From contig NZ_CP113925.1 of assembly GCF_029392015.1 (NCBI RefSeq), forward strand, positions 1,426,001 through 1,490,000: 64,000 bases of DNA, given 5' to 3'. The translations under genes were made by a program, and so were the position numbers. Below the pieces are notes generated by a model. It did no database searches, had not been told where the DNA came from, and saw nothing but the letters and a program-made list of their open reading frames with translations. This DNA comes from Bifidobacterium sp. ESL0728. Lineage in GTDB: Bacteria; Actinomycetota; Actinomycetes; Actinomycetales; Bifidobacteriaceae. Below are positions 1-64,000 of the stretch, in pieces (the stretch's first letter is position 1; each line of letters begins with the position of its first letter).

Positions 1-122
1 AACTCATTAAATCCATTGCAAAGTTTCCCGAAATACGGCGTAAGTGCATGTTTTGCGTCGCAACCACTCCCTAAAATCGTGATTTAGTTTGTTCGTGCCA
101 GAAAATACAAGTGAGGAAGTCG

Positions 123-917
123 ATGGCCAAAGAGAAAAAGGCGAAGAAAGACAAGAAAAAAGGCCCGAAAGTCATTACTCAGATTCGCCAGATCTATAAG
201 TACACCCATGCGGAAGACAAGTCACTCCCCTGGCTTTTGGCAGGTGCGTTCCTGCTGCCGGTCGTGATCGGTGTCATCGTCGGTCTACTCATGCATTGGG
301 GCTGGCTTACCTGGATCTTCATGATGATCCTGCTGGTGATGGTCGGCGTGCTGCTCTTCACCATGACGCTGACCAATCGTTCGGACAAGGTCGGCTATGC
401 CAAGCTCGAGGGCCGGCCGGGTGCCGCCATCAGCGTGCTCAGCAATATCAACAAGGCTGGCTACAGCTTCCCTCAGACCCCGGTATGGATCGATCCGAAG
501 ACCAAAGAGGCCATATGGCGAGGAACCGGATACAACGGCGTCTACCTGCTGGCCGAGGGGAGCGTAAGCCATACGAAACGCCCGTTGGAACGTCAAAAAC
601 AAGCCATCAAAGGTGTAACCGCAGGAAGCGACATCCCCGTCTTTTCGATATCAGTAGGAACCGAAGAAGGACAGGTACGGCTCAAGGACCTGCGCAAGAC
701 GGTGCTCAAGTGCAAAAGTTATGAGACCATTGAACACAGATTCGCTTTCATGAACAAGATTCATCCTCGTCGTCGCTTCGTACTTACCAAGGAGCAGCTT
801 GAAACACTGAACGGTCGCCTGCACACCCTTCAGGAGAAGCGCGGCCTAGGCATTCCCAAGGGCATGGACCCGATGCGCCCGCAACATATCAGCCGCAGAG
901 CCATGCGCGGCCGGTGA
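123..917 (+). CDS. DUF4191 family membrane protein
   Basis: Function unknown. A very basic N-terminus rich in Lys (about residues 1-25) is followed by two closely spaced membrane segments (about 45-90) and a soluble C-terminal half ending in a basic Arg/His tail. This layout matches the actinobacterial DUF4191 family, which is usually next to glnA, as here. I start at ATG 123 rather than the upstream in-frame GTG at 111, because GAGGAA at 113-118 makes a properly spaced ribosome binding site for the ATG and would lie inside the longer reading frame. A terminator follows immediately, so it is probably transcribed separately from glnA. Confidence 0.85.
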   Translation: MAKEKKAKKDKKKGPKVITQIRQIYKYTHAEDKSLPWLLAGAFLLPVVIGVIVGLLMHWGWLTWIFMMILLVMVGVLLFTMTLTNRSDKVGYAKLEGRPGAAISVLSNINKAGYSFPQTPVWIDPKTKEAIWRGTGYNGVYLLAEGSVSHTKRPLERQKQAIKGVTAGSDIPVFSISVGTEEGQVRLKDLRKTVLKCKSYETIEHRFAFMNKIHPRRRFVLTKEQLETLNGRLHTLQEKRGLGIPKGMDPMRPQHISRRAMRGR

Positions 918-923
918 TTCAAT

Positions 924-955
924 CCTCTCGTGACCAAATCGCGAGAGGTTTTTTC
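924..955 (+). terminator. rho-independent terminator after the DUF4191 gene
   Basis: CCTCTCG (924-930) pairs with CGAGAGG (942-948), and a run of T follows at 949-954. It sits just after the stop codon of the DUF4191 gene and separates it from glnA. Confidence 0.8.
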
Positions 956-1092
956 ATTTCAATTTCCCTGATAATTCAACGAATTCCAATTAAAAATCAT
1001 CGTCCGAAACATATTCGTAACTCAATGCGCGACCTCTGGAAACTCATTACCTTACACTTGGACATTGTTAGCACAACGAAAGGAGCGGTCCA

Positions 1093-2529
1093 TTGACTGC
1101 ACTCGAAACGAAGGAAGACCTCGAAGCCCTCATCAACACGGAAGGCGTGGAATACATCTCCGTGCGCTTCACCGACCTCTTAGGCGGTCAGCAGCACTTC
1201 ACGGTGCCGGCAAGTGAATTCCTCAAGGACGCGTTCACCGACGGAGAGCCGTTCGACGGATCATCCATCCGTGGCTTCCAAGCCATCGAGAACTCTGATA
1301 TGAAGCTGGTTCCGGATGTGTCCACCGCTTTCCTCGATCCGTTCCGCAAGCACAAGACACTCGTTGTAGCCCATTCGGTGGTCGACCCGATCACCATGGA
1401 ACCCTATTCGCGCGACCCGCGTCAGGTGGCCGCCAAGGCCGAAGCCTACATCAAGGCGACCGGCGTGGCCGACACTGCCTGCTTCGCCCCCGAGGCCGAA
1501 TTCTTCCTCTTCGATTCCGTCCGTTACGAGAACACGATGCAGCGTTCCTTCTATGAAGTCGATTCCGTCGAGGCACCATGGAACACCGGCGCCGAAGTCG
1601 AGGCCGACGGCTCGGCCAATGTCGGTTTCAAGAACCGCGTCAAGGGCGGCTACTTCCCTCCGGCCCCGCAGGACCACAACCAGGACCTGCGCGACGACAT
1701 GGTCGCCAACCTTCAGAAGGTCGGCCTGATTCTCGAACGCAGCCACCACGAGGTCGGCGGCGCAGGCCAACAGGAGATCAACTATCGTTTCAACACCCTG
1801 CAGCACGCCGGTGATGACCTGCAGAAATACAAGTACGTCGTGCACGAAACCGCTTTCGAGGCAGGCAAGGCCGTGACCTTCATGCCCAAGCCCATCGCCG
1901 GCGACAACGGCACCGGCATGCACTGCCACCAGTCGCTGTGGAAGGACGGCAAGCCGCTCTTCTACGACGAGAATGGCTACGGCGGCCTTTCCGACATCGC
2001 CCGCTGGTACATCGGCGGCCTGATCAAGCACGCCTCCTCGGTGCTCGCCTTCACCAACCCGTCGCTCAACTCTTACAAGCGCCTGGTGCCCGGCTATGAA
2101 GCCCCGACGAACCTCGTCTACTCGGCTCGCAACCGTTCGGCCGCCATCCGCATCCCATTCGCCGGCACCGCTCCTGCGGCCAAGCGCATCGAGTTCCGCG
2201 TCCCCGATCCTTCCTGCAACCCGTTCCTCGCCTTCTCGGCCCAGCTGATGGCCGGCATGGACGGCGTCTTGAACCACATCGAGCCCCCTGCCCCTGTCGA
2301 CAAGGACGTCTACGAACTGCCGCCAGAGGAGCTGGACAACATGAAGCACGTTCCGGCCTCGCTGGGCGAAGCGATGGACGCGCTCGAAGAAGACAACGAC
2401 TTCCTGACCGCCGGCGACGTCTTCACCACCGACCTCATTGACACCTGGGTCTCCCTGAAACGCGACGAAATCGACCAGCAGCGTCTGGCCCCGACCCCGC
2501 TTGAATACGAGCTCTACTTCAACTGCTGA
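1093..2529 (+). CDS. glnA: Type I glutamine synthetase
   Basis: ATP-dependent condensation of glutamate and ammonia to glutamine, the main ammonia-assimilating step; cytoplasmic dodecamer. The 478-residue length is normal for GSI-beta. Visible motifs include the N-terminal beta-grasp with DGSSIRGF, the Mg/glutamate-binding EAEFFLFD, the ATP-site stretch around [10 protein letters not shown], and [16 protein letters not shown]. Tyr407 in the segment VYELPPEE is the conserved adenylylation site, so post-translational control by GlnE is likely. The start is TTG at 1093, preceded by AAAGGAG at 1079-1085. The 137-bp gap upstream contains a possible GlnR-like element. A terminator follows the gene. 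Confidence 0.97.
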
Positions 2530-2576
2530 GATTCTCCGGTCCTTAAGGTTTCAGGACTGAAGGTTCATGTTTTAAG

Positions 2577-2613
2577 GGCTGCCGCATCAAGGATTGTGAT
2601 GTGACAGCCTTTT
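2577..2613 (+). terminator. rho-independent terminator after glnA
   Basis: GGCTGCCGCATCA (2577-2589) pairs, with two mismatches, with TGATGTGACAGCC (2597-2609), and a short T run follows. Confidence 0.6.
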
Positions 2614-2679
2614 GACATGGACAAATTCGATTCCAAGTTTAGTATGCGGGATTTGATAGATTGGTCCATAATATTTATA

Positions 2680-2700
2680 ATTTGATAATTATTATCAAAT
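2680..2700. promoter_or_regulatory. Perfect AT-rich palindrome, candidate operator
   Basis: Two 10-bp arms, ATTTGATAAT and ATTATCAAAT, are separated by a single T. A further half-site, ATTTGATAGA, lies at 2651-2660. The palindrome ends 17 bp before the ribosome binding site of the zinc-ribbon gene, where a repressor or activator could act. The regulator is unknown. Confidence 0.45.
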
Positions 2701-2732
2701 AACGCTACTTCATATCGGAGGAAGGGCCAATC

Positions 2733-3680
2733 TTGAGATTCTGCAACAATTGCGGAAAGCCATTGCCAAGTGGCACAGAATTCTGTCAAAACTGCGGGGT
2801 CCGACAGCCCGATACACCGCTTCCACCGTTGCCACCGCTGCCGCCGGTACCCATTCCAACCCCTCTTGAGTCGAAACACAGCAATGACGACGACTTGCAA
2901 GATCAACCCTGCGAACCTCCAACCCAATCGAGTGAAACCCAGCATACATCTAACAAACAGACGAAATCCAAACAGACAAAATCAAACAAAGTCCAGCCAA
3001 ACAAACATTACGAATCAACCGGCAAGGATAAAAAGAAAAACAGACATCCCATCATCATAACCATTATTGCGGCAGGCCTGGTGGCACTAGTTATTCTGCT
3101 TGCCACCTTCCTCATTCCAAAGCCTTCCGACAATCAGCCCAAGCTTGAAGGCAAACCCGGGGCGCCGGCTGGTGTATGGACAATGAACATCAAGGCACGT
3201 GGAGCCTCAATCAGGGCGATAAACCTCAAAGTGAAACAAGACGGCAACGCACAATTGGATGTCCTCAACCAGCCGATGGCCACAGGAAGATTGGTGTTGC
3301 AGAACTATGATGCAACAGCAATCACCTATAACGTCAATGATCTTGTAATTGTCGACACCAGATTGGCTGCATCGTCACAGAACACCTCCGCTTCGATCAC
3401 CATTCCCAGAAGAGGAATCGAAGGCACATGGAAAGTTCAAATGCAGTTGAAGGGTACCGTTCCCCTCGAATACGCCATGAATGTCCGCAAGAACAACACC
3501 ATCCTGTACACATGGAAGAACCCTCTGCAGTCAGGTTCCACCAACGGCAGATGGCAACAGACCGGCGCCAAAAACGGGAAGAAAACATATTCCGCCACGC
3601 TGCCGACGCAGATCATGCCAATCGACCCTGATCTTCCCACTCTTTATGGTTCGCTGGCCTTCGAAATCCCCGATCGCTAA
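2733..3680 (+). CDS. Zinc-ribbon single-pass membrane protein
   Basis: Unknown function. The N-terminus holds a zinc ribbon with two CxxC pairs (CNNCGKPL and CQNCGVRQ, residues 4-24). A Pro-rich stretch and a long Lys/Gln/Ser/Thr linker follow, then one membrane segment (about residues 109-132, HPIIITIIAAGL onward), then an extracytoplasmic domain of about 180 residues. The arrangement of cytoplasmic zinc ribbon, linker, helix and exported beta-rich domain is common in Gram-positive envelope proteins. The start is TTG at 2733, chosen because GGAGGAAG lies at 2717-2724. The codons are more A-rich than those of glnA. A palindromic operator candidate lies directly upstream. Confidence 0.75.
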   Translation: MRFCNNCGKPLPSGTEFCQNCGVRQPDTPLPPLPPLPPVPIPTPLESKHSNDDDLQDQPCEPPTQSSETQHTSNKQTKSKQTKSNKVQPNKHYESTGKDKKKNRHPIIITIIAAGLVALVILLATFLIPKPSDNQPKLEGKPGAPAGVWTMNIKARGASIRAINLKVKQDGNAQLDVLNQPMATGRLVLQNYDATAITYNVNDLVIVDTRLAASSQNTSASITIPRRGIEGTWKVQMQLKGTVPLEYAMNVRKNNTILYTWKNPLQSGSTNGRWQQTGAKNGKKTYSATLPTQIMPIDPDLPTLYGSLAFEIPDR

Positions 3681-3691
3681 TCACGCGGATA

Positions 3692-4390
3692 TCAATCTGT
3701 ATCCCTGCAAACTGTCACTGATTCCGACTTGACAAGTCCAGCTGCAATAAACGCCCGCGCATAAATCGCTCGGACGGTTTCCTGCTTGCACCGATTATAA
3801 TCCGATACCAAACCTCCTACAGCGGTGGTATGACTCGCCGCCTCGCTTTTAACGGCACGATACAAATTTCTATCATCGGCATTGTTCCGAAGCCAGTTAC
3901 GGAATATGAGATGTCGTATGGCCTCAGGCGATCCGAGCGACCATACATGCAGGTTGCAGGATGGCGCGTCACCGCGAAGCATACGATGCCCATACCACCA
4001 CGGCTCTCGGATAACCAGCCGGAATCCGGCATTTTCAAGTGCAGGAATGTACATACTTTCATCATTGGAATCAGCGACGATGAGATCGATGTCGATTATC
4101 GGCTTGGCGGCCAGACTCGGCACCGAGGTGGAACCGATATGTTCGATGGTCAACACACGAAAACCAAGAGCTTCAACGATTGTCTTCCGCAATTGTTCGA
4201 AAAGTGCGGGCCATGATGGATCGTAGGGTACGACGGCAATGTCACGTCGATGTTCCACTCCATCGACAAAGGGCGATTGCCCTTCAGGGTCAGGAGCATC
4301 ATCAAACGTTACTATAGCCTTTCGCAACGCTGCCGAATTCCAGCGCCCATTTTGATTGGTTTCCACATGACTCTTCCTTGTATCTGCCAT
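3692..4390 (-). CDS. GrpB family (UPF0157) nucleotidyltransferase-fold protein
   Basis: The core beginning VVPYDPSWPALFEQL and the motif IEHIGSTSVPSLAAKPIIDIDLIV (residues about 80-105) identify the GrpB/UPF0157 family, a minimal nucleotidyltransferase fold with the GS and DxD-like metal-binding residues present. The substrate is not known; some relatives are fused to CoaE. The first 50 residues are a non-conserved extension. The ATG overlaps the stop of the upstream mrp gene (ATGA), so the two are translationally coupled. It converges on the zinc-ribbon gene with an 11-bp gap. Confidence 0.8.
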   Translation of the reverse strand: MADTRKSHVETNQNGRWNSAALRKAIVTFDDAPDPEGQSPFVDGVEHRRDIAVVPYDPSWPALFEQLRKTIVEALGFRVLTIEHIGSTSVPSLAAKPIIDIDLIVADSNDESMYIPALENAGFRLVIREPWWYGHRMLRGDAPSCNLHVWSLGSPEAIRHLIFRNWLRNNADDRNLYRAVKSEAASHTTAVGGLVSDYNRCKQETVRAIYARAFIAAGLVKSESVTVCRDTD

Positions 4391-5523
4391 CAGGAAGTCT
4401 CCCCCATTAATTGGGTCGCCAAGTCCTTGAATACACCTGCAACCGGTGTTGATGCGAGAGAACCATCAGGATTGAGGACGGCTGGCCGACCTGAATCGTC
4501 GACTTCACGGATTTCAGGCTGGAACGGAAGCTGAGTCAGAAGTGGAACATCATAGCCGAGAGCCTCGGTCAATTGATCGGAAACACGCTGGCCACCACCT
4601 TCGCCAAAGATGCACAGACGCTCGCCTTTGTGATCGAAATAGCTCATGTTCTCCACCACACCGCGTACCTTCATCGGCACCTGCAAGGCGACCAAACCGG
4701 AGCGTACGGCCACATCGGAGGCGCTGGGCTGCGGGGTCGTGACGACTATCAGCTCGGCATTGGGCAATGCCTGAGCAACCGAGATGGCCATATCGCCCGT
4801 GCCAGGAGCCAAGTCGAGCAGCAGCACATCAGGGCTTCCCCACCATACATCGGCGAGGAACTGCTCGAGCGAGCGTTGCAGACGCGGCCCACGCCAGAGA
4901 ATCGCTCGGTCGGCCCCGGCGAACATCCCGATGGAAATCATTTTGACACCCCAGGCGACCACCGGCATCAACATGCCGTTAAGGTCGGTCGGGCGTGTCT
5001 TCACGCCAAAGAGCGACGGCAGCGAAAAACCGTAAATATCGGCATCGATCGCCGCCGTGTCGTAGCCAAGCGCCGAGAAGGTGGCTGCAAGGTTCGCGGT
5101 GACCGATGACTTGCCCACGCCGCCTTTGCCGGAGGCTATGGCGAAGATACGGGTTTTCGTGCCGGGCTTGTTGAAGGGGTTCTGCCGACGTTCCGCTTTG
5201 AGTTCGCCGACCAGCTTCTCAAGCTTCTCACGGCTCATCGAGCTGATTTCGATTTTGGGCGTGAGCTTCGCGCCGGGATAGGTGAGCACGGCCTGCGTGA
5301 TGCGTTCGCTGATGGTCTTGGAAAGCGGACAACCCGGCACCGTAAGTTCGACATGGACGGTGACGTCGTAGACGTTGTCGTCCGTGCCTGATTTGACCGC
5401 TTTGACAGCTGGAATCATGCCCAAATCGGTGACGGAACGACCAAGTTCAGGGTCGATGACATGGCTCAGACGTTCATAAACCTGTTGTTCAATCCGATGT
5501 TCAATCGTGCCGTTATCCGTCAT
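4390..5523 (-). CDS. mrp: Mrp/NBP35 family P-loop ATPase, iron-sulfur carrier
   Basis: Predicted ATP-dependent scaffold or carrier for Fe-S clusters in the cytosol. It has an N-terminal MIP18/DUF59 domain (about residues 10-95, with VIDPELGRSVTDLGM) followed by the MinD-like ATPase domain with the deviant Walker A GKGGVGKSS near residue 132 and DADIYGFSLPS. Total length is 377 residues. I start at the ATG at 5523, which has GGAAGG 5 bases upstream; a longer in-frame start exists at 5643 but has no site and no conserved residues. Where many homologues carry CxxC after ENMSYF, this protein reads DHKGERLCIFGEGGG with a single Cys. Confidence 0.9.
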   Translation of the reverse strand: MTDNGTIEHRIEQQVYERLSHVIDPELGRSVTDLGMIPAVKAVKSGTDDNVYDVTVHVELTVPGCPLSKTISERITQAVLTYPGAKLTPKIEISSMSREKLEKLVGELKAERRQNPFNKPGTKTRIFAIASGKGGVGKSSVTANLAATFSALGYDTAAIDADIYGFSLPSLFGVKTRPTDLNGMLMPVVAWGVKMISIGMFAGADRAILWRGPRLQRSLEQFLADVWWGSPDVLLLDLAPGTGDMAISVAQALPNAELIVVTTPQPSASDVAVRSGLVALQVPMKVRGVVENMSYFDHKGERLCIFGEGGGQRVSDQLTEALGYDVPLLTQLPFQPEIREVDDSGRPAVLNPDGSLASTPVAGVFKDLATQLMGETS

Positions 5524-5776
5524 CGTACCTTCCTTTCCACTCGCCTTCCACTGTATCGTTTCCTCAGACGGCTCGCCAGTACCTTTTTGTATCACACAAC
5601 AGAAAGCGCGAAGTCTATTGCAAAGCCGTCTTCGGTAGGCCAAACCCTACTCGCAAGCAGTCTTCCGAAATCCGCAACCTCCTGTGTCATTGACACCGAC
5701 GAATATTCGAAATCAAAGAACTTCTAAAGGTCACTTTGGAACCATATCTTCAACTTCAACAGCGAAAACTACGGAT

Positions 5777-8671
<2,895 letters not shown>

Positions 8672-8793
8672 TCATGTCGGGAAAGCAAGCAACGTTCGGA
8701 CTGCTCAGAACCGGCTTACGAAACACCACGCTCGAATATGGCACGTCCAAAAGTCAGGTACCAAACCAATCAAGAGACATAAGAAGTCATGGT

Positions 8794-11700
8794 TTATGCA
8801 TTGAGCGAACGCAGGAACTGCGCCTGTGCCATATCCATGCCGTCGTCGGCACTGTCATCCATTCTTGCCGCCGCCACCGAAAGAGTACGCGCCGGCACGA
8901 AAAGCGCCTTATCCACGCATATACGGGCCGCGTCACGCACGATGTCGCCGACCTCGGTATGCGGCCAGACCGGCAGATCATGGGAGACGAGCACCTGCTG
9001 GGCTGCCTCGAAGGATACCGGCACGAGAATGCACTGGGATTGCGCGCGTGCCAGCAATTCCTGAAGTTCGCCGTCAAGCGAGCCAATCTTTCCCGGTGAG
9101 ATATGTTCGCTCATGATGTAACTGGCGGCAGCCACATCGAAATCGCCAAGCATCCATTCCGCATAGGCCAGACGGTAATAGGCATACGCCGCATCATCAC
9201 GGTCAAGCGAGACACGCAAAGCGTTCAGGCAGGCGGCACGGGCGGAATTCCAATCCTCTTCGCGCGCCAGCTGAACGGCAAGCCTCATATGAGAAAGCGG
9301 GTAGGCCGGAGCGTAAGAAACCATCTGGTTCAAATGCGGCAGCGCGGCCTTCGCGCCCTGCAATTGGGCGAGCACATCGGCCAGTTCCATATGGGCATAG
9401 AAAAGATTGTCTGGGATAAGCACGGTGTTCTCATCGCTGGTGGCGAAAAGACGGTTATAGACCACACGTTCAGCATACGAGTTGAAATAACGCGGGGCGC
9501 CGGTCGGCGCATAGAGCGCGTCCACTTTCTCGACGGCCTCTTCGAGGCTTGTAATGGCCTGATCGACTTGGCCTGAAAACAGCAGATCACGCGCTTTGAC
9601 GCGCTCGGCATCCAGATCTTTGGCAATGGTGAAATTGAGATCCGGGGTATCCACTCCGTCAATCAAGGCGCTGCTCACGCTTGGTGCAAGCTTCTTCAAT
9701 TCGGGGTCACCATTGGCGTCGACAATCGCCATGGCCTGCTGGGCCTTGGTGACGCTGGGCAGAGTGCTGTCTTCGGCGATCCGGTGGAAATCACTCACCG
9801 CACGCTGCAACAGGTCGGCCCGTTGGATGGAAAGCCCAGTGATGTTGTCGGTGCCAAGCACACGCCTGGCGTCGCCATCGATTGACGCGTCTGCGAGCTC
9901 CGGTTCCTCCTGGCTCCCCAGAGGGGAGAAACGCTTGTCGCGTAAGGTGAACTGCGGATTGGCGTTGCGAGGCATAACACCAACGATGTTGAGCGAGGCG
10001 CCGAACTTACGGTAGGTCTCGATGGGATGATCCAACCCATCGGAGGCGATGGCGCGCATGAACTCTTCGCGGGTGAAGGTGACGGTCGCCATATTGTACG
10101 CAGTAGGCCCGCTTCGCAACACCGCTAGAGGGTCGTTGCCGTCGGTTCCGTCACCGTTTTCAGTATCGTCTTCAATATCGGTTTGTTGGTCACCCTGCGG
10201 CACCGACATGGCGATGCTATCGAGGTCGACGCCTTTCATCAGATCGGCGAATTGGGCATCGATCTGTGCCTCGTCGACGTGAGAATCGTCGCTCGTGGCT
10301 TCATCGTCGGAACTTTGAATTTGAGACGGATTCGGATTTTTGAGTTTGCCATCATTGTGCCCATCCACACCGTCAGCATCGGCCATATTCGTGCCGTCCC
10401 CATTATCCGAGGCAACGTTGCCTTCTGGATTGCGAGGTGATTGAGAAGATGGCGGGACTTGCGCCGCACTGGTCGGGTTCGTTCCCCGTCCTTCAGTGCT
10501 CGGATCGGCATGGTTCTGCGGGCTATCGTCATTTTGAGGTTCGGAAGAATTGTCTGTCGCCGCCCCCTCGGGATTTTGAACCGAAGGCGAAGCAAAAGGC
10601 ATGGAATCGTGACCAGCCGCCACGGCACCGGCCTGCGACGGATCACCGTGGATATCGCCGTCCTTGGGATCGGCTTTCGAACTTCCCCTTCTCATATCCC
10701 CGCCGGGCATGCGTTCGAAAGCGCCCAGAGCCTGTGCCATCAGTTTGGAAATCGCGGAATCCTGCTGTTCTACCGCCTCTTCCAGCCCCATGGAATCGAT
10801 GCGGATGGAGACGTTTTGGATACTTTCATCGGCGCCGAAGCACAGTGCGGCGATCATCAGGCCGACACGCAGATTGTATCGTTCACTCATGGCCGTACGT
10901 TCGTTGTCGCTTAGAGCCACCCATGTATGACGTTGCGAGTCGTATCTGCTGGTGGGCATCATGGTGCGCCCGGCGGTGGTGAAAGCCACTGCGACATTGC
11001 CAAGTTCCAGATTGGAACGGAATTCGGTATCGAAACGGTACGGCACCCGTATCTGCCGCAATAGGGTTGAGAGAGCCTGGCGATAGACCCATTCGCCACG
11101 AGAAGCTGGGCCAGAAACTCGTGCAGAAGAAACACCGTCATCACCATCGTCTTCGCCGGGAGCATTTGCGGCGATACGGTCTGCGGCCTGTCCTGCTATC
11201 CCGATCATTCGTGATAATGAAACGGAACTGGACTCACCCAGGTCCGTGCCCTCTTTCGGCAAAGGTTTCAATGCCATTAATGCCGGATTTTCGAGCAGCG
11301 CATGGTCGATCTGTGCCGCCTGAGCACGGGTGACGGTATCCTCGATCGGCAGCGCGCCGGTGTGCGCGTTATGCTCAAGCCAAACGCTGACCGAGGCGAA
11401 ACGGTTCAGATTGCCTTCGATGTTCAAAGCTTCAAGAGCCGGGGCGAGATTGAGGGAGTCGTCCCAGGTAAAGAAATAGGCACCGGAATAGCTGGAAGTA
11501 TAGAGGTGCAAAGGTTCCGCCCCATGAACGGCCTCGAGTCCGGCCGACGGTTTCAAAGCCCCCGATTCGCGCATCAGATCGGCAAAATAATCCTCAAGCC
11601 CAGAGACGCGCAGACCATGTGTCCTGGCTTCCAGGCTGTCGCGCACGCTGCGGCGAATCGCACCGAGCGGCGCCTCACGGTTGAGCCTGCGAAAGATATT

Positions 11701-12531
11701 GCCGGCGCCGAAACCGATAAGCTGTCCGCCGATCTGCGGAAGCATGTAGGTGGCGAAGAAAGCGATGGCCATCGCATCCCGGTACTCCAGATTGAGTCTC
11801 AGATTCTCGGGCAGGCGGTAACGCATCTGCTCCAAGGTATAGCAGTTGCCGCGCTTGAGCCAGGAGGCGAGCCAGGTCATCTGGCCGAACATGTCACGGC
11901 CGACGATGCCGCCCTGCACCACATCGATGCCACGGCCCTCACCAACATCACCGTTCCCCTCGGAAGATGCCGCCTTAACGCGGGAATTTTGAACGGTCTC
12001 GGGAGATGTTGCGGATTCGCCTGTCTTGCCTCCCCGCATCCTGCTGTCGTTCGAAAGCGAAAAATCGCCTTCTTTGCCAAAGACCAATGCGGGATCGACA
12101 TCGTGGGTGTCCATCTGCGGATCACCGCCCAAAAACACGCGTCCCTTGCCGTCGACCAAAGCGACCTGGCAGAATTCATTCGGGGCAAGAAACACTCCGA
12201 GAGCGAAAAATCGTCCATCGAGCTGCGGAAGTTGCGCCCATCCCAGCGAAATTCCGCCCGGCACATCGGGAAAATCTTCAAAAATACGACGTTTGACCAT
12301 CGGCCCCAGCTGGATGGCACGTTCGAAAAGCTCCTGCATCATGGCGCTTGTTTTGGTTTTGCCCTGTGACCGCGACGACGAAGCCGAACCGGCATCATTG
12401 ACATCATGCCTCGAAACACCGCTGCCCACCAACGTATTCACACGATGCGCGATACCGCGAGCCGACTCAACAAACCTTCCAAAACGCGAAGAAGAGGCGA
12501 AATCATGCAAATGCTGTGTGAAATTGGACAT
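8794..12531 (-). CDS. Very large tetratricopeptide-repeat protein
   Basis: 1245 residues, function unknown. The C-terminal third looks like TPR helices, for example the segments around AKDLDAERVKARDLLFSGQ, LPDNLFYAHMELADVLAQL and YPLSHMRLAVQLAREEDWNSARAAC. The N-terminal half is a mixed globular region with no motif I recognise. Residues about 635-790 form a low-complexity, Asp/Ser/Asn-rich hydrophilic linker. There is no signal peptide or membrane segment, so it is probably cytoplasmic. The gene starts at ATG 12531, with no convincing ribosome binding site, and is divergent from the membrane protein gene at 12582 across a 50-bp gap, so the two probably share a control region. Confidence 0.75.
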   Translation of the reverse strand: MSNFTQHLHDFASSSRFGRFVESARGIAHRVNTLVGSGVSRHDVNDAGSASSSRSQGKTKTSAMMQELFERAIQLGPMVKRRIFEDFPDVPGGISLGWAQLPQLDGRFFALGVFLAPNEFCQVALVDGKGRVFLGGDPQMDTHDVDPALVFGKEGDFSLSNDSRMRGGKTGESATSPETVQNSRVKAASSEGNGDVGEGRGIDVVQGGIVGRDMFGQMTWLASWLKRGNCYTLEQMRYRLPENLRLNLEYRDAMAIAFFATYMLPQIGGQLIGFGAGNIFRRLNREAPLGAIRRSVRDSLEARTHGLRVSGLEDYFADLMRESGALKPSAGLEAVHGAEPLHLYTSSYSGAYFFTWDDSLNLAPALEALNIEGNLNRFASVSVWLEHNAHTGALPIEDTVTRAQAAQIDHALLENPALMALKPLPKEGTDLGESSSVSLSRMIGIAGQAADRIAANAPGEDDGDDGVSSARVSGPASRGEWVYRQALSTLLRQIRVPYRFDTEFRSNLELGNVAVAFTTAGRTMMPTSRYDSQRHTWVALSDNERTAMSERYNLRVGLMIAALCFGADESIQNVSIRIDSMGLEEAVEQQDSAISKLMAQALGAFERMPGGDMRRGSSKADPKDGDIHGDPSQAGAVAAGHDSMPFASPSVQNPEGAATDNSSEPQNDDSPQNHADPSTEGRGTNPTSAAQVPPSSQSPRNPEGNVASDNGDGTNMADADGVDGHNDGKLKNPNPSQIQSSDDEATSDDSHVDEAQIDAQFADLMKGVDLDSIAMSVPQGDQQTDIEDDTENGDGTDGNDPLAVLRSGPTAYNMATVTFTREEFMRAIASDGLDHPIETYRKFGASLNIVGVMPRNANPQFTLRDKRFSPLGSQEEPELADASIDGDARRVLGTDNITGLSIQRADLLQRAVSDFHRIAEDSTLPSVTKAQQAMAIVDANGDPELKKLAPSVSSALIDGVDTPDLNFTIAKDLDAERVKARDLLFSGQVDQAITSLEEAVEKVDALYAPTGAPRYFNSYAERVVYNRLFATSDENTVLIPDNLFYAHMELADVLAQLQGAKAALPHLNQMVSYAPAYPLSHMRLAVQLAREEDWNSARAACLNALRVSLDRDDAAYAYYRLAYAEWMLGDFDVAAASYIMSEHISPGKIGSLDGELQELLARAQSQCILVPVSFEAAQQVLVSHDLPVWPHTEVGDIVRDAARICVDKALFVPARTLSVAAARMDDSADDGMDMAQAQFLRSLNA

Positions 12532-12581
12532 GTGAATAATTGTTTCAATTCAGCCAGACATAAAGCTTATAGAATAAACAT

Positions 12582-15044
12582 GTGAACACTTCTTCTCGTA
12601 GCTTTCCAGCCCGCCACAAGACCGCCATTTTCGCTCTTCTGGCGGCTGCGGTCATACTCCTGTTGGAGTGTTTCGCATTCAACCTGCAGTTCTGGAGCAC
12701 CTTGGGGGCCAGTCGCGATTCCGTTTCGGCGTTGAACACGCTTGGCCCGGGTTTGTCCCGTCAAAAAGACGGCACGCTTCTGGTCACGGATCCGAGCTCG
12801 GCGTTCCTTACCACAAAAAGTGATGGAAGTTCACCGTACATACGTATTGATCCCGCCGAATCGACGTTCCGTTTCACTTCCCCTTCTGAGGTTTTGGGCT
12901 TTGCCGATGCCAGTCAAAATATGGGAAGCACGGCGAAAGGCAAAGCGGAATCACCTCTGACTGCCTTCCATATCCGAGTGGACGCTGCCGGGTACGCCTC
13001 CCCTGTCCGTTCGGTTTCGACCGTCATATCCAATTCCCGCTACCTGCGCATTCCCCACCTCAATTCAGCGCAACAGACCACCGATATCAAAGTTTGGGTT
13101 GACGAGCCTGCAGGAACCCACGTCGATATCGCAGCCGTCCACGCCAACGTGCGCGTACCATTCCATGCCAGCTGGGGGCGTGTGGCGGCCATGGCCACCA
13201 TCGTCTTGTTAATTGCATTGTGGATGCCATCTTCTGCGTTATGGCGAATGCGTTTGGACACGGCCAGTATCCGACAGAGGCTCGTTTTTGCAGGATTCAT
13301 GCTTATCGTCGGCGCGTTTGCAGCGCTCTCCATCGTGCAATCGATATGGGCGGCCAACTCGTCCGCATTCCATGAACCCGGCAATTACACCTATGATTTC
13401 AATCAATACGACCACTTGTCCGATTCCCTGCTTCATGGTAAAACATCGATTGACCTGCCAGTGCCGCAAGCGCTCAAAACCGCTCAAAATCCTTATGATC
13501 CGCAAACCCGCGAAATGTTGCTTAACAAGGGTGTCACGCCGATTTATTGGGATTATTCCTACTACCAAGGGCATTGGTATTCATATTTCGGCGTGTTGCC
13601 GGCCCTGTTGATTTTCGCTCCGTATCGTCTGGTGACCTCGCTGTTCATTCCAGGTGGATTGGCGCTTCCCGCAGGAGTTGCCGTGTCGCTTCTGCTCTTC
13701 GTCTTCGTGCTGTTCGGCTCCCTGCTGGTCATCCGTTTGCTGAAAACGCTGAACCCCAAGACCTCATTGGCAACGGTTTCGATGGCCATCACACTTTTCC
13801 TGTTGGGCTCACAAGTCGGCTATTTGGCATTTCGTATGAATTTCTATTCGGTTCCATTTGCCGCTTCGTTGGCTTTAAGCGTCATGGGGCTGTGGTTCTG
13901 GCTGGGTTCAAAGGGATACCCTGACCGCACTTATGACAAGGGAAAAATCAAAATTCGCAACGAGTCCAAGCCAATATCCTCATTGCATGACACTCCAAAA
14001 ACAGAAAAATCATCGCGTCGTCATTTGGTTGCCATAGGCGACGCCTCTCCGCTTTCCTGGCCCCATCTCGCCGCAGGCTCGCTGTGTCTGGCGGCGAATT
14101 TCGGCTGCCGTCCTACGTTCACTTTGGTCGCTTTGCTGGCGTTCCCGATATTCTGGCCACAAATCCGTTCAATATTCACCAAGTCCTCATCAGCGGAAAA
14201 ACCTGTCAAACGCAGGGCGATAATCAACACGCTGATCGCGGTTCTGCTACCCGCATTGGTGGTTGTAGTGCCGTTGTGCATCTACAACTACGTCCGTTTC
14301 GGCTCCCCCATCGATTTCGGCGAACGCTACCAAATCACCGTCGCCGACATGACACATTACCGCAACTCCCCTGCCAATCTTTTGCCGACACTCGGCTATT
14401 ACCTGTTCCTGCCGCTACGTTTCTCACGCGAGTTTCCGTTTCTGGCAATCAACCCCACACCGTTGGCGTCCTGGAGCTATACGGAACCATTGGTCGGCGG
14501 GCTTTTCGTGTTGTGCCCGGTACTTTTGCTTGTCGTTCTCCTGCTGGTACCCGGCATAAGACGGCGTATCCGTCGTTCCGGCCTGCTGCGAATCGTTCTT
14601 ACGATGTTGCCGTTGGCCTTGCTGCTCTTGCTTGTCGATATTTTCAAAGGCGGCATCGGTTGGCGCTATATGGTCGATTTCGGGTGGTTGGTAGCTCTGG
14701 CGGCTGTTGTGGTGGCCGGCGCCATTCTGGGTGACGCGCGGCCATGCCGGAATAAAACGATATTGAATGAGACTTCCGTCGTAACCGACCACGGGAAATC
14801 ATCATCGCAGCCGAACCCGCGTAATCAGTTTGGAAGACTGAGGATCCATCGTCAAGCTGCATCCCCGACTTTGCAGCCTCGCATCGATTGGGGTTGTGTC
14901 GCCGTGCGTCTTTTCATGTCGATACTGCTCTTACTGAGTATTACCGTGGCGTTCCTGATCATTTTTGTTCCCGGCCGCGAAGACGCCCTGACGCGAACGA
15001 ATCCGGCATTGTTCCAGGCGGTCGCCTCCTGGTTTGTCGTTTAG
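12582..15044 (+). CDS. Large polytopic membrane protein, GT-C glycosyltransferase-like
   Basis: 820 residues. One N-terminal helix (about 12-38) is followed by an exported domain of about 170 residues, then at least ten further membrane helices. Loops such as YDFNQYDHLSDSLLHGKTSIDLP and YYQGHWYSYFGVLPALLIFAPYRL resemble the membrane GT-C or oligosaccharide-handling proteins of Gram-positive bacteria, but I see no decisive catalytic motif, so the assignment is inference. The start is GTG at 12582. There is no Shine-Dalgarno sequence; TAGAAT at 12570-12575 lies seven bases before the GTG, which fits a leaderless transcript. It converges on the aminotransferase gene. Confidence 0.6.
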   Translation: MNTSSRSFPARHKTAIFALLAAAVILLLECFAFNLQFWSTLGASRDSVSALNTLGPGLSRQKDGTLLVTDPSSAFLTTKSDGSSPYIRIDPAESTFRFTSPSEVLGFADASQNMGSTAKGKAESPLTAFHIRVDAAGYASPVRSVSTVISNSRYLRIPHLNSAQQTTDIKVWVDEPAGTHVDIAAVHANVRVPFHASWGRVAAMATIVLLIALWMPSSALWRMRLDTASIRQRLVFAGFMLIVGAFAALSIVQSIWAANSSAFHEPGNYTYDFNQYDHLSDSLLHGKTSIDLPVPQALKTAQNPYDPQTREMLLNKGVTPIYWDYSYYQGHWYSYFGVLPALLIFAPYRLVTSLFIPGGLALPAGVAVSLLLFVFVLFGSLLVIRLLKTLNPKTSLATVSMAITLFLLGSQVGYLAFRMNFYSVPFAASLALSVMGLWFWLGSKGYPDRTYDKGKIKIRNESKPISSLHDTPKTEKSSRRHLVAIGDASPLSWPHLAAGSLCLAANFGCRPTFTLVALLAFPIFWPQIRSIFTKSSSAEKPVKRRAIINTLIAVLLPALVVVVPLCIYNYVRFGSPIDFGERYQITVADMTHYRNSPANLLPTLGYYLFLPLRFSREFPFLAINPTPLASWSYTEPLVGGLFVLCPVLLLVVLLLVPGIRRRIRRSGLLRIVLTMLPLALLLLLVDIFKGGIGWRYMVDFGWLVALAAVVVAGAILGDARPCRNKTILNETSVVTDHGKSSSQPNPRNQFGRLRIHRQAASPTLQPRIDWGCVAVRLFMSILLLLSITVAFLIIFVPGREDALTRTNPALFQAVASWFVV

Positions 15045-15144
15045 AAAATCAGCAGAAGCCGGAAACGCCGCCTTTTAACAATATTGCCATTCAGGAGTAT
15101 CAATTTTCAAAGACGCCTGGTGGGAAAGCGCTGCCACCCAAATC

Positions 15145-16455
15145 TCAAACACATTCAAGCTCGCACGATACTGCTGCCAGAACGGCCTTGATATTGCGCT
15201 CGAAAACAGCTGGTTCCGGCAGCAGGGAGACGGCAAGATAGCCGTTTTCGGTCATATCAAAGTAATAGCCGGGTTGGCCGGTCAGGTTGAAGTCATGGAT
15301 CAGGCGCAGCACCAGCGCGTTTTCGTCGATAACCGAAGGGAATCTCAGAAGCACGTTCCAGCCACCTTCGGCACGCAATACCGACACCAGACCGGACTCG
15401 TCCTCGTCCAGCATGATATGCAACCGTTTAAGATTGGCGCTGGTGCGTTGCTGCACACGCTTTAGCTGCCCCGGAACAGCTTCAAGCAATTCCGGCATTT
15501 GCTCGGCAATGATGTCGCTGAACGGCAGGTAATCGTCGGCGATGATGTCGAGCCGACGTTGCGCTTCGGCCACCAAATCCTTCGGCCCGCTGACCTGAAT
15601 CCAGCCGACTTTCGCGTGAGGGGCAGCCAGCAGCTTCGAAAAGCCGTCAAGTGCAAAGGTCAACGCACCCTGCTCCCCTGCCAGCCGACGGTTACCTTCG
15701 AAAGGTTCCAGCGAATAATCGAAAAACACCTCGTCGGCGATAATGGCGATCTCATGCTCGCGGCACAACGCCACCAACGCCTCACGCTCGTCGGGTTTGA
15801 TGTACGAGCCGGTCGGATTATTGGGATTAATCAGGACGATCGCCTGCACCTTCCGGCCTTTCGGACTTTCCAAGAGCTCGCGAAGCCACGCGACGTCGAT
15901 AAACCAAGAACCGTCGAAGCGCAGCTGATATTCCAGCGTGTCCACATTCTCCAGCCCGCCGATGGATTCTATCAGCGGATAGCCGGGCTTAGGGCCCAAC
16001 ACGATATCGCCCGGGTCACACATCAGCTTGAACAGCCATGTGTAGGCCTCGGATGTGGAGCTCAGCAGGTAAAGCCGATCCGGGTCGACGGGCGCAGACC
16101 GATCCTGCAATCGACGTTCTGCCGTCTCGCAGAGATTGCTGTCATCATCACTTGAAATCGATGCCGCAGTTGAACCGTCATCGTTCTGCTGCACACCATG
16201 ATTGCGATACGGATGTTCCGCTGCCAGTTCTTCGGCATTTCTCTTCATCAGAAACCGGGCCAACTGTGTTCGTGCCGCCAACGGCCCACGCGGCTGCGCA
16301 GTATAGACGCCCGGCACTTCCTTTGGGGCGAGACCATGCTTCGTCGGGTTGGAATCGTTGACGGTTTCAAGCTTAATCCCTTGGCTGCGAACTTCTGCTT
16401 CGGCTTTGGCGATGGGATTGAGTTTGGTCGAACCAACCCTGGACGAAAAACGCAT
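15145..16455 (-). CDS. PLP-dependent class I/II aminotransferase
   Basis: Fold-type I aminotransferase. Visible are the substrate/PLP region LSSTSEAYTWLFKLM, the Asn-containing INPNNPTGSY, the Asp-Tyr motif IADEVFFDYSL, and the Schiff-base Lys in LDGFSKLLAAPHAKVGW (about residue 274). Alanine or broad 2-oxo acid specificity is plausible but not shown by the sequence. Length is 436 residues from the ATG at 16455, chosen because AGGAAG lies directly upstream; a GTG at 16497 is also in frame. A roughly 50-residue insert rich in Asn/Asp/Ser (near residues 80-120) interrupts the N-terminal part. Confidence 0.88.
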   Translation of the reverse strand: MRFSSRVGSTKLNPIAKAEAEVRSQGIKLETVNDSNPTKHGLAPKEVPGVYTAQPRGPLAARTQLARFLMKRNAEELAAEHPYRNHGVQQNDDGSTAASISSDDDSNLCETAERRLQDRSAPVDPDRLYLLSSTSEAYTWLFKLMCDPGDIVLGPKPGYPLIESIGGLENVDTLEYQLRFDGSWFIDVAWLRELLESPKGRKVQAIVLINPNNPTGSYIKPDEREALVALCREHEIAIIADEVFFDYSLEPFEGNRRLAGEQGALTFALDGFSKLLAAPHAKVGWIQVSGPKDLVAEAQRRLDIIADDYLPFSDIIAEQMPELLEAVPGQLKRVQQRTSANLKRLHIMLDEDESGLVSVLRAEGGWNVLLRFPSVIDENALVLRLIHDFNLTGQPGYYFDMTENGYLAVSLLPEPAVFERNIKAVLAAVSCELECV

Positions 16456-16614
16456 GATCTTCCTGTTTCCGGATAGTGATTTCAAGACTTCGGGCACCGC
16501 AACACAAGGGACGCCGTCAACTTATCATCGACCGCTGTCATCCCCGCAAACCATCGACGTCAATCGATGCGCGATTACCAAAGACGATTCTACTTCAAGA
16601 CCTCCAACCGATAC

Positions 16615-16650
16615 AAAAAATTCCGCCCGGCTTTCCAACCGGACGGAACC
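16615..16650 (-). terminator. rho-independent terminator after ppgK
   Basis: On the minus strand CCGTCCGG pairs with CCGGGCGG (plus positions 16639-16646 and 16623-16630), and a run of six T follows (A run at 16615-16620). It lies just downstream of the ppgK stop codon. Confidence 0.75.
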
Positions 16651-16666
16651 AAAAAATATCAGATAA

Positions 16667-17434
16667 TCAGACGAGCTTGGTAGTCGCGTAATATGCCGCG
16701 CCCACGATGCCCGCCTCGTTGCGCAGCTTGGCCTGCACAATCGGGGTTTTGATATCGATGTACGGCAGGAACTTGTCGGCCATACGGCTGACGCCGCCAC
16801 CGACAACGAAAAGGTCAGGGCTGAAATACTTTTCGAGCAGACCGTAATACTTGGTCAGGCGCTTGGCCCACTTCTTATAACCAAGGCTCTTCTTGTCGCG
16901 CACTGAAGATGCCGCGTACTTTTCGGCGTCACCCTTGCCCTTTTCAAGCTGGATATGGCCGAGTTCCGTATTCGGAAGCAGCACGCCATGATAAATCAGC
17001 GCCGTGCCGATGCCGGTGCCGAGCGTGGTGGCGATGACCAAACCATCCTCGCCCTTGGCGGCACCATACTGCTGCTCCGCAAGACCAGCGGCATCCGCAT
17101 CGTTGACGACGGTGACCGGACGGCCGCACGCCTTGGAGAAGACCTCGGTGACGTCAAGACCAATCCAAGACTTGTCGAGATTCGCCATGAAATCGAGCGA
17201 CTTGCCAGGCTTGATGGGAGCGGGGAAGGCGATGCCCACCGGGGCGCCCGCAGGCACCTCGAAATGCTCCAGCTCTTGGCGCACAATGGCCGCGACGGCA
17301 TCAGGCGTGGAGACTTCAGGCGTAAGGATCTTCAAGCGCGGCAGGGCAAACTCGCCCTTTTCCAGATCCACTGGGGCCGCTTTGATGCCCGAGCCACCAA
17401 TATCAACGCCAAAGGCCTGTGCTGTCTCAATCAT
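16667..17434 (-). CDS. ppgK: Polyphosphate glucokinase (ROK family)
   Basis: Phosphorylates glucose to glucose-6-phosphate with inorganic polyphosphate or ATP. The phosphate-binding motif FGVDIGGSGIKAAPVDLEKG is at the N-terminus, VVNDADAAGLAEQQYGAAKG contains the catalytic Asp region, and TTLGTGIGTALIYHG is the second phosphate loop. At 255 residues it is the typical actinobacterial PpgK length. The ATG at 17434 has AGAGAGG upstream; the 62-codon in-frame extension has no homology features. A terminator follows. The neighbouring glycosyltransferase gene lies upstream on the same strand across 110 bp that contain a hairpin, so it is probably transcribed independently. Confidence 0.93.
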   Translation of the reverse strand: MIETAQAFGVDIGGSGIKAAPVDLEKGEFALPRLKILTPEVSTPDAVAAIVRQELEHFEVPAGAPVGIAFPAPIKPGKSLDFMANLDKSWIGLDVTEVFSKACGRPVTVVNDADAAGLAEQQYGAAKGEDGLVIATTLGTGIGTALIYHGVLLPNTELGHIQLEKGKGDAEKYAASSVRDKKSLGYKKWAKRLTKYYGLLEKYFSPDLFVVGGGVSRMADKFLPYIDIKTPIVQAKLRNEAGIVGAAYYATTKLV

Positions 17435-17500
17435 CGCTAACCTCTCTTGGTAACGGAACAAAAATAATCGTTGACATTGTACCGCACTCGATAGCCAACA

Positions 17501-17535
17501 CGCTTGCATCAATGGTTGAATTAAACCTGCAAGCG
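17501..17535. repeat. Perfect 8-bp inverted repeat between glycosyltransferase and ppgK
   Basis: CGCTTGCA (17501-17508) and TGCAAGCG (17528-17535) pair exactly, and inner GGTT/AACC extends the stem with a bulge. There is no T run. It could end the glycosyltransferase transcript or act as an operator for ppgK. Confidence 0.4.
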
Positions 17536-17544
17536 CATAATCTT

Positions 17545-18615
17545 CTACTTTGACTCTTTTTTCAGCGGCGGCATGGGCTGCCAGTTCGGGTCGTGCAGAA
17601 GCTTGCGCGAATCGACCCATCCTTTGGCAATAGCCTTGAGTCCCGGCTTGACGTGCTCCCGGTCGACGGCGAAGAGGCGGATAACCTCTTTGACGGCCGT
17701 AAGAAGGGTCCCCAACCCGAAGAGGGCCGGTCGATAGTCACCGTGTGTCATGAAGTAGCGGGCCATATAGCCGCGGTTGCGCATGATGTGATACCGGTTC
17801 ATGTCGGAGGTCGAGTTGAGCTGGCGCAGGCCAGCGATGTCCCAGTTGCCGATATCACGGGTGCGCTGGATGATCTTGTCGTTGACCACGATGGGGTCGG
17901 TCACCTTGCTGGCAAGATAGCCGTAGATCGTATCGTCCCAATAAATGAAGAAACGCGGGTCGGGCAGGCCAATCTGCTCGACGATGTTGCGGCGGAAGAG
18001 GCCGCCTTCGAAGCACATCGTGTCCATCGTACGGTAACCGGAAGGCCCGAACGCGGCGGGAGCGATGGGATTCGGGATGCCGAGAGGAACGATAAAATCG
18101 TACTGCCAATAAAAGTCACCGCCGTCATAGTCAAGACGCGACCCCTGAATCACGTCGTGACGCAGCGTCCATTTGGCCAACTGCCCGATGGCGTTGGGGA
18201 GCACAGCCACGTCGTCGTCCATCACCCAGAACCATTCGGCGCCAAGCTCATAGGCTTTCTTGACCCCGTTCGAGAATCCGCCGGAACCTCCGATATTGCC
18301 CTCTTGCGGCGCATAGACCACACGCTCGGTGTTGCCGCTTTCGTCCGGTCCGGTCTTGCCCCACTGGGCATTGATCGCATCGGAAAATTGACCCACCATC
18401 ACTTTGGTGTCGTCACTGTGCTCGTTGTCGACCACAACCACGCGCCAGGGGGCGGCCTTGAGCCCCTTGATCGAATCGAATAGCCTTGCCAGAAGCTTCT
18501 GCCGCTTGTAGGTCACCACGACGATGGCGAGCTTCTCAATCGGCGATTGCGCCGAACTAGCGACATCCTTGCCTTCGACGGTATCAGTTTCCATACTTTT
18601 CTCGTTTTCGCACAT
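17545..18615 (-). CDS. Family 2 glycosyltransferase (GlfT-like)
   Basis: Transfers a sugar from a nucleotide-sugar donor, probably for cell-surface polysaccharide. The GT-A fold start is AIVVVTYKRQKLLARLFDSI, followed by VVVVDNEHSDDTKV, the segment GNIGGSGGFSNGVKKA, and the metal-binding WVMDDDVAVLP (DDD). YWDDTIYGYLASKV is the acceptor-side acidic region. About 356 residues, close to galactofuranosyl/rhamnosyl transferases of actinobacteria. There is no membrane helix in the chosen frame. The start is uncertain: ATG 18615 is used, ATG 18594 has a weak purine-rich site, and an in-frame GTG at 18681 would add a hydrophobic leader I consider spurious. It is divergent from the FMN riboswitch promoter. 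Confidence 0.85.
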   Translation of the reverse strand: MCENEKSMETDTVEGKDVASSAQSPIEKLAIVVVTYKRQKLLARLFDSIKGLKAAPWRVVVVDNEHSDDTKVMVGQFSDAINAQWGKTGPDESGNTERVVYAPQEGNIGGSGGFSNGVKKAYELGAEWFWVMDDDVAVLPNAIGQLAKWTLRHDVIQGSRLDYDGGDFYWQYDFIVPLGIPNPIAPAAFGPSGYRTMDTMCFEGGLFRRNIVEQIGLPDPRFFIYWDDTIYGYLASKVTDPIVVNDKIIQRTRDIGNWDIAGLRQLNSTSDMNRYHIMRNRGYMARYFMTHGDYRPALFGLGTLLTAVKEVIRLFAVDREHVKPGLKAIAKGWVDSRKLLHDPNWQPMPPLKKESK

Positions 18616-18730
18616 ACCCCTATTCTTGCACCCCCACACGATGGCGGCAAGAAGGGCGATAAGAGCAATCTTCGGATGCACCCCAATATGTGTATCCCAT
18701 ATCGATATTTATCGTAGTGTGCAAAATCGT

Positions 18731-18760
18731 TTGACTTTTGGCTAGGCGTACGGGTATAGA
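18731..18760 (+). promoter_or_regulatory. Promoter of the riboflavin transport operon
   Basis: TTGACT (18731-18736) and TATAGA (18755-18760) are separated by 18 bp, placing transcription start near 18767, just before the first riboswitch stem. Confidence 0.65.
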
Positions 18761-18771
18761 TAGGGACGTAA

Positions 18772-18914
18772 GTTTCAGGGAAGGTGAAATTCCTTATTGG
18801 CGGTAACGACACTGTCGGTTTCATAACGACAGCATTGCCGAAGCCCGCGAGCCGCGGAAGCGGTCGATCCGGTGAGAATCCGAGGCCAACGGTTATAGTC
18901 CGGATGAAAGAAAC
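18772..18914 (+). promoter_or_regulatory. FMN riboswitch (RFN element)
   Basis: The closing stem is GTTTC (18772-18776) with GAAAC (18910-18914). The conserved RFN blocks are present in order: AGGGAAGGTGAAATTCC, TTGGCGGTAA, AGCCCGCGAGC, CCGGTGAGAATCCG, GGCCAACGGT and AGTCCGGATGAAAG. The element ends 10 bp before the RibU start codon. No terminator with a T run is visible between it and the gene, so FMN probably blocks translation initiation. Confidence 0.93.
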
Positions 18915-18924
18915 GGGGCTCATC

Positions 18925-19593
18925 ATGAGCGATATTTCTGATACCCAAAATTCGTCGATTGACGACGATGGTTCCACAAAAGTCACGGAATCCGCCGCTG
19001 CCGGAAACGGAGCGGAAACAACCGCTCCACACGACAAGACGCAATCCTCACACTCCACCGGTGTGGCCGACAAGGGACGTTGGTCGACGCAGCGCATCGC
19101 GATTTATGCACTCTTCGTAGCGCTGGCGATGGCCGCCTCGTTCATCGAGTTCCCCATCATGCCGGGTGTTCCGTGGCTCAAATATGACCTTTCCGGCATC
19201 ATCTGCCTGGTCGCAGGTTTCGCGTTCGGCCCGATGGCGGCGTTCATCGTCAGCGTTCTGAGCTGGATTCCCCACCTGTTCATGAACCCGTGGGGCGCCA
19301 TCATGTCCATCGCAGTCTCGGTGTTCCTGAGCGTTCCGGCGGCCATGGTCTACAAGCACATGCGCACCCGCGTCGGCGCATTGGTCGGTATTCTCGTCGG
19401 CGTGGTCTTCGGCCTGATCGCGGCCATCGGTGGCAATATTCTGATCACCCCGATCTACGCCCACATGACCACGGCTCAGGTTCTGAAGATGGTCGTGCCG
19501 ATTCTCCTGCCGTTCAATCTCATCAAGTTTGCCATCCACGGCGTGGTCACCTTCATCATCTACAAGCCGATTTCCAACCTCTTGAACCGCTAG
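18925..19593 (+). CDS. ribU: ECF transporter substrate-binding subunit for riboflavin
   Basis: Membrane S component that captures riboflavin for an energy-coupling factor transporter. A hydrophilic 55-residue N-terminus precedes about six membrane helices. RIAIYALFVALAMAASFIEFP, LKYDLSGIICLVAGFAFGPMAAF and HLFMNPWGAIMSIAV are typical of RibU. The start is ATG 18925; a longer open frame from 18784 merely translates the riboswitch. The FMN riboswitch upstream supports riboflavin or FMN as the ligand. The next gene follows after 13 bp and encodes the energizing module. Confidence 0.92.
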   Translation: MSDISDTQNSSIDDDGSTKVTESAAAGNGAETTAPHDKTQSSHSTGVADKGRWSTQRIAIYALFVALAMAASFIEFPIMPGVPWLKYDLSGIICLVAGFAFGPMAAFIVSVLSWIPHLFMNPWGAIMSIAVSVFLSVPAAMVYKHMRTRVGALVGILVGVVFGLIAAIGGNILITPIYAHMTTAQVLKMVVPILLPFNLIKFAIHGVVTFIIYKPISNLLNR

Positions 19594-19606
19594 GAATTAG
19601 CAGAAC

Positions 19607-22486
19607 ATGACTACGGTTTCCCGTACACACACCGATGTCGAGCCTTCTGAGCCTCACAGCGACGAAGGTTCGGCTTCGGCCTACCTTCCCGGCGAAAATC
19701 TCGGAAAAGCCCGCAAACATTCCCCTAATGCAAATTCCATCAAGCAAAATGGTAAAGGGGATGTTGACGCGACGAACAAGAAAGATGGAGCAAACAGCCT
19801 CAATGGTTTTGCAGCCCAGCTCGATAATGTCCGATTCAGCTATGACGGCGGCAAAACGTGGGCTTTGAATGGCATCGATCTTACTATCCATAATGGCGAA
19901 CGAGTCTGCTTGGTCGGTCCGAACGGATCAGGCAAATCGACGCTGGCGCGTTTGATTGCAGGTCTTGCCGCGCCCGATGACGGCTCCGTGACTTTGCTGG
20001 GTTACGACGTATTCTCTTCGGGAACACCGCACAGCGACCTTTATCGCAAAGCGCGAAGGGATATCGGCGCGGTTTTCCAGAATCCCGCGGACCAGATCAT
20101 TACCACCGTGGTGGGCGACGATGTGGCGTTCGGCCCGGAAAACCTTGCCCTTGAACCCGACAACATTACCTCGCGGGTTACAGAATCCCTCGACGCGGTC
20201 GATATGCACGACTTCCTGTTTGACGACCCCTCGCGTATGAGCGGTGGCCAGCAGCAGCGCATTGCCATCGCCGGAATTCTGGCGATGCATCCCAAGATGA
20301 TCGTACTTGACGAGCCGACGGCGATGCTCGACATCGAAGCCCAACACGATGTATTACGCGTTCTTGACAACCTCCAGTGCTCCGGCACCACCATCGTTCA
20401 CGTCACTCACCGACCCGAGGAACTCAAGGCTGCCGATCGCATTCTGAGTCTCGAAAACGGGAGGCTTGTCGAACTTTCGCAGACGCAGGCCGCGTTGAAG
20501 CTTTCAGTGACCAACGCCGACGACACCGGCATGCTGAAACCCGACGGCCTTATCATCGAGGCAAATCCGGCAAATCCGAATGACAATGCAAGCAACAAAC
20601 CTGTGCATGCCGAAAACAGTTCGGCAAAAACCGCAACAAACCCTTCGGAGCAATCCGATCATTCTTCAACCCGAAAAGCCTGGCGCGACAACGATGCCGG
20701 CAAGGAAAGAGAACCTTCCGATTCTGCATTTCCCTCAGGTGAACCCGCCATCAGTTTCGAGCACGTATCATTCCGCTACCCCAAGGCCGACATCGACACA
20801 CTTCATGATTTTTCGATGAGTATCGAGCAGGGCGAAGTGGTCGCTATCATGGGCCGCAACGGAACCGGCAAATCTACACTGACCCGGCTGATGACTGCGT
20901 TATCGAAACCCGATAGTGGCACCATCAAAGTAGCTGGCATTGATTTGAATTCCATGTCAAGACGCGACAAGAAAGCGTTGCGTTCCAGTGTGGGGCTAGT
21001 GATGCAGCAGCCGGAGCACCAGCTGTTCGCCGAAACCGTACGGCAGGACGTGGCCTACGGGCCAGGCAACCAAGGCCTGCCACAGCAGGTGGTCGACCAG
21101 CGAGTAGACCGGGCATTGGCTTTGCTCGGTATCAGCGAACTCGCCGAACGTTCCCCCTTCTCGCTTTCGGGCGGGCAGCAGCGACTCGCCGCCATCGCCG
21201 GCATCATCGCCTGCGACCCACGTATTCTTATTTTGGACGAACCGACCGCCGGACTCGACGCGACGGCCAGCGAGCGCATCTACGCACTCGTCCGTACCCT
21301 CAACGCGCACGGCGTGACGATAGTCCTCATCACCCATTCCCGACGTCAGGCACGTCAGCTGGCCGACCGTGTCATCACTCTCGGCAAACCATTCGATGAT
21401 GGTAATGACGGAAACAACGTAACCGATAATTCCAATCGGAACGAAACCGCACAACAAACGTCGGAATCAAACGAAGACGGACAACGCGAAGATGCCGTGG
21501 AACATTCTTCGATCAATGAACATCAGGAATCATCCAAAGGCACCTCTAAAGCCAACCTAAACAAGCAATCCACCGACAAGCCTCGATCAACCGGCACGCA
21601 CGAAGCAGCAGCCGACAACGGTAACCGATCAACCGGCGTCCGCCAATCCGAGCGCAGCAGGCAATCCGCAGATAATGCCAACATCTCCAAAACCACCCAG
21701 CAAACGAGCATCATCGAACGTCTTGACCCGAGAGTGAAACTGGTCGTGTTCCTTGTGCTGATGTTCACGTCGTTCATGGTCAGTTCCCTGCCACAACTCG
21801 GCCTGACCGCGCTGATGGTCATCGTTCTTGCGGCCGCTGCGAAACTTGGCCCGAAACGTCTGTTCCGTTCGATGCGCGGATTTTTGGTATTGCTTTTGGT
21901 GATGGGTATCATCAACATGCTCTTCGTGCGTACCGGCAAACCTCTGGTGACTTTCTGGAATTTCCCGATCACCGACGAAGGCGTGATGGCCGCGGTACTC
22001 TATACCTGCCGTTTCGGACTGGTCATTCTGCTGGGTATCATCCTGCTGCAGACCACCACACCCACGGCACTGACCGACGGATTCGGCTCCCTGCTTTCCC
22101 CGCTGCGCCGACTGGGCTTGCATACCCAGGAACTGGCTTTGGTGATGAGCCTCGCACTCCGTTTCCTGCCGACACTGGCCGACGAGGCGCACAACATCAT
22201 GGACGCGCAGGCGGCACGTGGCGGCAGCATCGAAACCGGCTCCCCCACCAAACGAATCAAGGCGATAGTCGCCATCATCGTCCCGATCTTCGCCGGCGCG
22301 CTGCGCCATTCGGACAACCTTTCGCTCGCGCTTGACGCTCGCAGCTATGAGGAAGGCATTCATCGCACCCACTGGCATGCCATGCGCATCAGGGGCAAGG
22401 ATGTGGTCTTCGTCATCCTGTGCGCACTCTATCTTGCGGTGCTGCTGAGTCTTAAAACCGGGATTCTTTCGGTGGTGAGGTTATAG
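19607..22486 (+). CDS. Fused ECF transporter energizing protein (ATPase-ATPase-EcfT)
   Basis: One 959-residue chain carries two complete ABC ATPase domains and the transmembrane coupling subunit. The first ATPase has GPNGSGKSTLARL near residue 105 and signature MSGGQQQRIAIAG; the second has GRNGTGKSTLTRL near residue 416 and LSGGQQRLAAIAG with LILDEPTAGLDA. From about residue 700 it continues as EcfT: LDPRVKLVVFLVLMFTSF, several helices, and ALRFLPTLADEAHNIMDAQAARGG, containing the ARG coupling motif. Long polar linkers rich in Asn/Ser/Glu (about 295-375 and 600-700) join the domains. Next to RibU it would power riboflavin uptake, and it could serve other S components. Confidence 0.93.
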   Translation: MTTVSRTHTDVEPSEPHSDEGSASAYLPGENLGKARKHSPNANSIKQNGKGDVDATNKKDGANSLNGFAAQLDNVRFSYDGGKTWALNGIDLTIHNGERVCLVGPNGSGKSTLARLIAGLAAPDDGSVTLLGYDVFSSGTPHSDLYRKARRDIGAVFQNPADQIITTVVGDDVAFGPENLALEPDNITSRVTESLDAVDMHDFLFDDPSRMSGGQQQRIAIAGILAMHPKMIVLDEPTAMLDIEAQHDVLRVLDNLQCSGTTIVHVTHRPEELKAADRILSLENGRLVELSQTQAALKLSVTNADDTGMLKPDGLIIEANPANPNDNASNKPVHAENSSAKTATNPSEQSDHSSTRKAWRDNDAGKEREPSDSAFPSGEPAISFEHVSFRYPKADIDTLHDFSMSIEQGEVVAIMGRNGTGKSTLTRLMTALSKPDSGTIKVAGIDLNSMSRRDKKALRSSVGLVMQQPEHQLFAETVRQDVAYGPGNQGLPQQVVDQRVDRALALLGISELAERSPFSLSGGQQRLAAIAGIIACDPRILILDEPTAGLDATASERIYALVRTLNAHGVTIVLITHSRRQARQLADRVITLGKPFDDGNDGNNVTDNSNRNETAQQTSESNEDGQREDAVEHSSINEHQESSKGTSKANLNKQSTDKPRSTGTHEAAADNGNRSTGVRQSERSRQSADNANISKTTQQTSIIERLDPRVKLVVFLVLMFTSFMVSSLPQLGLTALMVIVLAAAAKLGPKRLFRSMRGFLVLLLVMGIINMLFVRTGKPLVTFWNFPITDEGVMAAVLYTCRFGLVILLGIILLQTTTPTALTDGFGSLLSPLRRLGLHTQELALVMSLALRFLPTLADEAHNIMDAQAARGGSIETGSPTKRIKAIVAIIVPIFAGALRHSDNLSLALDARSYEEGIHRTHWHAMRIRGKDVVFVILCALYLAVLLSLKTGILSVVRL

Positions 22487-22622
22487 ACAAATTCCATAAA
22501 ATCTTCGTGCGACAGCAACAAAACGAGGGACAAATTCATCTCTTTCGCGACGTTATTTACCAAATCCTGATAGAGTGGGATTGAGCTTCATCTCAAACTG
22601 TTTTGCCTATCAAGGAGACGAT

Positions 22623-23969
22623 ATGCACGCACCACGTAACACCGCGATAGAACCATTCGCCATCGAACACGCCAGTGTAGCCACCGGCGACGAGGATGGT
22701 CGCGTCTTAAACGACACTACCGTCGTGGTCGACGGCCTGGGCAAGATTCGCAAACTCGGGCCCTCAAACGCGGTCATAGTACCTCCTGGCTACCACCGCC
22801 TCGACGGCACCGGCAAATTCGTCTCCCCCGGCATGATCAACGGCCATACCCATACCTTCTCGCAAGGCAAGCCGCTCGACCCCAAGGGCAGCACTCCCGA
22901 AGGCCAGCGCAAAACCGCGAAAATCATGCATTCCGCCCCAGGCAAGCTCTTCATGTACGAGACCAGCAAGTCCAACATCATGACGCTGCTGAACTCTGGA
23001 GTCACCACGATCCGCACCGTCGGCGACGTCGGCTATGAAGTCATCGCCATTCGTGACCGAATCAACTCAGGAAAGATGGTCGGCCCGCGCATCATGGCCT
23101 CCGGCCCGATGCTCGCGATTCCCGACGGCCACGGCGCACCGCTGGTCGCCATGGAAAGCTCGACTCCCGAGGAAGCCCGCAGCGAAGCCGAATACAGCAT
23201 CGACCATGGCGTCAATGCGTTGAAAATCGCGGCCACCGGTGGCGTCACCGATTCTCAGGTGCTTGGCGAGGCCGGCGCCCCGCAAATGACGGTCGAACAG
23301 ATGCGCGCCATCTGTGAGGCCGCGCATGCCAACGACATCATCGTCGCCGCCCATGCGCAAAGCGAGGAAGGAGTTCGCCGTGCCCTGAAAGCCGGCGTCG
23401 ACACCATCGAGCACGGTTGCACGCTGGACGACGAGCTGACCGAACTCTTCCTGAACAACCCGAACTCGCTGCGCGGTTTCAGCGCATTGGAACCCACACT
23501 TTCCGCGGGTCTGCCGATGAAATACCTTTCGCAGGAAACACTCAATATGACCGACATCCAGATGGAGAATTCAGTGCCCGTGATCGAGGGCATGGTCAAC
23601 GGCGCGAAGCAGGCGCACGAAGCCGGCATCAAGGTCGGCGTCGGCACTGACTCCGCAATGCCCTTCGTGCCGCAGTACGGCACCTGGCGCGAGATGGCGT
23701 TGCTGGTTCGTTTCGCCGGATTCACCCCTGCCGAAGCATTCCACGCCGGCACGCAGGTCACCGCCGAAATCCTTGGCTTAAGCGAAGTCACCGGTTCGTT
23801 GGAAGTGGGCAAGTCCGCCGATCTGCTGGTACTTGAAGAAAACCCGGTCGACAATCTGCGCACCCTCGAAAAGCCACTGCTTGTGGTCGCAGCTGGCCAC
23901 CCGATCTTCCATCCCCGGGTCGATCGCTTCGAAGAGATGGAAGCCCAGCTGGATGAGGCTTACAAGTAA
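22623..23969 (+). CDS. Amidohydrolase family metal-dependent hydrolase
   Basis: A 449-residue amidohydrolase of the imidazolonepropionase/Xaa-Pro dipeptidase-like group; substrate unknown. Metal ligands are visible: GHTHTF (HxH), a Lys in ALKIAATGGV, His in IVAAHAQSEEG, His in TIEHGCTLDD, and Asp in VGVGTDSAMPF. The C-terminal beta-sandwich segment SLEVGKSADLLVLEENPVDN is typical. The start is ATG 22623 with AAGGAGA upstream; an earlier in-frame start at 22575 lacks a site. It is a single-gene unit with a strong terminator. Confidence 0.88.
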   Translation: MHAPRNTAIEPFAIEHASVATGDEDGRVLNDTTVVVDGLGKIRKLGPSNAVIVPPGYHRLDGTGKFVSPGMINGHTHTFSQGKPLDPKGSTPEGQRKTAKIMHSAPGKLFMYETSKSNIMTLLNSGVTTIRTVGDVGYEVIAIRDRINSGKMVGPRIMASGPMLAIPDGHGAPLVAMESSTPEEARSEAEYSIDHGVNALKIAATGGVTDSQVLGEAGAPQMTVEQMRAICEAAHANDIIVAAHAQSEEGVRRALKAGVDTIEHGCTLDDELTELFLNNPNSLRGFSALEPTLSAGLPMKYLSQETLNMTDIQMENSVPVIEGMVNGAKQAHEAGIKVGVGTDSAMPFVPQYGTWREMALLVRFAGFTPAEAFHAGTQVTAEILGLSEVTGSLEVGKSADLLVLEENPVDNLRTLEKPLLVVAAGHPIFHPRVDRFEEMEAQLDEAYK

Positions 23970-23997
23970 AATCCGATTCGTTTAGAGCAAAACCAGG

Positions 23998-24036
23998 AAA
24001 TCCGCCCCCGATACATTTGTTGGGGGCGGATTTTCT
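23998..24036 (+). terminator. rho-independent terminator after the amidohydrolase gene
   Basis: AAATCCGCCCCC (23998-24009) pairs exactly with GGGGGCGGATTT (24022-24033), with a T run within and after the stem. Confidence 0.88.
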
Positions 24037-24158
24037 GTAGTTGACTAATATGGGATCCATATCGATCGCCAAATCCGATGTATCACAATCATCAAATCAT
24101 AGCGACAAATGGAATCCACATCCAAACGTTACAAGGAAAAGGAAAATCCAAGAGGGAC

Positions 24159-25151
24159 TCAGCGATGCGCATTGTCCTTGAGAGGCTCGCCGTTGACGTA
24201 ACGGCGCACGTTGGCTACAGCGATATCGACGATATGGGCATCGTTGCTGGCCAGATGGCTGCCGCCGGCGACATGCGGGGTCATGATGCAACGCGGTGCG
24301 TCCCAAAGCGGATGAGACTCGGGCAACGGCTCCGTTTCGAAAACATCAAGTCCTGCGCCTCGAATGATATGGCGATTCAAGGCATCGGCCAGAGCATCGT
24401 CATCTACCGCATCGCCACGCCCGCCGTTGATGACGATGGCATCTTTCTTGAGCAGGGCAAGCCTGCGCGCGTCCATAAGGTGGTGGGTATCGGCGGCCCT
24501 CGGCAATGAAAGCGCGGCTACATCGGCCTGCGGCAACAGTGCATCCAACTCATCGAATCCATGCATCTCATCGATACCATCGACGGGCTTGTCGGCACTG
24601 CGACGCACGCCGACAGTATGCATCCCCGCGCCCTTGGCAAGGCCCGCGAAATGCGATCCGATGTCGCCGGTGCCGATGACCAAGGCAGTCGCACCGTTCG
24701 GGCTGAGTACCGTCCCCTCGTCCTTCCATTGATGCGCCGACTGATCGCGAACATAAAGTGTAAAGTTCTTCATCAGCGCCCACATCATGGCAATCATGTG
24801 TTCGCCTACGGATTGGCCATAGGCGCCTGTGGCGCTGGTAATCTTCACGCCTTCCGGCAACAAACCCGGCTTGATATAGGCATCGACACCCGCACTCCAG
24901 GTCTGCAACCACTCGAGACTGGTGAATTGGTCGGCGATGGCCGGGTCGAAATTGCCCAGCACCGCCGTTGCTTTTCCGCGCAGCTCCTCAGGAATCTGCG
25001 CTTTCACCTTCATGTCGCCATAATGTTCAGGATCACCGCAGAATTCAATGGGCACATCGCCCGCAGCCTCGATGAACCGCTGCCTGTCCTGTCCGTCAAC
25101 GGGTATGCAGTTGACGATAAGTTTCTTAACCTTGCTTGTTTCCCCTGTCAT
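24159..25151 (-). CDS. D-isomer specific 2-hydroxyacid dehydrogenase
   Basis: NAD(P)-dependent 2-hydroxyacid dehydrogenase, exact substrate unknown. The Rossmann motif ALVIGTGDIGSHFAGLAKGAG is in the middle, INGGRGDAVDDDALADAL carries the conserved Arg/Gly region, and LDVFETEPLPESHPLW and MTPHVAGGS supply the catalytic Glu and His. It has 330 residues. The start is ATG 25151, with AAGGAG ending 5 bases upstream; the GTG two codons earlier is less well placed. No obvious operon partner. Confidence 0.88.
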   Translation of the reverse strand: MTGETSKVKKLIVNCIPVDGQDRQRFIEAAGDVPIEFCGDPEHYGDMKVKAQIPEELRGKATAVLGNFDPAIADQFTSLEWLQTWSAGVDAYIKPGLLPEGVKITSATGAYGQSVGEHMIAMMWALMKNFTLYVRDQSAHQWKDEGTVLSPNGATALVIGTGDIGSHFAGLAKGAGMHTVGVRRSADKPVDGIDEMHGFDELDALLPQADVAALSLPRAADTHHLMDARRLALLKKDAIVINGGRGDAVDDDALADALNRHIIRGAGLDVFETEPLPESHPLWDAPRCIMTPHVAGGSHLASNDAHIVDIAVANVRRYVNGEPLKDNAHR

Positions 25152-25225
25152 GGCCACTCCTTATCAATGACGATATGAATTATTCTTCAATAATCTTAAT
25201 CGTTTTTTGATTATTTGTCTCGACT

Positions 25226-26626
25226 TCAGCCGGAATTGTCACCTGGTTCTTTTCGTCTTTTGGCAGCATCCCCATGAAGAATCTCGCGAATCCTCTCCAG
25301 CCTCGGCCCGACCTCACGCTCGTAGCCACGGTCGTTGGGATGATAATATTCATGCCCTACCAGCTCGTCTGGCATGTATTGCTGTGTGGCAATGGCTCCC
25401 GGTACGTCGTGCGCGTAGATATAGCCGTCCTTGTTGCCCCAGTCCTTCATCAGCTTGGTCGGCGCGTTTCTCAGCCACAACGGCACCTGGCCGATCATGC
25501 CGGCATCCACATCGGCAAGCGCCTGATTGATGGCATTGTAGCTGGCATTCGACTTGGGAGCCGTGGCCACGGCGATGACCGCCTCGGAAAGGATGATCCG
25601 CGCCTCGGGCATGCCGACCATGGCCACCGCCTGTGCCGCAGCGACGGTGAGTTGCAAAATCTGAGGAGCGGCCATGCCGACTTCCTCGGCCGAGGCAATC
25701 ATGATACGGCGAGCGATGAAACGCGGATCCTCCCCCGCCCGCAACATCCGCGCCAGATAGTGCAACGCGGCGTCCGGGTCCGAGCCCCTCATCGATTTGA
25801 TGAAGGCGGAGGCGACATCGTAATGGTCGTCACCGTCCTTGTCGTAACGCACGGTGGCCGAATCCATGACCTTCGAGACAATATCGGGGGTGATGATTGG
25901 CTTGCGAGCGCCCTTCTTGCGTTCTTTGTCGCCGGTGACGGCACCCGCCGCAGCCTCGAGAATGGTCAGAGTCTTGCGTCCGTCTCCTCCGGCCATACGG
26001 ATGATCTCATTGACCGCTTCATCGGTTGCCTTGACTTCGCCCTTGAGACCGTGTTCACTTTCCAGCGCACGGGTAATCAACGTTTTCAGGTCGTCGGGTT
26101 CCAGTGATTCGAGCTTCACGACCACCGACCGGCTCAGCAACGGCTTGTTGATGGAGAAACTCGGGTTCTCCGTGGTCGCCCCGATGAAGGTGACATCGCG
26201 GTTCTCGACGCTCGGAAGCAACGCGTCCTGCTGGGATTTGGAGAAGCGGTGCACCTCGTCGATGAACAGCACCGTCTCGCGCCCTTGTGTCACCAACCGT
26301 TCGTGGGCACGTTCCAGCACGGCACGCACATCCTTGACGCCGGAGGTGACGGCGGAAAGCTCCTCGAAATCACGTCCGGATTGCTGCGCGACGATATAGG
26401 CCAGCGTGGTCTTACCGACCCCCGGAGGACCGAACAGGATAATCGAGCTCGGCGCGGTCAATGATCCTTTCGACGCAGGGCTGGCAAGTCTGCGCAAAGG
26501 GGAACCTTCACCCAACACCTGGTGCTGCCCCACGACCTCATCGAGCGTCGTCGGCCGCATCCGCACGGCAAGCGGGCGGGTCACGTCTTCGGGCGCATCG
26601 GCGGCGCTGAACAGATCTTCGGTCAT
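25226..26626 (-). CDS. rarA: Replication-associated recombination protein A (RarA/MgsA)
   Basis: AAA+ ATPase acting at stalled replication forks, related to clamp loaders. Walker A is FGPPGVGKTTLAYIVAQQSG, Walker B is LFIDEVHRFSKSQQD, sensor 1 is IGATTENPSF, and the C-terminal tetramerisation part includes SDPDAALHYLARMLRAGEDP. Length is the usual 466. The ATG at 26626 has AAGG upstream. A LexA-type palindrome lies 21 bp before the start, which fits a repair role and suggests SOS control. Confidence 0.93.
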   Translation of the reverse strand: MTEDLFSAADAPEDVTRPLAVRMRPTTLDEVVGQHQVLGEGSPLRRLASPASKGSLTAPSSIILFGPPGVGKTTLAYIVAQQSGRDFEELSAVTSGVKDVRAVLERAHERLVTQGRETVLFIDEVHRFSKSQQDALLPSVENRDVTFIGATTENPSFSINKPLLSRSVVVKLESLEPDDLKTLITRALESEHGLKGEVKATDEAVNEIIRMAGGDGRKTLTILEAAAGAVTGDKERKKGARKPIITPDIVSKVMDSATVRYDKDGDDHYDVASAFIKSMRGSDPDAALHYLARMLRAGEDPRFIARRIMIASAEEVGMAAPQILQLTVAAAQAVAMVGMPEARIILSEAVIAVATAPKSNASYNAINQALADVDAGMIGQVPLWLRNAPTKLMKDWGNKDGYIYAHDVPGAIATQQYMPDELVGHEYYHPNDRGYEREVGPRLERIREILHGDAAKRRKEPGDNSG

Positions 26627-26647
26627 ACCTTCACCTTACCCCATCAT

Positions 26648-26663
26648 TCGAACATTTGTTCGT
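26648..26663. promoter_or_regulatory. LexA (SOS) box upstream of rarA
   Basis: TCGAACATTTGTTCGT matches the Gram-positive/actinobacterial SOS box pattern CGAAC-N4-GTTCG exactly. A second palindrome, GTTCGAAC, lies at 26670-26677. Both are in the rarA promoter region. Confidence 0.65.
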
Positions 26664-26832
26664 ATATCCGTTCGAACAGTTGATATCGTTCAAGTTTACC
26701 TATTCCGAATCCAAATCAACTCATGAACCAGCACAGGCCGGACCATACGTCGGCCTGCCGTCAAATTGTTTTCATCATGGAATTGAGCCGAGCCGCCAAA
26801 CGCAAGAATCCAGAAACAAAGGTAGCTAAAAT

Positions 26833-29403
26833 TCAGTCAAGTCCGTCGTTGCTGACGCGGTAATCCACGAAGACCACCTCGCCGCTTTCCTGCGTGGCGT
26901 CGAGATCGACGGTGCCGGTGATGGCCCAATCATAGTCACCGTCGGAATCGTCGATGATCTGCCGCACCTTCCACGTATGCTCCTTGGCCTCGTTTCGATC
27001 ATCCAAGATGAAAAGATCGCCGCTACGGGCCTTCTGGTCGATGCCTACATACTCGTGCTCGTCGTAGTAATCGTCGAGCGCGTCCTCCCATTCGTGCACG
27101 CCGTAGCCCCAGTCCTTATCGAGCGCGCCAAGCTCCTCCGGCCTGTCCTGATCCATAAGCTGGATGCGGCGGAACATGGCGTTGCGGATGAGCACGATCA
27201 GGCCTCGCCTATCCTCTACCACGGCAGCCTTGCCACCAGGTGCAGCAGCAGTAAGCCCAGCGCTTTCGGCGTCAGCTGCCGTCTCACTACCAGCGTTTTC
27301 CCATTCGTCTACGAGGCTGGAATCGACGGAACGCACGACCACACGCAGCCATGAGATGATGTCTTCCAGTTCGTCGTTGCGTTTCTCGACAGGAACGGTA
27401 CGGGCGAGCGATCGGTAGGCGTCGGAAAGGTAGCGCAGAAGCGTGCCTTCGCTCCGCGCGATGTTGTAACGGGCGATGTAGCCGGTGAAATCACTGGCCG
27501 TCTCCACCATGTCGCGCACCACGGATTTGGGGCTCAACTCGTAGTCATTGGCCCACGGCACGTCGTGGCGGTATTCATCGAAAGCGGCGTCAAGCATTTC
27601 CTCGAGCGGCTTCGGCCAAGTGACCTCCTGCAGCTTGTCGATTCGTTCGTCGTAGTCAAGTCCATCGGCCTTCATCTCGGCCATCGCTTTGTCGCGCGCC
27701 TGCCGTTGTTGGGCTTTCAAAACCTGCTTCGGATCTTCGAGCGTCGCTTCGACCATCGAAATGACGTCGAGCGCGTAGGTGTCGGATTCCGGGTCGAGCA
27801 GTTCCAGCGCTGCCAAAAGAAACGGCGAAAGCGGCTGGTCGAGCGCGAAATTGTCCGGTACATCGACGGCCAGGAAGTAATCCTTGCCACCGCGACCATT
27901 GTCCTCGGCCTCGATGAAAGACGAGTCGAACATGGTCTGGAAGATCTCGTCGGCCCGCTCGTGCAGATACTCTTTCTGTTCCGGGGTCTGCGAGGAATCG
28001 TCGATAAGCTTGTCGATACGGGCTCGTGCGTCGCCGCCCTGCGCCACTTCGTTCAAGACCATGGAATGGCTGATTTTCATATGCGGCATCAGCGTCTCCG
28101 GCGCGGCTTCGATGAGTTTGTCGAACGTACCTTCGTTCCAGGTGACGAAGCCCTCCTGTGGCTTCTTGCGCTTGATTTTCTTGAGCTTCTTCGGGTCGCC
28201 GTTGGCCTTGGCAATGGCCCGCGCGTTTTCAATCTCGAATTCGGGGGCCTCGGCCACCACCAACCCTTCGGTGTCGAAGCCCATGCGTCCGGCACGTCCG
28301 GCGATCTGATGGAATTCACGGGCACGCAGCCTTCGCATCTTGAACCCATCGAATTTGGTGAGCTGGGTCAAGACAACGGAATGAATCGGCACGTTGATAC
28401 CCACGCCAAGCGTATCGGTTCCACAGATGACCGGCAACAGCCCTTGCTGGGCCAGTTGTTCGACCAGGCGCCGGTAGCGCGGCAGCATACCTGCGTGATG
28501 AATGCCGACGCCGGTACGCAACAGCCGTTGTAGGATCTTGCCGAACGCCGTGCTGAAGCGCGTACCCTTGATGGCTTCGGTGATGGCCTTGCGCTGTTCC
28601 TTGCTGGAAACGCCGGTGCTGGCGAGCGCCTGCGCGGTTTCCAGCGCCGCATCCTGCGAAAAATGAACGACATAGATAGGGGTATCGCCACGATTGAAGA
28701 GCAGTTCGACAGTGCCGGCAAGCTGTTTATCGGTATATTCGTAGCTCAATGGAACCGGCCTCGGCGCATCGTCGATAACGTCCACATCACGTCGGGTCAT
28801 ATCCTCGAGTTTGTCTGCGATGGCATTGACATTGCCGAGCGTCGCACTCATCAGAAGAAATTGAGTTTTCGGCAACGTCAGCAGTGGCACCTGCCAGGCC
28901 CACCCGCGATCGGCGTCCCCGTAATAATGGAACTCGTCCATCGCCACGCAGCCAATATCAGCGTTTATTCCCTCGCGCAACGCTTGGTTGGCCAGAATCT
29001 CAGCGGTGCAGCAGATGATCGGCGCATCGGAATTGATGCTGGTATCGCCAGTAATCATGCCAACATTATCGCGGCCAAAAGCTTCGACCAGATCGAAGAA
29101 TTTCTCGGAAACCAACGCCTTGATGGGCGCTGTGTAATACGAACGTCGCCCGGTGCACAACGCCGCGAAATGCATGCCCAGAGCCACCAGCGACTTGCCG
29201 GAACCGGTCGGCGTGCTCAGAATGACATGGTCGCCGGCCAAAAGGTCCATGACCGCCTCTTCCTGGTGCGGCCAGGGATCGATGCCCTTGACATCTTTCA
29301 CCCACTCAAAGAACCTGTCATAAATCTCGTCGGCATCGATATTGCGTTTCTCGTCCCCGCTGCCATCCCAGCTAGGCGCCAACTCCCCTAAACTCTGTGT
29401 CAT
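26833..29403 (-). CDS. DEAD/DEAH-box RNA helicase with DUF3516 (Ski2-like)
   Basis: Superfamily 2 helicase of 856 residues. Motif I is STPTGSGKSLVALG, motif II is AMDEFHYYGDADRGWAW, motif III is LLMSATLGN, and the helicase C domain includes GIHHAGMLPRYRRLVEQLAQ and HQIAGRAGRMG (motif VI). The C-terminal half (about residues 400-856) corresponds to DUF3516. Probable role in RNA processing or turnover. It starts at ATG 29403. The upstream region contains the long inverted repeat described separately. Confidence 0.88.
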   Translation of the reverse strand: MTQSLGELAPSWDGSGDEKRNIDADEIYDRFFEWVKDVKGIDPWPHQEEAVMDLLAGDHVILSTPTGSGKSLVALGMHFAALCTGRRSYYTAPIKALVSEKFFDLVEAFGRDNVGMITGDTSINSDAPIICCTAEILANQALREGINADIGCVAMDEFHYYGDADRGWAWQVPLLTLPKTQFLLMSATLGNVNAIADKLEDMTRRDVDVIDDAPRPVPLSYEYTDKQLAGTVELLFNRGDTPIYVVHFSQDAALETAQALASTGVSSKEQRKAITEAIKGTRFSTAFGKILQRLLRTGVGIHHAGMLPRYRRLVEQLAQQGLLPVICGTDTLGVGINVPIHSVVLTQLTKFDGFKMRRLRAREFHQIAGRAGRMGFDTEGLVVAEAPEFEIENARAIAKANGDPKKLKKIKRKKPQEGFVTWNEGTFDKLIEAAPETLMPHMKISHSMVLNEVAQGGDARARIDKLIDDSSQTPEQKEYLHERADEIFQTMFDSSFIEAEDNGRGGKDYFLAVDVPDNFALDQPLSPFLLAALELLDPESDTYALDVISMVEATLEDPKQVLKAQQRQARDKAMAEMKADGLDYDERIDKLQEVTWPKPLEEMLDAAFDEYRHDVPWANDYELSPKSVVRDMVETASDFTGYIARYNIARSEGTLLRYLSDAYRSLARTVPVEKRNDELEDIISWLRVVVRSVDSSLVDEWENAGSETAADAESAGLTAAAPGGKAAVVEDRRGLIVLIRNAMFRRIQLMDQDRPEELGALDKDWGYGVHEWEDALDDYYDEHEYVGIDQKARSGDLFILDDRNEAKEHTWKVRQIIDDSDGDYDWAITGTVDLDATQESGEVVFVDYRVSNDGLD

Positions 29404-29503
29404 AACCCCAACTCTATCGTCCGCTCGCTACTCTTCATTTTATTTCAACACCGAAGAGCTAACTTCTAAACAATTCATGCAACAAACCAATTTTACGAAA
29501 CGA

Positions 29504-29592
29504 GTGGAGTGGGGAGATATGCGATGTTCAGACATAAAGCTCGGCCTACCGGCCTGGAGGATGTCTGAACATTGTATATCTCCCCGCTCCAC
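29504..29592 (+). ncRNA. Long 32-bp-stem inverted repeat, probable structured RNA
   Basis: The left arm 29504-29535 and right arm 29561-29592 are complementary over 32 positions. The three differences all become G-U wobbles in the plus-strand transcript but A-C mismatches in the minus-strand transcript, which favours a plus-strand RNA. The 25-nt loop holds a smaller GGCC-TACC-GGCC hairpin. It lies between the helicase start and the 3' end of the gluABCD operon. No clear promoter or terminator was found, so the transcript itself is inferred. Confidence 0.45.
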
Positions 29593-29613
29593 GGCCAACT
29601 ACGAAAAGTAAGA

Positions 29614-29654
29614 TATAAAAAATGGTGACCACTGAAAAATCAATAGTCACCATT
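29614..29654 (-). terminator. rho-independent terminator of the gluABCD operon
   Basis: AATGGTGAC (29621-29629) pairs with GTCACCATT (29646-29654). On the minus strand the stem runs into a T run (A run at 29615-29622). It is 21 bp after the gluD stop. Confidence 0.8.
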
Positions 29655-29674
29655 CCAGCACTCATATCGACAAA

Positions 29675-30814
29675 CTACTTATCCTCACGATTTTCAGGCT
29701 TATCTCCATGCGGATGAGCCTTGCGATGTGGATGCGGGATGTCGGGAAACTCGACATGGTCACGCTTCCCGGCGCTGTCAGGGTGCGTAGCATCGTAACC
29801 CTGCATGTAGCGGGTTTCCCGCCAGTGATGCACGGAAGCGTTGGTGCCACGATGATGGATGTGGTACTGGCCGGGAGCACCGCCGTAGCGGTCCTCGCCC
29901 AGCTCCTTGGCGACAGCGATCTGGTTGACATTCGAGGCATCCATGATGGCGATCGGTGCCACCGGCTCCGGCTCAGCCGGGGCGGCAGTACGGGCCTGCA
30001 TACGGCTCGGCAGCCATTCGGCAAGCTTAGAGAGCAGCGCGCAGACGATGAAGTAGACCACACCGGCAACCACCAACGTCTGTAGGATGTTGAAGTACAT
30101 CGAGCCCAAACGGCGTGATTCCTGCAACAGGTCGGTGTACATGATGATTGAACCGAGCGCCGTGTCCTTCAGGACCACGACCAGCTGGGTCACCGCTGCG
30201 GGCAGCATGGCGTAGATGGCCTGTGGTACTTCGATCTGCATCAGCGACTGCGTGGTGGTCAAACCTAGGGCCAACGAGGCCTCACGCTGGCCGCCCGGCA
30301 GGTTGCCCACGCCGCTTCGTACGAGTTCCGCGACAACGGAGCCGTTGTAGAGAATCAGACCAAGGACGACAGCCCAATACGAGGCACTTTGGATGCCCAT
30401 GAAGGAGAACAGCCTCCAGAAGAAAATCATGAACATCAGCACCGGTACCGCGCGGCAGAATTCGACGATGACGCCGGAAACCCCTCGTACGATCCTGCTG
30501 GGCAGCAACCTGCCGACACCGAAGATCAGACCGAAAACAACCGAGCCGATTACCGCCAACACGGCCGCTTTGAGGGTCATCCAAAGCCCCGGCAGATAGA
30601 AGTCCGTCCAAGCCTCGCCGTCAAGCGCAGGCTTCCAAAGCTCCCAGTCGAGCTGGTTCTCGCCGTCCGGCGGGTTGTGCAGACGCATGAGAATAAGCAC
30701 TACGAGAACGGCGACCAGGATGCCGCCAATCCAGTTGGCGATACGAATGTTGCGTTTGCCTTTCGGCCCCGGCTCATCGAAGAGCACGGACGATTCATTG
30801 TTGTTCTTGCTCAT
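29675..30814 (-). CDS. gluD: Polar amino acid ABC transporter permease (GluD-like)
   Basis: Second membrane subunit of a glutamate/polar amino acid importer. After a first helix (GGILVAVLVVLILMR) and a periplasm-like loop, the His/Glu/Gln-type permease domain follows: LPGLWMTLKAAVLAVIGSVVFGLIFG, EFCRAVPVLMFMIFFWRLF, and the EAA loop EASLALGLTTTQSLMQIEVPQAIYAMLPA. The C-terminal 90 residues are hydrophilic and His-rich, longer than in typical permeases, with no domain I recognise. The start is ATG 30814 with AGAGG upstream, 4 bp after the gluC stop. Confidence 0.88.
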   Translation of the reverse strand: MSKNNNESSVLFDEPGPKGKRNIRIANWIGGILVAVLVVLILMRLHNPPDGENQLDWELWKPALDGEAWTDFYLPGLWMTLKAAVLAVIGSVVFGLIFGVGRLLPSRIVRGVSGVIVEFCRAVPVLMFMIFFWRLFSFMGIQSASYWAVVLGLILYNGSVVAELVRSGVGNLPGGQREASLALGLTTTQSLMQIEVPQAIYAMLPAAVTQLVVVLKDTALGSIIMYTDLLQESRRLGSMYFNILQTLVVAGVVYFIVCALLSKLAEWLPSRMQARTAAPAEPEPVAPIAIMDASNVNQIAVAKELGEDRYGGAPGQYHIHHRGTNASVHHWRETRYMQGYDATHPDSAGKRDHVEFPDIPHPHRKAHPHGDKPENREDK

Positions 30815-30818
30815 GCGT

Positions 30819-31496
30819 TCACCTCTGTACTGCAAGCTTGTTGGAAAGGAACGTCGTCAGCGCCCCGATGGGAATGATCAGGATCACGTAGCCGAACGCG
30901 AAAATCAGGAAGATGGCGATGATCGAGTTCGCATGGAACTCGATCATCTCGCTCATCAGGCTGGATGTTTCGGTGGCCACCGATGCCGCGGCCGCAACAG
31001 TCGAGTTTTTCAAAAGCGCAATCAATGTGTTGCCCAGAGGCGCGACGGAACCACGGAATGCCTGCGGCAGAATGATCTGTGTGGCAGACTGCATGAAATT
31101 GAGCCCCAGCGCGCGTGCGGCTTCGGCCTGCCCGAGCGGGACGGTGTTGATACCGGAACGCAGGGATTCGCAGACGAAGGCCGCCGTATAAAGCGACAGG
31201 CCGGTTACCGCAAGCCAGAAGAAGTTCGTGGCGAACGAATTTGAAAACGTGAGTTTCAACTGAGCGAAGGCGCCGAGCACCATAAAGACCATGATGATGG
31301 TCAACGGCATGTTCTTGAAAAACTCGACGTAGGCACCCGCCACAGTACGCAGCGAAGAAATCGGCGAGATGCGCATCATCAGCAGGATGACGCCCAATAT
31401 CAGTGAAAACAGCGCGGACCAGAGTGTCAGCTCGATGTTGACGAGGAACGCTCCCGGCACGTTGTATTGGCTGAACAATTGCAGGAATTCATTCAT
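30819..31496 (-). CDS. gluC: Polar amino acid ABC transporter permease (GluC-like)
   Basis: First membrane subunit of the importer, 225 residues with about five helices. NIELTLWSALFSLILGVILLMMRISP, YVEFFKNMPLTIIMVFMVLG and the EAA loop QAEAARALGLNFMQSATQIILPQAFRGSVAPLGN mark the HisM/GlnP permease family. Its ATG overlaps the stop of gluB by the ATGA arrangement, and gluD follows after 4 bp, so gluBCD is one translationally linked unit. Confidence 0.9.
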   Translation of the reverse strand: MNEFLQLFSQYNVPGAFLVNIELTLWSALFSLILGVILLMMRISPISSLRTVAGAYVEFFKNMPLTIIMVFMVLGAFAQLKLTFSNSFATNFFWLAVTGLSLYTAAFVCESLRSGINTVPLGQAEAARALGLNFMQSATQIILPQAFRGSVAPLGNTLIALLKNSTVAAAASVATETSSLMSEMIEFHANSIIAIFLIFAFGYVILIIPIGALTTFLSNKLAVQR

Positions 31497-32347
31497 TTCG
31501 CGGCTCCCGTCTCTCCGAGGTCCGGCTTCGGCGGATTGTATTTCATATTCGGCTTATATTTCACTCCACGCGTATTGTCATTGATATAACGCTGCCATGA
31601 ACCGTCCTTTTCCATCTGGGCGATGGCTTTGTCGATCTTCTTGGCGAATTTCACATTGCCCTTCTTGACGCCGACACCGTAATATTCCTGGGTGAACGGT
31701 TTGCCGATCAAACGCAGCTTGCCGTGGGCGTTGGAGGCGAGGCCGGCCAGAATGATATCGTCGGTGGTCACCGCGTCGACAATGCCGCTGAACAGCGCCG
31801 TTGCACATTCCGCATACCCGGGCTGCTCCATCAGCTGCACTTTGGACGAGAATTTCTGCTTGACCACTTCTGCCGATGTCGAACCGGTCACCGAGCAGAG
31901 GCGCTTGCCGTTGAGGCTGTCGGGCCCGGTAATCTCATGGTCGTCCTTGCGAACCATCAGGTCCTGCCCGGCCACGAAATACGGCCCGGCGAACGTGACG
32001 GCCTTCTTGCGCTCGTCGGTGATGGAATAACTGGCGACGATCATGTCGACATCGCCGTTCTGCAGCATGGCCTCACGCTGTTTGCTCGGCGCTTCCTTCC
32101 AGACGATCTCGTCGTCGGAGTAGCCGAGTTTGCGGGCGATGTAACGCGCCACGTCCACGTCGAAACCGACGTAGGTGCCGGATTTTTTGAAGCCGACGCC
32201 CGGCTGGTCGAATTTGATGCCGATGCGGATCTTGCCCGCCTCATTGCCCGAGCCACACGCGGCCACGGTGAACACGCAGGCCAAAGCACAGAAAGCCGCA
32301 AGGACCCTGCGCCAGATGCGCGAAAGATGGTTGAATGATGGTTTCAT
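31493..32347 (-). CDS. gluB: Glutamate-type ABC transporter substrate-binding lipoprotein
   Basis: Extracellular binding protein (SBP family 3) of the importer. A basic N-terminus and hydrophobic stretch end in the lipobox TVAACGSG, so it is anchored by a lipid on Cys. The core includes IRIGIKFDQPGVGFKKSGTY, GFDVDVARYIARKLG, ASYSITDERKKAVTFAGPYF, and TGSTSAEVVKQKFSSKVQL, all typical for glutamate/glutamine binders. It has 284 residues from ATG 32347; an ATG at 32377 is also in frame, and neither has a strong ribosome binding site. It follows gluA by 149 bp in which I see no terminator. Confidence 0.9.
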   Translation of the reverse strand: MKPSFNHLSRIWRRVLAAFCALACVFTVAACGSGNEAGKIRIGIKFDQPGVGFKKSGTYVGFDVDVARYIARKLGYSDDEIVWKEAPSKQREAMLQNGDVDMIVASYSITDERKKAVTFAGPYFVAGQDLMVRKDDHEITGPDSLNGKRLCSVTGSTSAEVVKQKFSSKVQLMEQPGYAECATALFSGIVDAVTTDDIILAGLASNAHGKLRLIGKPFTQEYYGVGVKKGNVKFAKKIDKAIAQMEKDGSWQRYINDNTRGVKYKPNMKYNPPKPDLGETGAAK

Positions 32348-32496
32348 AGACTTTTTGCTTTCCCGATACTTCCCCATTCGCTGTTGAGCGGATTAACGAT
32401 CGATGTTCTCTTGTTGCTGTTAAAACGTGCGCCGCGATTATTCATCGGCAAATTCGTATGAAAATCCGATATTACCGAGCGCGCACGCCTAGGAAG

Positions 32497-33303
<807 letters not shown>

Positions 33304-33310
33304 GGAAAGC

Positions 33311-33343
33311 AGTATAACTGCACACTGTTACCACATAGTTACC
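33311..33343 (-). promoter_or_regulatory. gluA promoter with GGTAAC direct repeat
   Basis: On the minus strand TATACT (33316-33311) is a -10 element placing transcription start at the A of the gluA ATG. Upstream, GGTAAC occurs twice (33343-33338 and 33332-33327), 11 bp apart, one helical turn, overlapping the -35 region. This is a candidate operator. Confidence 0.5.
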
Positions 33344-33518
33344 AGCGAAATTATTGAGGAATATCAGCAATCAATGCTGTACATGCATTATTTGGGATTA
33401 TCTAAGATTATTCGTTATATCAGAATATTTTCAACACAAATTTCTTGATCTTTGCGAAAGCGGCATTGGTTATCTCACAATACGCTGGATCATTCAAAAC
33501 TATCAGTTACCCGACATA

Positions 33519-33556
33519 CAAATGTGTCCAGCTCGAAAATGAACTGGACACATTTC
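33519..33556 (-). terminator. Probable terminator after aspS
   Basis: AATGTGTCCAG (33521-33531) pairs exactly with CTGGACACATT (33544-33554), 11 bp with a 12-nt loop. The T run on the minus strand is short. It lies 41 bp after the aspS stop. Confidence 0.6.
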
Positions 33557-33596
33557 AGACGTTTATTCAGTCTCTCAGAAAATCCAAGAAACCAAG

Positions 33597-35396
33597 CTAG
33601 TCCTTATCCTCTTCCGGGTCGTAGTCGACACCGGTTTCGGCACGCTGGGCATCCGAAATCGGAGCCGGGGCGCCGGTAAGCGGATCGCGGCCGCCGCCGG
33701 CCTTCGGGAAGGCGATGACGTCGCGAATCGTATCCGCACCTGCGAGGATGGAGACCGTACGGTCCCAGCCGAGCGCGATGCCCGCGTGAGGTGGTGCGCC
33801 GTACTTGAACGCTTCGAGCAGGAAGCCGAACTTCTCCTGAGCTTCCTCCTCGCCGATGCCGAGCACGTCGAGCACACGCTCCTGGATATCGTTGCGGTGG
33901 ATACGCACCGAGCCGCCGCCCATTTCCTCGCCGTTGCAGACGATGTCGTAGGAGTCGCTCATGGCGTGCTCCGGGTCCTTGTCGAACTTGTCAATCCAGT
34001 CAGCGCTCGGCATCGTGAACGGGTGATGCATGGAGGTCCACTTGGAATGGCCCACGGCCACATCGTCGTCATCCGGGTCGTCGGTGCGCTTGAAGAGCGG
34101 GAAGTCGACCACCCATGTGAAGGCGAACTTCTTCGGGTCGAGCAGGCCTGCGCGACGCGCGATCTCAACGCGAGCGGCGCCGAGCAGCAGCTGCGAGGAC
34201 TCACGGCTACCGGCAGCGAAGAACACCGCGTCCCCGTCCTTGGCGCCCACGGCCTCTTTGAGTCCGTTGCGTTCCTCATCGGAAAGATTCTTGGCCACAG
34301 GACCCTTAAGGGTTCCGTCGCCGGTGAACTGCACATAGGCAAGGCCCTTAGCCCCGCGCTGGCGCGCCCATTCCTGCCATGCGTCGAACTGACGACGTGG
34401 CGTATCGGCTCCACCTTCGAAGACAACGGCACCAACGTACGGCGCCTGGAAGACGCGGAACGGCGTGTTCTTGAAGTAATCGGTAAGCTCGACGATCGGG
34501 TTGCCGAAGCGCAGGTCAGGCTTGTCGGAACCATACTTGTCCATGGCGTCCTGCCAGGTGATGCGGTCAATCGGCAGCTTGACGTCGTAGCCCTGGGTCT
34601 TCCAGATGGCGGCGATGACCTTCTCGGCCATGGCCATGACATCTTCCTGGTCCACGTAGCTCATTTCCATATCGAGCTGGGTGAATTCGGGCTGGCGGTC
34701 GGCGCGGAAATCCTCGTCGCGATAGCAACGTGCAAGCTGGAAGTAGCGCTCGACACCGCCCACCATCAACAGCTGCTTCAAAAGCTGCGGTGACTGCGGC
34801 AGTGCATACCAGGAACCGGGCACCAAGCGGGCCGGCACCACGAAGTCGCGCGCGCCTTCAGGCGTGGACTTGATGAACGTCGGGGTCTCCACTTCGGTGA
34901 AATCCATATCCTCCAGCGCATGGCGCGCCGCACGGGTCATGTCGCTGCGCAGCTTCAGGTTCTTCTGCATGGAAGGGCGGCGCAGGTCGAGGTAACGGTA
35001 CTTCAAACGCACATCCTCGCCCGGCAGCTTGTTCTCAGCCTCGTTCTCGAGGGCCGTCGAGACCTGGAAGGGCAGCGCGTCGGACTTGGCCAGCACCTTG
35101 AGGCTTTCGACCACGACCTCGACCTTGCCGGTGGAGAGGTGCTCGTTCTCATTGCCGTCCGGGCGCTCACGCACCTCGCCGACGACCTGTACCACGAACT
35201 CGCTGCGCAGCGGGCGGGCGATCTCCTCATCGTAGATGACGATCTGTACCAGTCCGGTGCTGTCGCGCAAGTCGATGAAGGCGACGCCGCCGTGATCGCG
35301 CCTGCGGTCGACCCAGCCCGCAAGGGTTACCTTCTGGCCGATCAGTTCCTCGGTCACTTCAGTGGCATGGTGTGTTCTATAAGCCGTCTGGCTCAT
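33597..35396 (-). CDS. aspS: Aspartyl-tRNA synthetase
   Basis: Charges tRNA-Asp. The N-terminal OB anticodon-binding domain ([23 protein letters not shown]) is followed by class II motif 2 ([30 protein letters not shown]), the bacterial GAD insertion, and motif 3 ([21 protein letters not shown]). The 599-residue length is normal for bacterial AspRS. The start is ATG 35396 with GGGAG upstream. It is 56 bp downstream of hisS on the same strand, so the two synthetase genes are probably co-transcribed, as is common. Confidence 0.97.
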
Positions 35397-35452
35397 GCTC
35401 CCTCTATTCCTTATCTACTAACCGCTCGAAAACCGCGAAAATCCGCGCTCTT

Positions 35453-36853
35453 TTACTTGTCCAAAGAGACGGTTTGCTGAGCATACACAGTATCGGGTTG
35501 CCATGACTTGACATCGGCGGGAACCTGCTCGCCGGTGATGATGTTCTTCACCTCGTCATGGTCGCTTCCCTCGCCGTCGCCGGATGCGTCGGCTGGGAAC
35601 CAGACATACGGGATGCCCAGTTTGTCGGCGTATTTGATCTGTTTGCCGAGCTTCGCGGCCTTCGGGGCCACGTCGGCAGCGATGCCGCGCTTGCGCAGGG
35701 CAGCGGCGATGTGGTTGCAATCCAAACGATCATCTTCGTTCCAGACAGCCACCATCACGGCCGCAGGCGAAACACGGGAAGCGTGTGCACCGGCGGTGTG
35801 CAGCATATAAGAAACCAAACGGGAAAGACCAATGGACAGACCGACACCCGGGTACTTGCGATTGCCTTGCGAAGCGAGATTGTCGTATCGTCCGCCGGAG
35901 CAGATGGAACCAAGCTGATCGGCACCATCGAGGAACGTTTCGTAGACGGAACCCGTGTAGTAATCAAGACCACGAGCGATCTTCAGATCCGCAATGACGG
36001 AACCGGGGCGTGTAATGGCCGCTTCGTCGACAATCATTGCCAGCGTGTCAAGGCCTTCGCGGGCAAGTTTGTAAGAGTCACTATCCTGCGAAATATCGTG
36101 CTTGGCACACAGTTCGTTGAACTTCTCAAGCAGTTCCTTGCCGTCTTTTGCAGTGAGTTCCGCAAGTTCGAGGCAGGCGCGTGCCTGAGCCTCGTTCGCT
36201 CCGCATTCACTGACCAGAAGCTTGACCACTTCGTCGGCACCGATTTTATCGAGTTTGTCGATCTCGCGCAATACACCTTCGATGTCGGTCAGACCAAGTC
36301 CACGATAGAACCCTTCGGAAAGCTTGCGGTTGTTGGCGTGCACGGTGGCCTTCGGAAGGCCAAATTGACGCAATTCCTCGAGCGCCTGCACCATGACCAA
36401 CGGCAACTCGACCTCGTAATGATCCTCCAGCTCGCCATTGCCAATCACGTCGATATCGGCCTGGACGAATTCGCGGAAACGGCCTTCCTGCGGACGCTCG
36501 CCGCGCCAGACCTTCTGGATCTGCCAGCGCTTGAACGGAAAGACAAGCTGGCCGGAATGCTCAACCACGTAACGGCTCAGCGGAACCGTCAAATCAAAGT
36601 GCAGGCCAAGACGATGCTCGATGGGCGTGTCGGATTCGTGGCCGACCTCCTGCAGACGCGACAGGAGATAAATCTCTTTGCTGGTCTCGCCTTTCTTCAG
36701 AAGACTCGAACCTTCCTCCACCGCTCTGGTCTCGATGCCGATGAATCCGTTGAGTTCGAAAACCCTGCGGACCGTGTCGATGACACGTTGTTCGACCACC
36801 CTTTCCTGGGGTAGCCATTCCGGAAATCCTGATATTGATGCGCCTTTTGCCAT
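35453..36853 (-). CDS. hisS: Histidyl-tRNA synthetase
   Basis: Charges tRNA-His. Class II motifs are present: the motif 2 region FPFKRWQIQKVWRGERPQEGRFREFVQADID, the histidine-specific GLDYYTGSVYETFLDG, and SGGRYDNLAS followed by GVGLSIGLSRLVSYML. A C-terminal anticodon-binding domain (AVMVAVWNEDDRLDCNHIAAALRKRGIA) follows. 466 residues. The ATG at 36853 has GGGAG 4 bases upstream. It is divergent from the DUF349 gene across 92 bp, with TATAAT-like sequence on both strands. Confidence 0.97.
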   Translation of the reverse strand: MAKGASISGFPEWLPQERVVEQRVIDTVRRVFELNGFIGIETRAVEEGSSLLKKGETSKEIYLLSRLQEVGHESDTPIEHRLGLHFDLTVPLSRYVVEHSGQLVFPFKRWQIQKVWRGERPQEGRFREFVQADIDVIGNGELEDHYEVELPLVMVQALEELRQFGLPKATVHANNRKLSEGFYRGLGLTDIEGVLREIDKLDKIGADEVVKLLVSECGANEAQARACLELAELTAKDGKELLEKFNELCAKHDISQDSDSYKLAREGLDTLAMIVDEAAITRPGSVIADLKIARGLDYYTGSVYETFLDGADQLGSICSGGRYDNLASQGNRKYPGVGLSIGLSRLVSYMLHTAGAHASRVSPAAVMVAVWNEDDRLDCNHIAAALRKRGIAADVAPKAAKLGKQIKYADKLGIPYVWFPADASGDGEGSDHDEVKNIITGEQVPADVKSWQPDTVYAQQTVSLDK

Positions 36854-36945
36854 AACTCCCTATAATAAGTGGTGTTGTGGAAAAATGAGGCGTTCGTCTC
36901 GTCCTCTGCAACACCTGTTACACGAAGACTCTCAAGGAGCTGGCC

Positions 36946-38544
36946 ATGGCCGACGAACAAGTCACTGAACCCCAAAACACCAATGAATCCAACGCACAGG
37001 CAGCGCAGCCTGCCGCGGACGCACAGGCCAGCGCCACGTCCAAACCGGCCGAGACGGCAGCTCCGGTCGCACCGGCAGAGCCTCAAGCGCCAAAGGCTGA
37101 AGAAACGGCTGTGACCGCGCAAACGCAAGCGCCGAAGGCCAACGACACGCCGACTGCTCCCGCACCGGCAGCTGCAACGCCTGCCCCGGCAGCACCTGCC
37201 GCACCTGCCAAGCCTGCACCGAAACCGCATATCCCCTCCCCCTTAGCTTTTGCCAAGAAACCGGCGAAGCACCCGGTGGCAGCACCTGCTCATACTTACT
37301 CCGAAGCCGATGTCAAGGCCGCTGAAGCCTTTGGCCGTGTCGATGAGAAGGGCACCGTCTATGTCAAGGAAGGCGAGACCGAACGCGAGGTCGGCGAATT
37401 CCCGGGTGCCACCAACGAAGAAGCACTGACACTTTACGCACGTCGCTATCTCGACCTCAAGGCCAAGCTCGACCTGTTCGCCACCCGCCTGAAGGCCGCG
37501 AACATCAAGCCTCACGAGATTGACGAGTCCATCAAATCGCTCGGCGAGGAAACCGCCAGCCCGGCCATTGTCGGCGACATCGCCGCACTCAAGGCACAGT
37601 ACGAAGAGCTGAAAAAGGCCGGAGAAGCCAAGAAAGTCGAATTCGCTGAGGCTCGCAAGGCCGCGCTCGAGAAGGCCATCAAGGAGCGCACCGCCATCGT
37701 CGAGAAGGCCGAGGCACTTGCAAATTCGCTGGGAGAGAACACGAATTGGCGTTCCACAGCCGACAAGTTCCGTTCGCTCTTTAAACAGTGGCAGGAGCAC
37801 CAGCGCACCAGCATCCGCATCGACAAGCCGACCGCCGACGCGCTGTGGAAGCGTTTCTCCGCCGCCCGCACCACCTTCAACCAGCACCGCCGCAAGTGGG
37901 CACAGGCCCGCGACGCCTCCCGCGAGGAGACCAAGCGCGTCAAGGAAGAAATCATCAAGGAAGCCAACGAAATCAAGGACTCCACCGACTGGGGCGCCAC
38001 CTCGCACCAGTTCAATGAGCTCATGGACCGTTGGAAGGCCGCCGGCCGCGCCGGACGCAAAGAAGATGACGAGCTGTGGGCCAAGTTCCGCGAAGCCTGC
38101 GACGTCTTCTTCAACGCGCGTCAGGCCGACCGTGACCAGATGAGCTCCAACGAGAAGGACAACCTCGCCAAGAAGGAAGAACTCCTGAAGAAGGCCGAGG
38201 CTTTGGTGCCGGTCGCCGACGAAAAGGCCGCCAAGAAGGCCCGTCAGGCTCTGGCCGACATCCAGGACGAGTGGGATCAGATCGGTTACGTGCCCCGTGA
38301 GGACATGCATCGCATCGAAAGCCGCCTTGACGCCGTCGACAACAAAATCAAGGCCGTCGAGGAAGCAGCTTGGAAGAAGAGCGACCCCGAGGCCGACGCC
38401 CGTGTCTCCAGCTTCGAGACCCAGTTGAAGGCCCAGCTCGATGAGCTCGACTCCCAGATCGCCGCCGAGTCCGACCCGGCCAAGAAATCCAAGCTCGAGG
38501 CCGAAAAGGCCACCAAGGAACAGTGGCTCAACGCCGTGAAGTAA
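36946..38544 (+). CDS. DUF349 domain-containing coiled-coil protein
   Basis: Cytoplasmic protein of 532 residues with no known enzymatic role. The first 90 residues are Ala/Pro/Gln-rich and disordered. The remainder is highly charged and helical and contains repeated DUF349 modules, each about 70 residues with a conserved Trp, for example NTNWRSTADKFRSLFKQWQEHQR, STDWGATSHQFNELMDRWKAAGRAG, and ALADIQDEWDQIGYVPRED. The start is ATG 36946 with AAGGAG upstream. A strong terminator follows. Confidence 0.9.
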   Translation: MADEQVTEPQNTNESNAQAAQPAADAQASATSKPAETAAPVAPAEPQAPKAEETAVTAQTQAPKANDTPTAPAPAAATPAPAAPAAPAKPAPKPHIPSPLAFAKKPAKHPVAAPAHTYSEADVKAAEAFGRVDEKGTVYVKEGETEREVGEFPGATNEEALTLYARRYLDLKAKLDLFATRLKAANIKPHEIDESIKSLGEETASPAIVGDIAALKAQYEELKKAGEAKKVEFAEARKAALEKAIKERTAIVEKAEALANSLGENTNWRSTADKFRSLFKQWQEHQRTSIRIDKPTADALWKRFSAARTTFNQHRRKWAQARDASREETKRVKEEIIKEANEIKDSTDWGATSHQFNELMDRWKAAGRAGRKEDDELWAKFREACDVFFNARQADRDQMSSNEKDNLAKKEELLKKAEALVPVADEKAAKKARQALADIQDEWDQIGYVPREDMHRIESRLDAVDNKIKAVEEAAWKKSDPEADARVSSFETQLKAQLDELDSQIAAESDPAKKSKLEAEKATKEQWLNAVK

Positions 38545-38587
38545 GAGGCTTCTAACGGAGACGACGCTTAGCATCTCAACCGATACA

Positions 38588-38624
38588 AAAGGGGTTACAC
38601 CGTTCAATCCGGTGTAACCCCTTT
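38588..38624. terminator. Strong terminator after the DUF349 gene, possibly bidirectional
   Basis: AAAGGGGTTACACCG (38588-38602) pairs with CGGTGTAACCCCTTT (38610-38624). The A/T ends suit both the DUF349 gene and the converging ABC-2 permease gene. Confidence 0.8.
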
Positions 38625-38630
38625 GATTAT

Positions 38631-38676
38631 GCGATGAAAATCAGGATTATGATGCCATTTTCTTGATTTTCATCGC
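38631..38676. repeat. 13-bp perfect inverted repeat
   Basis: GCGATGAAAATCA (38631-38643) and TGATTTTCATCGC (38664-38676) are exact complements around a 20-nt loop. There is no T run. It sits between the terminator and the 3' end of the permease gene and may stabilise or end that transcript. Confidence 0.5.
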
Positions 38677-38728
38677 ATGTGCGTCTCGAGTCCCGTTCGC
38701 TCAATCGTCCTGTCGGACTTGCGCAATC

Positions 38729-39478
38729 TCAGTACTCGAGCGTCTTGTAGGCGTGGTTGCCCCATGCCAGCAACACCGCACTGTAGACAATGAACAGAAT
38801 TGTCGCCGCACCCATAGCCGGCGCAAATCCGAGGGTGCCGACGAGCGCGCTGTATGCATTGGGCAGGAAATAACGCAGGGTATCGAGCAATGGAGCAATC
38901 TGCGAAACAAGAATGTACAGGATGGCAATCAGCATCGTGATACCCACACCGAAACGTTGGGAAGCCACGGACGCCACCAGCACACACAGCAGCATGGCGA
39001 ATATGGTTCCAACGATGTCGAAGGCAGCGCTCTGGGCGGCTTCGGCGTCGATCGGCAGGAACGTGCCCGAAGCATACGGCTGATGAATCATGTAAAGGTA
39101 ATAGACAGCTGTGCTGACCATAAATATCAGAACGACGTACGCCGTAACAACCCCAGCCAAAGCGGCCACTTTCGCCATGAAAATTTTGCGTCGGCTGATG
39201 TCTTTATAAAGGAACAACGTGCCGTTGCGGGCCTCGACATAAAAGACGGAAACGACAAGGTAAATCAGCACGATCATGGGCAGGATGGTCTGGTAATTGA
39301 CGCTGAGGACAGCACCGAAGAAGGAAAGGCAGTCGGTCGAGCCTTTCTCCCCGCGAAACTGCATGAACTTCGTATTGAATTGCGCGGCGATGGGTAGCAG
39401 CACTGGAAACAGACTGAAGCAGAGGAAGATGATGGTTTCCTTGGTTCGCATCAGGTTTCTGAAGATAAGACGTGTCAA
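38729..39478 (-). CDS. ABC-2 type transporter permease
   Basis: Membrane subunit of an exporter, 249 residues with six predicted helices, for example TIIFLCFSLFPVLLPIAAQF, ILPMIVLIYLVVSVFYVEARNG, VAALAGVVTAYVVLIFMVSTAVYYL and AMLLCVLVASVASQRFGVGITM. The layout is like small ABC-2 permeases used for lantibiotic immunity or drug export. Its start follows the ATPase gene by 3 bp, so the pair is one operon. The export substrate is unknown. Confidence 0.8.
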   Translation of the reverse strand: MTRLIFRNLMRTKETIIFLCFSLFPVLLPIAAQFNTKFMQFRGEKGSTDCLSFFGAVLSVNYQTILPMIVLIYLVVSVFYVEARNGTLFLYKDISRRKIFMAKVAALAGVVTAYVVLIFMVSTAVYYLYMIHQPYASGTFLPIDAEAAQSAAFDIVGTIFAMLLCVLVASVASQRFGVGITMLIAILYILVSQIAPLLDTLRYFLPNAYSALVGTLGFAPAMGAATILFIVYSAVLLAWGNHAYKTLEY

Positions 39479-39481
39479 AAG

Positions 39482-40363
39482 TTATTCCTTTCCGAAAAGC
39501 GTGCCGAGACCGTCATGCCGAACATCGATACCGACAATTCCGCAGGTAATGGTCAATTCCGAGAGCACATCGTTCAACGAACCCTTGGTGGTGTCGATGT
39601 TCAGCGATACGCCGTCGTCGGAAACAGCGACGACCTGCGGATGCATATCTTTGAAATCCTGCGGATCATCCAGCGGTCGCAGCAGACGAATGACGGTGAG
39701 CTCGTTGCCGGTTCCGGCAAATTGACGAGTGAGTTTGCCGTTTTCAAGGAACAGATAGCGTTTGCAGATGGCTTCGAGTTCCGCCAATTGATGGCTGGAA
39801 ATGAGAATCGCGGTATCACGGTCGGCGGCCCAACGCTTGAGTACACCGATGAGCTCGTGCACGCCATCAGGATCCAGTCCGATGAACGGCTCATCCAAAA
39901 TCATGAACTCCGGCTCATCGACCATGCACATCGCCAGCGCGAGCCGTTGTTTCATGCCGAATGAAAACCCACTTGGCTTCTTGTTCCGCTTGCCCCACAA
40001 ATCGACCAGTTCGAGAGTGGGTCGGATATTCGATTCATATTTGGGCTTGTTGTGCAATTTGAGATAGAAGGACAGATTGTCCTCCACACTCAGATATGGC
40101 AGGAATATGGCTCCTATCATGATGCCGAACGGTTCCAGAACGCGATCCCGACTGAACACATCCACACCGTTATAGCTCACCGTACCCGCCGAAGGCTTCT
40201 GGGCTTTCGCGATCATTTTCATCAGCGTCGTCTTGCCTGCCCCGTTTTTGCCGACAAGACCTACAATCTCACCTTTACCGACATCAAAACTGACATCATG
40301 CAACGAATCAAAATCATTGCCTTGATACCGTTTCGTCAGATGACTGACCGACAAACCCGTCAT
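39482..40363 (-). CDS. ABC transporter ATP-binding protein
   Basis: ATPase partner of the ABC-2 permease, 293 residues. Walker A is GLVGKNGAGKTTLMKMIAKAQ. The signature region is divergent, FSFGMKQRLALAMCMVDEPEFMILDEPFIGLDPDG, with FGMKQ in place of LSGGQ, as in lantibiotic or bacitracin exporters. The switch is LISSHQLAELEAICKRYLFLENGK. It is downstream of a promoter candidate and paired TGCACA dyads, and next to a two-component system that could control it. Confidence 0.9.
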   Translation of the reverse strand: MTGLSVSHLTKRYQGNDFDSLHDVSFDVGKGEIVGLVGKNGAGKTTLMKMIAKAQKPSAGTVSYNGVDVFSRDRVLEPFGIMIGAIFLPYLSVEDNLSFYLKLHNKPKYESNIRPTLELVDLWGKRNKKPSGFSFGMKQRLALAMCMVDEPEFMILDEPFIGLDPDGVHELIGVLKRWAADRDTAILISSHQLAELEAICKRYLFLENGKLTRQFAGTGNELTVIRLLRPLDDPQDFKDMHPQVVAVSDDGVSLNIDTTKGSLNDVLSELTITCGIVGIDVRHDGLGTLFGKE

Positions 40364-40415
40364 CGTCTTTCCTTTCCTTGCTCCCCGCCTTTTCGCGGGA
40401 ACTGGAATGACGATA

Positions 40416-40501
40416 TATCGCAGGAAAATTGTTTACAGACAAAATAACAAAACCCTGCACATTTGTGCAGTTCGGATAAAAAAGAATGCACAAATATGCA
40501 G
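40416..40501 (-). promoter_or_regulatory. Promoter and paired TGCACA dyads upstream of the ABC exporter
   Basis: On the minus strand TTGTCT and GATATA are spaced 17 bp apart. Upstream lie the perfect dyad CTGCACA-TT-TGTGCAG (40455-40470) and the related ATGCACAAATATGCAG (40486-40501), with centres 31 bp (three turns) apart. This is a plausible binding site for the neighbouring NarL-type regulator. Confidence 0.45.
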
Positions 40502-40547
40502 GATGAATGGGGGTAAAGCAAGCCGAAATAAACAGATACCAGAAATC

Positions 40548-41744
40548 TTATTGTTCTTCCAACGGTATCTCGATATGGATGAACCAGCCGTCGTCATCCG
40601 CACGCGAGCGCATCACTCCCCCGATATTCTCGATCGCACGCCGATGAGCTTTCAAACCCAAGCCATGCCGCACATGCGCGAGCGGAATGTCTTCGATATC
40701 CTTGCCGGAAATGGTGTTCGTCTCCGTCAATGAGATCTTTCCAGCGTCAACCGTTACCGATACGGCAAACGTGTCTTTACCAGGAACGGTATGCCGGATG
40801 ATATTGGCGTAAAGCTCACGGATGCAATCAGTGATGACGTTCAGCCTGTCTTCCGCTATGGAAATTCTTTGCCCAGCATGATTCACCAAAGATTGACCAT
40901 GGTAACCAAGCCTGTTCATTGATTGCTGTTCCTTGCCTACCAGATCACGTATGCGCTCTTCCACGTCAACGCAACGAGAACCATCATCGCTTTTTGCTTC
41001 GGTTCGCAAAGGAGAATCGGATTGATCTTCCAATTTGAGAACGTCAATGACGTCATGCATATTATTGAGAGCTGCCTGCGAGGCCTCATAGATAGAGCCC
41101 ATGGCTTTCTTCGGCTTTTCGGGAATCGCGTCGTCGTCCTTCCATTGCCATGATTGTATGGCGATAGCCGAGATTTCCTGCGTTATCGAATCGTGAATCT
41201 GCTTGGCAAGCCGCTGGTTTCCTTTGATTTCTTCCAGTTCTCGCTGCGCACGTTGCGCTTCGAACAGTTTCTCCTTCGTGGCTATCGTGTCTCTTCTGTT
41301 GGCGAGAACGATGCCGACAACGGCTACGGCAAGATAGAACATGCCTACCGCCAAACCACTGGTGACCGCGCCCTCATAACGCTCGTGGAAATTGAAAAGC
41401 ATATTGGAAACCGAAAGCAGACACACCGCTCCAATTGCGTACAACGGCACCGCATAATATGCCAACAGGCCAACCACTGGAAACATGACCATAGCGGATT
41501 GCGCAACCGGCAACCCCAAGGCTTCGATCACGGCATAAAACAGAATGTGAATAATACATGCTGGCACTGGGAAAAACGCGATGCCCGCGCTCAACAGGAA
41601 TTGGACCGTCAGCGAAGCCCACGACCACAAACCGTGGGGATGCCAAAAGGGCGCTTCCGCACAAATGACAAGACAACATATCGCGGCCCAGATGGAGAGG
41701 CTCCGCTTCAGAGAAGTCTTCATGCACTTCAGTATCTTCGACAT
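40548..41744 (-). CDS. Two-component sensor histidine kinase (NarL/HisKA_3 type)
   Basis: 398 residues: about five membrane helices in the first 150 residues without a large external sensor domain, then a short coiled coil (RDTIATKEKLFEAQRAQRELEEIKG), the dimerisation/phosphoacceptor segment LAKQIHDSITQEISAIA with the phosphorylated His, and an ATPase domain with CIRELYANIIRHTVPG (N box) and HVRHGLGLKAHRRAIENIGG (G box). Intramembrane-sensing kinases of this size often detect cell-envelope stress. It is divergent from the response regulator gene and upstream of the ABC exporter genes. Confidence 0.9.
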   Translation of the reverse strand: MSKILKCMKTSLKRSLSIWAAICCLVICAEAPFWHPHGLWSWASLTVQFLLSAGIAFFPVPACIIHILFYAVIEALGLPVAQSAMVMFPVVGLLAYYAVPLYAIGAVCLLSVSNMLFNFHERYEGAVTSGLAVGMFYLAVAVVGIVLANRRDTIATKEKLFEAQRAQRELEEIKGNQRLAKQIHDSITQEISAIAIQSWQWKDDDAIPEKPKKAMGSIYEASQAALNNMHDVIDVLKLEDQSDSPLRTEAKSDDGSRCVDVEERIRDLVGKEQQSMNRLGYHGQSLVNHAGQRISIAEDRLNVITDCIRELYANIIRHTVPGKDTFAVSVTVDAGKISLTETNTISGKDIEDIPLAHVRHGLGLKAHRRAIENIGGVMRSRADDDGWFIHIEIPLEEQ

Positions 41745-41771
41745 GCGCCCCCTCCAAAACCTGTCTGGTAC

Positions 41772-41790
41772 GCAACAACGATTCTGTTGC
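41772..41790. promoter_or_regulatory. GCAACA-N7-TGTTGC dyad before the histidine kinase gene
   Basis: A perfect 6-bp inverted repeat with a 7-bp spacer, 27 bp upstream of the kinase ATG in the divergent region. Possible regulator site; no independent support. Confidence 0.3.
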
Positions 41791-41916
41791 CTCCTTTCGG
41801 ATTCTATAACATCGCCGTAACTCGTTTGTCTGAATCCCCTAACTTGCCGTACAGCAAACGGCGCGTCGCTGCAAACTGTAAAATGATTACGTCAGCAAGC
41901 GCAAGGTAGGAACGGC

Positions 41917-42582
41917 ATGAATCGCACGTTGGAAACAGGGGTTTTGGACAACGATCAGCTTTCGCTGGACCGAATCACGTCGGTGTTGCCCAGACTGCTG
42001 CCGGGTCTTGTCATCGCTTGGAGCACCACCAGTGCCGATGAAGCCATTCGCCGTTGCCTTGATGAGCAATGGCGTCCCCGGCTTTTCATCACCGATGTCG
42101 AACTCGACGGTACTACCGGCATGGAGGTCTGCCGCCATATCCGTCACGAAGGTTGCGCGATACCTATTCTGGCGATGAGTTCGTTCAGCCCGAAGAAGTA
42201 TGCCAAACAGCTCTCAGAGGCGGGCGCACAAGGGTTCATGGTCAAAGGAAACATGCAACAGATGGCCATGGCTCTCAGTAATGTCGCCGCCGGAGACACA
42301 TTTTCGCCGGAACCGGACATATCGTTTCTTCGTCCCGAAGACGCCTGCCGAACCGTAACGGATTCCTCTGGAGAGAACGATATCTTCGATTCCCTGAGCG
42401 ACCTAGAGATACAGATCCTTCAGCAGACCTCGGAAGGATTCACCAATGAGGAAATCGCCGAGTCACTCAATGTCACCCCAGCCACGATACGCTCCCATAC
42501 ACGCACCATTCGCAACAAACTTGGCGCCAAAACCCTAAGCCACGCCGTAGCCCTCTGGCTGACGCACAATATTGCCGGTTGA
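41917..42582 (+). CDS. LuxR/NarL family response regulator
   Basis: 221 residues. The receiver domain has the phosphoacceptor Asp in LFITDVELDGTTGMEV and the switch Ser/Lys in AMSSFSPKKYAKQLSEAGAQGFMVKGN. After a linker, the LuxR-type helix-turn-helix is LSDLEIQILQQTSEGFTNEEIAESLNVTPATIRSHTRTIRNKLG (residues about 155-200). It is divergent from its likely partner kinase. The most probable targets are the adjacent ABC exporter genes. Confidence 0.9.
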   Translation: MNRTLETGVLDNDQLSLDRITSVLPRLLPGLVIAWSTTSADEAIRRCLDEQWRPRLFITDVELDGTTGMEVCRHIRHEGCAIPILAMSSFSPKKYAKQLSEAGAQGFMVKGNMQQMAMALSNVAAGDTFSPEPDISFLRPEDACRTVTDSSGENDIFDSLSDLEIQILQQTSEGFTNEEIAESLNVTPATIRSHTRTIRNKLGAKTLSHAVALWLTHNIAG

Positions 42583-42608
42583 AAACGAAAACAATTATTC
42601 AATTCATG

Positions 42609-42711
42609 TATACTCAAAGCTGTAGCCCACCCCGCTGGGGAAAGGGAAGTGAAAGCCGGAGTGCCTGTGTCTCTCATAGGAGCCGGCTTTCGCGTTACTT
42701 ACTGGCTATAA
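42609..42711 (+). ncRNA. Small structured transcription unit, copy 1
   Basis: TATACT (42609-42614) is followed after 7 bases by a block shared with copy 2. A hairpin CCCC-GCT-GGGG (42630-42640) is followed by AAAGGGAAGTG and a longer stem pairing GTGAAAGCCGG with CCGGCTTTCGC. The same architecture occurs at 44062-44173. The first hairpin differs in sequence between copies but keeps its pairing, which is evidence for a functional RNA structure. The -35 element is weak here. Confidence 0.5.
42649..42711 (+). CDS. Candidate small hydrophobic peptide, copy 1 (20 residues)
   Basis: A GTG-initiated frame reads MKAGVPVSLIGAGFRVTYWL and stops at TAA. GGGG and AAAGGG upstream could serve as a ribosome binding site, but lie in or beside a hairpin, and the GTG itself is in the second stem. 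The first 18 residues differ at only one position from copy 2. The short size, central apolar stretch and strongly folded mRNA resemble type I toxin or leader peptides, but no homologue is recognised. Translation is unproven. Confidence 0.35.
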   Translation: MKAGVPVSLIGAGFRVTYWL

Positions 42712-42726
42712 AAAATCCAACAAATT

Positions 42727-43149
42727 CTATTTGCTCGTATCGAACAATGCTTTTAGCTCGGTAGTTCCTGTCTGGGTGCAACTGAGTTTGTGGTCGCCGC
42801 TTTGCCCGACCTTTGCCTGAGCGAAGGCGAAAAGATTCTTGCCCTTGGAATCTGGGTAGTTGAGATCTTCAGTACTTGCCTTCATGGGATTGCCGTCGAC
42901 AGTGCAGCCTTCGGCCTTCATGCTTTTCAAATCATCACGATAGGTAAGAACATAAAGCGTACCGCCTTTGGAAGCAGTGATAGTGGTTGCACTTCCGTCG
43001 GAGTTGACATTATACTTTTCCATTTTCGAGAATCTGTCTGCCACCTCGCTCACGCTCGGCTCTGTACTCTTGGCTCCACACCCCGCAAGACTACCGACGC
43101 AAAGCAGCGCCGCCACTGCACCGATAATTCCCCTTATATTCTTTCCCAT
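42727..43149 (-). CDS. Small lipoprotein, module copy 1
   Basis: 140 residues with a signal peptide MGKNIRGIIGAVAALLCVG and lipobox SLAGCG, so it is exported and lipid-anchored. The mature part contains no domain I recognise; it has two Cys residues that could pair (EGCTVDG and LSCTQTG). It starts at ATG 43149; AAGAAGGG lies 11 bases upstream. The sequence before the start is shared with the lipoprotein gene at 44193. It converges on the small plus-strand unit, whose 3' end is 15 bp away. Confidence 0.75.
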   Translation of the reverse strand: MGKNIRGIIGAVAALLCVGSLAGCGAKSTEPSVSEVADRFSKMEKYNVNSDGSATTITASKGGTLYVLTYRDDLKSMKAEGCTVDGNPMKASTEDLNYPDSKGKNLFAFAQAKVGQSGDHKLSCTQTGTTELKALFDTSK

Positions 43150-43449
43150 TGCCTGTACCCTTCTTTGGACACATCGTTTTAGATGTTTTATTTTTTCTTA
43201 TGCGTCACAATATCAGCCCCCCTACTCACGTTTTCCCATTATGACTTTAGATATATTCTGAAAAGTATTTCGCTTCTGTCTTAAGTCATTACTTTTATCA
43301 TTATGTATTATCAAGAATCTTGAATTTCTACAGTTCTTTAGTTTCCTTTGGATAAATCACCATCATTAGGCTATTTTAAAAATAAGAAGCAATCTGCGGA
43401 TTTATATTTTAAACATGCCACGAATAATAGGCAAAGACGGAGCAATCTA
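43150..43449. other. AT-rich intergenic stretch with a lipoprotein leader block
   Basis: The first 85 bp carry two blocks also found upstream of the lipoprotein gene at 44193: GTACCCTTC-TTGGACACAT (43154-43173) and ATCAGCCC-CCCCTACTCA (43212-43228). Beyond these the sequence is AT-rich and I see nothing else, apart from an in-frame but weakly supported extension of the next gene from TTG 43348. Confidence 0.5.
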
Positions 43450-44016
43450 TTGGAACTAAAAGCATGGGGAGACGAAAGCATACTCACTCATGCCGTTCCA
43501 CGACCTCGTTACATGCTCGGAGTTTGTCTTTGCGATTTTGAAGAAGAAACGACACGAGCCAAACTACAAGAAATCAAACCGTTACACTCTTCAAAGCTAC
43601 ATTGGCGTGAAATGACGAAAATCCAGCACCAAGCTTCCATACAAGCCTTAACGGATTTCCCATTCCAATACGTTGTCGTAACAACATCAATGGGTGACCT
43701 ATCTCGTGCTGAACGAGCACGGGGAAAATGTTTTGAGACATTGCTACCACTTTTGGAATTCCACTATCATATCAACTCACTGATTATGGAATCGAGAGAA
43801 AAACATCAGAACGCTCACGACAAACTGATTATCAGCGGTTTGCATTCTCGTCAATTTATCAATCAGCTTCGTGTAACTTTCAAACCTGGAGCTGAGGATG
43901 CAAGATTATGGCTCCCAGACCAAATGTTGGGATTACTGAATGAAATTAAGCTAGAATCAACTTCATTTACAGAACCGATGAAAATAGACATAATAGACAC
44001 AGAATTATGCGTTTAA
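43450..44016 (+). CDS. DUF3800-like protein, possible RNase H-fold hydrolase
   Basis: 188 residues. The N-terminal AWGDES followed by a small hydrophobic stretch (RYMLGVCLCDF), then SSKLHWREM, QALTDFPFQYVVVTT and the acidic Asp near the C-terminus (AEDARLWLPDQMLGLLNEI), resembles the DUF3800 family, which has an RNase H-like fold; the match is by eye and tentative. TTG 43450 is preferred because GGAG at 43439-43442 is 7 bases upstream and this puts the DES motif close to the N-terminus; a TTG at 43348 would add 34 residues. Low GC relative to the surrounding genes suggests acquisition by transfer. Confidence 0.5.
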   Translation: MELKAWGDESILTHAVPRPRYMLGVCLCDFEEETTRAKLQEIKPLHSSKLHWREMTKIQHQASIQALTDFPFQYVVVTTSMGDLSRAERARGKCFETLLPLLEFHYHINSLIMESREKHQNAHDKLIISGLHSRQFINQLRVTFKPGAEDARLWLPDQMLGLLNEIKLESTSFTEPMKIDIIDTELCV

Positions 44017-44026
44017 CATACAAAAT

Positions 44027-44055
44027 TTGAAATTTCTGCTCCCACAAGGTATCTT
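44027..44055 (+). promoter_or_regulatory. Promoter of small transcription unit, copy 2
   Basis: TTGAAA (44027-44032) and TATCTT (44050-44055) are spaced exactly 17 bp apart. Transcription would start near 44063, the first base of the block conserved with copy 1. Confidence 0.65.
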
Positions 44056-44061
44056 AGACAC

Positions 44062-44173
44062 TAAGCCCACCTCCAAGGAGGAAAGGGAAGTGAAAGTCGG
44101 AGTGCCTGTGTCTCTCATAGGGGCCGGCTTTCGCGTTACTTACACGAACCTGTGTAGGTGCGTTACCCAGTAG
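44062..44173 (+). ncRNA. Small structured transcription unit, copy 2
   Basis: Starts with AAGCCCACC, then hairpin CCTCC-AA-GGAGG (44070-44081), AAAGGGAAGTG, and the stem GTGAAAGTCGG with CCGGCTTTCGC, with a small CCTGTG-TCTCT-CATAGG hairpin inside. Compared with copy 1, the first hairpin has compensatory changes, and the one change in the second stem gives a G-U wobble. The hairpin places the perfect Shine-Dalgarno GGAGG in a stem. Confidence 0.55.
44090..44173 (+). CDS. Candidate small hydrophobic peptide, copy 2 (27 residues)
   Basis: A GTG-initiated frame begins MKVGVPVSLIGAGFRVTY and then continues for nine residues (Thr, Asn, Leu, Cys, Arg, Cys, Val, Thr, Gln) unlike copy 1. AGGAGG at 44076-44081 (partly within the hairpin) precedes the GTG by 8 bases. 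Over the shared 54 coding bases there are two differences: one Ala/Val and one silent. Function and translation are unproven. Confidence 0.38.
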   Translation: MKVGVPVSLIGAGFRVTYTNLCRCVTQ

Positions 44174-44192
44174 CAGTGAAAGAAAAGCAGAA

Positions 44193-44666
44193 TCAGTCGT
44201 CTTTGATGAATCCGCCTTCGCTGACCGATTTGCAGGTCTGATAGTCGATTTTCCACTGACCATCTTCCTGTACAAAACCTAGATCCATCACCGCATCACT
44301 GGTCAGGACCGCTGAAGAATCCGAATCTCCTTTCAGCACCTTGCCCTTATCGATGCCTTGAGTGATGTGCTGAAGGTTCTTATGCCAATTTTTATCAAGC
44401 CTCAGCGAGCCAGTTAAATCATATTTCTTGGCTAACGATGCGTCATCCGAGCAACGCTGGCTTGCATAACTCATAATTGATTTTGAATCGCCCTGATACA
44501 TTTCTTTGAAAAAGTTTTTGGCCGTATCCTTGACCTTAGATGCTTCCGAGGAAGCAACACTTTCATTACCATGCGGTAGAGAGCCATCATTCCCACATGC
44601 GCTTACTACCACTGGCAGGATAAGGCAAGCTACTAAGGCAGCAACACCTCGCATGTTCTTCCGCAT
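44193..44666 (-). CDS. Small lipoprotein, module copy 2
   Basis: 157 residues. The signal peptide MRKNMRGVAALVACLILPVV ends in the lipobox VSACGND. The mature part looks like a small NTF2/DUF4878-like fold: VKDTAKNFFKEMYQGDSKSIMSYAS, then MDLGFVQEDGQWKIDYQTC near the end. This family assignment is tentative. The start is ATG 44666 with AAGGAAGGG upstream; the in-frame extension to 44837 runs through repeats. Its leader and its position opposite the small plus-strand unit mirror the lipoprotein gene at 42727. Confidence 0.7.
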   Translation of the reverse strand: MRKNMRGVAALVACLILPVVVSACGNDGSLPHGNESVASSEASKVKDTAKNFFKEMYQGDSKSIMSYASQRCSDDASLAKKYDLTGSLRLDKNWHKNLQHITQGIDKGKVLKGDSDSSAVLTSDAVMDLGFVQEDGQWKIDYQTCKSVSEGGFIKDD

Positions 44667-44766
44667 TATTCGTACCCTTCCTTGGACACATACACAGTAA
44701 TGATTATTTCGTGCTAGTTGCCAGATTATCAGCCTTCCCCTACTCATATTCTTCAGAACTGCGACC

Positions 44767-44897
44767 AAAAGCACGTTTTTAAGCCCTATTTCGTGCTTTT
44801 TTCGCAGTATCACGCGAAACCAGTGAAAAAGCACCAAAATGGAGCCGAAATGGTGCTTTTCTCACTGATGAGCGGTTTTACTGAGGAGAAAAGCACC
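44767..44897. repeat. Alternating AAAAGCAC/GTGCTTTT repeat array
   Basis: Five copies in alternating orientation: AAAAGCAC (44767-44774), GTGCTTTT (44793-44800), AAAAGCACC (44827-44835), GGTGCTTTT (44852-44860) and AAAAGCACC (44889-44897). Neighbouring copies can pair in mutually exclusive hairpins; CAGTGAAAAAGCACC with GGTGCTTTTCTCACTG is the longest. On the minus strand two of the hairpins run into T-rich sequence. It occupies the gap between clpC and the lipoprotein gene. Confidence 0.6.
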
Positions 44898-44914
44898 TTT
44901 TGACGTTTGAATAC

Positions 44915-44953
44915 GCGAAGGCCCGGCTTCTTGAACGAGAAGCCAGGCCTTCG
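44915..44953 (-). terminator. Large hairpin after clpC, probable terminator
   Basis: CGAAGGCCCGGCTTCT (44915-44930) pairs, with one mismatch, with AGAAGCCAGGCCTTCG (44938-44953). It is 39 bp after the clpC stop on the minus strand. It lacks a T run, so it may stabilise rather than terminate the transcript. Confidence 0.55.
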
Positions 44954-44991
44954 TACAGTGGCGCGTTGCATTAGCGCTTACCTAAACAACA

Positions 44992-47715
44992 TCACTCGTT
45001 CGGAGTGGATGGAGTATCCGTGCCTTGTGTATCGGAACTGGAGTCAGCCGAGAAATCATCCGAAGAACTTGACGACGTGACCGGAGACGGGTCAGATGTT
45101 GGCGTTGAGGACTGAGCAGCTGGCGAATCACCTGAATCAGTAGATGCGGCGGTAGCGGTATCAGCAGACGCACCAACACCTACCAGCTCGGGCTGTTTGC
45201 CGTCAGCGTCAGCCTCAGCCGGCTTGGCATTCGGATCCTCGAAGGGCACACCCTTGAAGGTGAACTCGCCCAGGATACCTTCGCCTTCGGCGTCGACTTC
45301 GACCTTTTCGCCGTTCTTGAGGTCACCCATCAGAATCTTCTCGGAGACGGCGTCCTCGATATCGCGCGTGATGACACGACGCAGCGGACGGGCGCCAAGC
45401 AGCGGGTCGAAGCCCTTCTGCGCGAGCAGATCCTTGGCGGCATCCGTCAGTTCGATCGTCATGTGACGCTCGAAGAGACGATCGTTCAACTGGTTCAGGT
45501 CCAGATCGACGATCTGACGCACCTGCGGCTCGGTCAACTGGCGGAAGACAATGATGTCGTCCAAGCGGTTGAGGAACTCGGGACGGAACTGCTGCTTGAG
45601 CTCGCTGGTCACCTGGCTCTTCATTCGCTCGTAGCTCGACTCCTGGTCGTTGCCGGAGCTGAAGCCGGTGTTCGCGGCCTTGACGATGTCCTTGGTGCCG
45701 AGGTTCGTGGTCAGAATGATGATGGTGTTCTTGAAGTCCACCTTGCGACCCTGACCGTCGGTCAGATGGCCATCGTCCAGCACCTGCAACAGCGTGTTGA
45801 AGATGTCGGGATGAGCCTTCTCAATCTCATCAAAGAGTACGACGGAGAACGGCTTGCGGCGCACCTTTTCGGTGAGCTCGCCGCCCTCTTCGTAGCCGAC
45901 GTACCCCGGAGGCGCACCAAAGAGGCGCGATGCGGCGTACTTCTCGGAGAACTCGGACATGTCGACGCGAATGAGCGCGTCCTCATCGTCGAAGAGGAAC
46001 TGCGCCAACGCCTTGGCCAGTTCGGTCTTGCCAACGCCGGTTGGGCCTGCGAAGATGAACGAGCCTGCGGGACGCTTCGGATCCTTCAAACCGACACGCG
46101 TACGACGAATCGAACGGGCCAGTGCGGAAACCGCCTCGTCCTGACCGATGATGCGCTTGTGCAGCTCGGACTCCATATTGAGAAGCTTCTTGGATTCGGC
46201 CTGCGTGAGTTTGAAGACCGGAATGCCGGTGGTCGAGGAAACGACCTCGGCTATCACTTCTTCGTCCACGACCATCTTGACATCGCTGCCGCCCTCGCGC
46301 CAGGTCTTTTCCTTTTCCTTGCGCTCGGCCTGCAACTTGTCTTCCTGATCGCGCAGTTCCGCGGCCTTCTCGAAGTCCTGGCCCTTGATGGCCTTGTCCT
46401 TCTCGTCGGAGATCTTGGCGATCTTGCCGTCAAGTTCCTTCAGCTCTGGCGGCGCGGTGAGACGCTTGATACGCAGGCGCGCACCTGCCTCGTCGATAAG
46501 GTCGATGGCCTTGTCGGGCAGATTACGGTCCTGGATGTAACGGGACGAAAGTTCGGCAGCGGCCTGGAGCGCACCGTCGGTGATGGTCACCTTGTGGTGG
46601 TTCTCGTAACGGCTGCGCAAGCCCTTCAAAATCTCAATGGTGTCTGCGATGGAGGGCTCGTCAACCTGAATGGGCTGGAAACGACGTTCGAGCGCCGCAT
46701 CCTTCTCGATGTACTTACGATATTCATCGGTGGTCGTGGCACCAATGGTCTGAAGCTCGCCACGGGCCAGCATCGGCTTCAAAATGTCGGAAGCACCCAA
46801 TGCACCGTCAGCCGAACCTGCACCGACGATGGTATGAATCTCGTCGATGAAGAGCACGATGTCGCCACGGGTCTTGATTTCCTTCAGAACCTTCTTCAAG
46901 CGTTCCTCGAAATCGCCGCGGTAACGTGAACCTGCCACCATAGAGGCCAAATCAAGAGAATAGACCTGCTTACCCTTTAAGGTCTCCGGCACATCGCCGG
47001 CATGAATCTTTTGAGCCAAGCCTTCGACCACGGCTGTCTTGCCTACACCGGGTTCGCCGATCAAAACCGGGTTGTTCTTGGTGCGCCGGGAGAGCACGAC
47101 CATGACGCGCTCGATTTCCTTGGCACGCCCGATAACCGGATCCAGCTTGCCTTCTGCGGCTTCCGCGGTAAGGTTGCGGCCGAACTGGTCGAGAATGGCG
47201 GAACCGGTCTGACGACCCTTGTTCTCCACGCTGCCTGCATTGGCCAGGTCACCCTTGCCTTCGCCTTCGGCACCACCGGAGTTGCCACGGATGAGGTCGA
47301 TGGTGGAGCTGCGGAGCTCACCCAGGTCGACATCCATCTTGATGAGCACCTGAGTGCCCACACCTTCACCCTCACGGATGAGGCCGAGCAGGATATGCTC
47401 GGTACCGATATAGCTATGCCCCAATTGAAGCGCCTCGCGCAGGCTCAATTCCAAGACCTGCTTGGCATGCGGAGTGAACGGAATATGACCATTCGGCGCG
47501 GCATTGCCCTTGCCGATCATTTCCTCCACTTGCTTGCGGGTATCTTCCAAAGTAACGCCCTTGGCAGCTAACGCCTTGGCCGCGATGCCTTCGCCTTCAC
47601 GAATCAGGCCGAGCAGCAGATGTTCGGTGCCGATATAGTTGTGCTGGAGGGCTTTGGCTTCTTCCTGCGCCAGCACGATCACACGTCTGGCACGGTCAGT
47701 AAACCGTTCGAACAT
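44992..47715 (-). CDS. clpC: ClpC-type AAA+ chaperone of the Clp protease
   Basis: Unfolds proteins for degradation by ClpP. The Clp N domain ([23 protein letters not shown], two repeats to about residue 145) is followed by AAA1 with [16 protein letters not shown], a UVR-containing middle domain ([18 protein letters not shown]), AAA2 with [19 protein letters not shown], and the C-terminal D2-small domain ending [17 protein letters not shown]. From about residue 835 to 907 there is an extra Ser/Thr/Asp/Pro-rich disordered tail. ATG 47715 has GGAAGGA upstream. A dyad, TTGCG-N7-CGCAA, lies 76 bp upstream. Confidence 0.96.
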
Positions 47716-47790
47716 ACTTGTCCTTCCACTGTTGATAATCCATTTAACTCTACCGATTTATGGTGACGTTTATTTCACGTCGCGCGCCTA

Positions 47791-47807
47791 TTGCGCTGAG
47801 AACGCAA
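47791..47807. promoter_or_regulatory. TTGCG-N7-CGCAA dyad upstream of clpC
   Basis: Partly matches the actinobacterial ClgR site (CGCY-NAN-RGCG, one core mismatch), and clpC is a typical ClgR target. A second dyad, GACGT-N7-ACGTC, lies at 47766-47782. No direct proof. Confidence 0.3.
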
Positions 47808-47869
47808 CAAAGGTGACAAAAACGGCTAAAATCCACCCATTATTAGCAATTCAGGTCAATCCCTTGCTA

Positions 47870-49588
47870 TCAGTCGTTGCCGGAAACGTTCTCGTCATTA
47901 GAATCCGCTTCGGATTCCGTTACAGCACCAGCTTCGGTATCGTCAGCTGATTCGTTTGTTTCCCCACTATCAACTTCACCGGGATTTTGGGTTTCGCAGT
48001 TGTCTGCAACGTTTGAATCGGTATCATCGCTGTCATCGGAATCGTTGCCAGAGGCATCGTCATCTGAGTTGCTTTCAGCAGAGTCATCTTCGGAATCGTC
48101 AACTTCTGAGTCGTCGGAGTCATCGGAGTCATCGGAATCATTCGAAGCATCGTCCGTCGCATCGTCATCCGAGTCACCGTCTGTTGAATCACTGTCGGAA
48201 TCGTCAGCATCATCTTCCGAATCGTCAGCATCGCTCAAATCGATGGTGGATTCAATGGCCACATCGGCAGTCACCTCACTGCCTACCGTGCCCTTGCCGA
48301 TCACCTCATCGTCTTCGTCTTCGTCGCTCTCGTCGTCGTCATCATCCAACGAACCAGGAACGGCGTGCTCGGCGATATCGTTTTCGGTAGCGGTCTCATC
48401 ATCCGTCTCATCGGATTCTTCGGATTCCGTGTCGGCAACATCTTCATCTTCGTCTATCGATTCGATAAGTTCCACCTGACCACGTTCCTCACGTGGCGCC
48501 TGGGCGATGATGTCGATATGCAGATCGTCGAAGGCCGGCTTGGACTGCACCCACAGATGCGATGGCTCAGGCTGCTCGATTTCGGAATGTTCCCCGCAAC
48601 CGTGATCCAAGGAAACCACGCGTCCGTCATCCGGGCTCCAGCGGTTCGCGCATACCCCGAACATGGTGTCCAAATCACCTTTAAGACCGATAAAGAACGC
48701 ACAGGTCGAGCAGAGATTGCCTTCGGCCGTCTTTGTGGAAAGCGACTTCGGCCCGTGCTGACCGTCATACCAACGTTTTGCGGTCTGCGAACGTCCGAGC
48801 TCGCTCATCACGTGTCGGCGTGAAAGGCCGAATCGTTCGACTGTGTCCTCGAGTTCACGGCTCAGCCCAGTCTCGGGGTCGATATCGCCGTCAGCTTTCG
48901 CTTCGCTGTCCGTTTTTGCTTCGTGTCCAACATTTACTTCGCCGTCAGTTGCGTTTTCCTCACTGGTTTGTGTTGCAACAGATACTCCTGTTTCGGTATT
49001 CCCGGATGCTTTATCTCCACTTTGTTCAGTAACGCTGAGAGAATCCACACCCACAGCACCATTGGCCTCAACCTTGGTGTCTGTAATCTTCTGTTGCGAA
49101 ACAACAGCATCAGTCTGACCTGTTTCAGCGACTTCTTCCAAATCCTTTTTCACTACTTCGGTCTTACGGAACCCATCTTCCATACGCGGGTCGTCCGGAT
49201 CGGTCCCCAAGGAGTCAGTCACCGAAAGATCGGCGGCCTCAAGCCTGTCTTTCCACGGTATCCAAGCGGGTGCCAGCAGTGAATCCTTGGTAGGAACCAG
49301 CGTGGATTCGTTGACGCTCCATGAATCGACTTCAACATCGTGGTAGAGCGTCACCGCCCATTGCCAGCCTTCGTAGCCCTTTCTCAGGCACACGAAACGA
49401 AAATCGGTGACATTGTCGCCCAAGTCGATGCTCTGGGCAAAGTCCCCCACCTCTTCGGGTTCGTCGGCCACGGAAAGCACCACCGACTTCGCCAAAGCGC
49501 GTGGATCGAGTTTCGCCTCTTCCTCAGAATGTCCAGCTCTATCCACCGTTGTATCCGCTGTTGTTTCTGCCATACCGTCTTCCGCCAT
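47870..49588 (-). CDS. DUF3027 protein with long acidic tail
   Basis: About 572 residues. The N-terminal half contains the DUF3027 core: LDPRALAKSVVLSVADEPEEVGDF, FVCLRKGYEGWQWAVTLYHD, VVEVD-like segments and LLAPAWIPWKDRLEAADLSVTD, and later FGLSRRHVMSELGRSQTAKRWYDGQHGPKS with CSTCAFFIGLKGDLDTMFGVCANRWSPDDGRVVSLDHGCG (Cys cluster). The last 200 residues are almost entirely Asp, Glu, Ser and Asn with SDD and DDSDD repeats. The start is uncertain among ATG 49621, 49588 and 49573; the first overlaps the stop of the CspA-like gene. DUF3027 next to a cold-shock gene is usual in actinobacteria. Confidence 0.82.
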   Translation of the reverse strand: MAEDGMAETTADTTVDRAGHSEEEAKLDPRALAKSVVLSVADEPEEVGDFAQSIDLGDNVTDFRFVCLRKGYEGWQWAVTLYHDVEVDSWSVNESTLVPTKDSLLAPAWIPWKDRLEAADLSVTDSLGTDPDDPRMEDGFRKTEVVKKDLEEVAETGQTDAVVSQQKITDTKVEANGAVGVDSLSVTEQSGDKASGNTETGVSVATQTSEENATDGEVNVGHEAKTDSEAKADGDIDPETGLSRELEDTVERFGLSRRHVMSELGRSQTAKRWYDGQHGPKSLSTKTAEGNLCSTCAFFIGLKGDLDTMFGVCANRWSPDDGRVVSLDHGCGEHSEIEQPEPSHLWVQSKPAFDDLHIDIIAQAPREERGQVELIESIDEDEDVADTESEESDETDDETATENDIAEHAVPGSLDDDDDESDEDEDDEVIGKGTVGSEVTADVAIESTIDLSDADDSEDDADDSDSDSTDGDSDDDATDDASNDSDDSDDSDDSEVDDSEDDSAESNSDDDASGNDSDDSDDTDSNVADNCETQNPGEVDSGETNESADDTEAGAVTESEADSNDENVSGND

Positions 49589-49607
49589 TTCGCTTTCCGT
49601 CTCCTGT

Positions 49608-49997
49608 TCAGTCCTCAACATCGAAATCGTCGGCAACGGCACGCAGCAACGTCGCCAATTTACGGCTTTCACCGCTGTTCGGATAACGATGGCGCCTCAA
49701 GGAATTGCCAGCTTGGTCGAGCAATTTGATGAGATCCTCTACGATGGCGGCCATGTCGTCGGGCTTGGGCCTGGTGGCACGCACCACGGAAGGCGCCGGG
49801 CCCATGACATGCAAATCCATAGCCTGAGGACCTTTACGGCCGTCAACCAAAGAGAACTCGACTTTGGCCCCCTTGCGCAAGGTCGACGTACCTGCCGGCA
49901 ATGCCGCCGCAGGCAAAAACACATCGTTGCCTTCCTCGTCGGTGATAAAACCGTAACCTCTCTTGGCATCGAACCAACGTACTTTCCCGCTGGGCAT
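49608..49997 (-). CDS. Cold-shock-domain protein with C-terminal extension
   Basis: 129 residues. The N-terminal 65 residues form a cold-shock domain (GKVRWFDAKRGYGFITDEEGNDVFLPAAALPAG) with RNP1 intact (RGYGFI) and RNP2 modified (DVFLPAAAL instead of VFVHxS). The rest is a helical extension (VVRATRPKPDDMAAIVEDLIKLL). It is probably a nucleic-acid-binding partner of the DUF3027 protein, with which it is translationally linked. GAGGTG precedes ATG 49997. Confidence 0.88.
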   Translation of the reverse strand: MPSGKVRWFDAKRGYGFITDEEGNDVFLPAAALPAGTSTLRKGAKVEFSLVDGRKGPQAMDLHVMGPAPSVVRATRPKPDDMAAIVEDLIKLLDQAGNSLRRHRYPNSGESRKLATLLRAVADDFDVED

Positions 49998-50098
49998 GAC
50001 ACACCTCGTTCATCCTGTAATTTCTAACGGAATACCGTTCCGGTTCCGTTTTCTTGGTCTATTACCAGTCTAGCGTAACGGCTACGCAAACCGCGAAA

Positions 50099-52156
50099 CT
50101 ATTGGCTTGCTTCGTTTTGGCCTTCCTTGTTTTGATTCGCCTTGTTTTGATTCGCCTTGTTTTGATTCGCCTTGTTTTGATTTGACTTATTCTTATCGCG
50201 ACGTGACCATTTGCTTTGGTAGTTTCCCTGTCTACCCTGCTTTTTACCGGATTTATCGTTTTTCCCGCCCCGGGATTTTGCAGAGTCAACGGGCGTTTGC
50301 GGCTCTACGGGGCCCATAGGAAGAATCACAGTCAAAGTAAGGCCGCCTCCGTTGGTGGTGGTCGCGTCAATGAATCCATGATGGGCGCGCACCACCGATT
50401 GAGCAATGGACATACCAAGCCCGGTGCCGCCCTTCTGACGGGCACGAGACGGGTCGGCGGTGTAGAAACGTTCGAAAATCTGGGATTGCCGGTCGGCCGG
50501 AACGCCGGGGCCATGATCCATGAAGCTGAACACGGCATAGTTCATACCCATCTGCATGGATTGCCCGACTTCAACCGCCTCAAGGAAGTAACGCAATGAT
50601 TGGGGATTTGAGGGCATACGTTGCAACGATTCAGGACTTATGGAGGCGGGCATGATGGCCAGAGCAACTTCGACCGGAGAATCCGACGGCGTGTAACGAT
50701 GGATATTGCCGACGATGTTGGTGATGACCTGACGGAGCCTCGATCCGTCGCCGGTCAACGTCACCGACGGGAATTCACCTTCACGGAATGAGAGATGAGA
50801 CGGTTTGCTGCCGTCTTTGGCGTTGAGCTCCAACCTTCCCCGACGAATCACCCGGTCGGTATCCAAAGCGTGCAAATCGTCGACGGCGTCTTTGAGCTGC
50901 TGGCTCAGATTGACCTGCTGGGTCATGTCGATGCCACGGCCTTCGTCGAGGCGCGCGAGCGAAAGCAGATCCTCGACAAGCACGGTCATCCGTTGGCTTG
51001 AGGCCTCAATATGGTCGATGGACTCATCGGCTCGCTCGAGGGCACCGGGCAGATCGCGCTGCATGTGGTAAAGCTCGGAATAACCGTGAATCGTGGCCAA
51101 CGGGGTGCGCAGCTCATGGCTGGCGTCGGAGACGAACTGCTTCATCTTCTCCGTGGTTTCCTGCTGCTCACGGAAGCTTGATTCGATGCGTGCCAGCATG
51201 GCGTTCAGCGAAGCGGCAAGGGAACCGACCTCGGTGTTTTCCGGAGCCGTGGGAACACGCTGGCTCAGGTCGCCGGCAGCGATTTTGGCGGCGGTTTTCT
51301 CGATGCGCTTCAACGGCAGCAATGTACGCTGGATAATCAACGTAGCCACCACCGCGCCGAGCAGCACGATGATGATACTGACGAAAATCGAGTATTGGGT
51401 CAACGTCGAGATGATGTCGATCTGATCGGCCATCGACACGCCGATGTACACCGTCATCTTCACCGTGCTGGTACCATCAGGCCCGCGTTCCCGGCCTTCC
51501 AGCGCCAGCACACGCCACGGGGCCTGGGCCACCTGCATGGTGCGTTTGTCCGCTTTGACCGACGGGTTCAACTCCCGTACTTTGGCCGGGGCGGTGAAAG
51601 GTTTGTCGTATTGGACGTCGCCCATGGAACCGTTGGCTGGCAGCACGGGTTCGGAAACGACACTATTGCGTAATACGGGAACCAAAGGCGTTCTGATGAT
51701 GATATTGCTTTTGCTATCACGCCATTGCATGAAATATTCGTTGGGCCCGACGTTTTCGTTCTCGTCTTTTCTGCTCAACAAATCGACGTTGCTGTATACC
51801 AGCTGAGCCTGATCGCGCAGCTGGGTGTCCGTCTTCTGCACCAGATAACTGCTGACCAATTGGCGGATGGTCAGCGAGATGCCGAATGTGCCGACCATCA
51901 GCAAAATGAGCGTGCAGGCGACGAGTTTGGTGGAAAGCGGCACACCGTCGAGGCGAGAAAGCCAGCGTTTGCGTATTCTGGCCAGTGCCGGAAACCTGCT
52001 GGGTTTGCTGCCTTTGGCTGGTTTCCCCTCTTTGCCCTTGACGTTGGTCTGCTGCGCGGATTCATCCTTTTCTACGGATTGATCCACCTCGGCATTTCCG
52101 CTCTCCTGCGATTTGCCGGACGTCTGCGGGTCGGCCGATGCCTGTGCTCTCATCAT
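50099..52156 (-). CDS. OmpR-type sensor histidine kinase with repeat tail
   Basis: 685 residues. After a hydrophilic N-terminal 55 residues come a first helix (TKLVACTLILLMVGTFGISLTI), an extracytoplasmic sensor, a second helix (YSIFVSIIIVLLGAVVATLIIQ), HAMP, the HisKA domain with FVSDASHELRTPLATIHGYSELY (phosphorylated His), and an ATPase domain with RLRQVITNIVGNIHRYTP and GTGLGMSIAQSVVRAHHG. The last 45 residues are Lys/Gln/Asn-rich with tandem NQNKA repeats encoded by 15-bp DNA repeats at 50119-50185. It starts 5 bp after the response regulator stop, so the pair forms an operon resembling TcrXY/MprAB systems. Confidence 0.92.
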   Translation of the reverse strand: MMRAQASADPQTSGKSQESGNAEVDQSVEKDESAQQTNVKGKEGKPAKGSKPSRFPALARIRKRWLSRLDGVPLSTKLVACTLILLMVGTFGISLTIRQLVSSYLVQKTDTQLRDQAQLVYSNVDLLSRKDENENVGPNEYFMQWRDSKSNIIIRTPLVPVLRNSVVSEPVLPANGSMGDVQYDKPFTAPAKVRELNPSVKADKRTMQVAQAPWRVLALEGRERGPDGTSTVKMTVYIGVSMADQIDIISTLTQYSIFVSIIIVLLGAVVATLIIQRTLLPLKRIEKTAAKIAAGDLSQRVPTAPENTEVGSLAASLNAMLARIESSFREQQETTEKMKQFVSDASHELRTPLATIHGYSELYHMQRDLPGALERADESIDHIEASSQRMTVLVEDLLSLARLDEGRGIDMTQQVNLSQQLKDAVDDLHALDTDRVIRRGRLELNAKDGSKPSHLSFREGEFPSVTLTGDGSRLRQVITNIVGNIHRYTPSDSPVEVALAIMPASISPESLQRMPSNPQSLRYFLEAVEVGQSMQMGMNYAVFSFMDHGPGVPADRQSQIFERFYTADPSRARQKGGTGLGMSIAQSVVRAHHGFIDATTTNGGGLTLTVILPMGPVEPQTPVDSAKSRGGKNDKSGKKQGRQGNYQSKWSRRDKNKSNQNKANQNKANQNKANQNKEGQNEASQ

Positions 52157-52161
52157 CGGCC

Positions 52162-52896
52162 TTACTGGTCCTTCGGCTCACGGATCATGTAGCCAATGCC
52201 GCGCTTGGTCTCGATCAGGGGAGCCACTTTGTGCTTTGTGCCGTCGGGATCGGTGACGACAACGCCATCGACCTTCTTGCGCAGGTAGGAGATGTAGGAT
52301 TCGACAATCGCCGCGTCCCCGCCCCAGTCGTATTGCCAGACGTGATCCAGGATCTGGGCTTTGGAAAGCACACGTCCTTCGTTGTCCATCAGGTAACGCA
52401 GCAGCTTGTATTCGGTAGGGCTCAGGTCGATGGTCTGCCCGGCGCGGGAGACGTCGTGGGAGTCCTCGTTGATTTCGAGGTCGCCGACGCGGATGACCGG
52501 GTCATCCTCGACCTGCTCGTGCGTACGGCGCAGGATGGCGCGGATACGGGCGACCACCTCTTCAAGGCTGAACGGCTTGGTGACGTAATCGTCGCCGCCA
52601 ACCGTAAGCCCCATAATCTTATCCTGTGTATCGTCGCGGGCCGTGAGGAAAAGAACCGGCGCGTCGATGCCTTCCTGACGAATGCGGCGGGTCACGGTGA
52701 AGCCGTCGATGTCAGGCAGCATCACATCGAGGACGATCAGGTCGGGCTGGGTCTTTTCGATGACTTCGATGGCCTCGGTCCCGGAAGCGGCCGTAGCCAC
52801 TTCAAAGCCGGAAAAATGTAGGGATGCGACCAGCAAATCACGGATTGACGGTTCGTCATCCACCACCACGATTGACGCTTCTATTTGTTTGCTCAT
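52162..52896 (-). CDS. OmpR/PhoB family response regulator
   Basis: 244 residues. The receiver domain begins ASIVVVDDEPSIRDLLVASL and carries the phosphoacceptor Asp in LIVLDVMLPDIDGF and the conserved Lys in GGDDYVTKPFSLEE. The winged-helix effector follows: LSPTEYKLLRYLMDNEGRVLSKAQILDHVW and ESYISYLRKKVDG. ATG 52896 (MSKQIEAS) is preferred over an upstream in-frame start at 52947. It is the first gene of a two-gene operon with the kinase, with TATACT around 52978 as a -10 candidate. Confidence 0.93.
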   Translation of the reverse strand: MSKQIEASIVVVDDEPSIRDLLVASLHFSGFEVATAASGTEAIEVIEKTQPDLIVLDVMLPDIDGFTVTRRIRQEGIDAPVLFLTARDDTQDKIMGLTVGGDDYVTKPFSLEEVVARIRAILRRTHEQVEDDPVIRVGDLEINEDSHDVSRAGQTIDLSPTEYKLLRYLMDNEGRVLSKAQILDHVWQYDWGGDAAIVESYISYLRKKVDGVVVTDPDGTKHKVAPLIETKRGIGYMIREPKDQ

Positions 52897-53035
52897 AAGG
52901 ATAAGGATTACTCCCCCGTCTGTATGTTTCCTGAATGCTTCCTGCACAAATTGAGGGATTCACCAATCAGCTAAAAGTATAAAAAGTATCCGCTTTAACT
53001 AGAGCAAACAAGCACACCGTGCCGCCGATGATACT

Positions 53036-53890
53036 TTATTTCTTCTTTCGGTGACGTGGACCTTGGGACTTGTGTTTTTCGCTTTGTGTCGAGCCTTCGG
53101 TATTGGCTTGCTCTACTTCAGTTTTTCCATCGCTCGCTTCATCGGCTTCGGTCTTGCCTTTGTCGGAATTGCCGGTTTTCTTTTTTGTTCCGTTACGCTT
53201 ATGCAACACAAGACCCACGCCTATAGCGACGAGAACCACCACTATCCCGATGAAGACGCCGATGATGAGCTTCGGCTTTTTTGAAGCCTCTTGCTTGTGC
53301 AGCACCTTGATTTCATCCATCATGGCGCATGCCGAACCTGACCAATCGGGATTGTCGCCTTTTTGTATCGGGCCAAGCGCCGCTTGGGAAAGTTGGGAGA
53401 CGTGACCTTTGTCTTTGAGCCAGTTGTCGGAATTGTGGGAGACGGCAACCACCAATCTGCCGTCATTGGAAGCCACCGCGAGCAAAACCGTGTTGGCGGG
53501 AGGATTGGTGGATTGCAGGCTATCCCCCGCCCACTTGTCGGGGTCTTTGGTTCCCGTGAAATTGGCCAAATACAAAAGCCGTACCGTCACACCGGTTTCC
53601 TGTTTGGTCGAAGCGATCTCATCGTTGACTTTGGAGACATTACCACCGAGAAGGTTCTGCGGATCGGTCACATCACTGCTGAGCTCGCCCATCGATGAGC
53701 CTGCCGCCTGAGCCGGTTGTGCGAAACCGAGAAGAAGCGAGGAACAGAGCACGCAGACCATGCAAAAAACGAGAAATTCCAAAATCTGTTGAGAACCACG
53801 TCTCACTGGTCGTTTACGCGCCAAAAGGTTACAGGGGAATCCGTTTGAGCTTTCGGTTCCATCGGTAGGACGCAAAATACTGGCTGACAT
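53036..53890 (-). CDS. TPM-domain (DUF477) membrane-anchored protein
   Basis: 284 residues. A signal-like helix (LEFLVFCMVCVLCSSLLLGFAQPAQAAG) is followed by a TPM domain (about residues 75-195: SKVNDEIASTKQETGVTVRLLYL, PPANTVLLAVASNDGRLVVAVSHN), a membrane helix (LIIGVFIGIVVVLVAIGVGLVL) and a highly charged Lys/Glu/Ser tail ending in a basic cluster. TPM proteins are extracytoplasmic, often linked to envelope stress or photosystem repair in other organisms; the role here is unknown. ATG 53890 is preferred over an in-frame start at 53923, but neither has a clear ribosome binding site. Confidence 0.75.
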   Translation of the reverse strand: MSASILRPTDGTESSNGFPCNLLARKRPVRRGSQQILEFLVFCMVCVLCSSLLLGFAQPAQAAGSSMGELSSDVTDPQNLLGGNVSKVNDEIASTKQETGVTVRLLYLANFTGTKDPDKWAGDSLQSTNPPANTVLLAVASNDGRLVVAVSHNSDNWLKDKGHVSQLSQAALGPIQKGDNPDWSGSACAMMDEIKVLHKQEASKKPKLIIGVFIGIVVVLVAIGVGLVLHKRNGTKKKTGNSDKGKTEADEASDGKTEVEQANTEGSTQSEKHKSQGPRHRKKK

Positions 53891-54093
53891 ATGAACCACT
53901 GTAGCGAAGAGGTTCACCAACAAAGCACGAGTCCGCTAACGACACAAAGAAGCCCGAACGAGGAACATACCGGTGGAAAGACATTTTTTAAAAAAATAAA
54001 TGGAATAGGCTGTTTTCTCGATCATGTATTCGTGTGATTGATTATCACCTGTCAACCAACAACTAGCAGTCGACGACCTATCGGGCCAGAAGA

Positions 54094-54132
54094 CAAGAAA
54101 GCGCTGACACCTCAAAAAGATGCCAGCGCCTT
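54094..54132 (-). terminator. Terminator after groEL
   Basis: AGCGCTGACA (54100-54109) and TGCCAGCGCC (54121-54130) pair with one mismatch and end G-U pairs; on the minus strand T residues follow. The 53924-54093 gap contains nothing else but a possible TTGACA (complement of 54050-54055) for the TPM gene. Confidence 0.65.
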
Positions 54133-54184
54133 AAAATCCTAACGATTTCCTACAGCTTTTAAGCTTGCGGAATCAGGCTTCGGA

Positions 54185-55831
<1,647 letters not shown>

Positions 55832-55912
55832 CTACACAGCTTATATTGACTCACCCAAAACCAACAAGCACGATAACCAACCGTCAGCTGCCGATTATCA
55901 CTCTCAGGCTTC

Positions 55913-55956
55913 GAGTGCTAATTGCAAGATTAGCACTCCCACCCGTCGAGTGCCAA
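55913..55956. promoter_or_regulatory. CIRCE operator and groEL promoter
   Basis: TTAGCACTC (55930-55938) and GAGTGCCAA (55948-55956) are separated by 9 bp, matching the HrcA-binding CIRCE element with one mismatch. An additional half-site, GAGTGCTAA, lies at 55913-55921. On the minus strand TTGGCA and TAATCT, 18 bp apart, form the promoter and lie within the same element. Confidence 0.85.
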
Positions 55957-55983
55957 AATTGATGAAATTGCGCTGTTGGCATG

Positions 55984-56025
55984 AAAAAACGTAGGGCCGA
56001 TTCTTAATGAACCGGACCCTACGTT
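55984..56025 (-). terminator. Terminator after cspA
   Basis: AACGTAGGG and CCCTACGTT flank a G/C-paired middle (55989-56025), and on the minus strand a run of six T follows (A run at 55984-55989). Confidence 0.82.
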
Positions 56026-56047
56026 AAATGTAGCTACTGGCTAGTAA

Positions 56048-56251
56048 TCAGAGCTTGGTGACGCTTGTCGCCTGCAGACCCTTCGGGCCCTGCTCAAACT
56101 CATATTCCACCTTATCGCCGTCGTCAAGCTTCTTGAAGCCATCACTTTGAATAGCGGAATAGTGGACGAATACATCTTCGCTCCCGTCATCGGGGCTGAT
56201 GAATCCGTAACCCTTGCCAGCATTGAAGAACTTCACGGTACCTTGTGCCAT
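56048..56251 (-). CDS. cspA: Cold shock protein
   Basis: Single cold-shock domain of 67 residues binding single-stranded nucleic acid. [32 protein letters not shown] contains both RNP1 (KGYGFI) and RNP2 (VFVHYS). ATG 56251 gives the usual Csp length; ATG 56260 lies three codons earlier. A leader of about 90 nt between a TATAGT candidate near 56345 and the gene could mediate temperature control, as in other csp genes. Confidence 0.95.
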
Positions 56252-56460
56252 AATAACCATTCTCTCATCCGAGTGTCACGCGAAAACAATATGAGGCACC
56301 CGGCTGATTCCGAATACCACATCACGTAACATGTTTTTACTATAGACAGAACCCCAGTCAAAAACACGCAACACGCCGAGAAAATGAACAATAAACACAT
56401 AAAAAATGGAAGAGAGCCTCTAATTAGACCCCATCACAAAAGAACCCCACGTGCTGAGAA

Positions 56461-57090
56461 TCAATTGAGAAGCATCACAACAATGGCCTGAGGAATGCCA
56501 CTGTGCTGTTCAACAGCCTGAATACCCAAGGTATTCGCCACATCCTGTGCCGTCGCCTTGTCGTTATCGTTCTGATACCAGACAACGGTGGAGGCAGGAA
56601 GTGCGCCAGACGCGTTGCCGGCGGTAACGCTGGAATACCCGGCCTGGTCAAGCACGGCCTTCTTCTTGGCGGCATAGCCTGTGGTGTGGGTGGCATTGAT
56701 GACCTGAACCGCGGTCTGCTTATTGACCTGCTGGGCAGGCTGGGGCGCAGCTTGTTGTTGTTGCTGCTGCTGATTGGTGGATGTGTCGGTATCGGACTTG
56801 CTCTTCGTGTCCGTGTCCTCTTTGACGACCTTTTTCTTCTCGGTCTTCGGAGCAGCTACCGTCTGGGATTGGCTCTGGCTATGCCCACTAAAGGTTTTCT
56901 GCAGCTCACCTGAATAGAAGCCCCAGACCAAAAGACCCGCCAAGATAGCCACAATCACGACAATAATATAAGGGACCGAGCGGGAAAGCAACGAGGTATT
57001 GCCACGGTGAACACCTATAGGACCTTTGGGGGGGTTGTCGAACGCGTCCTTCTGATAAGACTCATAGTTACCCCGGTCATCGCGCGCCAT
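56461..57090 (-). CDS. LytR C-terminal domain membrane protein
   Basis: 209 residues. A cytoplasmic N-terminus, one helix (VPYIIVVIVAILAGLLVWGF), a Ser/Lys/Thr linker with a run of seven Gln, and a C-terminal LytR_C domain (TAVQVINATHTTGYAAKKKAVLDQAGYSSVTAGN). LytR_C domains occur in envelope proteins; no enzyme activity is expected. The start is ATG 57090 with GGAGGAG upstream, preferred over 57111. It is divergent from ung. Confidence 0.85.
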   Translation of the reverse strand: MARDDRGNYESYQKDAFDNPPKGPIGVHRGNTSLLSRSVPYIIVVIVAILAGLLVWGFYSGELQKTFSGHSQSQSQTVAAPKTEKKKVVKEDTDTKSKSDTDTSTNQQQQQQQAAPQPAQQVNKQTAVQVINATHTTGYAAKKKAVLDQAGYSSVTAGNASGALPASTVVWYQNDNDKATAQDVANTLGIQAVEQHSGIPQAIVVMLLN

Positions 57091-57217
57091 AATTCTCCTC
57101 CGTGTGTACAACTACAAACAATTCATACTAACTATAGCGTCCTCCACCGCCAAAACTCCATCCTTGCTGAAAATCCTCAAAAAATAAACATACCGACCCG
57201 AATCTAAAGTAAATTCC

Positions 57218-57967
57218 ATGAGCGAAACCCATATCAAACCACTTTCAGAACTTGTCGAGGCCGGTTGGGCGCAGGCGCTGGCCGATGTGGAACCGGACAT
57301 CCACCGTATGGGAGACTTCCTGCGCGCCGAACACAGGGCCGGACGCCGTTATCTGCCGGCGAGCCGCAACATCCTGCGGGCCTTCACAATACCGTTTGAT
57401 TCCATCAAGGTACTGATCGTCGGGCAGGACCCCTACCCCACTCCCGGTCATCCTGTAGGACTGAGCTTCTGCGTGGCCCCCGACGTGAGACCCGTACCCA
57501 AAAGCCTGCAGAATATTTATAAGGAGATGCACGACGACCTCGGCCTGCCGATTCCGCAAAACGGCGACCTCACGCCGTGGTGCAGCCAAGGGGTCATGCT
57601 CCTCAACCGTTGCCTGACGGTGGGTGTCGGCCGTCCCAACAGCCATCAGGGAAAGGGCTGGGAGAAAATCACGGACGCCGCCATCACGGCTTTGAACGCC
57701 CGCCAAGACGCACAGGGAAACCCGAAACCGTTGGTCGCCATTCTCTGGGGCCGCAACGCACAAAGCCTCGAACCGCTGCTGACCCACGCATTCATCATCA
57801 AATCCCCTCACCCCAGTCCGCTTTCCGCTTCAAGGGGATTCTTCGGTTCTCGTCCGTTTTCACGTGCCAACGCGGCATTGCAACAGATGGGGGCCGCACC
57901 GATCAATTGGGATCTTACGTCGGGCTCGACTCTACCTTCGGCTACAATGCCTCACACAGAGCAATAA
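57218..57967 (+). CDS. ung: Uracil-DNA glycosylase
   Basis: Removes uracil from DNA to start base excision repair. The water-activating motif [16 protein letters not shown] and the DNA-intercalation motif [23 protein letters not shown] are intact. 249 residues, family UDG-1. TAAAGT lies 7 bases before ATG 57218 with no ribosome binding site, suggesting a leaderless mRNA. MoxR begins 34 bp after the stop. Confidence 0.95.
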
Positions 57968-58001
57968 ACATCCGAATCTAGAAATTTAGAATTGAAGCGT
58001 T

Positions 58002-59081
58002 ATGGCCATTTTCCCTCCACATCCACGCTCATCGCAGCCTGCCGAGCAGCAACAGCCCGCCACATCCATTCCAGCCCCCGCCGCCTCGAACACGGGAGTA
58101 AGTGAAGGCACCCGCGCCAAACAGCTCGCCGACCGCATCCGCATGCGTTTCGCGCAGACACTCATCGGCCAGGAGAATCTTCGTGAAGCTCTCATCACCA
58201 CGATGATCGCCGGTGGCCATATCCTCATCGAATCGGTTCCCGGCCTTGCCAAGACCACGGCGGCCCAGACTTTGGCGACTTCGGTTTCCGGCACATTCCG
58301 ACGCGTGCAGTGCACACCGGACCTGATGCCTTCGGATTTGGTGGGCACCCAGATCTTCGATTTCTCCACCCAGCAGTTTTCAACGCAAATCGGCCCGATT
58401 CACGCCAATTTCGTGCTGCTTGATGAAATCAACCGTTCCAACGCGAAAACGCAGTCAGCCATGCTCGAGGCGATGGCGGAAGGAGCGACGACCATCGGCG
58501 GCAAGCGCATCGCGCTGCCCAAACCGTTCATGGTCATCGCCACGGAGAACCCCATTGAAGAAGAAGGCACCTTCACCCTCCCCGAAGCACAGATGGACCG
58601 TTTCATGATGAAAGCCGTCATGACCTACCCCAGCGCCGCCGACGAAACGCGTATGCTCTCGATGCTCACGCTTCGTGGAACGGACGTGGTCGATCCCACC
58701 GCTCCGGCACAGGACGCCCTGAGCATCGCCGACGTCGATTTCCTACGCTCTGCCGCCCGACGCGTCCACGTTTCGGAAGCCATCATGAATTATGCGGTTG
58801 ATCTGGTCGCCACTTCTCGTGGCGCCGGCAGCCACCCCATCAAGAACCTTGCTGCCAAAGTACGCTTGGGCGCAAGTCCCCGCGCCTCCATTTCGTTGGT
58901 TCGCATCGGACAGGCGCAGGCCCTGTTGAACGGGCGTGACTATGTGATTCCCGAGGACATCAAAAAGTTTGTCCATGAAATCATGCGACATCGTATCCTT
59001 CTGACCTTCGAAGCCCAGGCCGAAGGCACCAGCACCGACCAGATCATCGATTCCATCGTCGAAACGGTGCCCGTTCCATGA
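58002..59081 (+). CDS. MoxR family AAA+ ATPase
   Basis: 359 residues. After a Pro/Ala-rich N-terminus the MoxR ATPase domain starts (IGQENLREALITTMIAGGHILIESVPGLAKTTAAQTLA, with the modified Walker A), with Walker B HANFVLLDEINRSNAKTQSAMLEAM, sensor 1 MVIATENPIEEEGTF and the lid. MoxR proteins act as chaperones for the maturation of VWA proteins, and two VWA proteins lie downstream. First gene of a five- or six-gene operon whose junctions overlap. Confidence 0.93.
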   Translation: MAIFPPHPRSSQPAEQQQPATSIPAPAASNTGVSEGTRAKQLADRIRMRFAQTLIGQENLREALITTMIAGGHILIESVPGLAKTTAAQTLATSVSGTFRRVQCTPDLMPSDLVGTQIFDFSTQQFSTQIGPIHANFVLLDEINRSNAKTQSAMLEAMAEGATTIGGKRIALPKPFMVIATENPIEEEGTFTLPEAQMDRFMMKAVMTYPSAADETRMLSMLTLRGTDVVDPTAPAQDALSIADVDFLRSAARRVHVSEAIMNYAVDLVATSRGAGSHPIKNLAAKVRLGASPRASISLVRIGQAQALLNGRDYVIPEDIKKFVHEIMRHRILLTFEAQAEGTSTDQIIDSIVETVPVP

Positions 59082-60040
59082 GACCCGACCCACGTCACGT
59101 CTCGCCGGAAGCGAAAAACGTGCGCAGGAAAATCGAAACGCTTTCCTCAACGCTGAACCTGCCTACGGTACGCCGTGCCTTAGGGGTGCTCGAAGGCGAA
59201 CATTCGTCCTCACGACTCGGCGGAAACAACGACCCCATGTCCACCAGGGACTACACCTTCGAGGACGAGGCGCGGCTCATCGATTGGAAAGCCAGCGCGA
59301 AACTCGGGCATCCCATGGTCATCGACCGCGAGCGCCTGGTCACCTCACGCGTCCATTTGCTCATCGACAACGGTCTGGAAATGGAGGGCCGCACAATTTC
59401 GGGGGAAACCGCGAGAGAAGTGGCCGGCAACGCCATGTGCATGTTCGCGGCCCTGAGCGCACGACGCCACGACAGGATCTCACTGGTGTTCGGCGACAGT
59501 CTCAACATCATCCGCAAACCGTTCAAGGGCGGTCTGGCACAATTCGAGCAGGCCATCGACAACGCAGTGGGGGCAGAAAAGCGTCATCCTCGCAATTTCG
59601 AGGCGCTGCTTACCTATGCCCGTACATTGACCGACAAAGGTTCGCTGGTGGTCATCGCCACCGACGAACATGCCCTGAGCGGCGACCATATGCGCTCTTT
59701 GAGGCTTATCGCGGCGATGCACCCGCTGATGCTCATCGATGTCGCGACGTTGAATCCGTTTCGAAAGGTCCCGTTCGGCCAGATCACTGACGGAATCGAC
59801 GGACGCCGCATTCCCGCATTCCTGATAGGCCGGCAATCCGCGGATTCCGTCGACGCCCATCGCCGATATCTGACCGCCCAATTGCAGGAGCACCTCAAAG
59901 CCTGTGGCGCCACGTTGATACGCGCGACTTCCAGCGAAGACATGTTCTCCCAATTCATCCATCTGGTAAGCGTGACCCTGAAACAGACCTCGTACGCATC
60001 ATTCGAGCCTTCCTCCGCCGTCGCAGGAGGAATGGCATGA
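59078..60040 (+). CDS. DUF58 domain-containing protein
   Basis: 320 residues; its ATG overlaps the MoxR stop. The DUF58 core is visible: GEHSSSRLGGNNDPMSTRDYTFEDEARLIDWKASAKLGHPMV and a VWA-like C-terminal segment (GSLVVIATDEHALSGDHMRSL). DUF58 proteins always accompany MoxR ATPases. No membrane helix is visible. Probable partner in an envelope or stress complex. Confidence 0.9.
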   Translation: MRPDPRHVSPEAKNVRRKIETLSSTLNLPTVRRALGVLEGEHSSSRLGGNNDPMSTRDYTFEDEARLIDWKASAKLGHPMVIDRERLVTSRVHLLIDNGLEMEGRTISGETAREVAGNAMCMFAALSARRHDRISLVFGDSLNIIRKPFKGGLAQFEQAIDNAVGAEKRHPRNFEALLTYARTLTDKGSLVVIATDEHALSGDHMRSLRLIAAMHPLMLIDVATLNPFRKVPFGQITDGIDGRRIPAFLIGRQSADSVDAHRRYLTAQLQEHLKACGATLIRATSSEDMFSQFIHLVSVTLKQTSYASFEPSSAVAGGMA

Positions 60041-60657
60041 TTTTTTCGATGCATTCCCTGACTTTATGCAATTACACGATGGCGGCGAAAATCCAAAAGC
60101 CCATCCATTTCTCAGCCTTCCAAAATATGCTGCAGGCGAACAACGCCGACATGGCCGATTACAAGCCGGAAGGCCTGATTACGATGCCGACGGCGCTTAT
60201 CGTCGCCTTCATCGTCTTTCTTGCGGCCGCGGTTATTCTGGTCATTGCGATATTGGTGCTTTCAAGGCCCCAAAAACAGGCCCCCGCGAAAGTCCACGGT
60301 GCCCATAGCACACAAAACGACAAAACGGTTTGGCGTGCGCGGATCAATGACATTGTGGAGCGCCATGCAAAAGGCGAATTATCGCGAGATACGGCACTAC
60401 AGGAACTGGCTCAGGTTGCACGTGATTTCGCTGGTGCAAAAACCAATAAGGACATGAGTTCCTACACCCTTGCCGATATCAACCATCTTCCCGTCCCCGC
60501 TTCGTCAGACCCAGGGATGAAGCTCTTGCGTCAGACCATCACCGCCCTCTATCCTCCCGAATTCGCCGACGTCGAACGCCATGCGCAAGCCCGTTCCACC
60601 AGCGTGGAGCAAGCTGCCGAATGGGTTTCCAACCTGATTGAAAGGTGGCGGAAATGA
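60037..60657 (+). CDS. Single-pass membrane protein of the MoxR operon
   Basis: 206 residues; ATG overlaps the DUF58 stop. One membrane helix (ALIVAFIVFLAAAVILVIAILVL, about residues 53-75) is followed by a cytoplasmic helical domain (WRARINDIVERHAKGELSRDTALQELAQVARDFAG). It has the position and layout of the DUF4381-like proteins of MoxR/VWA operons, but the sequence match is weak. In-frame ATGs at 60079 and 60151 are alternative starts. Confidence 0.7.
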   Translation: MIFSMHSLTLCNYTMAAKIQKPIHFSAFQNMLQANNADMADYKPEGLITMPTALIVAFIVFLAAAVILVIAILVLSRPQKQAPAKVHGAHSTQNDKTVWRARINDIVERHAKGELSRDTALQELAQVARDFAGAKTNKDMSSYTLADINHLPVPASSDPGMKLLRQTITALYPPEFADVERHAQARSTSVEQAAEWVSNLIERWRK

Positions 60658-61712
60658 ACCTCGAATGGCATTGGCCCTGGGCCGGCCCAATCGGGCTCGT
60701 CGCCGCGATCGTCCTGATCGTCGTCTGGCTTTTGATCTGTACTCATCGGCCGAGCAAGTCGGCCCAGATTCCGGTCTTCGACCTTGGCGAAGACCTCAAC
60801 ACCGAACACGTGAGCGAGCTGTTCCGGCAGTGGCGTGTTTTGGGACGTGTCGCTGTGTTGGTTTTGGCTGCTTCGCTGCTGGTCTCATTGGCCACCGTCT
60901 CACGGCCTTCCACAGTCGACGAGGCAGACGAAAGGGCCTCCAACCGCGATATTGTATTGTGTCTGGACGTCTCCCCTTCAATGCTGTCATATGATCATGA
61001 GGTTCTTGCCTCTTATCAACGCCTCATTTCCAATTTCAAGGGCGAGCGCATCGGTTTGAGCTTGTTCAATTCCACTTCACGCACACTCTTCCCATTGACC
61101 GACGATTACCAGTTGGCTTCCGGCCAGCTCAAAAACGCCAGCGACATTCTGGAAAGCATCTCTTCACAAGACAAGATCGACAAAACCGATCCGCGCACCT
61201 TGCAGAAGTTCTCCGACCTCATCGAGGGCACCCAAAACCGCAAGGACCAGACCAGCCTGATTGGCGACGGCCTAATCAGCTGTGCGGCAATGCTGCCCGG
61301 TTTCACTTATGGCAAGACGAATCGTTCCCAAGACGAGGCCGACAAGGCATCGATCGTGCTGGCGACGGACAATTTCTCCGGCAAATCGACCTATACGCTG
61401 GGCTCGGCCTTGGACCTGACGCGTAAGGCGGGCATCGTGGTGGACGGGCTGTATGCAGGGCCCAAGAGTAGCGAGAACGACGACTCGACCATTGAAATGC
61501 AACGCGACATCACCTCCCACGGCGGTTCATATTTCTCCGTTCATTCCGGCAAGCCGATAGAAAACCTCGTGCAGACCATAGAAAAGCGGAAAAACCGAGA
61601 CGAAGAGAGGGTCCGTAAGGCGGCTCTGGTGGATGCTCCCGGTTGGTGGACATTGACATTGGCGCTTTTGGTGGCGCTTTGGATAGGCCTTGCTTGGAGG
61701 CTCAAACGATGA
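60654..61712 (+). CDS. VWA-domain membrane protein, first of two
   Basis: 352 residues. N-terminal helices (WAGPIGLVAAIVLIVVWLLI and VAVLVLAASLLVSLATV), a VWA domain with the MIDAS start DIVLCLDVSPSM (DxSxS) and a C-terminal helix (GWWTLTLALLVALWIGLAW). The overlap ATGA with the gene before and the gene after shows tight coupling. Partner of the following VWA protein, as BatA/BatB are in other bacteria. Confidence 0.88.
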   Translation: MNLEWHWPWAGPIGLVAAIVLIVVWLLICTHRPSKSAQIPVFDLGEDLNTEHVSELFRQWRVLGRVAVLVLAASLLVSLATVSRPSTVDEADERASNRDIVLCLDVSPSMLSYDHEVLASYQRLISNFKGERIGLSLFNSTSRTLFPLTDDYQLASGQLKNASDILESISSQDKIDKTDPRTLQKFSDLIEGTQNRKDQTSLIGDGLISCAAMLPGFTYGKTNRSQDEADKASIVLATDNFSGKSTYTLGSALDLTRKAGIVVDGLYAGPKSSENDDSTIEMQRDITSHGGSYFSVHSGKPIENLVQTIEKRKNRDEERVRKAALVDAPGWWTLTLALLVALWIGLAWRLKR

Positions 61713-62767
61713 ACCTCGATAATTTGAAGACCCTGCGTTTCAACCCGGCACTGGGATGGCCGGCCGGTATCGCCATCGCGGCAGTCATGATCGGCTTTGC
61801 GATCGCCGTAGTCGTCATCCACCGACGCCGAAAAGGCGAAAGCGACGAGACGGTAGGGGCATGCGTGCGTCGTTGCGCCATCTGCGTCATCATCGCGATT
61901 CTGGCATTGACCCCTTCCACCATCGCCAGCACGACGAGCAGGGCGGTCAATACCACCGATGTGGTGATTGCCACCGATGTGACCGGTTCCATGGCCGTGG
62001 ACGACGCGCAATATGGCTCGCCGACGACGATGACAAGACTGGATGCGGCCAAAAAAGCCATAGACGATTTGACCAGCATCTATGACAATTCGAGCTTCGC
62101 GGCCGTGCACTTCGGCGCCAGCGCAACCTTGGATGTCCCGCTGACTCCTGATGTCGGTGCCATCCACAACTGGGCCTCGGGCCTCAACACGGAACCGACA
62201 GCCGTCTCCGCCGGATCGAACCTGGATGCTCCGATCGACCCGCTGCTGGTAGCCCTCAAACAAATGCGCGCCGCCCATCCGCAGGACAAAATCGTACTGT
62301 ACTACATATCTGACGGCGAGCAGACGTCTTCGAAACCACGCCGCACCTTCTCTTCCCTTCGCCAGTATCTCGACGACGCCTTCACGCTTGGTGTCGGCAG
62401 CGAGCAAGGCGGGCAGATCCCGGAAGTCAAAGCCGGCCCCAGCGACTCCGAAAACAATCAACCCGACACCAGTGATCAAGGATGGGTGAAAGACCCCGCC
62501 ACCGGCCAGCCTGGAATATCGAAAATGGATAAGAAAAACCTTACCGAAATCGCCGACGAAATGAGCGGAAAATGCATCGTGCTCGATAGCACGCACAAGC
62601 TCGACAAGTCCTCCGTGACCTCGATTTCCAAACACTTCAGAACCGTGGACACCCCCAAACGACGCGAACGCGTCATGCCCCTCATCTGGCCTTTCTCCAT
62701 AGCATTGGCAGCGCTGCTGGCCATGGAAATGGCCAGCTGGCTGACGAATTCAAGGAGGCTGCTATGA
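61709..62767 (+). CDS. VWA-domain membrane protein, second of two
   Basis: Also 352 residues. A membrane start (PAGIAIAAVMIGFAIAVVVI, then CAICVIIAILALTPSTIAS), a VWA domain with TDVVIATDVTGSMAVDDAQ (MIDAS DxTxS), and a C-terminal helix (MPLIWPFSIALAALLAMEMASWL). The ATG at 61709 overlaps the preceding stop; the in-frame extension from 61643 lies inside the previous gene and is not used. Confidence 0.9.
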   Translation: MNLDNLKTLRFNPALGWPAGIAIAAVMIGFAIAVVVIHRRRKGESDETVGACVRRCAICVIIAILALTPSTIASTTSRAVNTTDVVIATDVTGSMAVDDAQYGSPTTMTRLDAAKKAIDDLTSIYDNSSFAAVHFGASATLDVPLTPDVGAIHNWASGLNTEPTAVSAGSNLDAPIDPLLVALKQMRAAHPQDKIVLYYISDGEQTSSKPRRTFSSLRQYLDDAFTLGVGSEQGGQIPEVKAGPSDSENNQPDTSDQGWVKDPATGQPGISKMDKKNLTEIADEMSGKCIVLDSTHKLDKSSVTSISKHFRTVDTPKRRERVMPLIWPFSIALAALLAMEMASWLTNSRRLL

Positions 62768-63435
62768 AGAAGAACAGAAACAAAGACCTCGCCGCCCCTC
62801 TGCCTCCTTCCGCCCCGGCCAAAGAGCCCAAAGAACGCAAAGGCCGACCCAAGGCGAGCCCTTCCGTTAGCTTGAAAGCCAACGGTGGAAAACGGCAGGC
62901 AATGGCGTCATTGCCCGTACGGATCGTTATGGGGATAATGGCGGTTATCTTTCTGGCAATTGCCGGCGTACTGCTGGCGAACATGACCGCCATCGACAAT
63001 TATAACCAGGCCACGGCATCGCTCAACGCTGGCCTCGAATACGCCAAGAAGCCGAATGCCGACCCGCAACGGCTCAAGGCACAACTCGACCAGGCCAACA
63101 CCCAGTTCAACAACGCCCGCCGTCTGGGAGTCCTGCTGACCCCGAACACGAAGGAACTCATCAACGTCAACAGTGGCATTTCCGGCAAACTCACCACTTC
63201 GGTCAAGCACAAGATAGCCAGCACCGACGCTAACGGAAACGGGACTGCCGGCAAAGGCAACGGCAAAGGCTCAAGCTCTTCCAATTCCGGCAATGGAGAC
63301 AACCAAGGGCTTACCGATGAACAGCGCAAACAGGTCGAGGAAACGCTCAAAGCCAATCAACCTAATGGTCCGGTTAACGGTGACCAGAAAACCCCGACGA
63401 AAACCGACGATGGCACCAACGTCAAGCCTTGGTGA
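62764..63435 (+). CDS. Membrane protein, last gene of the MoxR operon
   Basis: 223 residues, ATG overlapping the preceding stop. A Lys/Pro-rich N-terminus (residues 1-45), one helix (RIVMGIMAVIFLAIAGVLLANM), a helical exported segment (YNQATASLNAGLEYAKKPN to NTQFNNARRLGVLL), then a Gly/Ser/Asn-rich disordered tail. I do not recognise a characterised family; similar proteins sit at the end of MoxR/VWA operons in bifidobacteria (recollection, unverified). Confidence 0.75.
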   Translation: MKKNRNKDLAAPLPPSAPAKEPKERKGRPKASPSVSLKANGGKRQAMASLPVRIVMGIMAVIFLAIAGVLLANMTAIDNYNQATASLNAGLEYAKKPNADPQRLKAQLDQANTQFNNARRLGVLLTPNTKELINVNSGISGKLTTSVKHKIASTDANGNGTAGKGNGKGSSSSNSGNGDNQGLTDEQRKQVEETLKANQPNGPVNGDQKTPTKTDDGTNVKPW

Positions 63436-63478
63436 AGACAGTGGGTTCAGACAACGGGTTGCGCTAAGGTAAAGGCTT

Positions 63479-64000
63479 ATGCAGCTGACCCAAATTTCAC
63501 CGGCAATCGCGTTGACTTCACTCGATGGACGTTATCACAAACAGACAGCTCCGCTTGTCGAATACTTAAGCGAGCCCGCACTGAACCGCGAACGGATCAC
63601 CGTCGAAATCGAATGGATGATTCTTCTGGCCAACGGCTACGAGGGCAACGGCAATGTGCCGGTGCTCGATGGCATCAAGCCGCTTACAGACACTGAAATC
63701 AAGTACCTTCGTGACATTCCGGAGAACTTCGGGGCCGAAGGCATCGCCCGTCACGCCGCTTATGAGGCAAAGACGCATCACGACGTCAAGGCCGTCGAAT
63801 ACTACATCGACGACGAACTGGATCGCGCTTCAAGCGTTCTCGGAGACGACACGCAACTGCCGAACCTCAAGACCCTGGTGCATTTCGCCTGCACTTCCGA
63901 AGACATCAACAACCTGGCCAACGCCCGTTGCATCAAGAAGGCCGTAACCTTGGTCTGGCTGCCCAAAGGCCAGGAACTGACGGATTTCCTGGCCTCAAAA
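63479..64000 (+). CDS. purB: Adenylosuccinate lyase, 5' part (runs off the window)
   Basis: Catalyses two fumarate-releasing steps of purine synthesis. The visible 174 codons begin MQLTQISPAIALTSLDGRYH and include AYEAKTHHDVKAVEYYIDDEL and LVHFACTSEDINN, the characteristic early motifs of the bacterial PurB type. The start is ATG 63479. AAGG upstream is a weak ribosome binding site, and TAAGGT 8 bases before the ATG could be a -10 for a short-leader mRNA. The frame is open to the last base. Confidence 0.95.
   Translation, partial: MQLTQISPAIALTSLDGRYHKQTAPLVEYLSEPALNRERITVEIEWMILLANGYEGNGNVPVLDGIKPLTDTEIKYLRDIPENFGAEGIARHAAYEAKTHHDVKAVEYYIDDELDRASSVLGDDTQLPNLKTLVHFACTSEDINNLANARCIKKAVTLVWLPKGQELTDFLASK

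Follow-up and report, generated by a model that had tools for sequence, protein, structure and literature searches.

Small structured RNAs adjoining genes for DUF3800 proteins are an already described kind of element, reportedly going back to a paper by Weinberg and others in 2017. The proteins have an RNase H fold and their genes occur together with Cas12a2 as well as at V-A2 and VI-F loci, according to parts of PMC10910872 and PMC12669027, and Rfam lists the RNAs DUF3800-I and DUF3800-IX, according to part of PMC11701678. The literature searched held no biochemical account of what a DUF3800 protein does with its RNA. Another described arrangement is the type III toxin-antitoxin system, characterized in excerpts of the literature by an antitoxin RNA of multiple repeats and a toxin that is an endoribonuclease. 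Here, we analyzed a 64,000-nucleotide stretch of the genome of Bifidobacterium sp. ESL0728 (the window) and found a structured RNA of about 80 bases, conserved and covarying, partnered with the gene for a predicted RNase H-fold nuclease. The RNA may well bind this protein and restrain it, a reading that we judge to be evenly poised between right and wrong.

A sequence-only reading of the region had described two copies of a small transcription unit about 1.4 kb apart and had proposed either an mRNA, locked in translation, that encodes a small hydrophobic peptide or, alternatively, a structured regulatory RNA. The repeat search places a direct repeat of 64 bases at 42639-42702 and 44080-44143 (97% identical, spacing 1441 bases) and shows no tandem array within 42400-44900; the RNA is one unit behind the gene. 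Two things go beyond that reading: the system includes the open reading frame that separates the copies, and the RNA forms a multicopy family. The features are as follows, where R1 is the covariance model introduced below and the last three lines are loci outside the window, elsewhere in the same genome.

42609 to 42614, + strand: -10 box TATACT of RNA copy 1, read from the sequence, 7 bases before the shared block
42622 to 42702, + strand: RNA copy 1, solo, with no partner gene directly upstream (R1 match 42622-42700, 91.8 bits)
42626 to 42646, + strand: hairpin 1 of copy 1 (42626-42628 with 42644-42646; 42630-42633 with 42637-42640)
42649 to 42693, + strand: hairpin 2 of copy 1 (42649-42659 with 42683-42693; inner stem 42664-42669 with 42675-42680), from the fold and pair counts
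43450 to 44016, + strand: partner gene, 188 amino acids, a divergent DUF3800-like protein with a predicted RNase H fold (open reading frame, alignment, model, fold matches)
44027 to 44055, + strand: promoter-like TTGAAA-N17-TATCTT of RNA copy 2, read from the sequence
44063 to 44143, + strand: RNA copy 2, partner of the gene at 43450-44016 (R1 match 44062-44141, 77.7 bits)
44066 to 44087, + strand: hairpin 1 of copy 2, CCTCC/GGAGG closed by CCC/GGG (sequence, fold)
44090 to 44134, + strand: hairpin 2 of copy 2 (44090-44100 with 44124-44134; inner stem 44105-44110 with 44116-44121), from the fold and pair counts
L130, 4970 to 5046, + strand: third own-genome copy, behind a second intact partner gene
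L131, 5010 to 5087, - strand: fourth own-genome copy, solo
L132, 5033 to 5110, + strand: fifth own-genome copy, solo

What had been seen directly in the letters is there. Copy 2, which begins 46 bases 3' of the stop codon of its partner gene, is preceded by TTGAAA (44027-44032), 17 bases, TATCTT (44050-44055) and 7 bases and then opens with AAGCCC; copy 1 has the same 7 bases between its -10 box and the shared block and is without a good -35. The CCCC/GGGG hairpin of copy 1 answers to CCTCC/GGAGG in copy 2, a compensating change; the inner pairs of hairpin 1 in copy 1 are present in the fold, and the family shows two-sided changes there. The frame that runs from GTG to TAC carries two substitutions between the copies, exactly as described, and its GTG (42649-42651 in copy 1) does lie inside the second, long stem.

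The surroundings of the copies yielded several further observations. A 23-base core, allowing up to 3 mismatches, occurs in the genome at just these two places, and R1 detects five copies. In a close relative (L118), the RNA occupies the place of copy 2 yet resembles copy 1 (window 42602-42702), including the -10 region. Two genes judged by eye to encode putative lipoproteins, at 42727-43149 and 44193-44837 (both - strand), each end a few dozen bases from one RNA copy, and they have in common a 39-base repeat near their starts (43136-43174 and 44653-44691, 79% alike). The sole Rfam gathering match of the whole window is an FMN riboswitch at 18767-18919 (+ strand, 83.1 bits).

The + strand of both copies folds better than shuffled sequences (z of -3.3 and -3.8), whereas the - strand does not (z of -0.0 and -0.3). 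Because the + strand lies far below its shuffles and the - strand near zero, the fold common to the two copies is not due to chance; a reading of the element on the - strand was rejected, its fold being unremarkable. Of 112 Bifidobacterium genomes, 17 contain the element by blastn. R1, built from 14 sequences that include copy 1 and leave copy 2 outside the seed, gave 71 matches in 41 of the 112 genomes under strict filters that may miss weak matches. A pattern search of GTDB contigs added 12 loci, among them one in Olsenella and two in Eggerthellaceae; a further locus (L032) was judged a chance match. The R1 alignment holds matches from 69 sources in 78 rows. Removing two antisense rows and identical copies leaves 71 distinct relatives, a number that equals the 71 genus matches by coincidence.

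Across all 73 distinct alignment rows, 22 base pairs can form in 96.2% of cells, a figure that leans towards the model, to which the alignment was fitted; none of 500 shuffles reached as high, and slid versions reached 54.2% at most. Two-sided changes occur in 14 of the 22 pairs (156 such cells in the 73 rows). At least 9 of the 11 pairs of hairpin 2 can form in 68 of the 71 distinct relatives, versus 378 of 1420 sequences with a shuffled 3' part, and the six-pair inner stem forms in 63 of 71, versus 235 of 1420 shuffled segments. The consensus runs from a -10 box over a few bases to AAGCC, hairpin 1, a GGAAGU linker, hairpin 2 (11 pairs plus the inner stem), GCGYU and a pyrimidine-rich tail. 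The alternative of a structured regulatory RNA is thereby supported, as both hairpins covary.

The peptide fared differently. Its frame is shared by the two window copies and persists in close relatives, yet the GTG is retained in 44 of the 71 distinct relatives and absent in 27, a start followed by 17 open codons is found in 35, a stop falls within the 17 codons in 13, and 61 relatives match the copy 1 peptide at no more than 8 of 17 residues. A conserved hydrophobic peptide frame, as expected of a type I toxin-antitoxin system, was thus not found among the 71, in which start, frame and residues are not kept. The sequence-only reading had named as its refutation homologues with a broken frame and hairpins that do not covary; the frame is indeed broken in relatives, but the hairpins do covary. 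That the element is an mRNA locked in translation and encoding a small hydrophobic peptide, for instance a type I toxin or a signal, is unsupported and has become hardly credible.

The flanks of the conserved part suggest how the RNA might be made. At least four of the six bases of TATAAT are matched in the interval from -14 to -5 in 57 of the 71 relatives, compared with 13 to 17 in four other intervals, while the -35 region barely exceeds chance; transcription from a promoter of its own is predicted on this basis. The 3' end is predicted to lie in the short tail behind hairpin 2, which is 69% pyrimidine versus 51% further downstream. Conservation ends about 9 bases past hairpin 2, and the composition beyond is near even; hence there is no sign of a variable, guide-like segment inside the conserved RNA. 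A guide of the kind used by RNA-guided nucleases such as TnpB and IscB might still be taken from the variable flanking sequence. Within about 60 bases behind the RNA, a candidate motif like GGTTATAGGCCA or its complement was noted at six loci (L105, L121, L122, L071, L076, L098). Near one solo copy, an abiF RNA match stayed below threshold (L055 1653-1689, - strand, 28.5 bits, gathering threshold 37).

The gene between the two window copies has a predicted TTG start at 43450, placed by alignment. The structure model of residues 2-188 (mean pLDDT 94.8) shows an RNase H fold, and the best rows of the fold search are RNase H2/HII at 5-15% sequence identity; ToxN is not among the fold-match rows listed, and the best viral match is a DUF3800 protein. 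D7, E8, E113 and D156, counted from the residue after the start codon, are invariant in 24 of 24 members. We therefore predict from the model an RNase H-fold nuclease, whose putative active-site residues, assigned by invariance and order, suggest that it may cut nucleic acid. No toxin family was matched. The window protein has no match to the Pfam DUF3800 family (PF12686) at E values up to 1, and the genome has none at E values up to 0.001; six of the 24 members match PF12686 weakly (best E 0.0045, the curated cutoff not being reached), and a profile comparison of the partner family with one PF12686 lineage was not significant. NCBIfam models match at E 0.016 or weaker, and two UniRef relatives among the best 120 of 339 matches are named DUF3800 domain-containing. 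A first contig scan with the partner protein found no relative. A phage origin was rejected, as the protein had no match in 50,697 phage records; IMG/VR gave no confirmed relative with two peptide patterns and no match to one strict DNA pattern.

Gene and RNA are closely linked in Bifidobacterium. With second fragments of broken genes dropped by hand, the protein is found at 32 loci in 23 of the 112 genomes, and the RNA lies within 300 nucleotides of the 3' end of the gene at 30 of them, both misses being fragments. Every one of the 22 genes classed as intact (no stop, at least 167 of the 191 positions of the profile covered) has the RNA at its 3' end, 15 on the same strand and 7 convergent. 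By genome, 23 have both, none has the protein only, 18 have the RNA only and 71 have neither (Fisher p 4e-13, the related genomes not being independent). The RNA is often alone: 41 of the 71 genus copies are solo, 21 of these in genomes without a detected protein, and 8 further RNAs lie beside broken genes.

This arrangement bears on two lesser explanations. The RNA might be a trans-acting regulatory small RNA that lies close to the gene by coincidence, which would suit the many solo copies and the predicted promoter. The RNA at the gene 3' end at nearly all genus loci, and at 17 of 18 testable loci outside the genus (see below), argues against it, and we regard this as very improbable. Alternatively, gene and RNA could form a small mobile or selfish element in which the protein moves the RNA unit and solo RNAs are nonautonomous copies. 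The copies in the ESL0728 genome differ from each other in sequence, though, and some copies recur by the same genes in relatives (clpC-type genes at 8 loci, YobI-type genes at 4), unlike the result of a recent burst, so that this explanation is improbable as well. The YobI-type neighbors are those at L072, L076, L085 and L131; the one in L072 is by Pfam a YobI-like P-loop NTPase.

A second DUF3800 lineage was matched in 36 of the 112 genomes, but the RNA lies behind it in only four (G043, G055, G074, G097), and the remaining 3' flanks that were printed show no shared RNA by eye; the lineage was rejected as a general partner of the RNA. At four loci, one of them with a broken gene (L116), the RNA is on the same strand behind a PF12686-type gene, confirmed by Pfam for L119; the distance from RNA to gene is 137-139 bases in the three unbroken cases (L114, L115, L119). 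The RNA behind a PF12686-lineage gene in four genomes is probably one ancestral event.

Outside the genus, the same place recurs. A tblastn search with the window protein found 14 plasmids at 26-35% identity, hosted by Pseudarthrobacter, Arthrobacter, Streptomyces, Rhodococcus, Kocuria, Mycobacterium and Dietzia; MOB-suite classes 3 as conjugative, 7 as mobilizable and 4 as nonmobilizable, and parA-family genes lie nearby in the M. avium and Rhodococcus plasmid records. In all nine plasmid loci analyzed (the other five being further Mycobacterium plasmids), the best R1 match is convergent and starts within about 60 bases of the gene 3' end, with E values from 3e-9 to 0.087 (Rue61a 0.013, Dietzia 0.087). 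In 396 actinobacterial genomes, a protein profile search located 12 places, distributed over 10 genomes. Two of these places belong to the ESL0728 genome; one of the ten far places is cut by a contig end, which leaves nine testable. A convergent R1 match is the best of its locus in eight of these (E 1e-4 to 0.55, those above 0.01 being L244 at 0.022, L249 at 0.03, L248 at 0.035 and L246 at 0.55), and the exception (L247) has an open frame and no R1 match at its 3' end. A strict-filter R1 scan of the 396 genomes saw only the ESL0728 genome, the eight weak matches appearing on unfiltered scoring of the loci; the far members are therefore at the edge of the model's reach, and the argument for them rests on common place, not on scores. 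In the two Eggerthellaceae assemblies, three of three genes have the RNA, and in Olsenella the RNA is present and a partner gene was not found. The RNA thus has a fixed place at the gene 3' end, in either orientation, and the gene is almost never found without it.

Why would a gene hardly ever occur without an RNA that often occurs without the gene? This is what would be expected if the protein, lacking the RNA, did harm or had no use, whereas the RNA were valuable alone. From this asymmetry, together with the carriage on plasmids, we infer a restraining, antitoxin-like RNA. We hypothesize that the RNA, represented by copy 2, binds the partner protein and restrains its nuclease; gene and RNA would then form an addiction or abortive-defense module, and copies without a gene would serve as standing antidotes. 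The RNA would act on the protein rather than on the mRNA of the gene. RNA and mRNA (-60 to +60) show no excess pairing in 19 pairs (mean z 0.24), and antisense control of the start of the neighboring mRNA was rejected for want of a signal in these pairs. Convergent RNA copies could overlap the 3' end of the partner mRNA.

The asymmetry would also suit an RNA required for activity that serves a second function elsewhere. In the main rival explanation, the RNA is a working subunit of a defense ribonucleoprotein, where it provides a scaffold for the RNase H-fold protein or directs it. Such a role has been proposed for DUF3800 proteins that neighbor CRISPR effectors, at the Cas12a2, V-A2 and VI-F loci covered in parts of PMC10910872 and PMC12669027, and the obligate pairing of intact gene and RNA would suit it equally. 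In PADLOC, the candidate-defense model PDC-M04A matches 1 of 24 members (E 1.2e-4), which fits defense as well as addiction; other matches are single-member at E 0.0098 or weaker, and two RT-DUF3800_VII-A1 models, whose name points to reverse transcriptases combined with DUF3800, each match 1 of 24 members weakly (best E 0.04). A subunit left without its protein should decay, yet 21 RNAs occur in genomes without a detected protein, and the 19 distinct ones counted are nearly fully paired: hairpin 2 has a mean of 10.1 of 11 pairs there versus 10.7 of 11 in 19 distinct sequences next to an intact gene (65 of the 71 rows could be assigned). Nor was a variable guide seen in the conserved part, which ends shortly after hairpin 2. 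By analogy with the known loci, a working subunit is an explanation to be taken seriously, though we think it unlikely.

If the restraining RNA is the right reading, its reach may be wider. It is conceivable, although the balance of our judgment is against it, that the pair represents a new class of RNA-gated toxin or defense system across Actinomycetota, carried on conjugative and mobilizable plasmids, in which a minimal RNase H-fold nuclease is checked by one 80-base RNA of two hairpins and additional chromosomal RNAs act as antidotes against incoming modules. DUF3800 proteins recur in the company of RNAs that lack an explanation, of CRISPR effectors and, judging by the name of a PADLOC model, of reverse transcriptases. 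The pair is small, one protein of 188 residues and one RNA of about 80 bases that could be expressed, swapped and solved, and its comparative genetics are plain, with a genus gene not found without RNA and an RNA often found without the gene. The pair would open the role of DUF3800-associated RNAs to direct tests.

How does the pair relate to what has been described? The Rfam gathering scan of the whole window gave nothing on the RNA, and lenient scans, covering the region in the window together with 20 loci of the family, 9 on plasmids and 12 others, gave no match of a DUF3800-type RNA model on it; a known riboswitch or small RNA was rejected, as Rfam had no match on the element or the scanned relatives. 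R1, in turn, had no match below E 0.2 on 30 loci of other DUF3800 genes (a 31st source was a broken copy of the partner family itself). The RNA has no Rfam model and R1 does not match at other DUF3800 loci; therefore, this is an RNA family absent from Rfam 15, accompanied by a protein lineage that Pfam does not catch. A published account of the pair was not found in the literature searched, where large catalogues of predicted RNAs may list the RNA unnamed; a term search of the main text of PMC8040213 gave no occurrence. The sequence-only reading had known of no described family that fits, which, judged by Rfam, holds for the RNA but not for the kind, since DUF3800-associated RNAs such as DUF3800-I and DUF3800-IX are described.

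Like the RNA here, DUF3800-I (RF02969), DUF3800-IX (RF02968) and their kin are small structured RNAs adjoining a DUF3800-type gene, provided that the divergent partner protein is counted as DUF3800-type. Of 20 loci scanned in Bifidobacterium, 6 have an Rfam DUF3800 RNA next to another DUF3800 gene: DUF3800-IX is convergent behind the gene 3' end (4 loci, L176-L179), and DUF3800-I precedes the gene on the gene's strand (2 loci, L181 and L185). The consensus sequences of both end in U. DUF3800-IX is a three-way junction, whereas the RNA here is a hairpin, a GGAAGU linker, a long hairpin and GCGYU. PF12686 proteins have the RNase H fold and an N-terminal DES motif in common with the partner protein, whose fold also matches RNase HII and RNase H2, and differ in that the Pfam model does not recognize the window protein. 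The type III systems ToxIN, CptIN and AvcID, as portrayed in excerpts of the literature, follow the logic proposed here, a protein effector held by a noncoding RNA. Unlike their repeats, the RNA described here occurs as one unit downstream of its gene; the partner protein has a modeled RNase H fold. By this analogy, the module would resemble a type III antitoxin system in its logic and not in its parts.
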